Shown: piece by piece, positions 1 through 47,811 of the stretch
How the letters are laid out: each line of letters begins with the position of its first letter
Numbering within the stretch: the first letter of the stretch is position 1
NCBI GenBank assembly: GCA_015057515.1
Contig: SVED01000008.1
Coordinates: 1 to 47,811, forward strand
From: Lachnospiraceae bacterium
Lineage (GTDB): Bacteria; Bacillota; Clostridia; Lachnospirales; Lachnospiraceae
DNA length: 47,811 bases
Reading direction: 5' to 3'
Translations under genes and position numbers: made by a program
Notes under the pieces: model-generated
Seen by the model: only the letters and a program-made list of their open reading frames with translations
The model's database searches: none
What the model was told of the DNA's origin: nothing

Positions 1-29
1 AAAGCAGAAAATTCAAAGCTGACCTATCT

Positions 30-581
30 TTGGAAGGTGGCGATGACTGCTCCACTACAAAGGTTCGGTTGAAGACTCGCAATCAACCAGAACGACTCTT
101 TACTGTCAATGTTATCAGTAGTGGTGATCCACTGGAAATATTTACCGATAAGGACGGAGAAATAATATTAAAAAAATACTCACCTATAGGAGAACTAAGT
201 GGATTTGCGCAGCAGTATGTTGAGGCAACAGCACAGATTCTGGGATGCGGGGTTTGCGTTTGTGATAGGGATCAAATAATAGCAGTGGCAGGCTTACCTA
301 AAAAAGAGCTCCTTGGAAAAAGTCTTCACAGGGAGTTGGAGGAAGCCATTAACGACCGAGAGGCTATTATGGCAAAAAAAGGTGAGAAGAAATTTATAAA
401 AATATTGGGAAATGGAGAAAATGAGTATACTGGACAGATTGTACAGACCATAATATGCGAAGGTGATGCCATAGGTGCAGTAATTGTTTTGAGCCGTGAA
501 GGAGATAGGGCAATAGGTGAAATTGAGCAAAAGGCAGCGGTAATTGCAGCTAATTTTCTGGGTAAACAGATGGAAGGTTAG
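30..581 (+). CDS. spoVT: Stage V sporulation protein T, C-terminal (GAF-like) part; N-terminal AbrB domain not recognisable
   Basis: GDPLEIFTDKDGEIILKKYSPIGELSGFAQQYVEA and CDRDQIIAVAGLPKKELLGKS match SpoVT; residues before GDPLEIF do not resemble the AbrB swapped-hairpin. Confidence 0.75.
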   Translation: MEGGDDCSTTKVRLKTRNQPERLFTVNVISSGDPLEIFTDKDGEIILKKYSPIGELSGFAQQYVEATAQILGCGVCVCDRDQIIAVAGLPKKELLGKSLHRELEEAINDREAIMAKKGEKKFIKILGNGENEYTGQIVQTIICEGDAIGAVIVLSREGDRAIGEIEQKAAVIAANFLGKQMEG

Positions 582-641
582 TAAAATGCTCTAATTATAC
601 AGAAAAAAATTCAAAAGTTTAAGATTTCCGTGGGTTTTCCC

Positions 642-670
642 TTGACAAATAATGGCTAAAAGGGTATAAA
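642..670 (+). promoter_or_regulatory. Sigma-A-like promoter upstream of hup
   Basis: TTGACA - 17 nt - TATAAA. Confidence 0.65.
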
Positions 671-774
671 TAAATGCAGGGCATTTACACAATGTCACGA
701 TTACAAGGGGATTACTACTTTAACTTGAATATTAGTAATCAAAAAACTTTTGTATTATATAGGAGGAATATTCG

Positions 775-1047
775 ATGAACAAGAATGAATTAGTTACAAG
801 CATGGCTGAGAAGACTGGCATGAAGAAGACTGAGGTAGAGAAGGTACTTAAGGCTTTCACTGACACAGTTGCTGCAGAGTTAAAGAAGGGCGAGAAGATC
901 CAGTTAGTTGGTTTCGGTACTTTTGAGGTTTCTGAGAGACCAGCAAGAGAGGGTAGAAATCCTAGAACTGGCGAGACTATGAAGATTGCTGCTTCTAAGG
1001 CTCCTAAGTTCAAGGCTGGTAAGGCTTTAAAGGATTCTGTTAACTAA
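775..1047 (+). CDS. hup: HU family DNA-binding protein
   Basis: MNKNELVTSMAEKTGMKKTEVEKVLKAF...GFGTFEVSERPAREGRNPRTGE; RBS aggagg. Confidence 0.97.
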   Translation: MNKNELVTSMAEKTGMKKTEVEKVLKAFTDTVAAELKKGEKIQLVGFGTFEVSERPAREGRNPRTGETMKIAASKAPKFKAGKALKDSVN

Positions 1048-1170
1048 TCCACACCGGATATATATAGATATGGGCTGTCGTGCTAGTTGCGATGGCCCAT
1101 ATTTATTTTGACAAATTATTTACTTTGTGAAAGAATATATTTTGCAGATAATACTCTTGGGAGGGATAGT

Positions 1171-1410
1171 ATGAGATTAGATAAATATTTAAAAGTGTCA
1201 CGACTTATAAAGAGAAGAACGGTGGCTAATGAAGCCTGTGATGCTGGACGTGTACAGGTAAATGGTAAAGTTGTGAAGGCATCTTACGATGTTAAGATAG
1301 GAGATGTTATAGAGATTGCTTTTGGTAACAAGTCGGTGAAGGCTGAGGTAACAATGATTGCAGACAGCACCAAAAAGGAAGATGCAAAGGATATGTACAA
1401 ATATCTATAA
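1171..1410 (+). CDS. rqcP: S4-domain RNA-binding protein (RqcP/YabO/Hsp15-like)
   Basis: MRLDKYLKVSRLIKRRTVANEACDAGRVQVNGKVVKASYDVKIGD; start at 1171 preferred over ORF-track 1087. Confidence 0.9.
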   Translation: MRLDKYLKVSRLIKRRTVANEACDAGRVQVNGKVVKASYDVKIGDVIEIAFGNKSVKAEVTMIADSTKKEDAKDMYKYL

Positions 1411-1484
1411 CCGAGTGGGTAATACTCCTGTGAGTTCCAACATATAATAATATATATGTTGTTACGTAATGGGGAGGTATACTT

Positions 1485-1769
1485 ATGGAAAATATACCAA
1501 ATACTAAAGTTCACAACTTAAATATAATAAATCGCCATAAGGGGAGTTTCAATGGCATAAAAAGTGTTATTGCTTTTGCGCCAGAGGAAGTAAAACTTTC
1601 TACTGAAATGGGATGCCTTACTGTGAAGGGTGAGGAGCTTCATGTAATCAGCTTGGATGTAGATAGGGGTGAACTTGAATTTCAAGGACGGATAGACAGT
1701 TTAATATATTCTGAAGATAACTCGCCAGGGAAAAGAGCATCCAGATTTGTGGGGAGATTGTTTAAGTAA
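1485..1769 (+). CDS. yabP: Sporulation protein YabP
   Basis: HNLNIINRHKGSFNGIKSVIAF...GCLTVKGEELHVISLDVDRGELEFQGRIDSLIY; synteny with yabQ. Confidence 0.93.
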   Translation: MENIPNTKVHNLNIINRHKGSFNGIKSVIAFAPEEVKLSTEMGCLTVKGEELHVISLDVDRGELEFQGRIDSLIYSEDNSPGKRASRFVGRLFK

Positions 1770-1771
1770 AA

Positions 1772-2095
1772 ATGATAGATATTCAATTAAATATGTTGGC
1801 TGTTAGTGTAATGATGGGTGCATTTATGGGAATTACCTATGATGCATTGAGAATTATCAGAAGAATAATATCCCACAATAATTTTTTTATAAGTTTAGAG
1901 GATCTTATATACTGGTTAATATGGACAGTAGTTTGCATTGATAATGTTCATGAGTACAATGAAGGAGAACTGAGAATATACATATTTGTAGGTATTGTGG
2001 TGGGACTTGTTGTTTATATATATACCATAGGTTGGGCTTTGTGGAAGGTTATATCCCATATCTTGTGTTTTGCGAAAAAAACCATAAAAAATTAA
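1772..2095 (+). CDS. yabQ: Spore cortex biosynthesis protein YabQ
   Basis: Membrane protein of expected size directly downstream of yabP. Confidence 0.85.
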   Translation: MIDIQLNMLAVSVMMGAFMGITYDALRIIRRIISHNNFFISLEDLIYWLIWTVVCIDNVHEYNEGELRIYIFVGIVVGLVVYIYTIGWALWKVISHILCFAKKTIKN

Positions 2096-2197
2096 ATAAA
2101 ATATTGAAAAAACACAAAAAACGAAGTAAAATTAAAGTAACTATATTGTAAACTTAGGTGTAGTGCATACACGTATTTTAAACAATTTTTATAGGGT

Positions 2198-2524
2198 ATG
2201 GATATGGGAAGTATTAGAGGAAGACTCAGAAAAAGAAAAACAACTAGAAGACAGTCGAATATTACAAGCCTCATCATTGTTGCGGCTGTTGTTTTTGTGT
2301 GCGTAGTTGTAGTGGTACGAGTTTCAACTCTATATGACAGGAGCAAAGAGCTTCGAGCAACAGAAATTGCTTTGGAACAAAAAATTGAACAGGCAAATAT
2401 TGAACGAGAAAATTTAATTGCTCAGGAACAATATATGATGACTAACGATTACATAGAGGATGTTGCAAAGGATAAGCTTGGACTTGTATATCCTGATGAG
2501 ATTGTCATTAAACCAGCAGAATAG
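2198..2524 (+). CDS. divIC: Septum formation initiator (DivIC/FtsB family)
   Basis: Single TM plus coiled coil, YMMTNDYIEDVAKDKLGLVYPDEIVI signature; synteny. Confidence 0.88.
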   Translation: MDMGSIRGRLRKRKTTRRQSNITSLIIVAAVVFVCVVVVVRVSTLYDRSKELRATEIALEQKIEQANIERENLIAQEQYMMTNDYIEDVAKDKLGLVYPDEIVIKPAE

Positions 2525-2527
2525 ATT

Positions 2528-2559
2528 AAAAAAGGTTGCAGTTATCTGCAACCTTTTTT
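2528..2559 (+). terminator. Rho-independent terminator
   Basis: AAAAAAGGTTGCAG TTAT CTGCAACCTTTTTT. Confidence 0.9.
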
Positions 2560-2666
2560 GTCAGTTAAGAAAAGAAAATACTGCCACAGTTTGACAACTA
2601 AATTTTGAAAAAAGAGATACACTACTATGACATTATTTATATAGTTTGTTGTTGTGGGGGTATAAT

Positions 2667-4664
2667 ATGGGTCTGAAAAAAATATCACGAAGGATATGGG
2701 TAGGAATAGCAGGTTTTTTTATAGGAGGGAGTTTGCTGTTAGGGATAAATCCTCTTGCGCTTGGCTTTTTTGCAGCTACGGTTATATCTGGGCAAGGTGG
2801 TTTGTTGGCTTACGGAGGAATCCTTATGGGTTTGGCTTTTTCCATGCCTTTTTTGGATGTGGTAAGATATAGTGTGGCTATGTTGATTATAGGGATGCTG
2901 ATTAACCTAAAAGCCCTCATAGAAAATAGAGGTAATGTATGGTATATGTCTTTTTTGACAGGCTTAGTAGCCATTACTGCAAATTTTTGTACATATTATC
3001 TTTCGGGACAAGCTGTTTCCCTGGTAAGGATGTTCGGAGAAGGTGCCATGGTGTTTTCTGTAACAGTTATATTTACACATGGTATAAATGTAATTGAAAA
3101 GGATTACGTAAAGGTGGTGACAGATAGTCAGGCTGCTCTTTGTGTAATGGCACTTGCAGCAGCTGTGTTGTATGGTATGCCTGTAGAGGTGGCAGAGACA
3201 GTGGTTATAGCGGAGGCCTTTGCTTTATTTAGTATTATGTTTGCTAATTATAAGTTTGGATTTGGAGTTGGAATGTCATGGACTGTGATTGCCGCTTCCA
3301 TAATGTCCGCTAAAGTGGAAAATCAGGACTATCTGACGGCTTGGATTTTGGTGGGTATAATTTCAGTGTCTTTATTTGCTGTATTTTCGGGTGGTAGATT
3401 GGTATTTGCCGCTATTTTTTGCTTGGTGTATTATGGTTTGGGAATGGGCCTTTACGAAATTTTGTTGGAGGAAAATGGATTGAAAGCATTGCTGACGGCT
3501 TTGTTTGTTTTTGCTTTGGCGCCGCCACGATTGTTGCTTAGGGTTGATGATAAGGTTAAAAATGAAGAATTGGCAGAAAATTCTCCAGAGTGGGGGCGCT
3601 TGGTAATAAGCAGAATAAATGCTTTGGCTTCTGCATTTAAAAGAATAGAATATACAATGGTCAAGGACGCTGCTACAGGAATTGGATTTAATGATGTGGG
3701 GGAGATTATAGAGAACTTTACAAATCAGTTGGACAAGCAGGTGCCTCTTAGAAAAACCATTGAGGCGAGAATAATTGATGAATTGGCCATAAGGGATATT
3801 CAGGTTAAAAATCTTATACTGGTAAAAAACAAGGAAGACAGATATGAGGTGTATTTGACAGCTCGTGTAAGAAGAGGGCGTCTGGTTCATGCAGAGGTGT
3901 TACGCCAGATAATTCAAAATGAAATGAAGGTTGAATTTCTTCTAAAAGAGGAAAGCAGGAGTATAGTAAGCAGAAATTACGAAGTAATATGTTTTTACCA
4001 AAAACCGGCATTTAAATGCATTACAGCAGTTCGTTGTCTTAGCAAGTATGAAGATGAAGTGAGTGGAGATAATTTTTATATAGGAGATATACATGAGGGG
4101 CAAAAGCTAATAATAATTGCAGATGGCATGGGCAATGGTGAAAGCGCAGCCATGGATAGTAATTCCTTGATAGAAGCAATGGAGGAACTTTTGTCTGCAG
4201 GGTTTGATCAGGATATGTCCATAAGATTGGTCAACTCATATTTGTCAGACAAAAATAGAGGAGAATCCTTTTCTACTTTGGATATGTTGCTTGTGGACCA
4301 GCACTCCGGTTATGGTAAATTATATAAGCAAGGTGCAGCAACCACATTTATAAAGAGAAACAATTGGTTGGAAATGGTAAAATCAACCTCTTTGCCCGTT
4401 GGAGTTGTGGAAGGAGCAGTTTGTGAAAAGTGTAACAAAAAGTTTTATAATAATGATATAATTGTAATGGTGAGTGATGGAATATTGGAGAGTATCATTT
4501 TTGAGAACAAAGAAGATTACATGAGAGAGATATTGCTTGAGATGGACAGCGATGAACCGGAGGATATAGCAACAGATATAATTTCCCGCATAAAAGGTTT
4601 AAGCGGAAACAGGCTTAAGGATGACGCTACCGTGATAGTATGTAAACTTGTTAAAACTTTGTGA
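2667..4664 (+). CDS. spoIIE: Stage II sporulation protein E (PP2C-type phosphatase)
   Basis: Multiple N-terminal TM helices, C-terminal PP2C/SpoIIE domain (IADGMGNGESAAMDS, VSDGILES, DDATVIVCKL); start 2667 or 2646. Confidence 0.93.
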   Translation: MGLKKISRRIWVGIAGFFIGGSLLLGINPLALGFFAATVISGQGGLLAYGGILMGLAFSMPFLDVVRYSVAMLIIGMLINLKALIENRGNVWYMSFLTGLVAITANFCTYYLSGQAVSLVRMFGEGAMVFSVTVIFTHGINVIEKDYVKVVTDSQAALCVMALAAAVLYGMPVEVAETVVIAEAFALFSIMFANYKFGFGVGMSWTVIAASIMSAKVENQDYLTAWILVGIISVSLFAVFSGGRLVFAAIFCLVYYGLGMGLYEILLEENGLKALLTALFVFALAPPRLLLRVDDKVKNEELAENSPEWGRLVISRINALASAFKRIEYTMVKDAATGIGFNDVGEIIENFTNQLDKQVPLRKTIEARIIDELAIRDIQVKNLILVKNKEDRYEVYLTARVRRGRLVHAEVLRQIIQNEMKVEFLLKEESRSIVSRNYEVICFYQKPAFKCITAVRCLSKYEDEVSGDNFYIGDIHEGQKLIIIADGMGNGESAAMDSNSLIEAMEELLSAGFDQDMSIRLVNSYLSDKNRGESFSTLDMLLVDQHSGYGKLYKQGAATTFIKRNNWLEMVKSTSLPVGVVEGAVCEKCNKKFYNNDIIVMVSDGILESIIFENKEDYMREILLEMDSDEPEDIATDIISRIKGLSGNRLKDDATVIVCKLVKTL

Positions 4665-4727
4665 CAACTATATACATAAAAGTTTTCATGTGATATTATT
4701 TTAGAGTTAAAATTTGACATTTTTACG

Positions 4728-6137
4728 GTGAAGAGTATGGTAACATTTATAAATGAGGTGTACAATTATATAACTGTAAATGATTTGATTTTCCCCGGGG
4801 ACAAATTGGTTGTCGGTTTGTCTGGTGGAGCTGATTCGGTATGCCTTTTATGCACCCTACACTCGTTGAGAGATAGACTTGGTATAGGCGAGGATGGACT
4901 TATAGCTGTACACATCAATCATATGATTCGCGGAGAGGAAGCGTTAGGTGATGAGGAGTTTGCCAGAAAACTCTGTGAAAAACTTGGGATTCCGTTTAGA
5001 AGCTTTAGTGAGGATATAGTTGTCTTAGCTACAAGACAAAAGCTATCGGTAGAAGAGGCTGGCCGTATGTTTAGGTATCAGTGCTTTGAAGAGGTGTGCA
5101 AAGAGTATGGCATGGCTAAGATTGCTGTTGCCCACAATAAAAATGATTTGGCAGAGACAGTTATATTCAATATGCTAAGGGGCAGTGGCTTAAATGGCAT
5201 GGCTGGTATCCAGGCAAAAAGAGACAATATAGTGCGTCCTCTGTTAGGAGTTACCAGAGATAAGATAGAAGAATATCTTGGCGATATAGGTCAGGGATAC
5301 CGAGAGGATTCAACTAATCAGGGGCTTGATTATGACAGGAATAGAATTAGACATATTATACTTCCTGCTATGACTGAGATTAATGCCAAAGCGGTGGAGC
5401 ATATCTGTCATATGGCTGAAGACGCTAAAGAAAGCTACCAATTTATCCATGGGAAAGCTATGGAAAAATATCAAAATACTAAGACAGAAAACATAGATAA
5501 GACAGTTGTTTTAGATATTAATCAGATATACAAATATAACCCGGTATTACAGGAACATGTGGTAAGAGAAGCTTTGGGGGAAGTGGCAGGTCTCAAGAAA
5601 GACATAACCAGAAAACATATTATGTCTGCGGTGAGCCTTATATATCAGGATACTGGCAAGATGATAGAGTTACCATATGGCATCAAAGCGCGAAGAAGCT
5701 ACGATCAACTTATCATAAGCAATAGTCATAAGAATACGGATGAATATAGTATTGATATAAAAGCTGAAGGTGTATATGATATTCCAAACTGGGGAGAATT
5801 ACAGATATCTTTCCTTAAGAATAGTCCAGATTTAGAAGTTTCCAAAAAAATCTATACTAAAATGGCTGATTATGATAAAATGAAAGATAGTCTTTGTATA
5901 AGAACTCCACAAGAAGGGGACTATATTGTAATTGACAACTCAGGCAGAACAAAAAAACTGTCTAGAGTTTTTATAGACAATAAGATAGACAGAGAGAAAA
6001 GAGCAAGCTGGCCTGTGGTTGCATGTGGCAAGGAAATTATTTGGGTGCTGGGTCTTAGGTACAGCGAAGCTTATAAGGTAAGTCAGGATACTACAGAGAT
6101 TATATATATGAAATACATAGGAAAAGGGGAGGTATAG
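4728..6137 (+). CDS. tilS: tRNA(Ile)-lysidine synthase
   Basis: VVGLSGGADSVCLLCTL PP-loop, HINHMIRGEEALGDEEFA; TilS architecture. Confidence 0.96.
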   Translation: MKSMVTFINEVYNYITVNDLIFPGDKLVVGLSGGADSVCLLCTLHSLRDRLGIGEDGLIAVHINHMIRGEEALGDEEFARKLCEKLGIPFRSFSEDIVVLATRQKLSVEEAGRMFRYQCFEEVCKEYGMAKIAVAHNKNDLAETVIFNMLRGSGLNGMAGIQAKRDNIVRPLLGVTRDKIEEYLGDIGQGYREDSTNQGLDYDRNRIRHIILPAMTEINAKAVEHICHMAEDAKESYQFIHGKAMEKYQNTKTENIDKTVVLDINQIYKYNPVLQEHVVREALGEVAGLKKDITRKHIMSAVSLIYQDTGKMIELPYGIKARRSYDQLIISNSHKNTDEYSIDIKAEGVYDIPNWGELQISFLKNSPDLEVSKKIYTKMADYDKMKDSLCIRTPQEGDYIVIDNSGRTKKLSRVFIDNKIDREKRASWPVVACGKEIIWVLGLRYSEAYKVSQDTTEIIYMKYIGKGEV

Positions 6138-6138
6138 T

Positions 6139-6660
6139 ATGGCTGAAAAAGTAGGAATACTTATTGGAGAAGCTGAGGTAGAAGCAAAGATTGAGGAGAT
6201 GGCTGCGGCTATCAGCAAAGAATACGAAGGAAAGACAGTTCATATTATAGGAGTACTTAAGGGTAGTGTATTTTTTATGTGTGAGCTTGCAAAAAAACTT
6301 ACTATTCCTGTAACTATGGATTTTATGTCGGTAAGTAGCTATGGTGATGGTACAACATCTTCCGGTATTGTGAGGCTTGTAAAAGATTTAGATGAGAGCA
6401 TAGAGGGAAGAGAAGTTATTCTTATTGAGGATATTATGGATTCAGGTAGGACATTGTCTTATCTTGTAAAGATTCTTAAGGAGAGAAAACCAGCTAGCTT
6501 TAAGGTTATAACTCTTTTAGATAAACCAGACAGACGAGTTGTTGATATTGAGCCGGATATGACAGGTTTTATTATTCCAGACAGATTTGTGGTGGGATAC
6601 GGTCTCGACTGTGCACAAAAATACAGAAATCTTCCATACATTGGAGTTATAGAAGAATAA
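6139..6660 (+). CDS. hpt: Hypoxanthine phosphoribosyltransferase
   Basis: GVLKGSVFFMCELAKKL, VILIEDIMDSGRTLSYL PRPP motif. Confidence 0.97.
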   Translation: MAEKVGILIGEAEVEAKIEEMAAAISKEYEGKTVHIIGVLKGSVFFMCELAKKLTIPVTMDFMSVSSYGDGTTSSGIVRLVKDLDESIEGREVILIEDIMDSGRTLSYLVKILKERKPASFKVITLLDKPDRRVVDIEPDMTGFIIPDRFVVGYGLDCAQKYRNLPYIGVIEE

Positions 6661-6701
6661 TCTGCATTAGATAAACAATATAAAACGAAGGGAGCACGAT
6701 A

Positions 6702-8594
6702 ATGAAAAGTGGTATGAGAAAAGGATTAGGATTTTATCTTCTCCTGATTCTTCTCGGTTTTTGTGTTGTTCTGTGGGTACAAAATAAAAATTCTGTCACA
6801 GACGTAAATTACACAATTGATGATTTTGAAAGAGATGTGAGATTAAATCTCATAGGAACAGTTCACATATATCAGAATGAGGAAGTGCCAACAGGTATAG
6901 TACGTTTTGAGTATAGAGACACTATGGAGGCAGTTGAGTTTTATGCTTCAGACATTAACCTTGTTCAGGACATAGTGGTTGAATATAGTGATGGACTTAT
7001 AAAAATGAGTATGAGCGATGTGACCAGAGAGAGTACATTCCTTACATGGTTGCCAATTATACTTATTGTGTTAATGGTTATATTCCTGTTTACAATGCTG
7101 CTGGGTGGAATGTCTGGTGGCGGCGGAAGCGGCGGCGGTGGCAAGGTTATGAACTTTGGTAAGAGCCGTGCGAGAATGGCTTCTGAGAATGATCAAAAAT
7201 ACACCTTCAAAGATGTAGCAGGACTTGACGAGGAAAAGGAGGACATGGAGGAGCTGGTTGACTTCTTAAAGAATCCTAAGAAGTACAGCGACTTAGGTGC
7301 CAGAATACCTAAGGGTGTTCTTTTGGAGGGCCCTCCGGGAACAGGTAAGACACTTCTTGCAAAAGCAGTAGCTGGTGAGGCTGGTGTTCCGTTTTTCTCA
7401 ATTTCAGGTTCAGACTTTGTAGAGATGTTTGTAGGTGTTGGTGCATCCCGAGTAAGAGATTTGTTTGAGGATGCAAAAAAGAATGCGCCTTGTATTGTGT
7501 TTATAGATGAGATAGATGCAGTTGCCCGTAAGAGAGGTTCAGGTCTTGGCGGCGGTCATGATGAGAGAGAGCAGACACTTAACCAGATGCTGGTAGAGAT
7601 GGATGGATTTGGAACCAACGAAGGAATTATAGTTCTTGCGGCTACTAACAGAGTTGATATACTTGACCCTGCTATTCTTCGTCCGGGACGTTTTGATAGA
7701 AAGATATTGGTTGGAAGACCTGATGTTAAAGGTCGTGAGGCTATTCTTAAGGTTCATGTCAGAAATAAACCATTGTCAGACGATGTAAACTTGCATGAGA
7801 TTGCCAGAACTACTGCTGGCTTTGCAGGTGCTGATTTGGAGAACCTCATGAATGAGGCAGCTATCTGTGCAGCTAAGAAGGATAGAAAGTATATCAACAA
7901 GGAAGATGTTGATAAGAGCTTTGTTAAGATTGGTATAGGCGGTGAGAAAAAGAGTCGTCTTGTTCCGGAAAAAGAAAGAAAGATTACTGCTTACCACGAG
8001 GCAGGTCACGCAATCTTATTCCATCTTTTGAGTGAGGTTGGACCTGTACACCTTGTATCAATTATTCCAAATGGACATGGTGCAGGTGGTTATACAATGC
8101 CACTTCCAGAAAATGATAATGTATTTCTTACCAAGAAGAAAATGCTTCAGGATATTATGGTATCCTTTGGAGGTAGAATTGCAGAGGAAATTATTTTTGA
8201 TGATATAACAACAGGAGCTTCACAGGACATTAAGCATGCTACATCAACAGCACAGGCTATGGTTATAAAGTTTGGTATGTCTGATAAGGTTGGTCTGATA
8301 AATTACGAGACTAACACTAACGAGGAAGTATTCCTTGGCAGAGATTTAGGACATTCAAGAAGCTATGGTGAAGAGGTTGCATCGCTTATTGATACTGAGG
8401 TAAGAAATGTAATCAACGAATGTTATGAGGAAGCAAAGAAAATCATAGAAGAGAACATAGAAGTATTACACAAGTGTGCAAATCTTCTTCTCGAGAAAGA
8501 GCGTATTGACAGACCTGAGTTTGAGGCATTGTTTGGCAGACCAAATACTGAGAATTCAGAAGATCCTGTTCTCGAAATTGGTGGAGAAGAGTAA
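6702..8594 (+). CDS. ftsH: ATP-dependent zinc metalloprotease FtsH
   Basis: [26 protein letters not shown] region, HEAGH zinc motif. Confidence 0.98.
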
Positions 8595-8624
8595 TGTCAA
8601 TATATTCAATATAAAAAAATTACT

Positions 8625-8665
8625 AAATCTTCGATTTTTTTCACGGGAAAAATCGAAGATTTTTT
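8625..8665 (+). terminator. Rho-independent terminator after ftsH
   Basis: AAATCTTCGATTTTTTTCACGGGAAAAATCGAAGATTTTTT. Confidence 0.88.
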
Positions 8666-8816
8666 GTTTAAAACGACGATGAAGAACAGGGTGCTATGGT
8701 TAAATTACACAAAAAATAATCCAAAAAAAGCCTATCGGAAACGTACGAAAGACAAAATGCACAAAAATGTACAAAAAAAACAAGAATGTTTGGGCAGACT
8801 TTTTACAGATATTTGA

Positions 8817-8935
8817 TATAATAGCATTGTAACCCCCCCAATACATTATATAGTTTTTTGCTACACCCCATAAGTAACAAAATACCTTCTCGAAAAGGGC
8901 AGTCGAACGGTGACTGTCCTTTTCTCCTTTTTCTG
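8817..8935 (+). ncRNA. Candidate short untranslated transcript (extended -10 to terminator-like hairpin)
   Basis: TGATATAAT extended -10 at 8814-8822; hairpin GAAAAGGGCAGTC-GAACGGT-GACTGTCCTTTTC (8892-8924) followed by TCCTTTTT; no convincing ORF. Confidence 0.4.
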
Positions 8936-9041
8936 TATATTTTACCAAGTTTTTTGTTGTAAATTATTGTTAAAATCTTAATATTGTATTAAAATAGATA
9001 TTGGTTTTATTATTATTTTTATAGTAGCGGGAGGCGGCATA

Positions 9042-11141
9042 ATGTCAGAGAGAAGACTAAACGCCCACAAAGTTTTTGAATATGTTTTCAATACCAAGAC
9101 AGCCCTTAACATAGGAGCTTTATTTGCTGACGGTACAGAATACTACAGAACCCCTGCTCAGGTGGCAAAAGGAGAGTCTGTTACAATTAAGTTCAGGACA
9201 GCAATAGACAATGTTGACGCTGTCTATTTGATATATGATGGCAATAGAGTGAGGATGTCTGTGGAAAACTCAGATTCCCTGTTTGATTACTATGCATATA
9301 CCATTCCTGCAGTGGATGACAATATAGATTATTATTACGAGGTAGTAGCTGGCAATGTTATTTGTTACTACAACAAACTGGGTACACAGAATCATTTAAA
9401 CCCAGATTACAATTTTCAAATATTCCCAGGTTTCGCAGTGCCTTCATGGGCTAGAGGTGCAGTATTTTATCAGATATTCGTTGATAGATTTTGCAACGGT
9501 GACGAGAGCAACGATGTTCTAGACAATGAGTACTGCTACATTGGTGAGGGAACAAGACGAGTTACAGATTGGTTCAAATATCCTGACAATATGGATGTGC
9601 GTTCCTTCTATGGTGGAGATTTGCAGGGTGTTATGAACAAATTAGACTATCTTCAGGATTTGGGTGTTGATGTTATTTATCTTAACCCTATATTTGTATC
9701 ACCATCTAACCACAAATATGATATACAGGATTATGATTATGTTGATCCTCATTTCGGTGTAATTTTAAAAGACGAAGGCGAGTGTCTGCAGAATGGCTCT
9801 CGAACAAACAAAGAGTCTACCAGATATATCACAAGGGTAACAGACAAAGCCAACTTGGAGGCCAGCAACGCACTGTTTGCAAAACTGGTTGAGGAAGTTC
9901 ACAAAAGAGGTATGAAGATTATCTTAGATGGTGTTTTCAATCACTGTGGCTCCTTCAACAAATGGTTAGATAGAGAATGTATATACGAGAATCAAGAAGG
10001 CTATGAAAAGGGTGCTTTTATTGATCACGATAGCCCATATCGAAGCTTTTTCAAATTCCAGGATCAGTGGAAATGGCCATACAATCCCACTTACAATGGA
10101 TGGTGGGGACATGATACTCTTCCTAAGCTCAATTATGAGGAGTCTGAAAAGCTCTATGAGTATATTATGCACGTTGGGGAAAAGTGGGTTTCACCACCGT
10201 ATAACTGTGATGGTTGGAGACTTGATGTTGCAGCTGATTTAGGACACACAGAAGAATTCAATCACAAGTTTTGGCGAGACTTCCGAAAAAGAGTAAAGGC
10301 GGCCAACCCAGAAGCTATTATTTTAGCAGAGCATTATGGTGATGCGAAGAGCTGGCTTATGGGAGACCAGTGGGATACGGTCATGAACTATGACGCCTTT
10401 ATGGAACCTATTACTTGGTTTCTTACCGGTGTGGAGAAACACAGTGATGAGTTTAGAGGTGATTTGCTTGGTAATCCGGATGCTTTTACCGGCTCGCTCA
10501 GACATCATATGTCAAGATTTAACCAGAATTCACTTGAGATTGCCATGAATGAGTTGTCAAATCACGACCATTCCAGATTTTTGACACGAACCAACAGACG
10601 AGTAGGTCGTATACATACTATGGGACCAGATGCTGCTAATGAAAACATTAACAAAGGTGTTTTTAGAGCGGCGGTGGTTTTTCAGATGACATGGCCTGGA
10701 GCGCCAACTATATACTATGGAGATGAGGCAGGACTTTGTGGTTGGACTGACCCAGATAACAGAAGAACATATCCTTGGGGAAGAGAAGATAAAGAGCTTA
10801 TCAATTTCCACAAAGATATTATAAAGATTCACAAGAATCACGAAGCACTTATGAAGGGCTCGGTTATGTTCTTGTATGGTGGTTATAAGATTATCAGCTA
10901 TGGCAGATTTACTGATAAGCAGGCGGTTATAGTTATTATCAACAACGATTACGAGGACAGAGACTTAAAACTTCATGTAAGACGTTTGGGTATACCTGAT
11001 TGTTCATCTCTCAAACGAGTTATGTTGGCTGATGAAGCGGGATATGACTTAGGTATACGTGAATATGAGGTTAAAAACAATGTGCTTAATATATCAAGTC
11101 CAAAAATTTCGGCTATGGTATTAAGCTACGATAAAGAGTAA
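9042..11141 (+). CDS. Glycoside hydrolase family 13 (neopullulanase/alpha-amylase type)
   Basis: GVDVIYLNPIF, GMKIILDGVFNHCG, CDGWRLDVAADLG, NHDHSRF motifs; N-terminal CBM34-like region. Confidence 0.93.
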   Translation: MSERRLNAHKVFEYVFNTKTALNIGALFADGTEYYRTPAQVAKGESVTIKFRTAIDNVDAVYLIYDGNRVRMSVENSDSLFDYYAYTIPAVDDNIDYYYEVVAGNVICYYNKLGTQNHLNPDYNFQIFPGFAVPSWARGAVFYQIFVDRFCNGDESNDVLDNEYCYIGEGTRRVTDWFKYPDNMDVRSFYGGDLQGVMNKLDYLQDLGVDVIYLNPIFVSPSNHKYDIQDYDYVDPHFGVILKDEGECLQNGSRTNKESTRYITRVTDKANLEASNALFAKLVEEVHKRGMKIILDGVFNHCGSFNKWLDRECIYENQEGYEKGAFIDHDSPYRSFFKFQDQWKWPYNPTYNGWWGHDTLPKLNYEESEKLYEYIMHVGEKWVSPPYNCDGWRLDVAADLGHTEEFNHKFWRDFRKRVKAANPEAIILAEHYGDAKSWLMGDQWDTVMNYDAFMEPITWFLTGVEKHSDEFRGDLLGNPDAFTGSLRHHMSRFNQNSLEIAMNELSNHDHSRFLTRTNRRVGRIHTMGPDAANENINKGVFRAAVVFQMTWPGAPTIYYGDEAGLCGWTDPDNRRTYPWGREDKELINFHKDIIKIHKNHEALMKGSVMFLYGGYKIISYGRFTDKQAVIVIINNDYEDRDLKLHVRRLGIPDCSSLKRVMLADEAGYDLGIREYEVKNNVLNISSPKISAMVLSYDKE

Positions 11142-11170
11142 CTTTTCACCACAGAAGAGGGGGTAAAATT

Positions 11171-12121
11171 ATGAGGATTTTAGTTATAGGTGCAGGAGCG
11201 CTGGGTATTGGTATTGGTGCATCCTTAAAGGATGCTGGTGCTGAAGTTGACTTCTTTGCAAAGGGAGAAACTAAGGCTGCTATAGATGCTTGTGGTATAA
11301 GTAGAAAAGAATGGTTCAAGGATATTGAAATTCCTGCAGGACAGGTAGGAACCTATGATGATTATGCGACATTGCCTGAAGATGCGTATGACTTTATTAT
11401 CATATCAACAAAAACTATAGCAAATGCTGAGGTAAGTGAAAAGCTTGCTGAGTATGCCGGCTGTATGAAGGAGAACTGTAAGATTATATTTATGCAAAAC
11501 GGAATGGGTTATGAAGCTCCGTTTATGGAATTTTTTGAGGACTTCGAGATATATCATAGTAGAGTTATTACTGGATTTAAGAAGGTATCACCTAGTGCTA
11601 GTGTAATAACTGCACATCAGGATCCTATATTTATTGGTTCTATATATGGATATGACAATGCCCCTATCCAGCCGGTGGTGGATGTTCTTAATGCCTCAGG
11701 AATACCAGCGCAGGTAGAGGAGGAGATAAGCAAGGCGCTTTGGGCAAAGCTTATATATAATACAACTCTCAATCCATTGGGAGCTATACTTGGTATGTCT
11801 TACGGTGAACTAGCAGATTCAGAGTACGCCCATTCCATAATGGATATTCTCATTGAAGAAACCTTTGAGGTTATGAATAGAGCTGGTGGAGTGACTTATT
11901 GGAATAATGCCGATGCTTATAGAAAAGTATTATTTGAAGAGATGATTCCTGTTACCTACGACCATCGTTCATCTACACTTCAGGACATTGAAAAGAAGCA
12001 AAAGACCGAGATTGACACTTTGACAGGAGCCCTTCTCAATCTTGCTTCTGCTTGCAATATGCCGGCACCAATGCACAGTATGATGTTTTCACTGGTTAAG
12101 GCACTGGAAGAAAAGTTTTAA
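11171..12121 (+). CDS. 2-dehydropantoate 2-reductase family (ApbA/PanE-like)
   Basis: MRILVIGAGALGIGIGASL Rossmann motif; KALWAKLIYNTTLNPLGAILG. Confidence 0.88.
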   Translation: MRILVIGAGALGIGIGASLKDAGAEVDFFAKGETKAAIDACGISRKEWFKDIEIPAGQVGTYDDYATLPEDAYDFIIISTKTIANAEVSEKLAEYAGCMKENCKIIFMQNGMGYEAPFMEFFEDFEIYHSRVITGFKKVSPSASVITAHQDPIFIGSIYGYDNAPIQPVVDVLNASGIPAQVEEEISKALWAKLIYNTTLNPLGAILGMSYGELADSEYAHSIMDILIEETFEVMNRAGGVTYWNNADAYRKVLFEEMIPVTYDHRSSTLQDIEKKQKTEIDTLTGALLNLASACNMPAPMHSMMFSLVKALEEKF

Positions 12122-12145
12122 AGCATATAACGGGTAATGTATTGA

Positions 12146-13018
12146 TTATAGATTACCGCCTTTTAAGCGGAACTGCTTTGGAGTAGTTCCGCGATATTTT
12201 TTGAATTGTTTAATCATATGACTACAGTCTGCGTAGCCGGTTTCCTGACTAATGTAGTTCAAATCAAAATCAGTAAAGAGGAGAAAGTCCTCAACCTTAA
12301 ATATTCTAAATCGTTCAATATATTCTTTACATGAAAATCCATACATTTTCTTAAATTTTTTTGCAAAACATGAATAGCTGATACCACATATTTCGGCAAT
12401 TTCAGCCACCTCAATAGACTCTTGAATATGCTGGTCTATATATTCAGTAATGTTATCGATGTTGTAGGAAGTATCTTTCGTATAGATGTCGTTCTCAATA
12501 GTAAAACCATGAGTTTGCCACTGTCTTATCATTATCATCATAATGTTGTAAAGATGAGCCTGAATTAAAAGGTCATATCCAAAGCTTTTGTTTTCAAGCT
12601 CTTTGGCACAATCCAAAAAAAGTTTTTTACAATTAGTGCCAGCAGTGAATTCTGGCGGAAAGTATATTTGCATTTCTTTATCTGCCCCGCTCTTTATAAT
12701 GTTGGTGAGTTTGGGTGAATAAGACGGGGTGGCGGTAAGCCGATTGATATCCAGCTTGATAACTACGTATTTAAGTGGCTTGTCATCCACCCCATAAATG
12801 GAATGTACAGTCTTAGGATGGAAGAATATAAAACCATCTGTAGGAACAACATATTTTATGTGATTGTCGTACAATTCTGCGGTACCTTCCAGAATATAAA
12901 TCATTTCAGCAAAATAATGCCAATGAGGTCGAATTGGAAACTCGTCTTTGGCAGTATCGTATATAAAACATTCGAAGGGCATATTTAGGGTATCCCCAAC
13001 CTCAAATAGTGTAGGCAT
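12146..13018 (-). CDS. AraC family transcriptional regulator
   Basis: Cupin-like N-term (HWHYFAEMIYILEGTAELY) plus AraC HTH (ISYSCFAKKFKKMYGFSCKEYIERFRIFKVEDFLLFTD...YRGTTPKQFR); start at 13018 fits RBS aaggag. Confidence 0.93.
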   Translation of the reverse strand: MPTLFEVGDTLNMPFECFIYDTAKDEFPIRPHWHYFAEMIYILEGTAELYDNHIKYVVPTDGFIFFHPKTVHSIYGVDDKPLKYVVIKLDINRLTATPSYSPKLTNIIKSGADKEMQIYFPPEFTAGTNCKKLFLDCAKELENKSFGYDLLIQAHLYNIMMIMIRQWQTHGFTIENDIYTKDTSYNIDNITEYIDQHIQESIEVAEIAEICGISYSCFAKKFKKMYGFSCKEYIERFRIFKVEDFLLFTDFDLNYISQETGYADCSHMIKQFKKYRGTTPKQFRLKGGNL

Positions 13019-13198
13019 ATAAAAACTCCTTATGAATAGATTTGTACAATTTTTTGATAGGTATATTATATCATAAATAAAAAGTAAATGGTTAAATACT
13101 TTTTGAAGAGATGCAAGAAATTTTAACACGAATAGTTTAATTTATTTCGAAAATATATCGAATACAAAATATATTACGACGAAAGGAGATGAGATGCT

Positions 13199-14554
13199 AT
13201 GGAACGTGTAAAGTTGGTTCAAGATATGACAAGGGGAAATGAGACAAAATTACTATTAAAATTTATGCTTCCCATGTTGCTTGGTAATATTTTTCAGCAG
13301 GTTTATAATATTGCGGACAGTATTATAGTAGGCCAGTTCGAAGGGGCAGATGCTCTTGGCGCTATTGGTTGTACTGCATCTCTCACTTTTTTGTTCTTTT
13401 CTATATGCCAGGGACTTGGAATGGGTGCCGGTATTATGGTAGCTCAGTTTTTTGGAGCAGGAAGGGAAGAGAATGTAAAAAAGACCCTGACTAATTCATT
13501 TTATATAGTTGTTGCATCGGGTATACTGCTTAGTGTTATGGGCGTCATTTTCACAGGACCTGTATTGGAACTTCTGGGAACTCCTGCGGTTCAGATAGAT
13601 GATGCAACTGCATATATGCAGATAGTTTGTGGAGGAACAGTTGCAGTTGCGATATATAACTATGCTTCTCAGGTTATGAGAGCATTGGGTGATGCAAAAA
13701 CACCATTGTACTTTTTGTTAGTGGCAACAGTATTAAATGTTATTCTTGATTTAGTATTTGTTGTAGGCATGGAAAAAGGAGTTAGTGGAGCAGCGTATGC
13801 AACTATTATCGCTCAGGGAATTTCAGCTCTTGGTAGTTTGATATATGCAATAAGAAGGAATCCATATTTCAGGTTTGAAAAACGACATTTTATTTATGAC
13901 AGTCACATTGGTCAGTTATGCTTTAAGGTGGGATTACCTCTGGGAATACAGGGATTCACTATTGCGGTATCCTGTGTAATACTTCAGAAGTTTGTAAATA
14001 GCTTTGACGCGGCTGTGGTTACAGCCTTTACAGTGACTAGCCGTGTGGAACAATTTGTTCAGCAACCATATAACTCACTTGCTATGGCAGTATCCACGTT
14101 TACAGGTCAGAATATGGGGGCCGGGAAACCGGAAAGAGTGCGACGTGCTCTGGTTAGATCTGTGTGGATTACTGCTGTAATCAGTGGTGCTATGGCACTT
14201 GTATGTTTCTTTGGAGGAGAGCTTATAGTAAGATGCTTCGTTCATGAGCCAGAGGTTATAGAGATAGGTGTAAAGGCACTTAAGATACTAGGTCTTATGT
14301 TCTTCCCTCTTGGTATTATATATGTAACCCGAGGTGTGTTAAATGGAGCCAACGATACCTTCTATGCTATGATAAATGGCATAATTGAAGTGTGTGGTAG
14401 AATAAGTTTTGCTCTCTTGTTTGTAAATGTTATACCTGTGGGAATGTGGTCTGTATGGCTTGCAACAGGTGGAACCTGGATAATTACAGCTATGGCAGGT
14501 ACCATCAGATACAAGCAAGGAAGCTGGCGAAGAAAATGTATTGCTACAACTTAA
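13199..14554 (+). CDS. MATE family efflux transporter
   Basis: LPMLLGNIFQQVYNIADSIIVGQFEGADALGAIG typical MATE N-terminus; 12 TM-like profile. Confidence 0.95.
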   Translation: MERVKLVQDMTRGNETKLLLKFMLPMLLGNIFQQVYNIADSIIVGQFEGADALGAIGCTASLTFLFFSICQGLGMGAGIMVAQFFGAGREENVKKTLTNSFYIVVASGILLSVMGVIFTGPVLELLGTPAVQIDDATAYMQIVCGGTVAVAIYNYASQVMRALGDAKTPLYFLLVATVLNVILDLVFVVGMEKGVSGAAYATIIAQGISALGSLIYAIRRNPYFRFEKRHFIYDSHIGQLCFKVGLPLGIQGFTIAVSCVILQKFVNSFDAAVVTAFTVTSRVEQFVQQPYNSLAMAVSTFTGQNMGAGKPERVRRALVRSVWITAVISGAMALVCFFGGELIVRCFVHEPEVIEIGVKALKILGLMFFPLGIIYVTRGVLNGANDTFYAMINGIIEVCGRISFALLFVNVIPVGMWSVWLATGGTWIITAMAGTIRYKQGSWRRKCIATT

Positions 14555-14582
14555 TAAAGTTAAATTAATTATACTTCCTCAG

Positions 14583-14666
14583 CCTGTTAAAATGAAGGTA
14601 CGAAAAGGGGTAAAAATCTTTACTTTTTACCATAATTTTCGTACAATCATCTTAACAGGTTTTTTT
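14583..14666 (+). terminator. Long three-tier hairpin terminator
   Basis: CCTGTTAA/TTAACAGG (14583/14652), GTACGAAAA/TTTTCGTAC (14598/14636), GGTAAAAA/TTTTTACC (14609/14624), then TTTTTTT. Confidence 0.8.
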
Positions 14667-14710
14667 CGTGATTCAATGAATAAATTAGTATAAAAAGGGA
14701 GGATATTATT

Positions 14711-15433
14711 ATGGCAAATACACCAACACCACATATTGGAGCAACAAAGGAGCAGGTGGCAAAAACAGTTCTTATGGCGGGAGATCCCCTTAGAGCAAAA
14801 TACATAGCTGAGACATTTTTAGAGGATTACACTTGCGTAAATACAGTTAGAAATATGTTTGGATTTACCGGAACATACAAGGGAAAAAAGGTATCAGTGT
14901 TTGGACACGGTATGGGAATGCCTTCCATTGGCATATACTCTTATGAGCTTTTCAACTTTTATGATGTGGAAAACATAATCCGCATTGGCTCAGCGGGAAC
15001 CATTAGTGACAAGGTTAATCTTCGAGATGTTGCTATAGCTATAGGTGCCAGTACAGATTCTGCTTACGCTCATCAGTACAATCTTCCAGGCACATTTTCA
15101 GCAGTGGCAGACTTTGGTCTTGCAAGAGCAGCTGTAGAGGCAGGAGAGAAGCTGGGAATTAAGACAGTTACTGGAAATGTTCTTTCATCAGACGTGTTCT
15201 ACGATGATGATGCAGAAGCCTTTGATAAGTGGCGAAAGATGGGTATATTGGCTGTAGAGATGGAGGCAGCCGCCCTTTACATGAATGCGGCACGAGCTGG
15301 AAAAAAGGCACTTTGTATGCTTACCATATCAGATGATATATACGGTGGAAAGAAGCTATCAGTAGAGGATAGACAGACCGGATTTACAGATATGATGAAG
15401 ATAGCCCTTGAGGTGGCAGCAGGGCTTGAATAG
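14711..15433 (+). CDS. deoD: Purine-nucleoside phosphorylase DeoD
   Basis: TPHIGATKEQVAKTVLMAGDPLRAKYIAE; VEMEAAALYMNA. Confidence 0.97.
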   Translation: MANTPTPHIGATKEQVAKTVLMAGDPLRAKYIAETFLEDYTCVNTVRNMFGFTGTYKGKKVSVFGHGMGMPSIGIYSYELFNFYDVENIIRIGSAGTISDKVNLRDVAIAIGASTDSAYAHQYNLPGTFSAVADFGLARAAVEAGEKLGIKTVTGNVLSSDVFYDDDAEAFDKWRKMGILAVEMEAAALYMNAARAGKKALCMLTISDDIYGGKKLSVEDRQTGFTDMMKIALEVAAGLE

Positions 15434-15523
15434 TTTTTAGATATATTAATGAATTCAGGCAGGAGTTTTCTTGATGTAGGCATTTAATATCTGGAATGTA
15501 TCTGAAGAAAGGAAGTAGTTTTT

Positions 15524-16711
15524 ATGGGAAAATATAAACGTATATTTGTGGTTGTCATAGATTCCCTTGGTATAGGTGCAGCGGAAGACGCGGCTGATTA
15601 CAATGACATGGGAACTAATACATTGGGGCATATATCAGAAAGAATGGATACCTTTGATATGCCTAATCTTCAAAAACTGGGCATGGCGAATTTATGTAAA
15701 CTAAAACAGGTAGAGCCAGTAGCTGAGCCTATGGGGCGTATTATGACCTTAAAGGAGCGCAGTATAGGAAAGGACACCATGACCGGACACTGGGAGATGA
15801 TGGGGCTTCATATTACTAAGCCCTTCCAGACCTTTACAGAGGGATTTCCGCCAGAACTTATAGCTGAGCTGGAATCAAGAACAGGACACAAGGTTATCGG
15901 CAACAAGAGCGCCAGTGGAACAGCTATATTGGAGGAACTTGCGGAGGAAGAGATAGCTACAGGTAATATGATAGTTTATACTTCTACAGATTCAGTGTTG
16001 CAGATATGTGGCAATGAGGAAACCTTTGATTTGGAAGAGTTATATCGTTGCTGTGAGATTGCCAGAGACATTACTATGAAGGAAGAATGGAAGGTGGGCA
16101 GAGTTATTGCCAGACCTTATGTAGGCAAGAAGAAGGGAGAGTTTGTCAGAACCAGTAACAGACATGACTACGCCATTAAACCATATGGACTTACTACTCT
16201 CAATGCTATGAAGGCTGCAGGACTTGATGTTATATCAGTTGGAAAGATATCAGACATATTCTGTGGGGAGGGTATAACTGAGTCTAACCGCTCAAACTCA
16301 TCGGTTCACGGTATGGAACAGACTATAGAGATAGCCGGTAAGGATTTTACGGGACTTTGTTATGTAAACCTTGTTGATTTTGATACACTCTGGGGACACA
16401 GACGTAATCCTCTGGGCTATGGTGAGGAAATAGAGAAGTTTGATGTAAAGCTGGGAGAATTACTGGAGGTGCTTAAGGAGGATGACTTGCTTATCCTAAC
16501 TGCTGACCACGGCAACGACCCAACATACATTGGAACAGATCACACCAGAGAAAATGTACCGTTTATAGCCTACTCACCATCTATGGATAAGGGTGGAGAT
16601 TTAGGTGAGGCAGATACCTTTGCAGTTATTGGAGCCACTGTGGCAGATAACTTCAAGGTGAGTATGCCAGAAGGAACTATAGGATATTCAATCCTTGATG
16701 AATTGGTATAA
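15524..16711 (+). CDS. deoB: Phosphopentomutase
   Basis: [56 protein letters not shown]. Confidence 0.97.
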
Positions 16712-16717
16712 AAAAGT

Positions 16718-16780
16718 AAAAAAGTAGTTGCTTGATTTTATTGTCCATAAGTGGGCAACCCATCAAGTGACTACTTTTTT
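16718..16780 (+). terminator. Rho-independent terminator after deoB
   Basis: AAAAAAGTAGTTGCTTGAT ... ATCAAGTGACTACTTTTTT. Confidence 0.88.
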
Positions 16781-16812
16781 GCATTAAAGGAAAGTGTGTC
16801 ATTTAGTATTGG

Positions 16813-17073
16813 TTAGGTTGAAAGGTAATTGTTGATTTCATTGTCAGATAGATTGTATGTATTAGATAGCCGTTCATATATTGCGTGGTCGGAAATTCCC
16901 AGTTCTCGTTAAGCTCATCAGCCATTAATTCTTTTAAAGCATCGCACATAAGATTTCCTTCTTTCCATTTTAGTGTAGTAGATTTGTTACCAGAGGTTAC
17001 AGCCTGTAAAACAATGTCTGATAGTTCTTTCTCTTTGCCGGTGTAGTCGAAGAATAACGCATAATGTATATGA
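16813..17073 (-). pseudogene. Decayed coding remnant of unknown family, frameshifted, lacking a start
   Basis: Minus strand reads HHIHYALFFDYTGKEKELSDIVLQAVTSGNKSTTLKWKEGNLMCDALKELMADELNENW, then continues in another frame as GISDHAIYERLSNTYNLSDNEINNYLST*. Confidence 0.55.
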
Positions 17074-17157
17074 TGTCAATAATAAATCTGTTAAAAATGT
17101 GTGAATTATGATATGATTTGTTTATTGAAAATAATATATAAAATATAGGAGATTACA

Positions 17158-17826
17158 ATGAACAAAAAGGATATATTAAGCATAGTAGACCATACTCTTC
17201 TCGCTCAGACTGCTACCTGGGCTGAGATAAAAGAAATACTTGACGACGCTATGAAATATAAGACTGCATCTGCTTGCATACCAGCTTCATATGTAAAGCA
17301 GGCAGCGGACTATGTGGATGGTAAGTTGCCTATATGTACAGTTATAGGTTTCCCTAATGGTTATTCAACTACTGCTGTAAAGGTTGCTGAGACAGCAGAC
17401 GCTGTGGCAAATGGTGCATCTGAGATAGATATGGTAATTAACATAGGTCATGTAAAAGATGGCAGATATGATGAGGTAGAGGACGAGATAAAACAAATCA
17501 AGGAAGCATGTCAGGGAAGAATACTTAAGACCATTATTGAAACATGCCTTCTTACAGAGGAGGAAAAGATTAAAATGTGTGAGATAGTAACTAAGGCTCA
17601 TGCAGATTATATCAAGACATCAACTGGATTTTCTACTGCTGGTGCAACCTTTGCTGATGTAGCCCTCATGAAAAAATATGTTGGCCCAGACATTAAAATA
17701 AAGGCAGCAGGAGGTATAAGCTCCTTTGACGATGCAGAAGAATTTGTAAAGCTTGGAGCAGGCAGACTGGGAACAAGCAGATTGGTAAAGTTGCTTAAAG
17801 GTGAAGAATCTATAGGAAAGTATTAA
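17158..17826 (+). CDS. deoC: Deoxyribose-phosphate aldolase
   Basis: [53 protein letters not shown]. Confidence 0.97.
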
Positions 17827-17872
17827 AAGATAAGTATTAACAGAGAAACTAATTGGTATTAGGAGACTACAT

Positions 17873-18601
17873 ATGATTAAGATTGCGATATGTGATGACG
17901 ATTTAAAGCAACAACTAAATATTAAAGGCTTGGTGGAAAATGTTTTTATCAGAGAAGAACAAACCTACGAAATTATCGAGTATACGTCAGGTGAAAAATT
18001 GGTGACTGATATGCCTGAAGCAAGATACGATATTGTCCTACTGGATATAGATATGCCTACTATGGATGGTATAGAGGTTGCCAACAAAATTGATGAGATT
18101 TGGAAAGATGTAAATGTTGTTTTTGTCACAAATAGAAGTGATTTGGTGTTTGAGGCCTTAAGCTGTAATCCATACAGATTTATTCGAAAAGAATATATGG
18201 AGGAAGGTATAGATGAAGCTATGTCGTCCTTGATAACAAAGATATCTAATGAGACTTATGTTGTATCCTTTGGAGACAAGAAGGAACATTATAGCTTTAA
18301 AATTAATGATTTGGTATATATTGAAAGTAAGAAACATTATGTGTATTTTCGTCTTGATGATGAGGAAGAGTACAAGATACGAGATAGACTTGCTAACTAT
18401 GAAAAAAAGCTAGCAGACTATGGTTTTATAAAAATTCACGGAAGCATTTTAGTAAATGTAAGAAAGATAAGAAAAATAAGTAGTGTGGAAGTAGTGTTGG
18501 TAAATGGTGAGAAACTTCCTATAAGCAGAAGCAACTCAGAAAAAATAAAGATGCACTTTTTGAATGAGATGAGGAGACATGTGAATGGAGTTATTGTATA
18601 A
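17873..18601 (+). CDS. LytTR-family response regulator (AgrA-like)
   Basis: MIKIAICDDDLKQQ, LLDIDMPTMDGIEVA receiver; C-terminal LytTR domain (YIESKKHYVYFRL...FIKIHGSILVNVRKI). Confidence 0.94.
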   Translation: MIKIAICDDDLKQQLNIKGLVENVFIREEQTYEIIEYTSGEKLVTDMPEARYDIVLLDIDMPTMDGIEVANKIDEIWKDVNVVFVTNRSDLVFEALSCNPYRFIRKEYMEEGIDEAMSSLITKISNETYVVSFGDKKEHYSFKINDLVYIESKKHYVYFRLDDEEEYKIRDRLANYEKKLADYGFIKIHGSILVNVRKIRKISSVEVVLVNGEKLPISRSNSEKIKMHFLNEMRRHVNGVIV

Positions 18602-19883
18602 CATATCTGAGATGGTGGCAAATATAATAGATGGTTTACTGGGACCTGTATTTATATCATTACTGTGTGGAAAAAAAGACCATATTAAATGGCATTTGTT
18701 TATAATAGGACTAATAATATCAGCTATACCATTAAGTCTGTTATCATTATATGTTTCTATTGTGCCAATACAGGTACTGGTATTTTTTATAGTATTAATG
18801 TCTTTTTCTATAATTTTTTTGGATAAAGGGATAGGAAAGAAGTTTTATGCAGTTTTCATTTGGAATGTTGTTCTTATGTTGAGCAATATGCTGGTAGTAT
18901 ATGGTGTGGTAAATATTTTTAAGTGGGATAATGAGGTGGTTCTGCAATCAGGAAGCGTGCAAAGAGTGTTGCTTATTATAATTCATAAAATAGTGCTGGC
19001 TTTAATGTGTATATTATTTATTTATTATGATAACCGTCATTCTATGGATTATAAGCAATGGTTAATCACTATTATCCAATTTGTTGGTACACTCTTTATT
19101 GGGGCTATAATAACTGACTTATATATGAAAGATATTTTTGACGAATCAAACGTTGGTGAGTTAATTATTATGACATTGGCTTTGTTTGTTATATGTATAG
19201 CAGTATGTATATGCCAACATATTATAAATAAGCAAAATCAGTATAAGTTAGAATATGAAAAGCTTCGCACACATTTAGAAAGTGAAGAGAGAAACATTGA
19301 GAAAATACAGGAACTATATGAGAATAGCAGTATATTACGACATGATATAAAACATTATGCCGTAATGGTTAAGGAGCTATTAAAGAAAGAAGAATATGAA
19401 AAAATAGAGCACATTATGGATGATATGATAGAGGAAAAACTGGTTAATGACACAGTTTTATACACATCAAGTGGTATGCTAAATGCTGTATTAAATAATA
19501 AGCTATCCATATGTAAAAAGCATAATGTAAGATTTGATGTAGAAGTAAGTTGTACAATTCCAGAGGAAAAACTTCTTAACATATGTGTTGTTATGGCTAA
19601 TCTTTTGGATAATGCCATTGAAGCTGAAAAGAAAGAGGATGATAAAGCCGTATGCTGTAAAATAAAAAAGAATAAGGATATGTTAAATATATATATAAGT
19701 AATAACATTTCCGAATCAGTGTTAGAAGCTAATCCAAAGCTTGTCACAACAAAAAATGATAAACGACAACATGGCTTTGGCACAAAAAGTATAATAAAAA
19801 GAGTGAAAGAGATGGACGGAATATATAATGTAAGTGAAGATAGGAAAAAGTTTATAATAGAGATTTTTGTACCATATGCGTAG
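18585..19883 (+). CDS. GHKL sensor histidine kinase (AgrC-like)
   Basis: Polytopic N-terminus, SSILRHDIKHYAVMV H-box, MANLLDNAIEAEKKEDD N-box; overlaps RR gene. Confidence 0.93.
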   Translation: MELLYNISEMVANIIDGLLGPVFISLLCGKKDHIKWHLFIIGLIISAIPLSLLSLYVSIVPIQVLVFFIVLMSFSIIFLDKGIGKKFYAVFIWNVVLMLSNMLVVYGVVNIFKWDNEVVLQSGSVQRVLLIIIHKIVLALMCILFIYYDNRHSMDYKQWLITIIQFVGTLFIGAIITDLYMKDIFDESNVGELIIMTLALFVICIAVCICQHIINKQNQYKLEYEKLRTHLESEERNIEKIQELYENSSILRHDIKHYAVMVKELLKKEEYEKIEHIMDDMIEEKLVNDTVLYTSSGMLNAVLNNKLSICKKHNVRFDVEVSCTIPEEKLLNICVVMANLLDNAIEAEKKEDDKAVCCKIKKNKDMLNIYISNNISESVLEANPKLVTTKNDKRQHGFGTKSIIKRVKEMDGIYNVSEDRKKFIIEIFVPYA

Positions 19884-19891
19884 GTGAAGTT

Positions 19892-19925
19892 TGCAAATCT
19901 TGCCAGAAATCTGCAAATCTTGCCA
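19892..19925 (+). promoter_or_regulatory. Candidate tandem LytTR response-regulator site upstream of agrB
   Basis: Perfect 14-bp direct repeat TGCAAATCTTGCCA at 19892-19905 and 19912-19925, 20-bp period, followed by TTGAAA at 19931 and TATCAT at 19955. Confidence 0.55.
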
Positions 19926-19980
19926 AGCCATTGAAAAAAAGTAGAAAAGAAAGCTATCATATCTGTAAGGAGGATATTCT

Positions 19981-20559
19981 ATGATTTCAGATATGATGGC
20001 TTTTTATTTGTTGAATAAAAAACTAATTACTGAGGATGAATTGCCCATATATAAGTACGGATTAAGTGCGTTTGTGAATAGTTTTTCTCAGATTATTTTG
20101 TTATTCCTCTTGGGGGTTTGTTGTGGAGTGGTGTCTGAAACTGTGGCGTTCTTGTTGGTGTTTATATTAATAAGGCGTTTTACAGGAGGTTATCATGCGG
20201 ATACAAAGATGAAGTGCTTGGTGTGTGGTGTATTTATGTGGTTTATTGCCACCTCGGTGAGCAAAGTTTCATTATCTCATAATGTGATTGTGATTTTATA
20301 TCTGGTCATAGTTATATTCTCTGTTGTTATAACATTTAAATATGCACCAGTAGAGCATTATAATAAGCCGTTGAGCAGAAGCATATATGAAAAAAATAAG
20401 AAGTATAGTCGTATTTGCCTGGGTGTTTTCGAATTGCTGGGAGTGTGGCTGCTTTTTATTGATACATCTCTCAGTTATACCATTATGATGACTATTTTTC
20501 TGGTAAGCATATTAATTCTTATAGGAAGGAGGGATTGTCGTGAAAAACTTAGTAGGTAA
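19981..20559 (+). CDS. agrB: Accessory gene regulator B (AIP-processing protease)
   Basis: RRFTGGYHADTKMKCLVCGV with conserved His/Cys; polytopic membrane protein. Confidence 0.95.
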   Translation: MISDMMAFYLLNKKLITEDELPIYKYGLSAFVNSFSQIILLFLLGVCCGVVSETVAFLLVFILIRRFTGGYHADTKMKCLVCGVFMWFIATSVSKVSLSHNVIVILYLVIVIFSVVITFKYAPVEHYNKPLSRSIYEKNKKYSRICLGVFELLGVWLLFIDTSLSYTIMMTIFLVSILILIGRRDCREKLSR

Positions 20560-20686
20560 GGTTATCAAAGCAGTTGGTGAAGAAACTGCAAAGATTACCG
20601 TTAATAAGGCTTCGGTGTGGATGTTATATCAGGAAGAAGAACCACAGTCAGTAAGAGAAAGATTTGTGGCAAGTGAGGAGGAATAG
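20540..20686 (+). CDS. agrD: AgrD-like cyclic lactone autoinducer propeptide (48 aa), absent from the ORF track
   Basis: GTG start with aggaggg RBS; MKNLVGKVIKAVGEETAKITVNKASVWMLYQEEEPQSVRERFVASEEE; amphipathic N-term, SVWMLYQ..P core, acidic C-tail; overlaps agrB 3' end. Confidence 0.82.
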   Translation: MKNLVGKVIKAVGEETAKITVNKASVWMLYQEEEPQSVRERFVASEEE

Positions 20687-20688
20687 AG

Positions 20689-21159
20689 ATGAAGAAATTA
20701 AGAAGCAGATTAGTAATGATGACAATGGTAGCAATGTTGGCAATTATAGGGTTTAGTAATAGTGGCGATACCTTGGCTGGAAATACCGCTGATGCTACAT
20801 GGTCATTTTCGCTGAGTGTTAGTAATTCAAATATTCAAAAAATAACCAAAAGGGAGAAAACCGATACTACAAAAATTTATTTACAATGGAGTAGTACCTA
20901 TGGTGGTAATTTATCTGCTATATACGTTTCTCCATATGGTGCAAATAGTTTATCAGGTGGTTCATCTCCTGCAGGAACAAGTGGTGGCGGAGAGGTGTTT
21001 TATAGAGTGCCTTCAACTGGACAATATTCTTTAACCAATTATGTTAAGGAACTTGGATATGGATATGCTACAGTAGGTATGAAGGGTGCTGCCGGTTCGG
21101 GAACTGCGAAAGGCAACTGGAGTCCTGACAGCCGATACAATTATACTATTTTATATTAA
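20689..21159 (+). CDS. Small secreted protein of unknown function (signal peptide; possibly DUF2712-like)
   Basis: MKKLRSRLVMMTMVAMLAIIGFSNSGDTLAG signal peptide; Gly/Ser/Tyr-rich mature part ending GNWSPDSRYNYTILY. Confidence 0.75.
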   Translation: MKKLRSRLVMMTMVAMLAIIGFSNSGDTLAGNTADATWSFSLSVSNSNIQKITKREKTDTTKIYLQWSSTYGGNLSAIYVSPYGANSLSGGSSPAGTSGGGEVFYRVPSTGQYSLTNYVKELGYGYATVGMKGAAGSGTAKGNWSPDSRYNYTILY

Positions 21160-21169
21160 GGAGTGCCAT

Positions 21170-21955
21170 ATGAAAAGAGTATGCTACATAATTGGCATTA
21201 CAGTACTCTTTTTGTGCATTTTCCTTGTTGGTTTAAAGCGTAGAGGTGAACGGGAAGAGCAGGCAGTTGCTCCTTCCAACATCTCTGTAAGAGATGAGCC
21301 GGAGGACTATGTGGAGGAAGATATTAGTATTGCCACAGATGGGGACGCAGATAGGTATGCTGAAAAAAATGAAGATAATGTATACACAATGTCAGATGGA
21401 GCCTGTGTATATGATGGCTTTGCTTATGAGATTGTTGAGGCTAAGATGTATGATTCTCTTGACGAATTTATGCAGATGGATGGATATAATGAAGAATATC
21501 ATAATTTACACAAATTTTGGACAGAAGAGGACAAAACTGTTTCAGTGATTGTATATGTAAAATATAAACTTACCAATATAAGCGATTCAGCTTATAGAGA
21601 CTTAAATATTACTCAATTGGGTGTTGCATATGTCAATGAAGCAGGAGAAACAAGTGGTGGAATTGATTCATATGGAGCAGGACCATATATTGAAGCAATA
21701 TATGCAACCATCCCGGAAAATGCCATAGATGAAAAAAATTTTGATTGTCCTAGACTTGCGCCCCAGGAAACCATTGAACTTGAAATCGCATTTCTTAACA
21801 CAGGTATAAATAAGGATGGTGTTTGGTGTAAGCCTTACGAAATGTATGATGGGGAGTGGTATTTTACAAGCGAGGGCTACAATATATGTATGACTACAGT
21901 ATATAACATATATGAGGACACGGAGCATATAAAAATAAAAATGGATATGGATTAA
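21170..21955 (+). CDS. Membrane-anchored extracellular protein, unknown function
   Basis: Single N-terminal TM (VCYIIGITVLFLCIFLVGL) then acidic soluble domain; RBS aaggag before ATG 21170. Confidence 0.75.
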   Translation: MKRVCYIIGITVLFLCIFLVGLKRRGEREEQAVAPSNISVRDEPEDYVEEDISIATDGDADRYAEKNEDNVYTMSDGACVYDGFAYEIVEAKMYDSLDEFMQMDGYNEEYHNLHKFWTEEDKTVSVIVYVKYKLTNISDSAYRDLNITQLGVAYVNEAGETSGGIDSYGAGPYIEAIYATIPENAIDEKNFDCPRLAPQETIELEIAFLNTGINKDGVWCKPYEMYDGEWYFTSEGYNICMTTVYNIYEDTEHIKIKMDMD

Positions 21956-21980
21956 AAATTTAAGATAGGAGAAATAAAAT

Positions 21981-22559
21981 TTGAAAAAATACAATCTTAA
22001 AAAGATATGCATTTTGGCTGTCTGTATATTAATAATAATTCTTGTTATATGTCGTGTTTCTTATGTTACAAAAAATGCCCGTGTTCCTGATTTGAATGTT
22101 GTACCCCAGGGGGATAGTGTTGTTTACAAGGGATTGGGATATAGGATAGTAGATGCGGCTTTGTGGGAGTATGACTATTTTTTTGAACAGAACGAAAATC
22201 TTAATAGATATAAGGAAGAATTAATAGATAATGAGATAATGCTGCTTGTTGTGGAAATGGAAATTACAAAGGAGGGTGATAATGGCTATATAGACTATTA
22301 TATGCCTATAAAATATTTCTATGGATTTAACGGTGTATCCCCCTTTATGTTTGCTGATATGAATCCGTCTTTGGTTGATGGTACATTTCACTCAGGTGAT
22401 CATATATATGTGGTTTATGAGATATACAAAAATTCTCTATTGGAAAGTCAATGGAGTGATGTGGTAAATTTTCAGGTTGAATATAGAATTCTACTTGGAA
22501 GCTATCCTGAAAAAAATGAACTACAGATTACAGATATACGAAGAGGTGGTGCAGAATGA
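21981..22559 (+). CDS. Membrane-anchored extracellular protein, apparent paralogue of preceding gene
   Basis: TTG start, N-terminal TM, YKGLGYRIVDAALWEYDYFFEQNENLNRYKEEL comparable to YDGFAYEIVEAKMYDSLDEFMQMDGYNEEYHNL of 21170-21955. Confidence 0.72.
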   Translation: MKKYNLKKICILAVCILIIILVICRVSYVTKNARVPDLNVVPQGDSVVYKGLGYRIVDAALWEYDYFFEQNENLNRYKEELIDNEIMLLVVEMEITKEGDNGYIDYYMPIKYFYGFNGVSPFMFADMNPSLVDGTFHSGDHIYVVYEIYKNSLLESQWSDVVNFQVEYRILLGSYPEKNELQITDIRRGGAE

Positions 22560-23431
22560 TACAATTAGTAAAATTGGAAATAAGTAAAGCGTTAAAGACA
22601 AAAGGCTTTTTTGTAGCAATAGGAATCGGACTGGTTATTTCCATACTGCAAAGCTATTGGTTTTACAATAATGTGTTTACCAATAATAATGAAATATTCG
22701 AGTATTTGATGTCCTTGTCCCCCACAGATTCCCATTATTATGACTTGTGGTTTGAAAATGTTTTTTTAGAAGGATGGCTGGGCTGTGAAGTATATTCTCC
22801 ATACAATAATTTGTTTTATCTTGCCATGCCTTTGCTTGCAGTATTACCCTTTGGCCACAGCTTGTATATGGAGTGGAATAAGGGATATTCATCACAGATT
22901 CTTATAAGAAGTAACAGAAAGAAGTATTTTACAGCAAAGTTCTTAGCAGTATTTATGAGTGGTGGTCTTGCAATTGCAATACCGTTAATATTTAATCTTA
23001 TTATCACAGTATGTTATCTGCCTATTATTCCGGGGGATCCTGTATCTGCGCAGGTGGCAGTTTTTAATATAGGTTTATGGCCGGATTTGTATTTTAATCA
23101 TCCTCTATTATATGCTTTTGCATATATAGCTCTTGATTTTATATGTGGGGGATTAATGGCTTGTATGGCTCTTACTGTCACACATTTTTTTGATAGCGTA
23201 TTTGCTGTCATGCTGTTTCCTTTATTGTTGAATTGTATATTATATTATGGTCTGGACAGTATAGAACCAGCATCCAGAATTTATAATATAAGCTGGTTTG
23301 TCAATCCTGGTCAGCCGGGAATTCGAAACGATTTTAATGCGGTGATTATAACATCAGGGATATGGTTTTTATTACTGGTTATACTTCATTTCGCTTCTAA
23401 TATAAAAAGAGATGTAATAAAAGAGAGGTAA
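22556..23431 (+). CDS. ABC transporter permease-like membrane protein
   Basis: Polytopic, N-term LVKLEISKALKTKGFFVAIGIGLV; overlaps upstream gene, adjacent to ATPase. Confidence 0.8.
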   Translation: MIQLVKLEISKALKTKGFFVAIGIGLVISILQSYWFYNNVFTNNNEIFEYLMSLSPTDSHYYDLWFENVFLEGWLGCEVYSPYNNLFYLAMPLLAVLPFGHSLYMEWNKGYSSQILIRSNRKKYFTAKFLAVFMSGGLAIAIPLIFNLIITVCYLPIIPGDPVSAQVAVFNIGLWPDLYFNHPLLYAFAYIALDFICGGLMACMALTVTHFFDSVFAVMLFPLLLNCILYYGLDSIEPASRIYNISWFVNPGQPGIRNDFNAVIITSGIWFLLLVILHFASNIKRDVIKER

Positions 23432-23434
23432 ACA

Positions 23435-24076
23435 ATGAAAATTGAGCTAAAAAATATTACAAAAAAAATAAAGAAAAATACTGTGATTGATGATATAAAT
23501 TATACATTTACAGGAGGATGCATATATGGTCTTGCAGGAAAAAACGGATGTGGAAAAACCATGCTTATGCGTCTTATTGCAGGGCTAATTTATCCCACAG
23601 AAGGCAAAGTATACATAAATGATAGGATGCTCGGAAAGGATATATCTTTTCCGGACAGTATAGGTATACTGATTGAAAATCCAGAGTTTTTGAACGATTA
23701 TACAGGATATGAAAATCTAAAAATGCTGGCAGGCTTACAGAAAAATGTCAGTGATGAGGACATAAAGAATACTCTGGAAAGTGTGGGACTGGACTATAAC
23801 GACAAAAGAAAATTCTATAAATATTCCCTTGGAATGAGACAGAGACTGGGCATTGCCGCTGCGATTATGGGCAAGCCAGACATTATTTTACTGGACGAGC
23901 CAATAAATGCAATTGATGAGGAAGGCGTTGCCCAGATAAAAGAGTTGATTCGTGGACTGGTGGAAGAAAACAGGATAATAATCATTGCCTGTCACGATAA
24001 GGAAGAGATGGATTATCTTGCAGATAAAAAACTTATGATGTCAGCAGGTAAAATTGTGGAGGAGATAATTATATGA
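23435..24076 (+). CDS. ABC transporter ATP-binding protein
   Basis: GLAGKNGCGKTMLMRLIAGL Walker A, YSLGMRQRLGIAAA signature, IILLDEPINAID Walker B. Confidence 0.96.
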   Translation: MKIELKNITKKIKKNTVIDDINYTFTGGCIYGLAGKNGCGKTMLMRLIAGLIYPTEGKVYINDRMLGKDISFPDSIGILIENPEFLNDYTGYENLKMLAGLQKNVSDEDIKNTLESVGLDYNDKRKFYKYSLGMRQRLGIAAAIMGKPDIILLDEPINAIDEEGVAQIKELIRGLVEENRIIIIACHDKEEMDYLADKKLMMSAGKIVEEIII

Positions 24077-24921
24077 TATTTAGATTTGTTTCACATGATT
24101 TAAATGAAGGCATAATCCGGTACAGAAAAAGATATCTGCTAATAATTCTTGTGGCAATTATATCCTGTTTCATGCTGGACAGAAGTACTGAATATATTAC
24201 TACAACCTATGGAGGATATTGGACCCCGCTTGAATATGGAATCAATTTATTTTTAGGAAGATATCCATTTGTATATAGACCTGACAGCATGGATACCTTC
24301 ACAGTACCCTTTGTATGGATATTGACATATATTTTACTTGCTTTTGTTATAGGGGATTATGTACAAAAAGATATGCAGGGCTATGGTATGTATATGATGC
24401 TCAAAAGTAAAAAGCGTTCCTATTGGTGGATTTCAAAATGTGTGTGGTGTGTTATTGTAAATTTGGTCTATTTTGGATTAATATGGTTGACATATATATC
24501 CTATGCGTGGATGAAAAATGGGGATATAGCCATTTATAAAAACTTATTCATTAGAAGTAATTATTTTGGTTGGCGTTTTGAAGATAAGAGCGTAGGATTT
24601 TTAATAATGATGGTTGTGGTTATGCCGATTTTAGTAGGTGTTGTACAGTCCATAATACAGATTTTTTTATCTGTTGTGTTTGATGCAACAGTAACTATGG
24701 TGTTTGTTGCCGGGGGACTGGTTTTAAGCTGCTATTATGGTAACCCGTTAATCCCCCATGGATACGGTATGTTACTAAGATATTATAAAGATGAATCCAA
24801 CCCTGATTTTGTTCCAAATGATATTCAAAGCGGAATAGTGATTTTGCTTACAATGATAGTTATTGCTACAGTAGTTGGGTATGTTTTTTTTAGAAGGAAA
24901 AATATACTTAGTAGACGGTAG
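24073..24921 (+). CDS. ABC-associated membrane protein / permease
   Basis: Polytopic; overlaps ATPase by 4 nt. Confidence 0.75.
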   Translation: MIFRFVSHDLNEGIIRYRKRYLLIILVAIISCFMLDRSTEYITTTYGGYWTPLEYGINLFLGRYPFVYRPDSMDTFTVPFVWILTYILLAFVIGDYVQKDMQGYGMYMMLKSKKRSYWWISKCVWCVIVNLVYFGLIWLTYISYAWMKNGDIAIYKNLFIRSNYFGWRFEDKSVGFLIMMVVVMPILVGVVQSIIQIFLSVVFDATVTMVFVAGGLVLSCYYGNPLIPHGYGMLLRYYKDESNPDFVPNDIQSGIVILLTMIVIATVVGYVFFRRKNILSRR

Positions 24922-25030
24922 ATAATAGACAAAATACCAGTGTTCAGGCATAATCACTATTTTTTGACGTTTTATGTGATATATAAATAACTTAAACGAA
25001 GGAAATCTTTTAATTAAAATAGGAGGACGT

Positions 25031-25429
25031 ATGAAAAAAATACACTTTATATGCTTATTATTGTTACTTTGCTTATGTGGATGTTCCAAAGAATCTGACA
25101 AGGCTGAAAAGGAGGTTAATTCTGGAACAGATGCTTCAGATGTTGAATACATAGATGAGTCGGATTTTTTGCAATCCATTGATGAACAGGCTAAAATCTG
25201 GCAAAATGGTTGTGATAGTATTATAACAGATATATCCAATATCGAATGGGTAGAAAGTGTAAGCATTACACCTTCTGGTTATGAAGAATATATGTCTGCC
25301 GGAAAATGTACCATAACTTGCTCTGTGAATGATGTTGCGCCAGATGAAGCTGATGTAAGGAAAACTCTTGAAGATTATCTGGATGCAGCTAATATTATTA
25401 CAAATTACGAGTTGATTATTATAAATTAA
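25031..25429 (+). CDS. Small lipoprotein of unknown function
   Basis: MKKIHFICLLLLLCLCGCSKES lipobox. Confidence 0.75.
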   Translation: MKKIHFICLLLLLCLCGCSKESDKAEKEVNSGTDASDVEYIDESDFLQSIDEQAKIWQNGCDSIITDISNIEWVESVSITPSGYEEYMSAGKCTITCSVNDVAPDEADVRKTLEDYLDAANIITNYELIIIN

Positions 25430-25494
25430 GTGCAACAGGCAAATTGTTATGTCAGACGGGAAAATATGCTAAGCATACTACTATGTGAAAAGTG

Positions 25495-25549
25495 CCGTGA
25501 ATTGTATATATACTAAGGATTATGTGTATATACAATTTACGGTTTTTTT
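25495..25549 (+). terminator. Rho-independent terminator
   Basis: CCGTGAATTGTATATATAC...GTATATACAATTTACGGTTTTTTT. Confidence 0.88.
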
Positions 25550-25570
25550 AAATTAAATAAATTTTACCTC

Positions 25571-25620
25571 TTGACAACAGAAAAATACAGATGTATTATG
25601 ATGATATCAAATTGATATCA
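25571..25620 (+). promoter_or_regulatory. Promoter plus tandem palindromic operator candidate upstream of SPFH gene
   Basis: TTGACA - 17 nt - TATTAT; TGATATCA at 25602-25609 and 25613-25620 (11-bp period). Confidence 0.65.
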
Positions 25621-25686
25621 CGATACTAGCTAGCGAAAAGTAACTATGAAATTAATAATTATTTTATCAAGGGAGGATTTTTTATT

Positions 25687-26736
25687 ATGAGTGATGAAGT
25701 AAAAACAAAGGATGTAACTATTAGTAATGTAGAAGAAAAAGAGATTACCAAAGCCAACGGTGGTGCAGCTCTATTTGGTATTATTTTTGGACAGATTTTT
25801 GCGGTAGCGCTTATTATTGTTAGTGGTTTTATTGTCAATAAGGCAATTGACCTTCCAACGCCTATGGGTGGTATTGGCATTTTCCTAGGCATTGCACTTA
25901 TAGTAGTATTTTCTATTATGTTTGCAGGACTTAAGGTTGTTCACCCAAATGAGGCGGCAGTTTATACGTTCTTTGGTAAGTATTATGGAACTATCAAAGA
26001 GGCTGGTTTTTACTATATCAACCCATTTGCGGTTTGCTACAACCCATCAGCAACATCTGCTTTTGACGAGCTTGCAACTGCATTTACAAAGCCTAGCACA
26101 ACAGATAAGACTGAGACTGGTGTGTCTGCTACATCTAGCATGAACAAAAAAGTATCAACAAAAACAATTACATTGAACAATAGAAAGCAGAAGGTAAACG
26201 ATGCACTTGGTAATCCTGTAATCATTGGAACAGCTGTTATCTGGAAGATTGTAAATCCTACTAAGGCTGTATTTAACGTTGAGAATTACCACAAATATTT
26301 ATCAACACAGTGTGATGTTATAATTAGAAATAACGCGAGACTTTATCCATACGATGTTATGGAGGAGGATTCCGACGAGAAGACTCTTCGTGCCAGCTCA
26401 CAGGAGATTGCTGAGAATATGAAGGTTGAGCTTCAGGAAAAGGTTGCTGAGGCAGGTATTGAGATTAAGGACGTTAGAATTACAGACCTTGCTTATTCGG
26501 ATGAGATTGCAGCAGCTATGCTTCAGAAACAACAGGCGACAGCTATCGTTGCGGCTCGTCACGAGATAGTTGAAGGTGCGGTTGGTATGGTTAAGATGGC
26601 TATTGACCAGCTTGCGGAGGATGAGGTTGTTGTTCTCGATGAGGAGAGAAAGGCAGCTATGGTTAGCAATCTTCTTGTAGTTCTCTGTGGTAGCAAGGAA
26701 GCACAGCCAGTTGTTAACAGCAGCTCAATATACTAA
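25687..26736 (+). CDS. SPFH/Band-7 (prohibitin-like) domain membrane protein
   Basis: GLKVVHPNEAAVYTFFGKYYGTIKEAGFYYINPF; LQEKVAEAGIEIKDVRITDLAYSDEIAAAMLQKQQA. Confidence 0.93.
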   Translation: MSDEVKTKDVTISNVEEKEITKANGGAALFGIIFGQIFAVALIIVSGFIVNKAIDLPTPMGGIGIFLGIALIVVFSIMFAGLKVVHPNEAAVYTFFGKYYGTIKEAGFYYINPFAVCYNPSATSAFDELATAFTKPSTTDKTETGVSATSSMNKKVSTKTITLNNRKQKVNDALGNPVIIGTAVIWKIVNPTKAVFNVENYHKYLSTQCDVIIRNNARLYPYDVMEEDSDEKTLRASSQEIAENMKVELQEKVAEAGIEIKDVRITDLAYSDEIAAAMLQKQQATAIVAARHEIVEGAVGMVKMAIDQLAEDEVVVLDEERKAAMVSNLLVVLCGSKEAQPVVNSSSIY

Positions 26737-26868
26737 TTTGTATTTTGAATAATAAGAATAAAATAGTTGAACTCCCATGGTATCTTTTTGGGAGTTCACT
26801 AAATGGTACGAATATGATATATTTATTATTAGTTGTAATATGTTTTTCTATGATTGTGAGGTGAAGAC

Positions 26869-27126
26869 GTGAGCAAGGAAATAAATATAGAAGCTAAGGA
26901 ACAGGAGCTTAATGAGCGTCTTCAACGTTTGGAGAAGCTTGAAGCAGATATTAAGAACAAAGAAAAACAGATGAAGGAAAAGGAAAAAGCCAAGAAGCAG
27001 GTTCTGCTTAGACTTGCCCCATCTCTTTGGGAGGATTTGGCAAAATGGGCTGACGATGACTATCGTTCCATTAACTCCCAGATAGAGTTCCTTCTTGCAG
27101 AAGCAGTTAGAAAGCGTAAAGAATAA
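26869..27126 (+). CDS. Coiled-coil plus Arc-like ribbon-helix-helix protein
   Basis: Coiled coil (EAKEQELNERLQRLEKLEADIKNKEKQMKEKEK) then VLLRLAPSLWEDLAKWADDDYRSINSQIEFLLAEAVRKRK. Confidence 0.8.
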   Translation: MSKEINIEAKEQELNERLQRLEKLEADIKNKEKQMKEKEKAKKQVLLRLAPSLWEDLAKWADDDYRSINSQIEFLLAEAVRKRKE

Positions 27127-27143
27127 TTATCCTAATATTATTT

Positions 27144-27192
27144 GTACAGAAGAAACAGAACAAATGTTCATTTTCTTCTGTACTTTTTTTTC
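27144..27192 (+). terminator. Rho-independent terminator
   Basis: GTACAGAAGAAA...TTTCTTCTGTAC followed by TTTTTTTT. Confidence 0.85.
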
Positions 27193-27252
27193 TTGGTGTG
27201 ATATATTAGGTGTACAGTGTGTAGAATATATATTATGTTTGGAGGTGATGTT

Positions 27253-29265
27253 GTGGATCATTTTGAATTGGTGTCAGATTATGCTCCTACGGGAGATCAG
27301 CCGGAGGCTATAGAGGGTTTGGTAAAAGGTTTTCAGGAGGGTTTGAAGCAGCAGACCTTGTTGGGTGTTACAGGTTCAGGTAAGACCTTTACTATGGCCA
27401 ACGTTATTGCAAGAATTAACAAGCCAACTATTATTATTTCCCACAACAAGACCTTGGCAGCACAGCTTTACAGTGAGTTTAAATCTTTTTTTCCTCACAA
27501 TGCGGTAGAGTATTTTGTGTCCTACTATGATTATTATCAGCCGGAGGCGTATGTACCTTCCACTGATACTTATATTGCTAAGGATTCCTCCGTAAATGAT
27601 GAGATAGATAAGATGCGTCACAGTGCTACAGCAGCCCTTATCGAGAGAAAGGACGTTATAGTAGTGTCCTCCGTTTCCTGTATATATGGTATAGGTGATC
27701 CAGAGGACTACCGCTCTATGATGATGTCATTAAGACCAGGTATGCAAAAGGACAGAGATGAGGTTATTCGTCAGCTGGTAGATATTCAGTACACCAGAAA
27801 TGAAATGGATTTTACCAGAGGTTCCTTCAGGGTTAAGGGAGATGTGGTAGATGTACTGCCTGTTTCCACCTTTGAGGACGGACTTCGCATAGAGTTTTTT
27901 GGAGATGAGATAGATAGATTGGTAGAGTTTGATCCCCTTACAGGAGAGATTAAGAGAAGTCTGAATTTTGCCTGTATATTTCCTGCATCCCACTATGTAG
28001 TAGCCAGCGACAAGATTGAGGCAGCCATAGAGGAGATTAAGCTTGAGTTAGCAGAGAGAGTTCAGTATTTTAAGGAAAACGATAAGCTCTTGGAGGCTCA
28101 GCGAATCGCCGAGCGAACAGAGTTTGATATGGAGATGCTAAAGGAAACCGGATTTTGCTCTGGTATAGAGAATTATTCCCGAGTGCTTGCAGGTTTGGAA
28201 CCGGGAGCTACACCTAACACTCTTCTCAAGTTTTTTGATGATGATTATTTGATTATTATAGATGAGTCTCACATTACACTGCCACAGGTTAGAGGTATGT
28301 ATGCCGGTGACCGTGCCAGAAAGGAAACCCTTGTCAATTATGGTTTCAGATTGCCATCAGCCCTTGATAACAGACCTCTCAATTTTGACGAGTTCTGTGA
28401 CAGGGTGGACAAGATACTATATGTTTCAGCTACACCTTCGGAGTATGAGAGCCAGATGGAGGAGAACAGGGTAGAGCAGATTATCAGACCTACAGGTCTT
28501 CTTGACCCCGTTGTTGAGGTGCGACCTGTGGCTGGGCAGGTTGATGACCTGGTGGCTGAGGTAAACAAGGAGGTTGCCGAAGGACATAAGGTGTTGGTTA
28601 CTACTTTGACTAAGCGTATGGCGGAGGATTTGACAGATTACATGCGCCAGTTGGATATTAAGGTGAAGTATCTCCACTCTGATATTGATACATTAGAACG
28701 TATAGAGATAGTTAGAGACCTGCGTATGGGAGTTTTCGACGTATTGGTTGGTATTAATCTGCTGAGAGAGGGTTTGGATATACCGGAGATTACTTTGGTT
28801 GCCATTCTTGATGCGGATAAGGAAGGCTTCCTGCGTTCCGAGACTTCATTGGTACAGACCATAGGTAGAGCAGCCAGAAATGTTGACGGAAGAGTTATTA
28901 TGTATGCTGATACCATAACAAGGTCCATGGATAGAGCCATCACTGAGACTAACCGACGCAGACAGGTTCAAGATGAGTATAACAAGGCTCATGGTATTAC
29001 TCCGGAAAGTATTAAAAAAGCAGTTAGGGATGTTATTTCCCTTGAAGCTCAGGGAGAGGATATGGAGGATGGCTATGGCAAGATTAAGAAACAGGGCCAC
29101 ACTAAGGATCCTGAGTCTATGACCAAGAAGGAGCTTAAAGAGGAGATAGCCAGACTTACTAAGCGTATGAATAAGGCTGCAATGGAACTTAACTTTGAAG
29201 AAGCGGCCAAGCTGCGTGATGAGCTTAAAGAACTTAAGATTACACTTAGGGATTATGATGAGTAG
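27253..29265 (+). CDS. uvrB: Excinuclease ABC subunit B
   Basis: [55 protein letters not shown] start 27253 with ggaggtg RBS preferred over 27217. Confidence 0.98.
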
Positions 29266-29340
29266 TCTTTTGATTTATAATAATTTTTATCTTTTATTCA
29301 CATACTACTTTTAACCAGTATATTTAGGAGGTATTATATT

Positions 29341-29595
29341 ATGATGTTAAGAGATGAAATGATTGCAGAGATTTCTGAAAGAACAGACACACCTATAGAT
29401 AAGGTGGAAGATATTCTTGATGAGGAGGATTGCATCATAGAGGAAGAGTATTGCGCATATCGCAAGAAGAAATGTGCTATTATGACTATTCTTATCGTTA
29501 TTTTTCTTATGGGAGCCACAGTTGCAGTATATGTATTAGACCAGAAGAACAAGATAGACGTGGAGAAGTCTACCAGAAGATACATCGATAGCTAA
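29341..29595 (+). CDS. Small single-pass membrane protein of unknown function
   Basis: Good RBS (aggaggt); acidic N-term, TM AIMTILIVIFLMGATVAVYVL; between uvrB and uvrA. Confidence 0.75.
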   Translation: MMLRDEMIAEISERTDTPIDKVEDILDEEDCIIEEEYCAYRKKKCAIMTILIVIFLMGATVAVYVLDQKNKIDVEKSTRRYIDS

Positions 29596-29673
29596 GAAGA
29601 CAGCTACACAAGGAAGCGTAGTGTGTGATTATTATAAATTATACAGATTTTTTAAGGATACGGAGATAGACAA

Positions 29674-32502
29674 ATGAGTGAACACAAATATATTACAATT
29701 CAGGGTGCCAAGGAGCACAACCTAAAGAATATAGATATCAAGATTCCAAGGGATCAGTTTGTGGTTTTGACGGGCTTGTCAGGTTCGGGTAAGTCTTCCC
29801 TTGCTTTTGATACAATATATGCAGAGGGACAGAGGAAGTACATGGAATCTTTGTCTTCTTATGCAAGACAGTTTCTTGGATTGGCAGACAAACCTGATGT
29901 AGATAAGATAGAAGGTCTTTCTCCATCTATTTCCATAGACCAAAAATCCACAAATCGTAATCCGCGTTCCACTGTTGGAACCGTCACAGAGATATATGAT
30001 TATCTAAGACTTTTATTTGCCAGAATAGGTATACCTCACTGTCCTAAGTGTGGTAAGGAGATATCTCGTCAGACAGTAGACCAAATGGTGGATGATATTA
30101 TGGAGCTTCCGACAGGGACTAAGTTTCAGCTTTTGGCACCAGTGGTTAGGGGTCGTAAAGGAGAGCATGCCAAGCTTTTGTCTCAGGCGAGGCGAAGTGG
30201 ATTTGTTCGTGCCATCATAGATGGTAGTATGTACGACCTCAGTGAGGATATAACCCTGGACAAAAACAAGAAACACAATATAGATATTGTGGTGGACCGT
30301 CTGGCTATTAAGGAGGGCATAGAGCGCCGTCTTTCTGAGTCTATAGAGACAGTCCTCAAGATGTCGGAAGGACTCTTAAAGGTAGATGTTATCGATGGAG
30401 AGACTATCAATTTCTCCGACAGCTTTTCATGCCCTGACTGTAATGTGAGCATAGATGAAATAGAACCTAGAAGCTTTTCCTTCAACAACCCTTTTGGAGC
30501 CTGTCCTTGTTGTACAGGTCTAGGCTTTAGAAGTGAGTTTGATGTGGAACTTATGATACCAGATACACATCTATCTCTTAATCAGGGGGCTATATCTGTT
30601 ATAGGCTGGCAATCCAGTGGAGACAAGAAAAGTTACAGTCATGCATGTCTTGAGGGATTGGCCAAGGCCTATGGGTTTTCGCTGGATACACCATTTGAGG
30701 AACTTAGCAAGACAGCTAAGGATGTAGTTTTGCACGGTACCGGAGGAAGAAAGATTCATGTTGCCTATGAAGGTACCCGTGGCTACGGAGAGTATATGGT
30801 TGCCTTTGAAGGCTTGATTATGAATGTGCAGCGTAGATACAGAGAGACTTCTGCAGAGGTTATCAAGCAGGAGTACGAAACATTTATGACTACCATCCCT
30901 TGTGAGGAGTGTGGTGGAAAAAGACTTAAGCCGGAGTCCCTTGCGGTGACTATCGGTGATAAAAACATATTCGACATAACAGATATGTCAATTGTGAAGC
31001 TGAATAAGTTTTTAGAGGGACTTAAGCTTAGCGACAGACAGAATATTATCGGTAAACAGATTCTTAAGGAAGTTAAGGCGAGAGTTGGTTTCCTTATTAA
31101 CGTAGGTCTTGATTATTTAACCTTGTCCAGAGCTACAGGTACCTTGTCAGGTGGCGAAGCTCAACGTATCAGACTGGCTACCCAGATAGGCTCAGGTCTT
31201 GTGGGAGTGGCATATATTTTGGATGAGCCAAGTATTGGTTTGCATCAGAGGGACAACGATAAGCTTATTGCCGCCCTAAAGAATCTTCGAGATATAGGCA
31301 ATACCCTTATTGTGGTTGAGCATGACGAGGATACTATGATGGCTGCAGATCATATAGTGGATATTGGCCCTGGGGCTGGTATTGATGGAGGATATGTTGT
31401 TGCAGAGGGTACGGCTGCAGACATTATGGCATGCCCAGAGTCTGTGACTGGAGCATATCTAAGCGGAAAACTTAAAATACCTGTACCGGCTAATAGAAAA
31501 GAACCTACAGGATTTATAGAGGTAAAAGGTGCCAGACAAAACAACCTAAAGAACATAGATGTACAGTTTCCTTTAGGTGTGGTGACCTGCGTTACAGGTG
31601 TTTCCGGCTCAGGTAAAAGTTCTCTAGTAAATGAGATATTATATAAGCAGTTGGCAAAGGAACTTAACCGAGCGAAAGGCAAGGCGGGAGAGCATGATGA
31701 TATCCTTGGTTTAGAACAGCTTGACAAGATTATAAACATTGACCAGTCTCCTATAGGCAGGTCCCCAAGGTCTAATCCGGCTACCTATACAGGAGTTTTT
31801 GACCTTATTCGAGATCTTTTTGCAAATACTAAGGATGCCAAGGCTATGGGATACAATAAGGGAAGATTTTCCTTCAATGTATCCGGAGGAAGATGTGAGG
31901 CCTGTAAGGGTGATGGTATTATCAAGATAGAAATGCATTTCCTAGCAGACGTATATGTGCCTTGTGAAGTGTGTCACGGTAAGAGATATAACAGAGAAAC
32001 CCTGGAGGTTAAGTATAAAGGTAAGAGTATATACGATGTACTTGATATGACAGTGGATGAGGCTTGTGATTTCTTTGAAAACGTACCATCTGTGTTACGT
32101 AAAATTTCTACCCTTAGGGATGTGGGTCTTGGATATATTAAACTGGGACAGCCTTCTACAACCCTGTCAGGGGGAGAAGCACAACGTATCAAGCTGGCGA
32201 CAGAGCTTAGCAGAAGAAGTACCGGCAAGACCATATACGTGTTGGATGAGCCTACCACAGGACTTCATTTTGCAGATGTTCACAAGCTGGTAGATATACT
32301 TCGAAAGCTCAGTGAGGGTGGAAATACAGTTGTAGTTATAGAACACAATTTGGATGTTATTAAGATAGCAGATTACATTATAGATATTGGCCCTGAAGGA
32401 GGAGAAGGTGGAGGAACCATAGTTGCTACAGGAACCCCTGAGGAGGTGGCTACAAACTCCAAGTCCTATACTGGCAAATACCTTAAAAAGTATTTGAATT
32501 AA
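29674..32502 (+). CDS. uvrA: Excinuclease ABC subunit A
   Basis: [35 protein letters not shown]; two ABC cassettes and zinc-finger CxxC motifs. Confidence 0.99.
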
Positions 32503-32542
32503 GTATATGCATATTTTCCTCACAGACAGCTGTAGACTTAAC

Positions 32543-32583
32543 AAAAGCCAGAGTATTCTAAGATAGATTACTCTGGCTCTTTT
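32543..32583 (+). terminator. Rho-independent terminator
   Basis: AAAAGCCAGAGTA...TACTCTGGCTCTTTT. Confidence 0.75.
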
Positions 32584-32637
32584 AATCTTACTGGTTGCAA
32601 ATTTTATATTATCAACGTATAATTTCAAGAGTGATAT

Positions 32638-34020
32638 TTGGAAAAAGATTATAGTAATTGCCCTCGGTGCAGTTATGGAGGAAATATGGGTTCTAAGGTG
32701 AAGACTAAGACTAAACCAAAGAAAAATTTAAATAAAGAAAAAATCATTAGAAGTCGTGAAACCCGCTTTGACAAACTGGATAACACAGCTAATTTATTTC
32801 CAGTAATAGTGAGCGAGACAGTGAGTAACGTGTTCAGAATATCAGTAACATTAAAGGAGGATGTTGAACCTGAGTTATTACAAAAGGCTCTGGATAAAGT
32901 CCTTCTATATTTTGATGTCTTTAAATCACGTATGAAGAAGGGTATATTCTGGTACTACTTTGAGACTAATCGAAAACCTGCACCAAAGGTAAAACCGGAA
33001 ACAACCTACCCATGCACATATATAAATCCTCTGTCTAACAATGATTACCAATTTAGAGTAACATATTATGGCAAGCGCATTAACTTGGAGGTGTTCCATG
33101 TTCTGACTGATGGAAATGGTGCATTTACATTTTTAAAGGAGATAACTTATCAGTATCTTCGATTCAAGTATCCAACCCTTATGGAAAACTGTAATGACAT
33201 ATTACAGAGTGAAACCTCCCTGGACAGAGAGGATAGCTACGTTAAAAACTATAAGAAAAGTGCCAAGAAAACATACAAGACGGAGAAGGCAGTCATAATA
33301 AAGGGGGAGAAAATTCCTGATGGTAATTTCGGTATAATACACGGATATGTGGACTTGCCGGGTATAAAGGCTGTAGCTAAAAAGTATGGAGTGACCATAA
33401 ACCAGTATCTTCTTGGAGTGTTTGCATGGGCAGTTTATACAGAGTATCTGGCATCTATGCCTAGTAATAAACCAATAAGTGCCTGTGTGCCTGTGAATCT
33501 TCGGCCTTATTTTGGGTCAGATACCACCAAAAACTTCTTTGCTGTAGTGACAGCATTGTTTAAACCAACAAAGGAAAATTACACCTTTGAGGAGGTGCTT
33601 GAAGAGGTGGCAGGTTGTCTTAGGGAACAGATAACCAAAGAAAATTTGGAAAAGATATTTTCCTATAATGTATCAAACGAAAAGAGTATGGTGTTAAGAG
33701 CGATACCCTTATTCATAAAAAATATTGCCATGAAATTTGTTTATAAAACCTCGGCAAGAGCTAACACAACCACCATAACAAATCTGGGTGTAATCCATGT
33801 GGTGGAAGAATACAGAGATTATATAGACAGATTTCACACAGTTTTATCTATGTCAAAGGGACAAAATATCAAAGGAAGCGTATGTAGCTACAATGATGTG
33901 TTGGTATTCACGTTTAGTTCAGCTATCAGGGAGACCTTTGTCCAAAAAGCTTTTTTCAGAAAGCTTAGTCAGGACGGCATAGAGGTATCAATAGAAAGTA
34001 ATGGAGCATATTATGATTAA
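32638..34020 (+). CDS. Condensation-domain/alcohol acetyltransferase-like protein
   Basis: FHVLTDGNGAFTFLKEITYQYL (HxxxDG-like), CVPVNLRPYFGSDTTKNFF; start TTG 32638 or ATG 32686 uncertain. Confidence 0.72.
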   Translation: MEKDYSNCPRCSYGGNMGSKVKTKTKPKKNLNKEKIIRSRETRFDKLDNTANLFPVIVSETVSNVFRISVTLKEDVEPELLQKALDKVLLYFDVFKSRMKKGIFWYYFETNRKPAPKVKPETTYPCTYINPLSNNDYQFRVTYYGKRINLEVFHVLTDGNGAFTFLKEITYQYLRFKYPTLMENCNDILQSETSLDREDSYVKNYKKSAKKTYKTEKAVIIKGEKIPDGNFGIIHGYVDLPGIKAVAKKYGVTINQYLLGVFAWAVYTEYLASMPSNKPISACVPVNLRPYFGSDTTKNFFAVVTALFKPTKENYTFEEVLEEVAGCLREQITKENLEKIFSYNVSNEKSMVLRAIPLFIKNIAMKFVYKTSARANTTTITNLGVIHVVEEYRDYIDRFHTVLSMSKGQNIKGSVCSYNDVLVFTFSSAIRETFVQKAFFRKLSQDGIEVSIESNGAYYD

Positions 34021-34723
34021 ATGTCACAGATGCAAAGTAAATATAGTAGATGATTCAGTGCTTTGCCCTTTATGCAATGGAATCTTAGATATGGGAGACG
34101 ACTTTGTAAATGCGCATGCTTCTGTAGAGGATTTGGAGATTTATCACTCTAAGTCTCTTATGTACCCGGATGTAAAACCTGCTATGAGAAGGATGAAGTT
34201 TTTTGTAAGACTGTTTGTATTCTTTTCTATAGTAATAGAAGCTGTACTTATCCTTATAAATTATTTAACCTACAACGGAGTGAAATGGTCCCTTATATGC
34301 GGAGCAGGACTTATATATGCCTGCTTTACGCTTATATATTCCTTTAAGTATAACAAGAGTCACAGAAATAAAATGATAGTTCAGATGGTGGGAGCAATTA
34401 TCCTATGTATTCTCATAGATATGTCTTTGGGTTATACAGGCTGGTCTTTAACTTATGCAGCTCCATCTGCAATTATGGCCATGGATTTAACCATAGTTGT
34501 ACTTATGCTTATCAACAAAGAAAACTGGCAAAATTATATTATGTCTCAGATTGGAGTTTTGCTTTTAAGCATACTTTTTCTAATACTTGCCTTATGCGAT
34601 ATAGTCGAGAAGCCTTTGCTTACAATCATAGCAGTTGTGGCATCTGTTTTAGTATTAGGCGCTACAGTTACCTTTGGAGACAAGAAAGCAACTACTGAGT
34701 TGAGTAGAAGATTTAGAGTATAG
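34013..34723 (+). CDS. Zinc-ribbon plus polytopic membrane protein (DUF6320-like)
   Basis: MIKCHRCKVNIVDDSVLCPLCNG, then multiple TM helices; overlaps preceding gene. Confidence 0.75.
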   Translation: MIKCHRCKVNIVDDSVLCPLCNGILDMGDDFVNAHASVEDLEIYHSKSLMYPDVKPAMRRMKFFVRLFVFFSIVIEAVLILINYLTYNGVKWSLICGAGLIYACFTLIYSFKYNKSHRNKMIVQMVGAIILCILIDMSLGYTGWSLTYAAPSAIMAMDLTIVVLMLINKENWQNYIMSQIGVLLLSILFLILALCDIVEKPLLTIIAVVASVLVLGATVTFGDKKATTELSRRFRV

Positions 34724-34809
34724 ATTTTGCAGTGTATTTGTGTTGTATGGAAATTGCATAATAGATGAGGTGCAATTGCTTATGTGTTTTGGGAAGAAAG
34801 GACATAGTT

Positions 34810-35736
34810 ATGCCTGGAAGAAATAAAGAAGAAAAAGTTGACATTAGTCTTAGAGCCAAGATGATTAGAGGAGCTGTATCAGAGTTTAACAAAAACAGTT
34901 TCCTAAAAAATCATTTTGTAAACGGAGACAGAAATGTTAGCGATATAGACAAGCACTACAAATATTCCGACGACTATCAGGCTATCAGATGTGACCTGCC
35001 AGATTTTCCTATGGAGCTTTTGGAGAAAAAAGGTAGTCAGTCACCCTGGATTATTCTACAGCTCCATGGTGGAGGTTATGTAAATGCCTTCAAACACCAG
35101 TATCGTGGTATGGCAAAGAATTATTCTATAGCAGCTGGAGGAGCCAAGGTTTTGACTATAGATTACAGGGTAGCTCCTGAACATACTTTTCCAGCAGCCT
35201 TTGATGATGGTGTGGCAGCATATGAGTGGCTTCTTTCACAAGGCTACAGGAATGAGAATATTATCCTTGCAGGTGACTCGGCAGGTGGTGGACTTGCCAT
35301 GGCTGTATGTCACTATCTGAGGGACAATGATAAACCAATACCTAGGGCAATCATCGCCATGTCGCCATGGACAGATTTAGCTGCTACGGGAGAGTCCTAC
35401 ACTTCCAATGTGGCTATTGATCCTATTTTTGGAAGCGGTCCAAGTGACATTATCAACAAAAGCAGTTACATAGGTGAGGCAGAGGTAACTAATCCGTATA
35501 TATCACCCTTATATGGTGATTTTACAGGATTCCCAACTATGCTCATTCAGGTGGGTACCCACGAAATGCTTTTTAGCGACGCTGATTTAGTTGCAGCTAA
35601 GGCTAAGGCTGCAGATGTAGAAGTTACCTATACCATATACGAAGGAATGTTTCATGTATTCCAACTAGTGGGCCAATTAATGCCCGAATCAAGAAAGGCC
35701 TGGGAAGAAGTCGAAGCCTTCATCCAGTCCCTATAA
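34810..35736 (+). CDS. Alpha/beta hydrolase (HSL/acetyl esterase family)
   Basis: LQLHGGGYVNAFKHQYRGMA and ILAGDSAGGGLAMAVC motifs; start 34810 preferred. Confidence 0.92.
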   Translation: MPGRNKEEKVDISLRAKMIRGAVSEFNKNSFLKNHFVNGDRNVSDIDKHYKYSDDYQAIRCDLPDFPMELLEKKGSQSPWIILQLHGGGYVNAFKHQYRGMAKNYSIAAGGAKVLTIDYRVAPEHTFPAAFDDGVAAYEWLLSQGYRNENIILAGDSAGGGLAMAVCHYLRDNDKPIPRAIIAMSPWTDLAATGESYTSNVAIDPIFGSGPSDIINKSSYIGEAEVTNPYISPLYGDFTGFPTMLIQVGTHEMLFSDADLVAAKAKAADVEVTYTIYEGMFHVFQLVGQLMPESRKAWEEVEAFIQSL

Positions 35737-35850
35737 TCTTAGCTACAAACACCCCCACACAAACAACAACTAAATATTTTTAAGCTGGGGCTTTTCACAT
35801 ATGGTAAGAAAATGTGGGGAGCCTTAAAGTGGTGTGTTAAAGAATGAGAT

Positions 35851-35892
35851 AATCTTAAGAAAATCTTAAAGGTTTGAATAGTTTTATCTTAA
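35851..35892 (+). promoter_or_regulatory. Direct-repeat array upstream of response regulator
   Basis: AATCTTAA at 35851-35858 and 35862-35869 (11-bp period), further ATCTTAA at 35886-35892. Confidence 0.5.
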
Positions 35893-35933
35893 AAATATAT
35901 TTGGCATAATGGTGCTCAAGGAGGAAATAGGAT

Positions 35934-36626
35934 ATGTACAACATTTTAGTATGTGATGATGAAAAGGATATTGTGGAGGCTCTTAATATATACCTTTCCA
36001 GTGAGGGATATACAGTGATAAAGGCTTATAATGGCATGGAAGCCGTGGGGATTGTAGAAAGCCATGAGGTGCACTTGGTGCTGATGGACATAATGATGCC
36101 TGTGATGGACGGAATAAATGCCATGGCAAAGATAAGAGAAAAATCCAATATACCGGTTATATTGCTTACGGCAAAAAGTGAGGACACTGACAAGATACTG
36201 GGTCTTAATGTGGGGGCGGATGATTATGTCACAAAGCCTTTCAACCCGGTGGAGCTTATAGCCAGAGTCAGAGCCCAGCTTAGAAGATATATGTCCCTTG
36301 GAGGGGGAAATGTGGCAAAATCCACAGACAAGCTGGTATTTGGCGGGATAGTGCTGGACGATAAATCCAGAATAGTTACTGTGGATGGGGAGGAAGTGAG
36401 TCTTACCCCTACAGAGTATAAAGTTTTAAGGCTTTTCATGGAAAATGTAGGAAAAGTATTTTCGCCTAGGGATATATATAGAAAGGTTTGGGAGGACGCA
36501 CCTATGGATTCCGAGGGGACGGTAGCTGTACATATCAGACACCTTAGGGAAAAAATAGAGATAAACCCTTCAGAGCCAAGATACCTTAAGGTGGTATGGG
36601 GACAGGGTTACAAATTGGAGGAATGA
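35934..36626 (+). CDS. OmpR/PhoB-family response regulator
   Basis: ILVCDDEKDIVEALNIYL, LMDIMMPVMDGI, C-terminal winged helix (VAVHIRHLREKIEINPSEPRYLKVVWGQGYKLE). Confidence 0.96.
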   Translation: MYNILVCDDEKDIVEALNIYLSSEGYTVIKAYNGMEAVGIVESHEVHLVLMDIMMPVMDGINAMAKIREKSNIPVILLTAKSEDTDKILGLNVGADDYVTKPFNPVELIARVRAQLRRYMSLGGGNVAKSTDKLVFGGIVLDDKSRIVTVDGEEVSLTPTEYKVLRLFMENVGKVFSPRDIYRKVWEDAPMDSEGTVAVHIRHLREKIEINPSEPRYLKVVWGQGYKLEE

Positions 36627-39016
36627 TGATGAATAAAGTAAAAGAAAATAGAGTTTTGAAGGTAATTGCAAGTATACTGTTTTCTATGGCTGCTGTAATG
36701 GCTTTGATTAGTGGAATTGTGTTTATAATAGCCATAAAAAATGACTACTACAATGAAAATGGAAAAGAGAGAGTAAGGGAAGATATTTTAGGTGAAATAT
36801 GCTACAGGTATGAGGATAATGCAATAAATTGGTATATTTCGCTCATTGGTGAAGATGGATATTTGAAAGATTATGAGTATGATAGCTTCGAGGAATATTT
36901 TTCGGAGGAAAACACCAACTACTTTTTTACAATAGAACCTGTTTTGGAGGAAACTGGAGAAGAAAATTATCCTACGCTAGATAACTACTATACGGATGAC
37001 TATCAATACAAGAATAGTAGAAGGCATACTATTTGTTATACTGGAGATGTACAAACATTTACGTATAAATTGAGTTTTGAGGATCTGATGTTTAATGGTG
37101 ACATCCACTTTTACGGAGTGGAGCAGATTGAAGAAGAGTATTATGAAACTACTCAAGTGCAAAATGCAGAAGAGTATTATGAAACTACTCGAGTGCAAAA
37201 TGTAGAAGAAATCCCATATACTGTTTATGGGGATGATGGTGTGCTGGGTAGAGAGGATGTATTATCATACAACGTGTATGAGGAGGGAGATGGCTTTACC
37301 ATTGAACTTATTCTCGATGGTGGCTATATCCTTTGTGACATTAATAATGGAGACTTTGTGGCTTCTTATGAGAAATTCAAGAATGATTTAGGTAAAAATT
37401 ATAATAATATCCAAGTATTGGATTATTACTATGACGAAAATAGCGAAGACCTGATGGTTGATTTTGTATGTGAAAACTACTTTGAAATTAAGCTTACAAG
37501 TTATGTAAAATCAGACCTTACCGCTTATGATGATTTTAAGTCATCATATATGCTTAGATATACAACTAAGGTGCTTGATGCAGCCTTGCCTTGTCTTATA
37601 ATTTCAGTTTTAATGCTCTTGGTTACATTTGTATATATGATTGTGTCAGCGGGTCATAAAGCAGGAGAGGAAGGGATATATCTCTGTGGATTTCATAGAG
37701 TACCATTTGATATTGTAGTTGGAGCATATTTTGTTCTCATAGTTGCAGTGATTTGCTTTTTGGAGGAAATAACAGGAGCATATTTTACAATAATGGTGAC
37801 AAGTCTAATTGCCATAGCATTACTTGCTCTTGTTACTCCGGTTATGATATATACAGTTTCTGTAAGAATTAAGAAAGGAAATATGTTTGCCAATACATTG
37901 ATATGGAAACTTTTAAGATGGTTTGGCAAAACTATGGGTACCGGATTCAAATACATAAGAGAGAATTTTAATCTATATTGGAAATGGATAGGTGCATACG
38001 GTCTTTTATCTTTGGTAGAGCTGTTTATATGCTTTGCTATTGCAGACATAGAGGGAGTTATGCTGCTGTGGTTTTTTGAAAAAATAGTTTTTTCTTTCGT
38101 GTTTATTATTGCCATATCCAACATGCAAAAGCTTAAGCATGGTGCAAATGAAATTGCAAAGGGCAATATGGCATATACCATTAACACAGAAAAAATGCTG
38201 TGGGAATTTAAGGCCCATGGGGAGAATCTAAATTGCATCAGGGATGGTATTCAGGTTGCTGTAGATGAGAGAATGAAGAGCGAGCATATGAAGACTGAAC
38301 TTATTACCAATGTTTCCCATGACATAAAGACACCGCTTACCTCAATTATTAACTATGTGGACCTTCTATCTAAGGAGGAGTTGAAAAATGAAAAAGCGGT
38401 TGAGTATCTGGAGGTTTTAGACAGACAGTCTGCCAAACTGAAAAAGCTAATTCAGGACCTTATTGATGCATCTAAGGCTTCTACAGGAAATATGAAGGTA
38501 GACTTTGCAAAGGTAGATGTAAAGGTTCTTATAGAACAGTCTCTTGGAGAATTTTCTGACAAGCTGGAAGAAAAAGGGCTTACGCCGGTGGTGAATGTGC
38601 GCACTGAAAATACAGAGGTTATGGCTGATGGAAGACATTTATGGAGAGTTATAGATAATCTTGTAAGTAACATTGCCAAATATGCTCAAGAGGGTACAAG
38701 AGTCTATATGGACGTTGCTAGAATTTCACTGGAAGATATCCCTTCAAATGTAGATGTAGACAGTATTATTTCTGGAAGACAGGAAAACTCAAAGGATGGT
38801 ATTTTAAAGGTCACTTTTAAAAATATTTCTAAGGAGGAACTCAATATAAGCGGAGATGAACTTATGGAAAGGTTTGTCAGAGGCGATAAATCAAGAAATA
38901 CAGAAGGCAATGGTCTGGGTATTTCCATAGCCAAAAGTCTTATGAAATTACAAAGGGGAGACCTTCAGATTGTTGTAGACGGAGACCTTTTTAAGGCTGA
39001 ATTATACCTAATGTAA
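36626..39016 (+). CDS. Sensor histidine kinase (HisKA/HATPase)
   Basis: ELITNVSHDIKTPLTSIINYVDLL; NLVSNIAKYAQEGT; GNGLGISIAKSLM; exact start uncertain. Confidence 0.94.
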   Translation: MMNKVKENRVLKVIASILFSMAAVMALISGIVFIIAIKNDYYNENGKERVREDILGEICYRYEDNAINWYISLIGEDGYLKDYEYDSFEEYFSEENTNYFFTIEPVLEETGEENYPTLDNYYTDDYQYKNSRRHTICYTGDVQTFTYKLSFEDLMFNGDIHFYGVEQIEEEYYETTQVQNAEEYYETTRVQNVEEIPYTVYGDDGVLGREDVLSYNVYEEGDGFTIELILDGGYILCDINNGDFVASYEKFKNDLGKNYNNIQVLDYYYDENSEDLMVDFVCENYFEIKLTSYVKSDLTAYDDFKSSYMLRYTTKVLDAALPCLIISVLMLLVTFVYMIVSAGHKAGEEGIYLCGFHRVPFDIVVGAYFVLIVAVICFLEEITGAYFTIMVTSLIAIALLALVTPVMIYTVSVRIKKGNMFANTLIWKLLRWFGKTMGTGFKYIRENFNLYWKWIGAYGLLSLVELFICFAIADIEGVMLLWFFEKIVFSFVFIIAISNMQKLKHGANEIAKGNMAYTINTEKMLWEFKAHGENLNCIRDGIQVAVDERMKSEHMKTELITNVSHDIKTPLTSIINYVDLLSKEELKNEKAVEYLEVLDRQSAKLKKLIQDLIDASKASTGNMKVDFAKVDVKVLIEQSLGEFSDKLEEKGLTPVVNVRTENTEVMADGRHLWRVIDNLVSNIAKYAQEGTRVYMDVARISLEDIPSNVDVDSIISGRQENSKDGILKVTFKNISKEELNISGDELMERFVRGDKSRNTEGNGLGISIAKSLMKLQRGDLQIVVDGDLFKAELYLM
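37133..37204 (+). repeat. In-frame 36-bp tandem duplication in the kinase sensor region
   Basis: GAAGAGTATTATGAAACTACTCAAGTGCAAAATGCA / GAAGAGTATTATGAAACTACTCGAGTGCAAAATGTA (2 mismatches). Confidence 0.97.
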
Positions 39017-39060
39017 AATGTAGGTAAAGTTTATAAATAATTATTGACAGAGGGTTGTGT

Positions 39061-39112
39061 AAAATGTTAGTGTTGTTCTTGTGGTTTTTGCCACATAACA
39101 ACACTAATTTTG
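39061..39112 (+). terminator. Probable terminator hairpin
   Basis: TTAGTGTTGTT ... AACAACACTAA with flanking AAAAT/ATTTT. Confidence 0.75.
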
Positions 39113-39170
39113 TATTGTATGGAAAGATATAGAAGATACTATATCATATTAAAAACACAAGGAGAACAGT

Positions 39171-40934
39171 ATGGATATTTTCGGAGTGCTGTCTATGATA
39201 GGTGGCTTGTCCTTGTTCCTTTACGGTATGCATGTAATGGGCGAAGCTCTTGCCAAGATGTCAGGCGGTAAATTAGAACAGATTTTAGAAAAACTAACAA
39301 GTAACAAAGGAATGGCCGTTCTTTTGGGCGCAGGAGTAACAGCGGTTATTCAGTCCTCGTCAGCCACAACCGTAATGGTTGTAGGTTTTGTTAACTCAGG
39401 TATTATGAAGCTTAGACAGGCTATTGGTATCATAATGGGTGCTAATATAGGTACAACTATTACTTCATGGATTTTGAGTTTAAGTGGTCTTGAGGGAGAT
39501 AATATATTTGTAAAGCTGCTTAAGCCTACCTCCTTTACACCTATACTTGCTTTGATTGGCGTTGTGTTCTTGGTCTTTATGAAGAGCGAAAAAAAGCATA
39601 ATTTGGGAACTATATTATTAGGATTTTCAGTTCTTATGTTTGGTATGAACGCTATGAGTAGCGCAGTTGAACCACTTAGGGATGTCCCAGAATTTAGAAA
39701 CATACTCACTATGTTTGAGAATCCTATCTTAGGTATGCTTGCAGGACTCGTGCTTACAGCTGTTATTCAGTCATCCTCTGCATCTGTTGGTATTCTTCAG
39801 TCCTTGTGTGTAACAGGGGCTATAACCTATGCCAATGCGGTTCCTATCATTATGGGACAAAATATAGGTACCTGTATAACTGCAATAATTTCTTCCTTAG
39901 GTGCCAGCAAGGATGCAAAGAGAGCTGCAGCAGTTCATTTTTACTTTAATGTATTGGGAACAACCATATTTATGGTGCTGTTCTATCTAATAAATGTATT
40001 TGTGCCTTGGCCATTTTTAAATGATGTGGCAGGAGAGGCAGGTATCGCAGTGGTTCATACAACGTTTAATGTTCTTGCTACTGTAGTACTTCTCCCATTG
40101 TCAGGTGCTCTTGAGTACCTTGCAGTTAAAACAATCAAGGACAAAGATGAGGATGATAAAGAGCAGGATGCTGTGCTTCAGGTTCTCGACCCTATATTCC
40201 TTGATCAGCCTGGATTTGCTATTGCTCAGTGCCAAAAGGTTGCAGTTCATATGGCAAAAGCATCAAGAGATGTTGTGATGGAGGCTATTTCTCTCATCGA
40301 TGCATACGATGAAGAAAAAGCTGCTCATGTTAGATATGTAGAAGACAAAGTAGATGTATACGAGGACGAACTTGGCTCATATCTTCTGAAATTAAGCTTG
40401 AAAGATCTTTCTCACGACGATAGCCAAACTCTTTCTACATTGCTTCACTCTGTTGGAGATATTGAGCGTATCTCAGATCTTTCCGTAGATATACTCTTGG
40501 GCGTGGAACAGATGTACAAGAAGGAACAAAAATTCTCCAAGAAAGCTATGGCGGAGCTTGCTGTTTATGGAAATGCCCTAAAGGATATTTTGGACCTTAC
40601 AGTTTCAGCACTGGAGAATAACGATAAGGATAAGGCTCTGATGGTTCAGCCTCTCGAGGATCTCATTGATAATATGAACAAAGAACTTAAGAAACGTCAT
40701 GTTAAGCGTCTTAAGAAGGGTAAATGTACTATCGAGCTTGGTATCAGCTTATCTGATATTACAGATACTTATGAGCGTATCTCAGACCACTGCTCTAACA
40801 TTGCAGTATGTATCATCCAAGTGGATGATGATGACTTTGAGGCTCATGGATATCGTAAGGAGCAGAAACTTGCAGATGATGCATGGTTTGCAAAGAAGTA
40901 TGATGAATTTGAGGCACAGTACATGTTGCCATAA
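39171..40934 (+). CDS. Na/Pi cotransporter family protein with PhoU-like C-terminal domain
   Basis: Duplicated GAGVTAVIQSSSATTVMVVGFVNSG / LVLTAVIQSSSASVGILQSL; C-terminal PhoU-like helices. Confidence 0.95.
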   Translation: MDIFGVLSMIGGLSLFLYGMHVMGEALAKMSGGKLEQILEKLTSNKGMAVLLGAGVTAVIQSSSATTVMVVGFVNSGIMKLRQAIGIIMGANIGTTITSWILSLSGLEGDNIFVKLLKPTSFTPILALIGVVFLVFMKSEKKHNLGTILLGFSVLMFGMNAMSSAVEPLRDVPEFRNILTMFENPILGMLAGLVLTAVIQSSSASVGILQSLCVTGAITYANAVPIIMGQNIGTCITAIISSLGASKDAKRAAAVHFYFNVLGTTIFMVLFYLINVFVPWPFLNDVAGEAGIAVVHTTFNVLATVVLLPLSGALEYLAVKTIKDKDEDDKEQDAVLQVLDPIFLDQPGFAIAQCQKVAVHMAKASRDVVMEAISLIDAYDEEKAAHVRYVEDKVDVYEDELGSYLLKLSLKDLSHDDSQTLSTLLHSVGDIERISDLSVDILLGVEQMYKKEQKFSKKAMAELAVYGNALKDILDLTVSALENNDKDKALMVQPLEDLIDNMNKELKKRHVKRLKKGKCTIELGISLSDITDTYERISDHCSNIAVCIIQVDDDDFEAHGYRKEQKLADDAWFAKKYDEFEAQYMLP

Positions 40935-40980
40935 TATGTTGGTGAGATATAATAGTTAATAAATTAATAAGATGGATTGT

Positions 40981-41014
40981 AAGGCAGTTGCACTGGGTGT
41001 GACTGCCTTGTTTT
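40981..41014 (+). terminator. Rho-independent terminator
   Basis: AAGGCAGT...ACTGCCTT followed by GTTTT. Confidence 0.7.
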
Positions 41015-41059
41015 ATGTAAACTTATATAAAAAATCCTTGATGTCTTTTTCAAACCCCC

Positions 41060-41101
41060 TTGACATATGTATAAAACTGCTGTATATATACATATACACA
41101 G
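41060..41101 (+). promoter_or_regulatory. Promoter with overlapping palindromic operator candidate
   Basis: TTGACA (41060) - 17 nt - TATATA (41083); imperfect 22-bp palindrome CTGTATATATACATATACACAG at 41080-41101. Confidence 0.65.
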
Positions 41102-41129
41102 TTGATATACACGGTGGGGAGGTAAAGGT

Positions 41130-41990
41130 GTGTTAGTAGATTTAAAGGATATGAATAAAGTCTTGGGGAATTTCAGACTGAAGGATATCTCTATGGAGCT
41201 TCCTGAAGGATTTATACTAGGCCTGATAGGTCCTAATGGTGCAGGTAAAACTTCTCTTATTCACATTCTCCTTGGACTATATGAGCCTACTGGGGGTCAG
41301 GTTTTAATAGATGGGATGAGTTATGAGGACAGTGAGGATGAAATTAAAAACCTTATAGGAACAGTTCTTTTGGAAGATATGTTTGAGCCGGGAACAAGCC
41401 TAATTAAAAATGGTGCATACTACGGTTCGTATTACAAGAATTTCAGTATGGAAGAATATGAGGGGTATCTTGAACGATTTGAATTAGACAAGAGTAAGAA
41501 ATTTGGTAAGCTGTCCAAGGGACAGAAGTTAAAGGCACAATTTGCATTTGCCCTGTCACACCATGCAAAGCTACTTATCTTAGATGAACCCACAGGAAAC
41601 TTTGACCCAAAGTTTAGAAAAGAGTTTTTCAAGGTGCTTAAGGAATATATAGCAGATGGGACCAAGAGCGTAATTTTATCCACCCATCTGACGGAGGACT
41701 TAGATAAGATGGCAGATTATATTCTTTACATAGAGAAAGGGAAAACAATATTCTCAGGGGATATAGAGAAGCTTAGAGACAGTTATAGATTAGTTACAGG
41801 GGAGAGATACAAGATAAATCTTATCCCTGCAGACAGAGTTATACATAAGGAGGATGGTACTTATGGCACAAAGGCACTTGTTACCCATAAACCCAGATAC
41901 ACCTACGATAAAGAGGTTACAGTGGCTGTGCCAACCTTAGAGGAGCTTATGTATTTTACTACCAAAAGAAGGGACGGTGGTAGGAGATGA
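41130..41990 (+). CDS. ABC transporter ATP-binding protein (YtrB-like)
   Basis: GLIGPNGAGKTSLIHILLGL, LSKGQKLKAQFAFAL, LLILDEPTGNFD; GTG start. Confidence 0.94.
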   Translation: MLVDLKDMNKVLGNFRLKDISMELPEGFILGLIGPNGAGKTSLIHILLGLYEPTGGQVLIDGMSYEDSEDEIKNLIGTVLLEDMFEPGTSLIKNGAYYGSYYKNFSMEEYEGYLERFELDKSKKFGKLSKGQKLKAQFAFALSHHAKLLILDEPTGNFDPKFRKEFFKVLKEYIADGTKSVILSTHLTEDLDKMADYILYIEKGKTIFSGDIEKLRDSYRLVTGERYKINLIPADRVIHKEDGTYGTKALVTHKPRYTYDKEVTVAVPTLEELMYFTTKRRDGGRR

Positions 41991-42661
41991 TGAATATTAT
42001 TGTGAGAGATTATTTTGCAGGGTTTAAGGTGAAGAATGGAACTGATGGCTGGAAATATCTTGCCTGGCCTATAATATATTTCTTGTTTTTTCTTCCGGCA
42101 ATAGACGGTTATTTTGATAACCCCGTATATCTTCTAAAATACTTATCTTTTGGTGTGCCGATTATATTTATTTTGATTGCAGGAGTTACACATCCCATGA
42201 AGCTTCCTAAGATGATGCATCTTGTGCCTATGACTACTGAGGAGAGAAAAAGTTATATTACAAAATCGGTATGGTTCAAAATAATATTTGGAATTGCTGT
42301 TGGGGCAATTTGTATTACACCCGTATTGTTAGTTGGGGAAATGCACATAAGTGTATGGGCCTTGCAGATGTATAACTTTATGACGTTTGCGATAATTAGT
42401 TCAAGAATGGGTAAAAGTTCGAATGGTTCTGACTTGTGGAGAGGAGTAATGATGGTTATAGAGACTATATGGATTACTATAATCAGCTACCTTATGTTAT
42501 ACAAAATTACTTATGGAACAAAGAATGGACGTACCAGTGTAGAATGGAAGTTTGCCTTGTTATCTGTGCTCCTATCCTTTTTTATGACTATATATGTTGT
42601 TACAGACTGGAAGAAGAGGATTAATGAGGCTATAGATTACGAACGTAGCTATTCGAAGTAA
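41987..42661 (+). CDS. ABC-associated membrane protein
   Basis: Polytopic, overlaps ATPase gene by 4 nt. Confidence 0.75.
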   Translation: MMNIIVRDYFAGFKVKNGTDGWKYLAWPIIYFLFFLPAIDGYFDNPVYLLKYLSFGVPIIFILIAGVTHPMKLPKMMHLVPMTTEERKSYITKSVWFKIIFGIAVGAICITPVLLVGEMHISVWALQMYNFMTFAIISSRMGKSSNGSDLWRGVMMVIETIWITIISYLMLYKITYGTKNGRTSVEWKFALLSVLLSFFMTIYVVTDWKKRINEAIDYERSYSK

Positions 42662-42675
42662 GGGAAAGGTGAAAT

Positions 42676-43044
42676 ATGAAAATAGTAATACAACCCCAGG
42701 GTACATTGGCAATCTATGAGCAGATTGTCAATCAATTGAAAAATGCCATTGTCACCGGAGAACTTGTGGCAGGGGAAGCCTTGCCCTCTATCAGAGCTTT
42801 GGCGGGAGATTTGGATGTCAGTGTAATAACTACTAAGCGTGCTTACGAGGAGCTTGAAAAGGAAGGGCTGATTCGTTCAGTAGCAGGAAAGGGCTTTTAT
42901 GTCTGCGAATATAACACGGATTATCTTAAGGAGAAGCAGCTTGTTATGCTGGAGAAGAGAATGACTGAGGTAATCGCAGATGCTAAACAGGCAGGACTTT
43001 GTGCAAATGACATAAAAGAGATGGTGGATGCATTGTTCAATTAA
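42676..43044 (+). CDS. GntR family transcriptional regulator (YtrA-type, short)
   Basis: PIYEQIVNQLKNAIVTGELVAGEALPSIRALAGDLDVSVITTKRAYEELEKEGLI pattern (AIYEQ... in this protein). Confidence 0.94.
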   Translation: MKIVIQPQGTLAIYEQIVNQLKNAIVTGELVAGEALPSIRALAGDLDVSVITTKRAYEELEKEGLIRSVAGKGFYVCEYNTDYLKEKQLVMLEKRMTEVIADAKQAGLCANDIKEMVDALFN

Positions 43045-43098
43045 TTGTAATGCTGTTTTTGGTGGAAGGTATAGATGGAGAAATAGTAGAGGGAAAAT

Positions 43099-43752
43099 AT
43101 GTTGTTAGAATTTGTAAACGTAACAGGAAAAAAAGGAAGATTTAAATTAGATAATGTGAGTTTTTCGCTTCCGGCGGGTTATATTATGGGACTGGCAGGT
43201 GTAAATGGTGCAGGAAAGACTACCCTTATAGATTACATTATGAATGGAAAGAAAAGATATACAGGAACCATCAAAATAGATGGGGTGGACATACGGGAAA
43301 ATCACGCGGATATGCGTAACTTAATAGGTTTTGTGTCTGATGAAAATGTATTTTTTGAGGATAGAACCTGCGATCAGAATGTGGAGCTTATGTCTATGTT
43401 CTACAAGGACTTTGATGGAGACATATATAAGCAGGCTATGAAAGATATGAATGTAGCTGGAGGGCTTACCCTAAGCAAGATGTCTAGAGGAGAGAGAATG
43501 AAGTTTCAGATGGCATTTGCTATGGCACATAAGCCGGCCATATATCTTTTGGATGAGGTGACTGCCGGTATGGATCCCGTGTTTAGAATAGACTTTTTCA
43601 GGATGCTTCACAAGGTTATAGAGGATGAGGGTGCATCAGTCTTGATGACCTCTCATATAGAGTCGGAAATGGAACAAAAGATGGACTACCTGGGAGTGCT
43701 GGAGGAAGGACGACTGGTGGAGTTCGGGGAAAGTCTGGAGGTGCTTGGATAG
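43099..43752 (+). CDS. ABC transporter ATP-binding protein
   Basis: GLAGVNGAGKTTLIDYI, LSKMSRGERMKFQMAFAMA, IYLLDEVTAGMD. Confidence 0.93.
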   Translation: MLLEFVNVTGKKGRFKLDNVSFSLPAGYIMGLAGVNGAGKTTLIDYIMNGKKRYTGTIKIDGVDIRENHADMRNLIGFVSDENVFFEDRTCDQNVELMSMFYKDFDGDIYKQAMKDMNVAGGLTLSKMSRGERMKFQMAFAMAHKPAIYLLDEVTAGMDPVFRIDFFRMLHKVIEDEGASVLMTSHIESEMEQKMDYLGVLEEGRLVEFGESLEVLG

Positions 43753-44286
43753 ATGGAAGAAAAAGAATATATAGAAAATCAGCAAAGTATTATAGAGAGT
43801 TTTTTTAAAACCTACAGAACATATGATGTAAGTGATATAGGTTACAAGATAGTTATAGTGCTGTTTACTTTTATACAGATGATATTCTTTGTTTTGCCCT
43901 ACGAATATATGTGTGAAGGAAAATCGTTTAACTATGTTAACGTATCGGATTATATGGAGTTTTTTGGATTGATGATATTGTTCGTAACAATCCCCCCTAC
44001 ATTTTACATTCACTCTTATAAAATTCATGAGGAAAAAGGGGCGATTGGAAGTATTTACGGTAAGCTTAAGTATCTGCCACTTTCACTGAAGGCTTTAAGA
44101 ATATTTAGATTTCGCAAAATGACAAGATTCATCCTTAAAACCTTTTTAATATGTGCAGTGTTGCAGCTGGGGATCAGTCTTCTTGCGTACCAGCGAATTA
44201 TGGTAGGGACCCTAATTCATATTGGAATATATGGTTTTGGAATACCATTTTTGGCGGGAAGTGTTCTGGTGTGGACCACAAAATAG
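43753..44286 (+). CDS. ABC-associated membrane protein
   Basis: Starts immediately after ATPase stop; several TM segments. Confidence 0.7.
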   Translation: MEEKEYIENQQSIIESFFKTYRTYDVSDIGYKIVIVLFTFIQMIFFVLPYEYMCEGKSFNYVNVSDYMEFFGLMILFVTIPPTFYIHSYKIHEEKGAIGSIYGKLKYLPLSLKALRIFRFRKMTRFILKTFLICAVLQLGISLLAYQRIMVGTLIHIGIYGFGIPFLAGSVLVWTTK

Positions 44287-44394
44287 TAGGTAAATGAAAA
44301 GTTTACCGAATTAGGTGCCCGTTTTTTAGTGATGGCAAAAAGGTAACTATAAGTGACCTTTTGTAATTTCACAAAAGAAAAATGTAAAATATAC

Positions 44395-44423
44395 TTGACA
44401 TTGCGTAAGGACGATCATATAAT
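44395..44423 (+). promoter_or_regulatory. Consensus sigma-A promoter
   Basis: TTGACA - 17 nt - TATAAT. Confidence 0.85.
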
Positions 44424-44492
44424 CGGTTTCACAGAGGAAGAAAAAAGAATATATATGAGACACAAAAAGATTATATGATGGAGGGTACATAT

Positions 44493-45023
44493 ATGAGTAA
44501 TAATTTAGAACATGCTCTGGGCTTTGTGCTTGGCGTTACTATTGTTTCTGTAGCCTTGGTTCTGGTGATGATGTTTGTTACCAGCAGAGACAAGAAACTT
44601 AAGAGAAAATATGATGAGCGCCAGGAACTTATTCGTGGAAAAGGGTTTAAGTATGCATGTTACACAATGCTTATCGGGAATATGTTGTATGGAGCTTTTG
44701 ATATTGCCTATGATAGGATACCCATAGAGGCTGGTGTAATGTGCTTTTTTGTGGCACTATGTGGTGCATGTGTTTATGCATGGTATTGCATTTTAAATGG
44801 CGCCTATTTTGCTCTCAATGAGAGGAGGAAACAAATTATTATATGTTTTTTTCTAATCAGTGCTTTTAATCTGGCAATTGGTATAAGCAGTATAATTAGT
44901 GGAACTATTGTTAAGAATGGCATGCTTACCTACAGCTGTCTAAATTTAGTAACTGGCGTAGCTATGTTACTTACAGCGGTGGTTGTTTTTATCAAGATGT
45001 TTATTGATAAGAAGGAAGAGTAG
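44493..45023 (+). CDS. Polytopic membrane protein paired with XRE regulator
   Basis: Start MSNNLEHALG after ggaggg RBS; four TM-like segments. Confidence 0.75.
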   Translation: MSNNLEHALGFVLGVTIVSVALVLVMMFVTSRDKKLKRKYDERQELIRGKGFKYACYTMLIGNMLYGAFDIAYDRIPIEAGVMCFFVALCGACVYAWYCILNGAYFALNERRKQIIICFFLISAFNLAIGISSIISGTIVKNGMLTYSCLNLVTGVAMLLTAVVVFIKMFIDKKEE

Positions 45024-45031
45024 GTGATTTT

Positions 45032-45226
45032 ATGAAGAACCTGAGAATTAAGGCAGCCAGGGCCGGACTAGATATGTCCCAGCAGGATTTGGCCGAAAAA
45101 TGTAATGTATCAAGGCAGACTATAAGTGCCATAGAAAAAGGCGACTATAACCCTACAATCAATCTTTGCATAGCTATATGTAAAGCTTTAGATAAAACCC
45201 TAGACGAATTGTTCTGGGAACAATAA
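45032..45226 (+). CDS. XRE/Cro-type HTH regulator (YozG-like)
   Basis: MKNLRIKAARAGLDMSQQDLAEKCNVSRQTISAIEKGDYNPTINLCIAICKALDKTLDELFW. Confidence 0.95.
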   Translation: MKNLRIKAARAGLDMSQQDLAEKCNVSRQTISAIEKGDYNPTINLCIAICKALDKTLDELFWEQ

Positions 45227-45260
45227 GTAATAACCTAATGTGTATAGAGGAGGAGAAGGT

Positions 45261-46250
45261 ATGAGGTTAGAATTAAAAGACATCAGAAAAAGTTTTGAAG
45301 AAAAAGAAATACTTCACGGCATAAATTTTTCTGTAGAGAGTGGTAAGGCCCTTGGTCTTCTTGGACGTAATGGTGCAGGTAAGACTACAACAATTAGAAT
45401 TATTATGGATGTATTTAGGGCAAATTCCGGTGAGGTACTCCTTGATGGAAAGAAATTTAAACCGGATGGAAGTCAGGTGGGATATCTTCCGGAGGAGAGA
45501 GGACTTTATCCTAAGAAAACAGTAAAGGAGCAGATGATGTACCTTGCCATGCTCAGAGGCATGAACAAGAAGCAGGCTCTTAAGAGTACTGAAAAGTGGC
45601 TTGAGAAGCTTCAGGTGTCTGAGTACACAGACAGAAAACTTGAGACTTTGTCAAAGGGTAATCAGCAGAAGGTACAGCTGGCAGCTACTTTAGTTGGGGA
45701 GCCGGAGATTGTTATTTTAGATGAACCATTTAGTGGACTTGACCCTGTTAATTCCCAGATACTTAAGGATGTTATACAGGAACTTATTTCTGAGGGAAGA
45801 ATAGTTATTTTCTCCAGTCACCAGATGAGCTACGTAGAAGAATTCTGTGAGGATATTGCTATCATCAATCACGGTGAAGTAGTTCTTTCGGGACATCTTG
45901 ATGACATAAAGGAACAGTATGGAAAGGGCAGAAAGATTATAGCTGCTACAAATTATTCCTTAGAAGAAGTTAAATCAATATGTGAGAATGACCTTTCTGA
46001 TAAGGTGAAGGTGCTTTTTGTAAGTAAGCATTACGTTGTTGTAGATTTGAATGACGGTGTAAGTCAGTGGCAGGTATTAGATGCGTTGAAGGAACTTCAG
46101 ATTGATGTAAAGACTTTCGGTGCTTACGAGCCATCCCTTAACGACATATTTGTATCAAAGGTTGGAGAGGAAGAAGTAGTAGAGGAAACACCGGTAGAAG
46201 AGGATGCAACTCCTAAGAAAAAAGGCTTGTTCGGAAAGGGAGGAAAGTAA
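45261..46250 (+). CDS. ABC transporter ATP-binding protein (NatA-like)
   Basis: LGLLGRNGAGKTTTIRIIMDVF, LSKGNQQKVQLAATL, IVILDEPFSGLD. Confidence 0.95.
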   Translation: MRLELKDIRKSFEEKEILHGINFSVESGKALGLLGRNGAGKTTTIRIIMDVFRANSGEVLLDGKKFKPDGSQVGYLPEERGLYPKKTVKEQMMYLAMLRGMNKKQALKSTEKWLEKLQVSEYTDRKLETLSKGNQQKVQLAATLVGEPEIVILDEPFSGLDPVNSQILKDVIQELISEGRIVIFSSHQMSYVEEFCEDIAIINHGEVVLSGHLDDIKEQYGKGRKIIAATNYSLEEVKSICENDLSDKVKVLFVSKHYVVVDLNDGVSQWQVLDALKELQIDVKTFGAYEPSLNDIFVSKVGEEEVVEETPVEEDATPKKKGLFGKGGK

Positions 46251-46251
46251 G

Positions 46252-47487
46252 ATGAAGAATTTTAAGACCATACTTAAATTTGAACTTGATAATTATTTCA
46301 AGAGCAAATCATATATGATATGTACTATTCTCTTGGCTATAGTTGCAGCTTTAGCAATGTTTATACCTGCTAAGATAAATGAAGGCAAGGAAAAGGAAGA
46401 TTCAGGGGAAGAGTCACAGGTAAATGAAGAGGATATGCGAGATATGGCTATTTATGATCCAATGGAACTTGGAAATATGGAGGTTCTCCAGACATATTTT
46501 AGCGATGTTAAGTTTACAACCTGTGAGAGCGCAAAAGAGGTTGAGGACCTTGTAAAGAGCGAGAAGGCTGAGGCAGGTTTTGTAATTAACTCTGTAACAG
46601 AATTTGATTTTTATGTTTTCAATAAGAGTATGTACAACTATGATATGGAGACCTTTAAAGATTACATGAGCATGGTTGTGAAGATGGATTACTGTGAGAA
46701 ACACGGCTTGAATTTGGACGAATATCTTGCAGTTGAATATACAGAGATTACTGCTAATGAAAACATTTTAGGTAAGGACGGAGCTCAGAACTATTGGTAT
46801 TGCTATATGTTGATAATCATTGTGTTCATGGTTATCATCGCATACGGTACAACTATAGCATCAGGTGTTACCAACGAAAAGAGTAACCGTTCTATTGAGA
46901 TACTTGTTACTAGTACATCTTCAACAGCTTTGCTTTTTGGAAAGGTGTTTGCCGGTGTTATAGCAGCTATATTCCAGTTTGGACTTATTGCTACAGCACT
47001 TCTCGGTTCATACAGCTTAAACGAGGAATACTTGCCAAGTGAGATGGGTATGTTCTTAGATATACCATCAGAGGTACTTGTTACATTTGCAATATTCGGA
47101 GTGGGCGGATTCTTATTCTATGCCTTCTTCTATGGAGCTCTTGGAGCCCTTGTATCAAAGATTGAGGATCTTAACAAGACCGCAGGAACAGCTCAGATGT
47201 TTGTTATGATTGTTTACTTTATTACCCTCTTTGGTATTTCAAAGCCAGACGGTTTGCCTATGGTAATTTGTTCATATATACCATTTAGTTCATATAGTGC
47301 AATGTTTGCCCGTGTTGCCATGGGTTCAGTTGCAACTTGGGAGATAGTCCTTTCAGCAGTGATTCTCTATGGTTCAGTAGCACTTATGGGTATTATGGGT
47401 GGTAAGATATTCCGTAATTCAACCCTTAGATACGGCAATCCAATCAAACTTTCAAGTGCTTTAAAGGCAATAAAGAAAGAAAATTAA
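46252..47487 (+). CDS. ABC transporter permease (NatB-like, ABC-2)
   Basis: Large extracellular loop after first TM; IASGVTNEKSNRSIEILVTSTSSTALLFGKVFAG motif. Confidence 0.94.
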   Translation: MKNFKTILKFELDNYFKSKSYMICTILLAIVAALAMFIPAKINEGKEKEDSGEESQVNEEDMRDMAIYDPMELGNMEVLQTYFSDVKFTTCESAKEVEDLVKSEKAEAGFVINSVTEFDFYVFNKSMYNYDMETFKDYMSMVVKMDYCEKHGLNLDEYLAVEYTEITANENILGKDGAQNYWYCYMLIIIVFMVIIAYGTTIASGVTNEKSNRSIEILVTSTSSTALLFGKVFAGVIAAIFQFGLIATALLGSYSLNEEYLPSEMGMFLDIPSEVLVTFAIFGVGGFLFYAFFYGALGALVSKIEDLNKTAGTAQMFVMIVYFITLFGISKPDGLPMVICSYIPFSSYSAMFARVAMGSVATWEIVLSAVILYGSVALMGIMGGKIFRNSTLRYGNPIKLSSALKAIKKEN

Positions 47488-47496
47488 TTTAAAAAT

Positions 47497-47530
47497 AAAA
47501 GGCTTAAACCTGTAGGGTTTAAGCCTTTTT
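47497..47530 (+). terminator. Terminator between convergent genes
   Basis: AAAAGGCTTAAACC TGTAG GGTTTAAGCCTTTTT. Confidence 0.9.
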
Positions 47531-47547
47531 CTTATCTGGGTATATGA

Positions 47548-47811
47548 TTATATCCATCCGCCGTCCATTTTGATTACTTCGCCTGTTAGATAGGCGGGCA
47601 TCTCCGCCAGGTTTTGTATGCAGAGAGCAGCTTCATCAACGGTGCCCAGACGATTGGCTGGAATCTCATCTGAGAGAGAATCCAGGTCCTCTGGGGTTAG
47701 GTGGCTGTTCATATCTGTATCTATAGCACCGAAGGCAATAGCATTTACAGCAATATTGCTTGGGGCAAGCTCTTTTGCGAGGGCTTTTGTAAAACTGTTT
47801 ATTGCTCCCTT
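47548..47811 (-). CDS. SDR-family oxidoreductase (FabG-like), C-terminal part, truncated by window edge
   Basis: KGAINSFTKALAKELAPSNIAVNAIAFGAIDTDMNS...AYLTGEVIKMDGGWI*. Confidence 0.9.
   Translation of the reverse strand, partial: KGAINSFTKALAKELAPSNIAVNAIAFGAIDTDMNSHLTPEDLDSLSDEIPANRLGTVDEAALCIQNLAEMPAYLTGEVIKMDGGWI

Follow-up and report, generated by a model that had tools for sequence, protein, structure and literature searches.

A cysteine-free AgrD propeptide and its predicted serine-lactone signal in an agr locus of gut Lachnospiraceae

In a Lachnospiraceae bacterium, an agrB gene is overlapped at its 3' end by a short open reading frame (ORF) whose product lacks cysteine, and the question raised by this locus is whether the ORF encodes an AgrD propeptide and, if so, which residue closes the ring of the signal and which ring is released. 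The window, that is, the whole 47,811-nucleotide stretch analysed, is contig C81 in a draft genome of 2.15 Mb and 85% completeness. On gene content, homology, conservation and operator recurrence, the reading favoured here, with a probability of about 85%, is agr-type quorum sensing in gut Lachnospiraceae with a Ser25 lactone of the sequence SVWML as signal, in which the cut, the lactone, the sensing and the regulation are predicted steps. The features of the locus were the following:

17873-18601, + strand: agrA-like response regulator with a LytTR DNA-binding domain (Pfam Response_reg 8e-17, LytTR 3e-19)
18585-19883, + strand: agrC-like membrane sensor kinase with a GHKL ATPase domain (Pfam HATPase_c_5 9e-20)
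19892-19925, + strand: tandem direct repeat of TGCAAATCTTGCCA, period 20, predicted site of the LytTR regulator (two exact copies, at 19892-19905 and 19912-19925)
19931-19960, + strand: sigma-70-like promoter TTGAAA-N18-TATCAT just 3' of the operator, called by consensus match only (10/12 positions)
19981-20559, + strand: agrB, membrane peptidase/cyclase with a His72/Cys79 dyad (Pfam AgrB PF04647, 133.9 bits)
20526-20533, + strand: agrD Shine-Dalgarno sequence AAGGAGGG, within agrB (read from the sequence; conserved in L033, the locus of the relative RGIG8516)
20540-20686, + strand: agrD, Cys-less 48-aa propeptide with predicted core S25-V-W-M-L29 and predicted cut before Y30 (TIGR04223; Ser25 invariance)
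20689-21159, + strand: 156-aa secreted beta-rich protein, probable member of the agr operon (family motif; AlphaFold model)
21170-21955 and 21981-22559, + strand: two exported or membrane-anchored proteins (N-terminal hydrophobic segment; order retained in L033)
22556-23431, 23435-24076 and 24073-24921, + strand: permease, ATPase and permease of an ABC transporter
25031-25429, + strand: small lipoprotein (paralogue on contig C43)

By domain content, AgrB, AgrD, the GHKL kinase and the LytTR regulator together are a complete agr locus. The H-x6-C dyad of AgrB was present in 150/150 AgrBs compared, the AgrC-like kinase has about 6 transmembrane segments predicted from hydropathy, and no PDB relatives of AgrB or AgrD were found by sequence.

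The ORF at 20540-20686 is, by family score and context, a genuine agrD. The first-pass annotation had described a 48-aa ORF with a ribosome-binding site overlapping the agrB 3' end, and this was confirmed together with its coordinates: the start codon is GTG, AAGGAGGG lies 6 nt before it, and the overlap with agrB is 20 nt. Translation gave the same sequence as before, with 0 cysteines. The product scored 22.9 bits (E = 7e-5; hmmscan, NCBIfam) against TIGR04223, the AgrD family cyclic lactone autoinducer peptide, which has a curated cut-off of 19 bits, and this score and the adjacent agrB bore out the AgrD identity proposed earlier. No Pfam-A family was matched at E <= 1, but a peptide this short and divergent need not match one. 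Chance overlapping ORFs are frequent, so a spurious ORF within the end of agrB, with another ORF as the true AgrB substrate, was weighed; it is scarcely credible against the curated family score, the homologues across the genus and the conserved start, overlap and Shine-Dalgarno sequence, the equivalent 48-codon ORF of RGIG8516 having kept both its GTG start and its overlap with agrB. The only two other TIGR04223 matches in the genome were weak, below the cut-off and on other contigs. The AgrD layout proposed in the earlier annotation stood in part: the N-terminal part is basic (+3), the tail is acidic (-5) and Pro35 is the sixth residue past the predicted L29|Y30 cut, while the amphipathic N-terminal helix stood less firmly, the hydrophobic moment of residues 2-21 (0.365) being equalled or exceeded in 850 of 10000 shuffles.

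Conservation pointed to Ser25 as the ring-closing residue. Seven near homologues of the genus (L005 and L033 counted as one) share ten invariant AgrD positions, which include N22, A24, S25, W27, Q31, E34 and P35. The loss of Ser25 from homologues next to agrB had been named as an observation that would speak against the prediction, and Ser25 was invariant in 7/7. The closest named relative is the metagenome-assembled genome Lachnospiraceae bacterium RGIG8516 from water deer caecum, whose AgrB is 81% identical. Its AgrD is 75% identical and differs from that of the window at 16 codons; codons 26, 28, 29 and 30 carry nonsynonymous changes, and codon 25 is TCG in the window and TCA in RGIG8516, both serine. 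Between the same two genomes, AgrB divergence peaks at residues 145-168 (46% identity), in the C-terminal half, and the sensor half of AgrC is 54-83% identical by window against 83-100% for the remainder. Groups of agr specificity are known to differ in ring, processor and sensor together, and the parallel divergence of the AgrD ring, AgrB and AgrC would fit such groups. Specificity for serine or cysteine is not readable from the AgrB sequence.

The position of Ser25 was also compared across more distant AgrDs. Among the 48 clostridial ones without cysteine at P-12 to P-9, counted back from the conserved proline, serine was present at P-11 to P-9 in 47/48 and at the next three positions in only 7/48, a comparison that is independent of the nucleophile label. 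In Cys-type AgrDs, the cysteine occupies the column where the others carry serine, and Ser25 stands at P-10, the commonest nucleophile column (cysteine at P-10 in 80/98). The proposed nucleophile position is thus supported by homology, by codon-level constraint and by the exchange of serine and cysteine at one column, and Ser25 is the best-supported candidate in the sequence. Were Ser25 no nucleophile, AgrB would only cleave and a linear peptide would be released; this is very improbable given the serine in 47/48 AgrDs that lack cysteine at the site, the solely silent change at codon 25 and the inactivity of the linear pentapeptide of Clostridium thermocellum (PMC5322536).

Comparison with that organism also bears on the ring boundary. 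C. thermocellum Clo1313_2818 gives a Ser25-Phe29 lactone pentapeptide, which LC-MS/MS confirmed by comparison with a synthetic standard and of which only the cyclic form had activity (PMC5322536). By the reported numbering, the window AgrD shares with it Ser25, a five-residue ring from Ser25 to residue 29, Tyr30, Pro35 and a clostridial host, whereas Clo1313_2818 has no adjacent agr operon reported (PMC5322536) and the window agrD has AgrB, the kinase and the regulator beside it. A ring of six residues, SVWMLY, cut after Tyr30, would resemble the six-residue AIP rings predicted in some clostridia (PMC10301443), and the L002 AgrD of the same genome, with its serine one residue further from the proline, suggests such a ring; for the window peptide it is improbable, since Ser25 lies in the commonest nucleophile column, P-10, and the C. 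thermocellum peptide with the same Ser25, Tyr30 and Pro35 yields a five-residue ring (PMC5322536). SVWML is preferred over SVWMLY because the spacing of Ser25, Tyr30 and Pro35 equals that of the C. thermocellum AgrD, and the core proposed earlier is further supported by homology, codon constraint and the serine/cysteine exchange at its first position. A serine where most AgrDs have cysteine makes a small lactone ring (Ser-Val-Trp-Met-Leu) closed through oxygen the very probable product. The calculated [M+H]+ of cyclic SVWML is 617.3116, and those with one to three tail residues are 688.3487, 816.4437 and 930.4866; the linear counterparts would be heavier by 18.0106, and cyclic SVWMLY would have 780.3749. 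As a separate observation, five AgrDs (L002, L014, L020, L029 and L037) carry serine at P-11 and then x-Pro (S-x-P), which points to a six-residue serine ring with an internal proline.

The form in which the ring is finally released was considered separately. A Listeria thiolactone, a pentamer with no tail, has a half-life of 1.3 min towards rearrangement, an S-to-N shift likewise seen in Ruminiclostridium cellulolyticum, and its lactone analogue was 48% rearranged after 22 h at pH 7 and 37 C, the product being a homodetic ring of unchanged mass (PMC11297923). Because tail-less pentameric lactones undergo the O-to-N acyl shift, the final signal could be head-to-tail cyclo(SVWML), the lactone being merely an intermediate. 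This variant of the best explanation is compatible with the AgrD identity and the Ser25 chemistry but is rather unlikely: the shift requires a free Ser25 amine, hence a tail-less peptide, the lactone analogue takes hours, not minutes (PMC11297923), and for C. thermocellum a lactone was the reported product (PMC5322536). If serine is favoured, the slower rearrangement of the lactone relative to the thiolactone might be a reason.

For the SVWML lactone, the following route is proposed. AgrB would cleave the AgrD propeptide past Leu29, the fragment being held on Cys79 as a thioester, and the Ser25 hydroxyl would then attack this thioester to give the five-residue SVWML oxygen-lactone, either bare or carrying a short N-terminal tail. 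The leader would be removed and the peptide exported, and the AgrC-like kinase would presumably sense it. In turn, the LytTR regulator would bind the tandem repeat before agrB, and binding would raise expression of agrBD, of the secreted-protein and ABC-transporter genes and of at least one distant lipoprotein gene.

The tandem repeat lies between agrC and agrB. An exact pair of TGCAAATCTTGCCA copies occurred once elsewhere in the genome, against zero for the reversed control, and this second pair (L250, G000:C43, 3132-3164, - strand) is upstream of a gene for a 132-aa lipoprotein, with TATCAT 29 nt further on. The C43 lipoprotein and the product of 25031-25429 in the window are paralogues (34% identity, 8e-25, BLASTP). 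The tandem was retained in RGIG8516 and, at greater distance within the clade, at the loci L018 and L039, 29-30 nt from a -10-like box. This recurrence supports the prediction of a circuit-specific LytTR operator, and the C43 lipoprotein gene is a predicted distant member of the agr regulon. A different tandem half-site was found at the agr paralogue on C20, and the agr paralogues seem, from their upstream sequences, to carry operators of their own. Upstream of agrB in L002 and L037, a different tandem half-site, CGCTCRTGACA / CGTTCGCGACA, with a period of about 21, was observed. A third operator-like site, on C50, had three mismatches and a nearby gene with no evident link, and was treated as chance.

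The cargo genes 3' of agrD are all co-oriented with the agr genes, and their order in RGIG8516 matches through the first permease and the ATPase, as far as that locus was read. The ATPase matched Pfam ABC_tran at 4e-29; both permeases are putative, being assigned by position and hydrophobicity. A conserved C-terminal motif, GSGxxxGxWSPDS, marks the family of the 156-aa protein, and several family members adjoin agr loci of the genus. The AlphaFold model of the 156-aa protein is beta-rich (pLDDT 82), and the best PDB match was weak (E = 0.002, TM 0.41/0.53), with no confident match by fold; no function is therefore claimed. Relatives of this family of about 150 aa, which has no Pfam family, were seen at L014, L020, L042, L049, L166 and L257-L264.

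Two further AgrBs were found in the genome, each followed by a Cys-less AgrD-like ORF with a Ser-type core, SYGRSMPIMIYETKMP on C20 and VSFWFFGEPEFP on C115. This incomplete genome held no Cys-type AgrD above the TIGR04223 cut-off, a model that also misses the C20 and C115 ORFs. The C20 locus is followed (L251, G000:C20, 12103-12940) by a pair of small secreted proteins with no Pfam match, of about 134 and 122 aa, and by large membrane proteins.

Calling AgrDs next to AgrBs from the genus and from a family sample of 150 genomes gave 97 sequences, whose nucleophile site held 59 Cys, 37 Ser and 1 Thr. Serine outnumbered cysteine in the genus sample (23 vs 10), was found in 13/55 AgrDs of the family sample, and was found in 10/49 of a class-wide sample (39 Cys, 10 Ser), a share of about 20-24% in the family and class samples; these ratios are estimates, because the caller was built from mixed seeds, about a third of the AgrB loci (53/150 and 21/70) gave no AgrD call and the class sample was tilted towards AgrBs with better scores. 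In the AgrB tree, the window falls inside a well-supported seven-member clade, all with serine at P-10. On the best tree, 12 changes between the Ser, Cys and Thr states were required; when only branches with good support are counted, a minimum of 6 is still forced for the Cys label and likewise for the Ser label. Serine and cysteine seem to have replaced each other repeatedly as nucleophile. With agrD downstream of agrB there were 26 Ser, 17 Cys and 1 Thr, and with agrD upstream 11 Ser and 42 Cys; an association of serine with the downstream and cysteine with the upstream position found no support in independent pairs on the AgrB tree (median p = 1), and the pattern is thus attributed to clade structure. 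Two observations stand apart. An AgrD-like ORF at L119 has threonine at the site, neither Cys nor Ser (AGFTRFLFYEPEIP), which may be an unusual threonine lactone or a wrong call, and in a family clade (L092, L096, L105, L135, L149 and L153) the ring is preceded by Pro-Pro-x-Cys or a similar sequence (WPPxCxxxxHQPKRP) and agrD lies downstream of agrB.

Serine-lactone chemistry itself is already known and is not new. The staphylococcal precedent given in the first-pass annotation was right but too narrow, since GBAP of Enterococcus faecalis is another case and the closest is that of C. thermocellum (PMC5322536). The AIP of Staphylococcus intermedius/pseudintermedius has serine for cysteine as ring nucleophile, as predicted here, but is a nonamer from Bacilli, whereas the window has a predicted pentapeptide ring; FsrD/GBAP of E. 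faecalis shares AgrB-type processing and a serine lactone, but has a nine-residue ring in an 11-residue peptide, and fsrD lies within fsrB, unlike the window agrD (PMC3673130, PMC12312760). Cys-type clostridial AgrDs (TIGR04223), for example TSACLWYFYQPEEP of L121 and NSACTWIFHQPEFP of L017, share the A-[C/S]-x-W ... Q-x-x-x-P motif, with its spacing, with the window peptide; they form a thiolactone, with agrD mostly upstream of agrB in the genus and family samples, whereas a lactone is predicted for the window.

The reviews consulted treat serine-lactone AIPs as exceptions. Judging by the survey, the Ser-type accounts for roughly one in five to one in four of the clostridial AgrDs that could be read and for the majority in this gut genus, which suggests that Ser-type AgrDs are common in the genus and frequent and interchangeable with the Cys-type across Clostridia. 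The window peptide is therefore less exceptional than first implied. A search mostly outside the subscription literature turned up no earlier survey of Ser-type AgrDs for either Lachnospiraceae or Clostridia, and one may exist. A wider reading is offered tentatively, at somewhat less than even odds: the oxygen-lactone may be a major and repeatedly exchanged alternative to the thiolactone across Clostridia, every agr circuit found in this genome being Ser-based and at least two having an operator of their own, with serine favoured because short tail-less lactones last hours, not minutes. The site-specific exchange of serine and cysteine makes the tolerance of AgrB for either nucleophile directly testable, and likewise whether the swap tunes signal lifetime. 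Genome mining that requires a core cysteine would miss many gut signals, and the recurring operator provides a handle on the genes controlled by the agr circuit. The frequency and interchangeability of Ser-type AgrDs across Clostridia would be a more interesting result than the single peptide.
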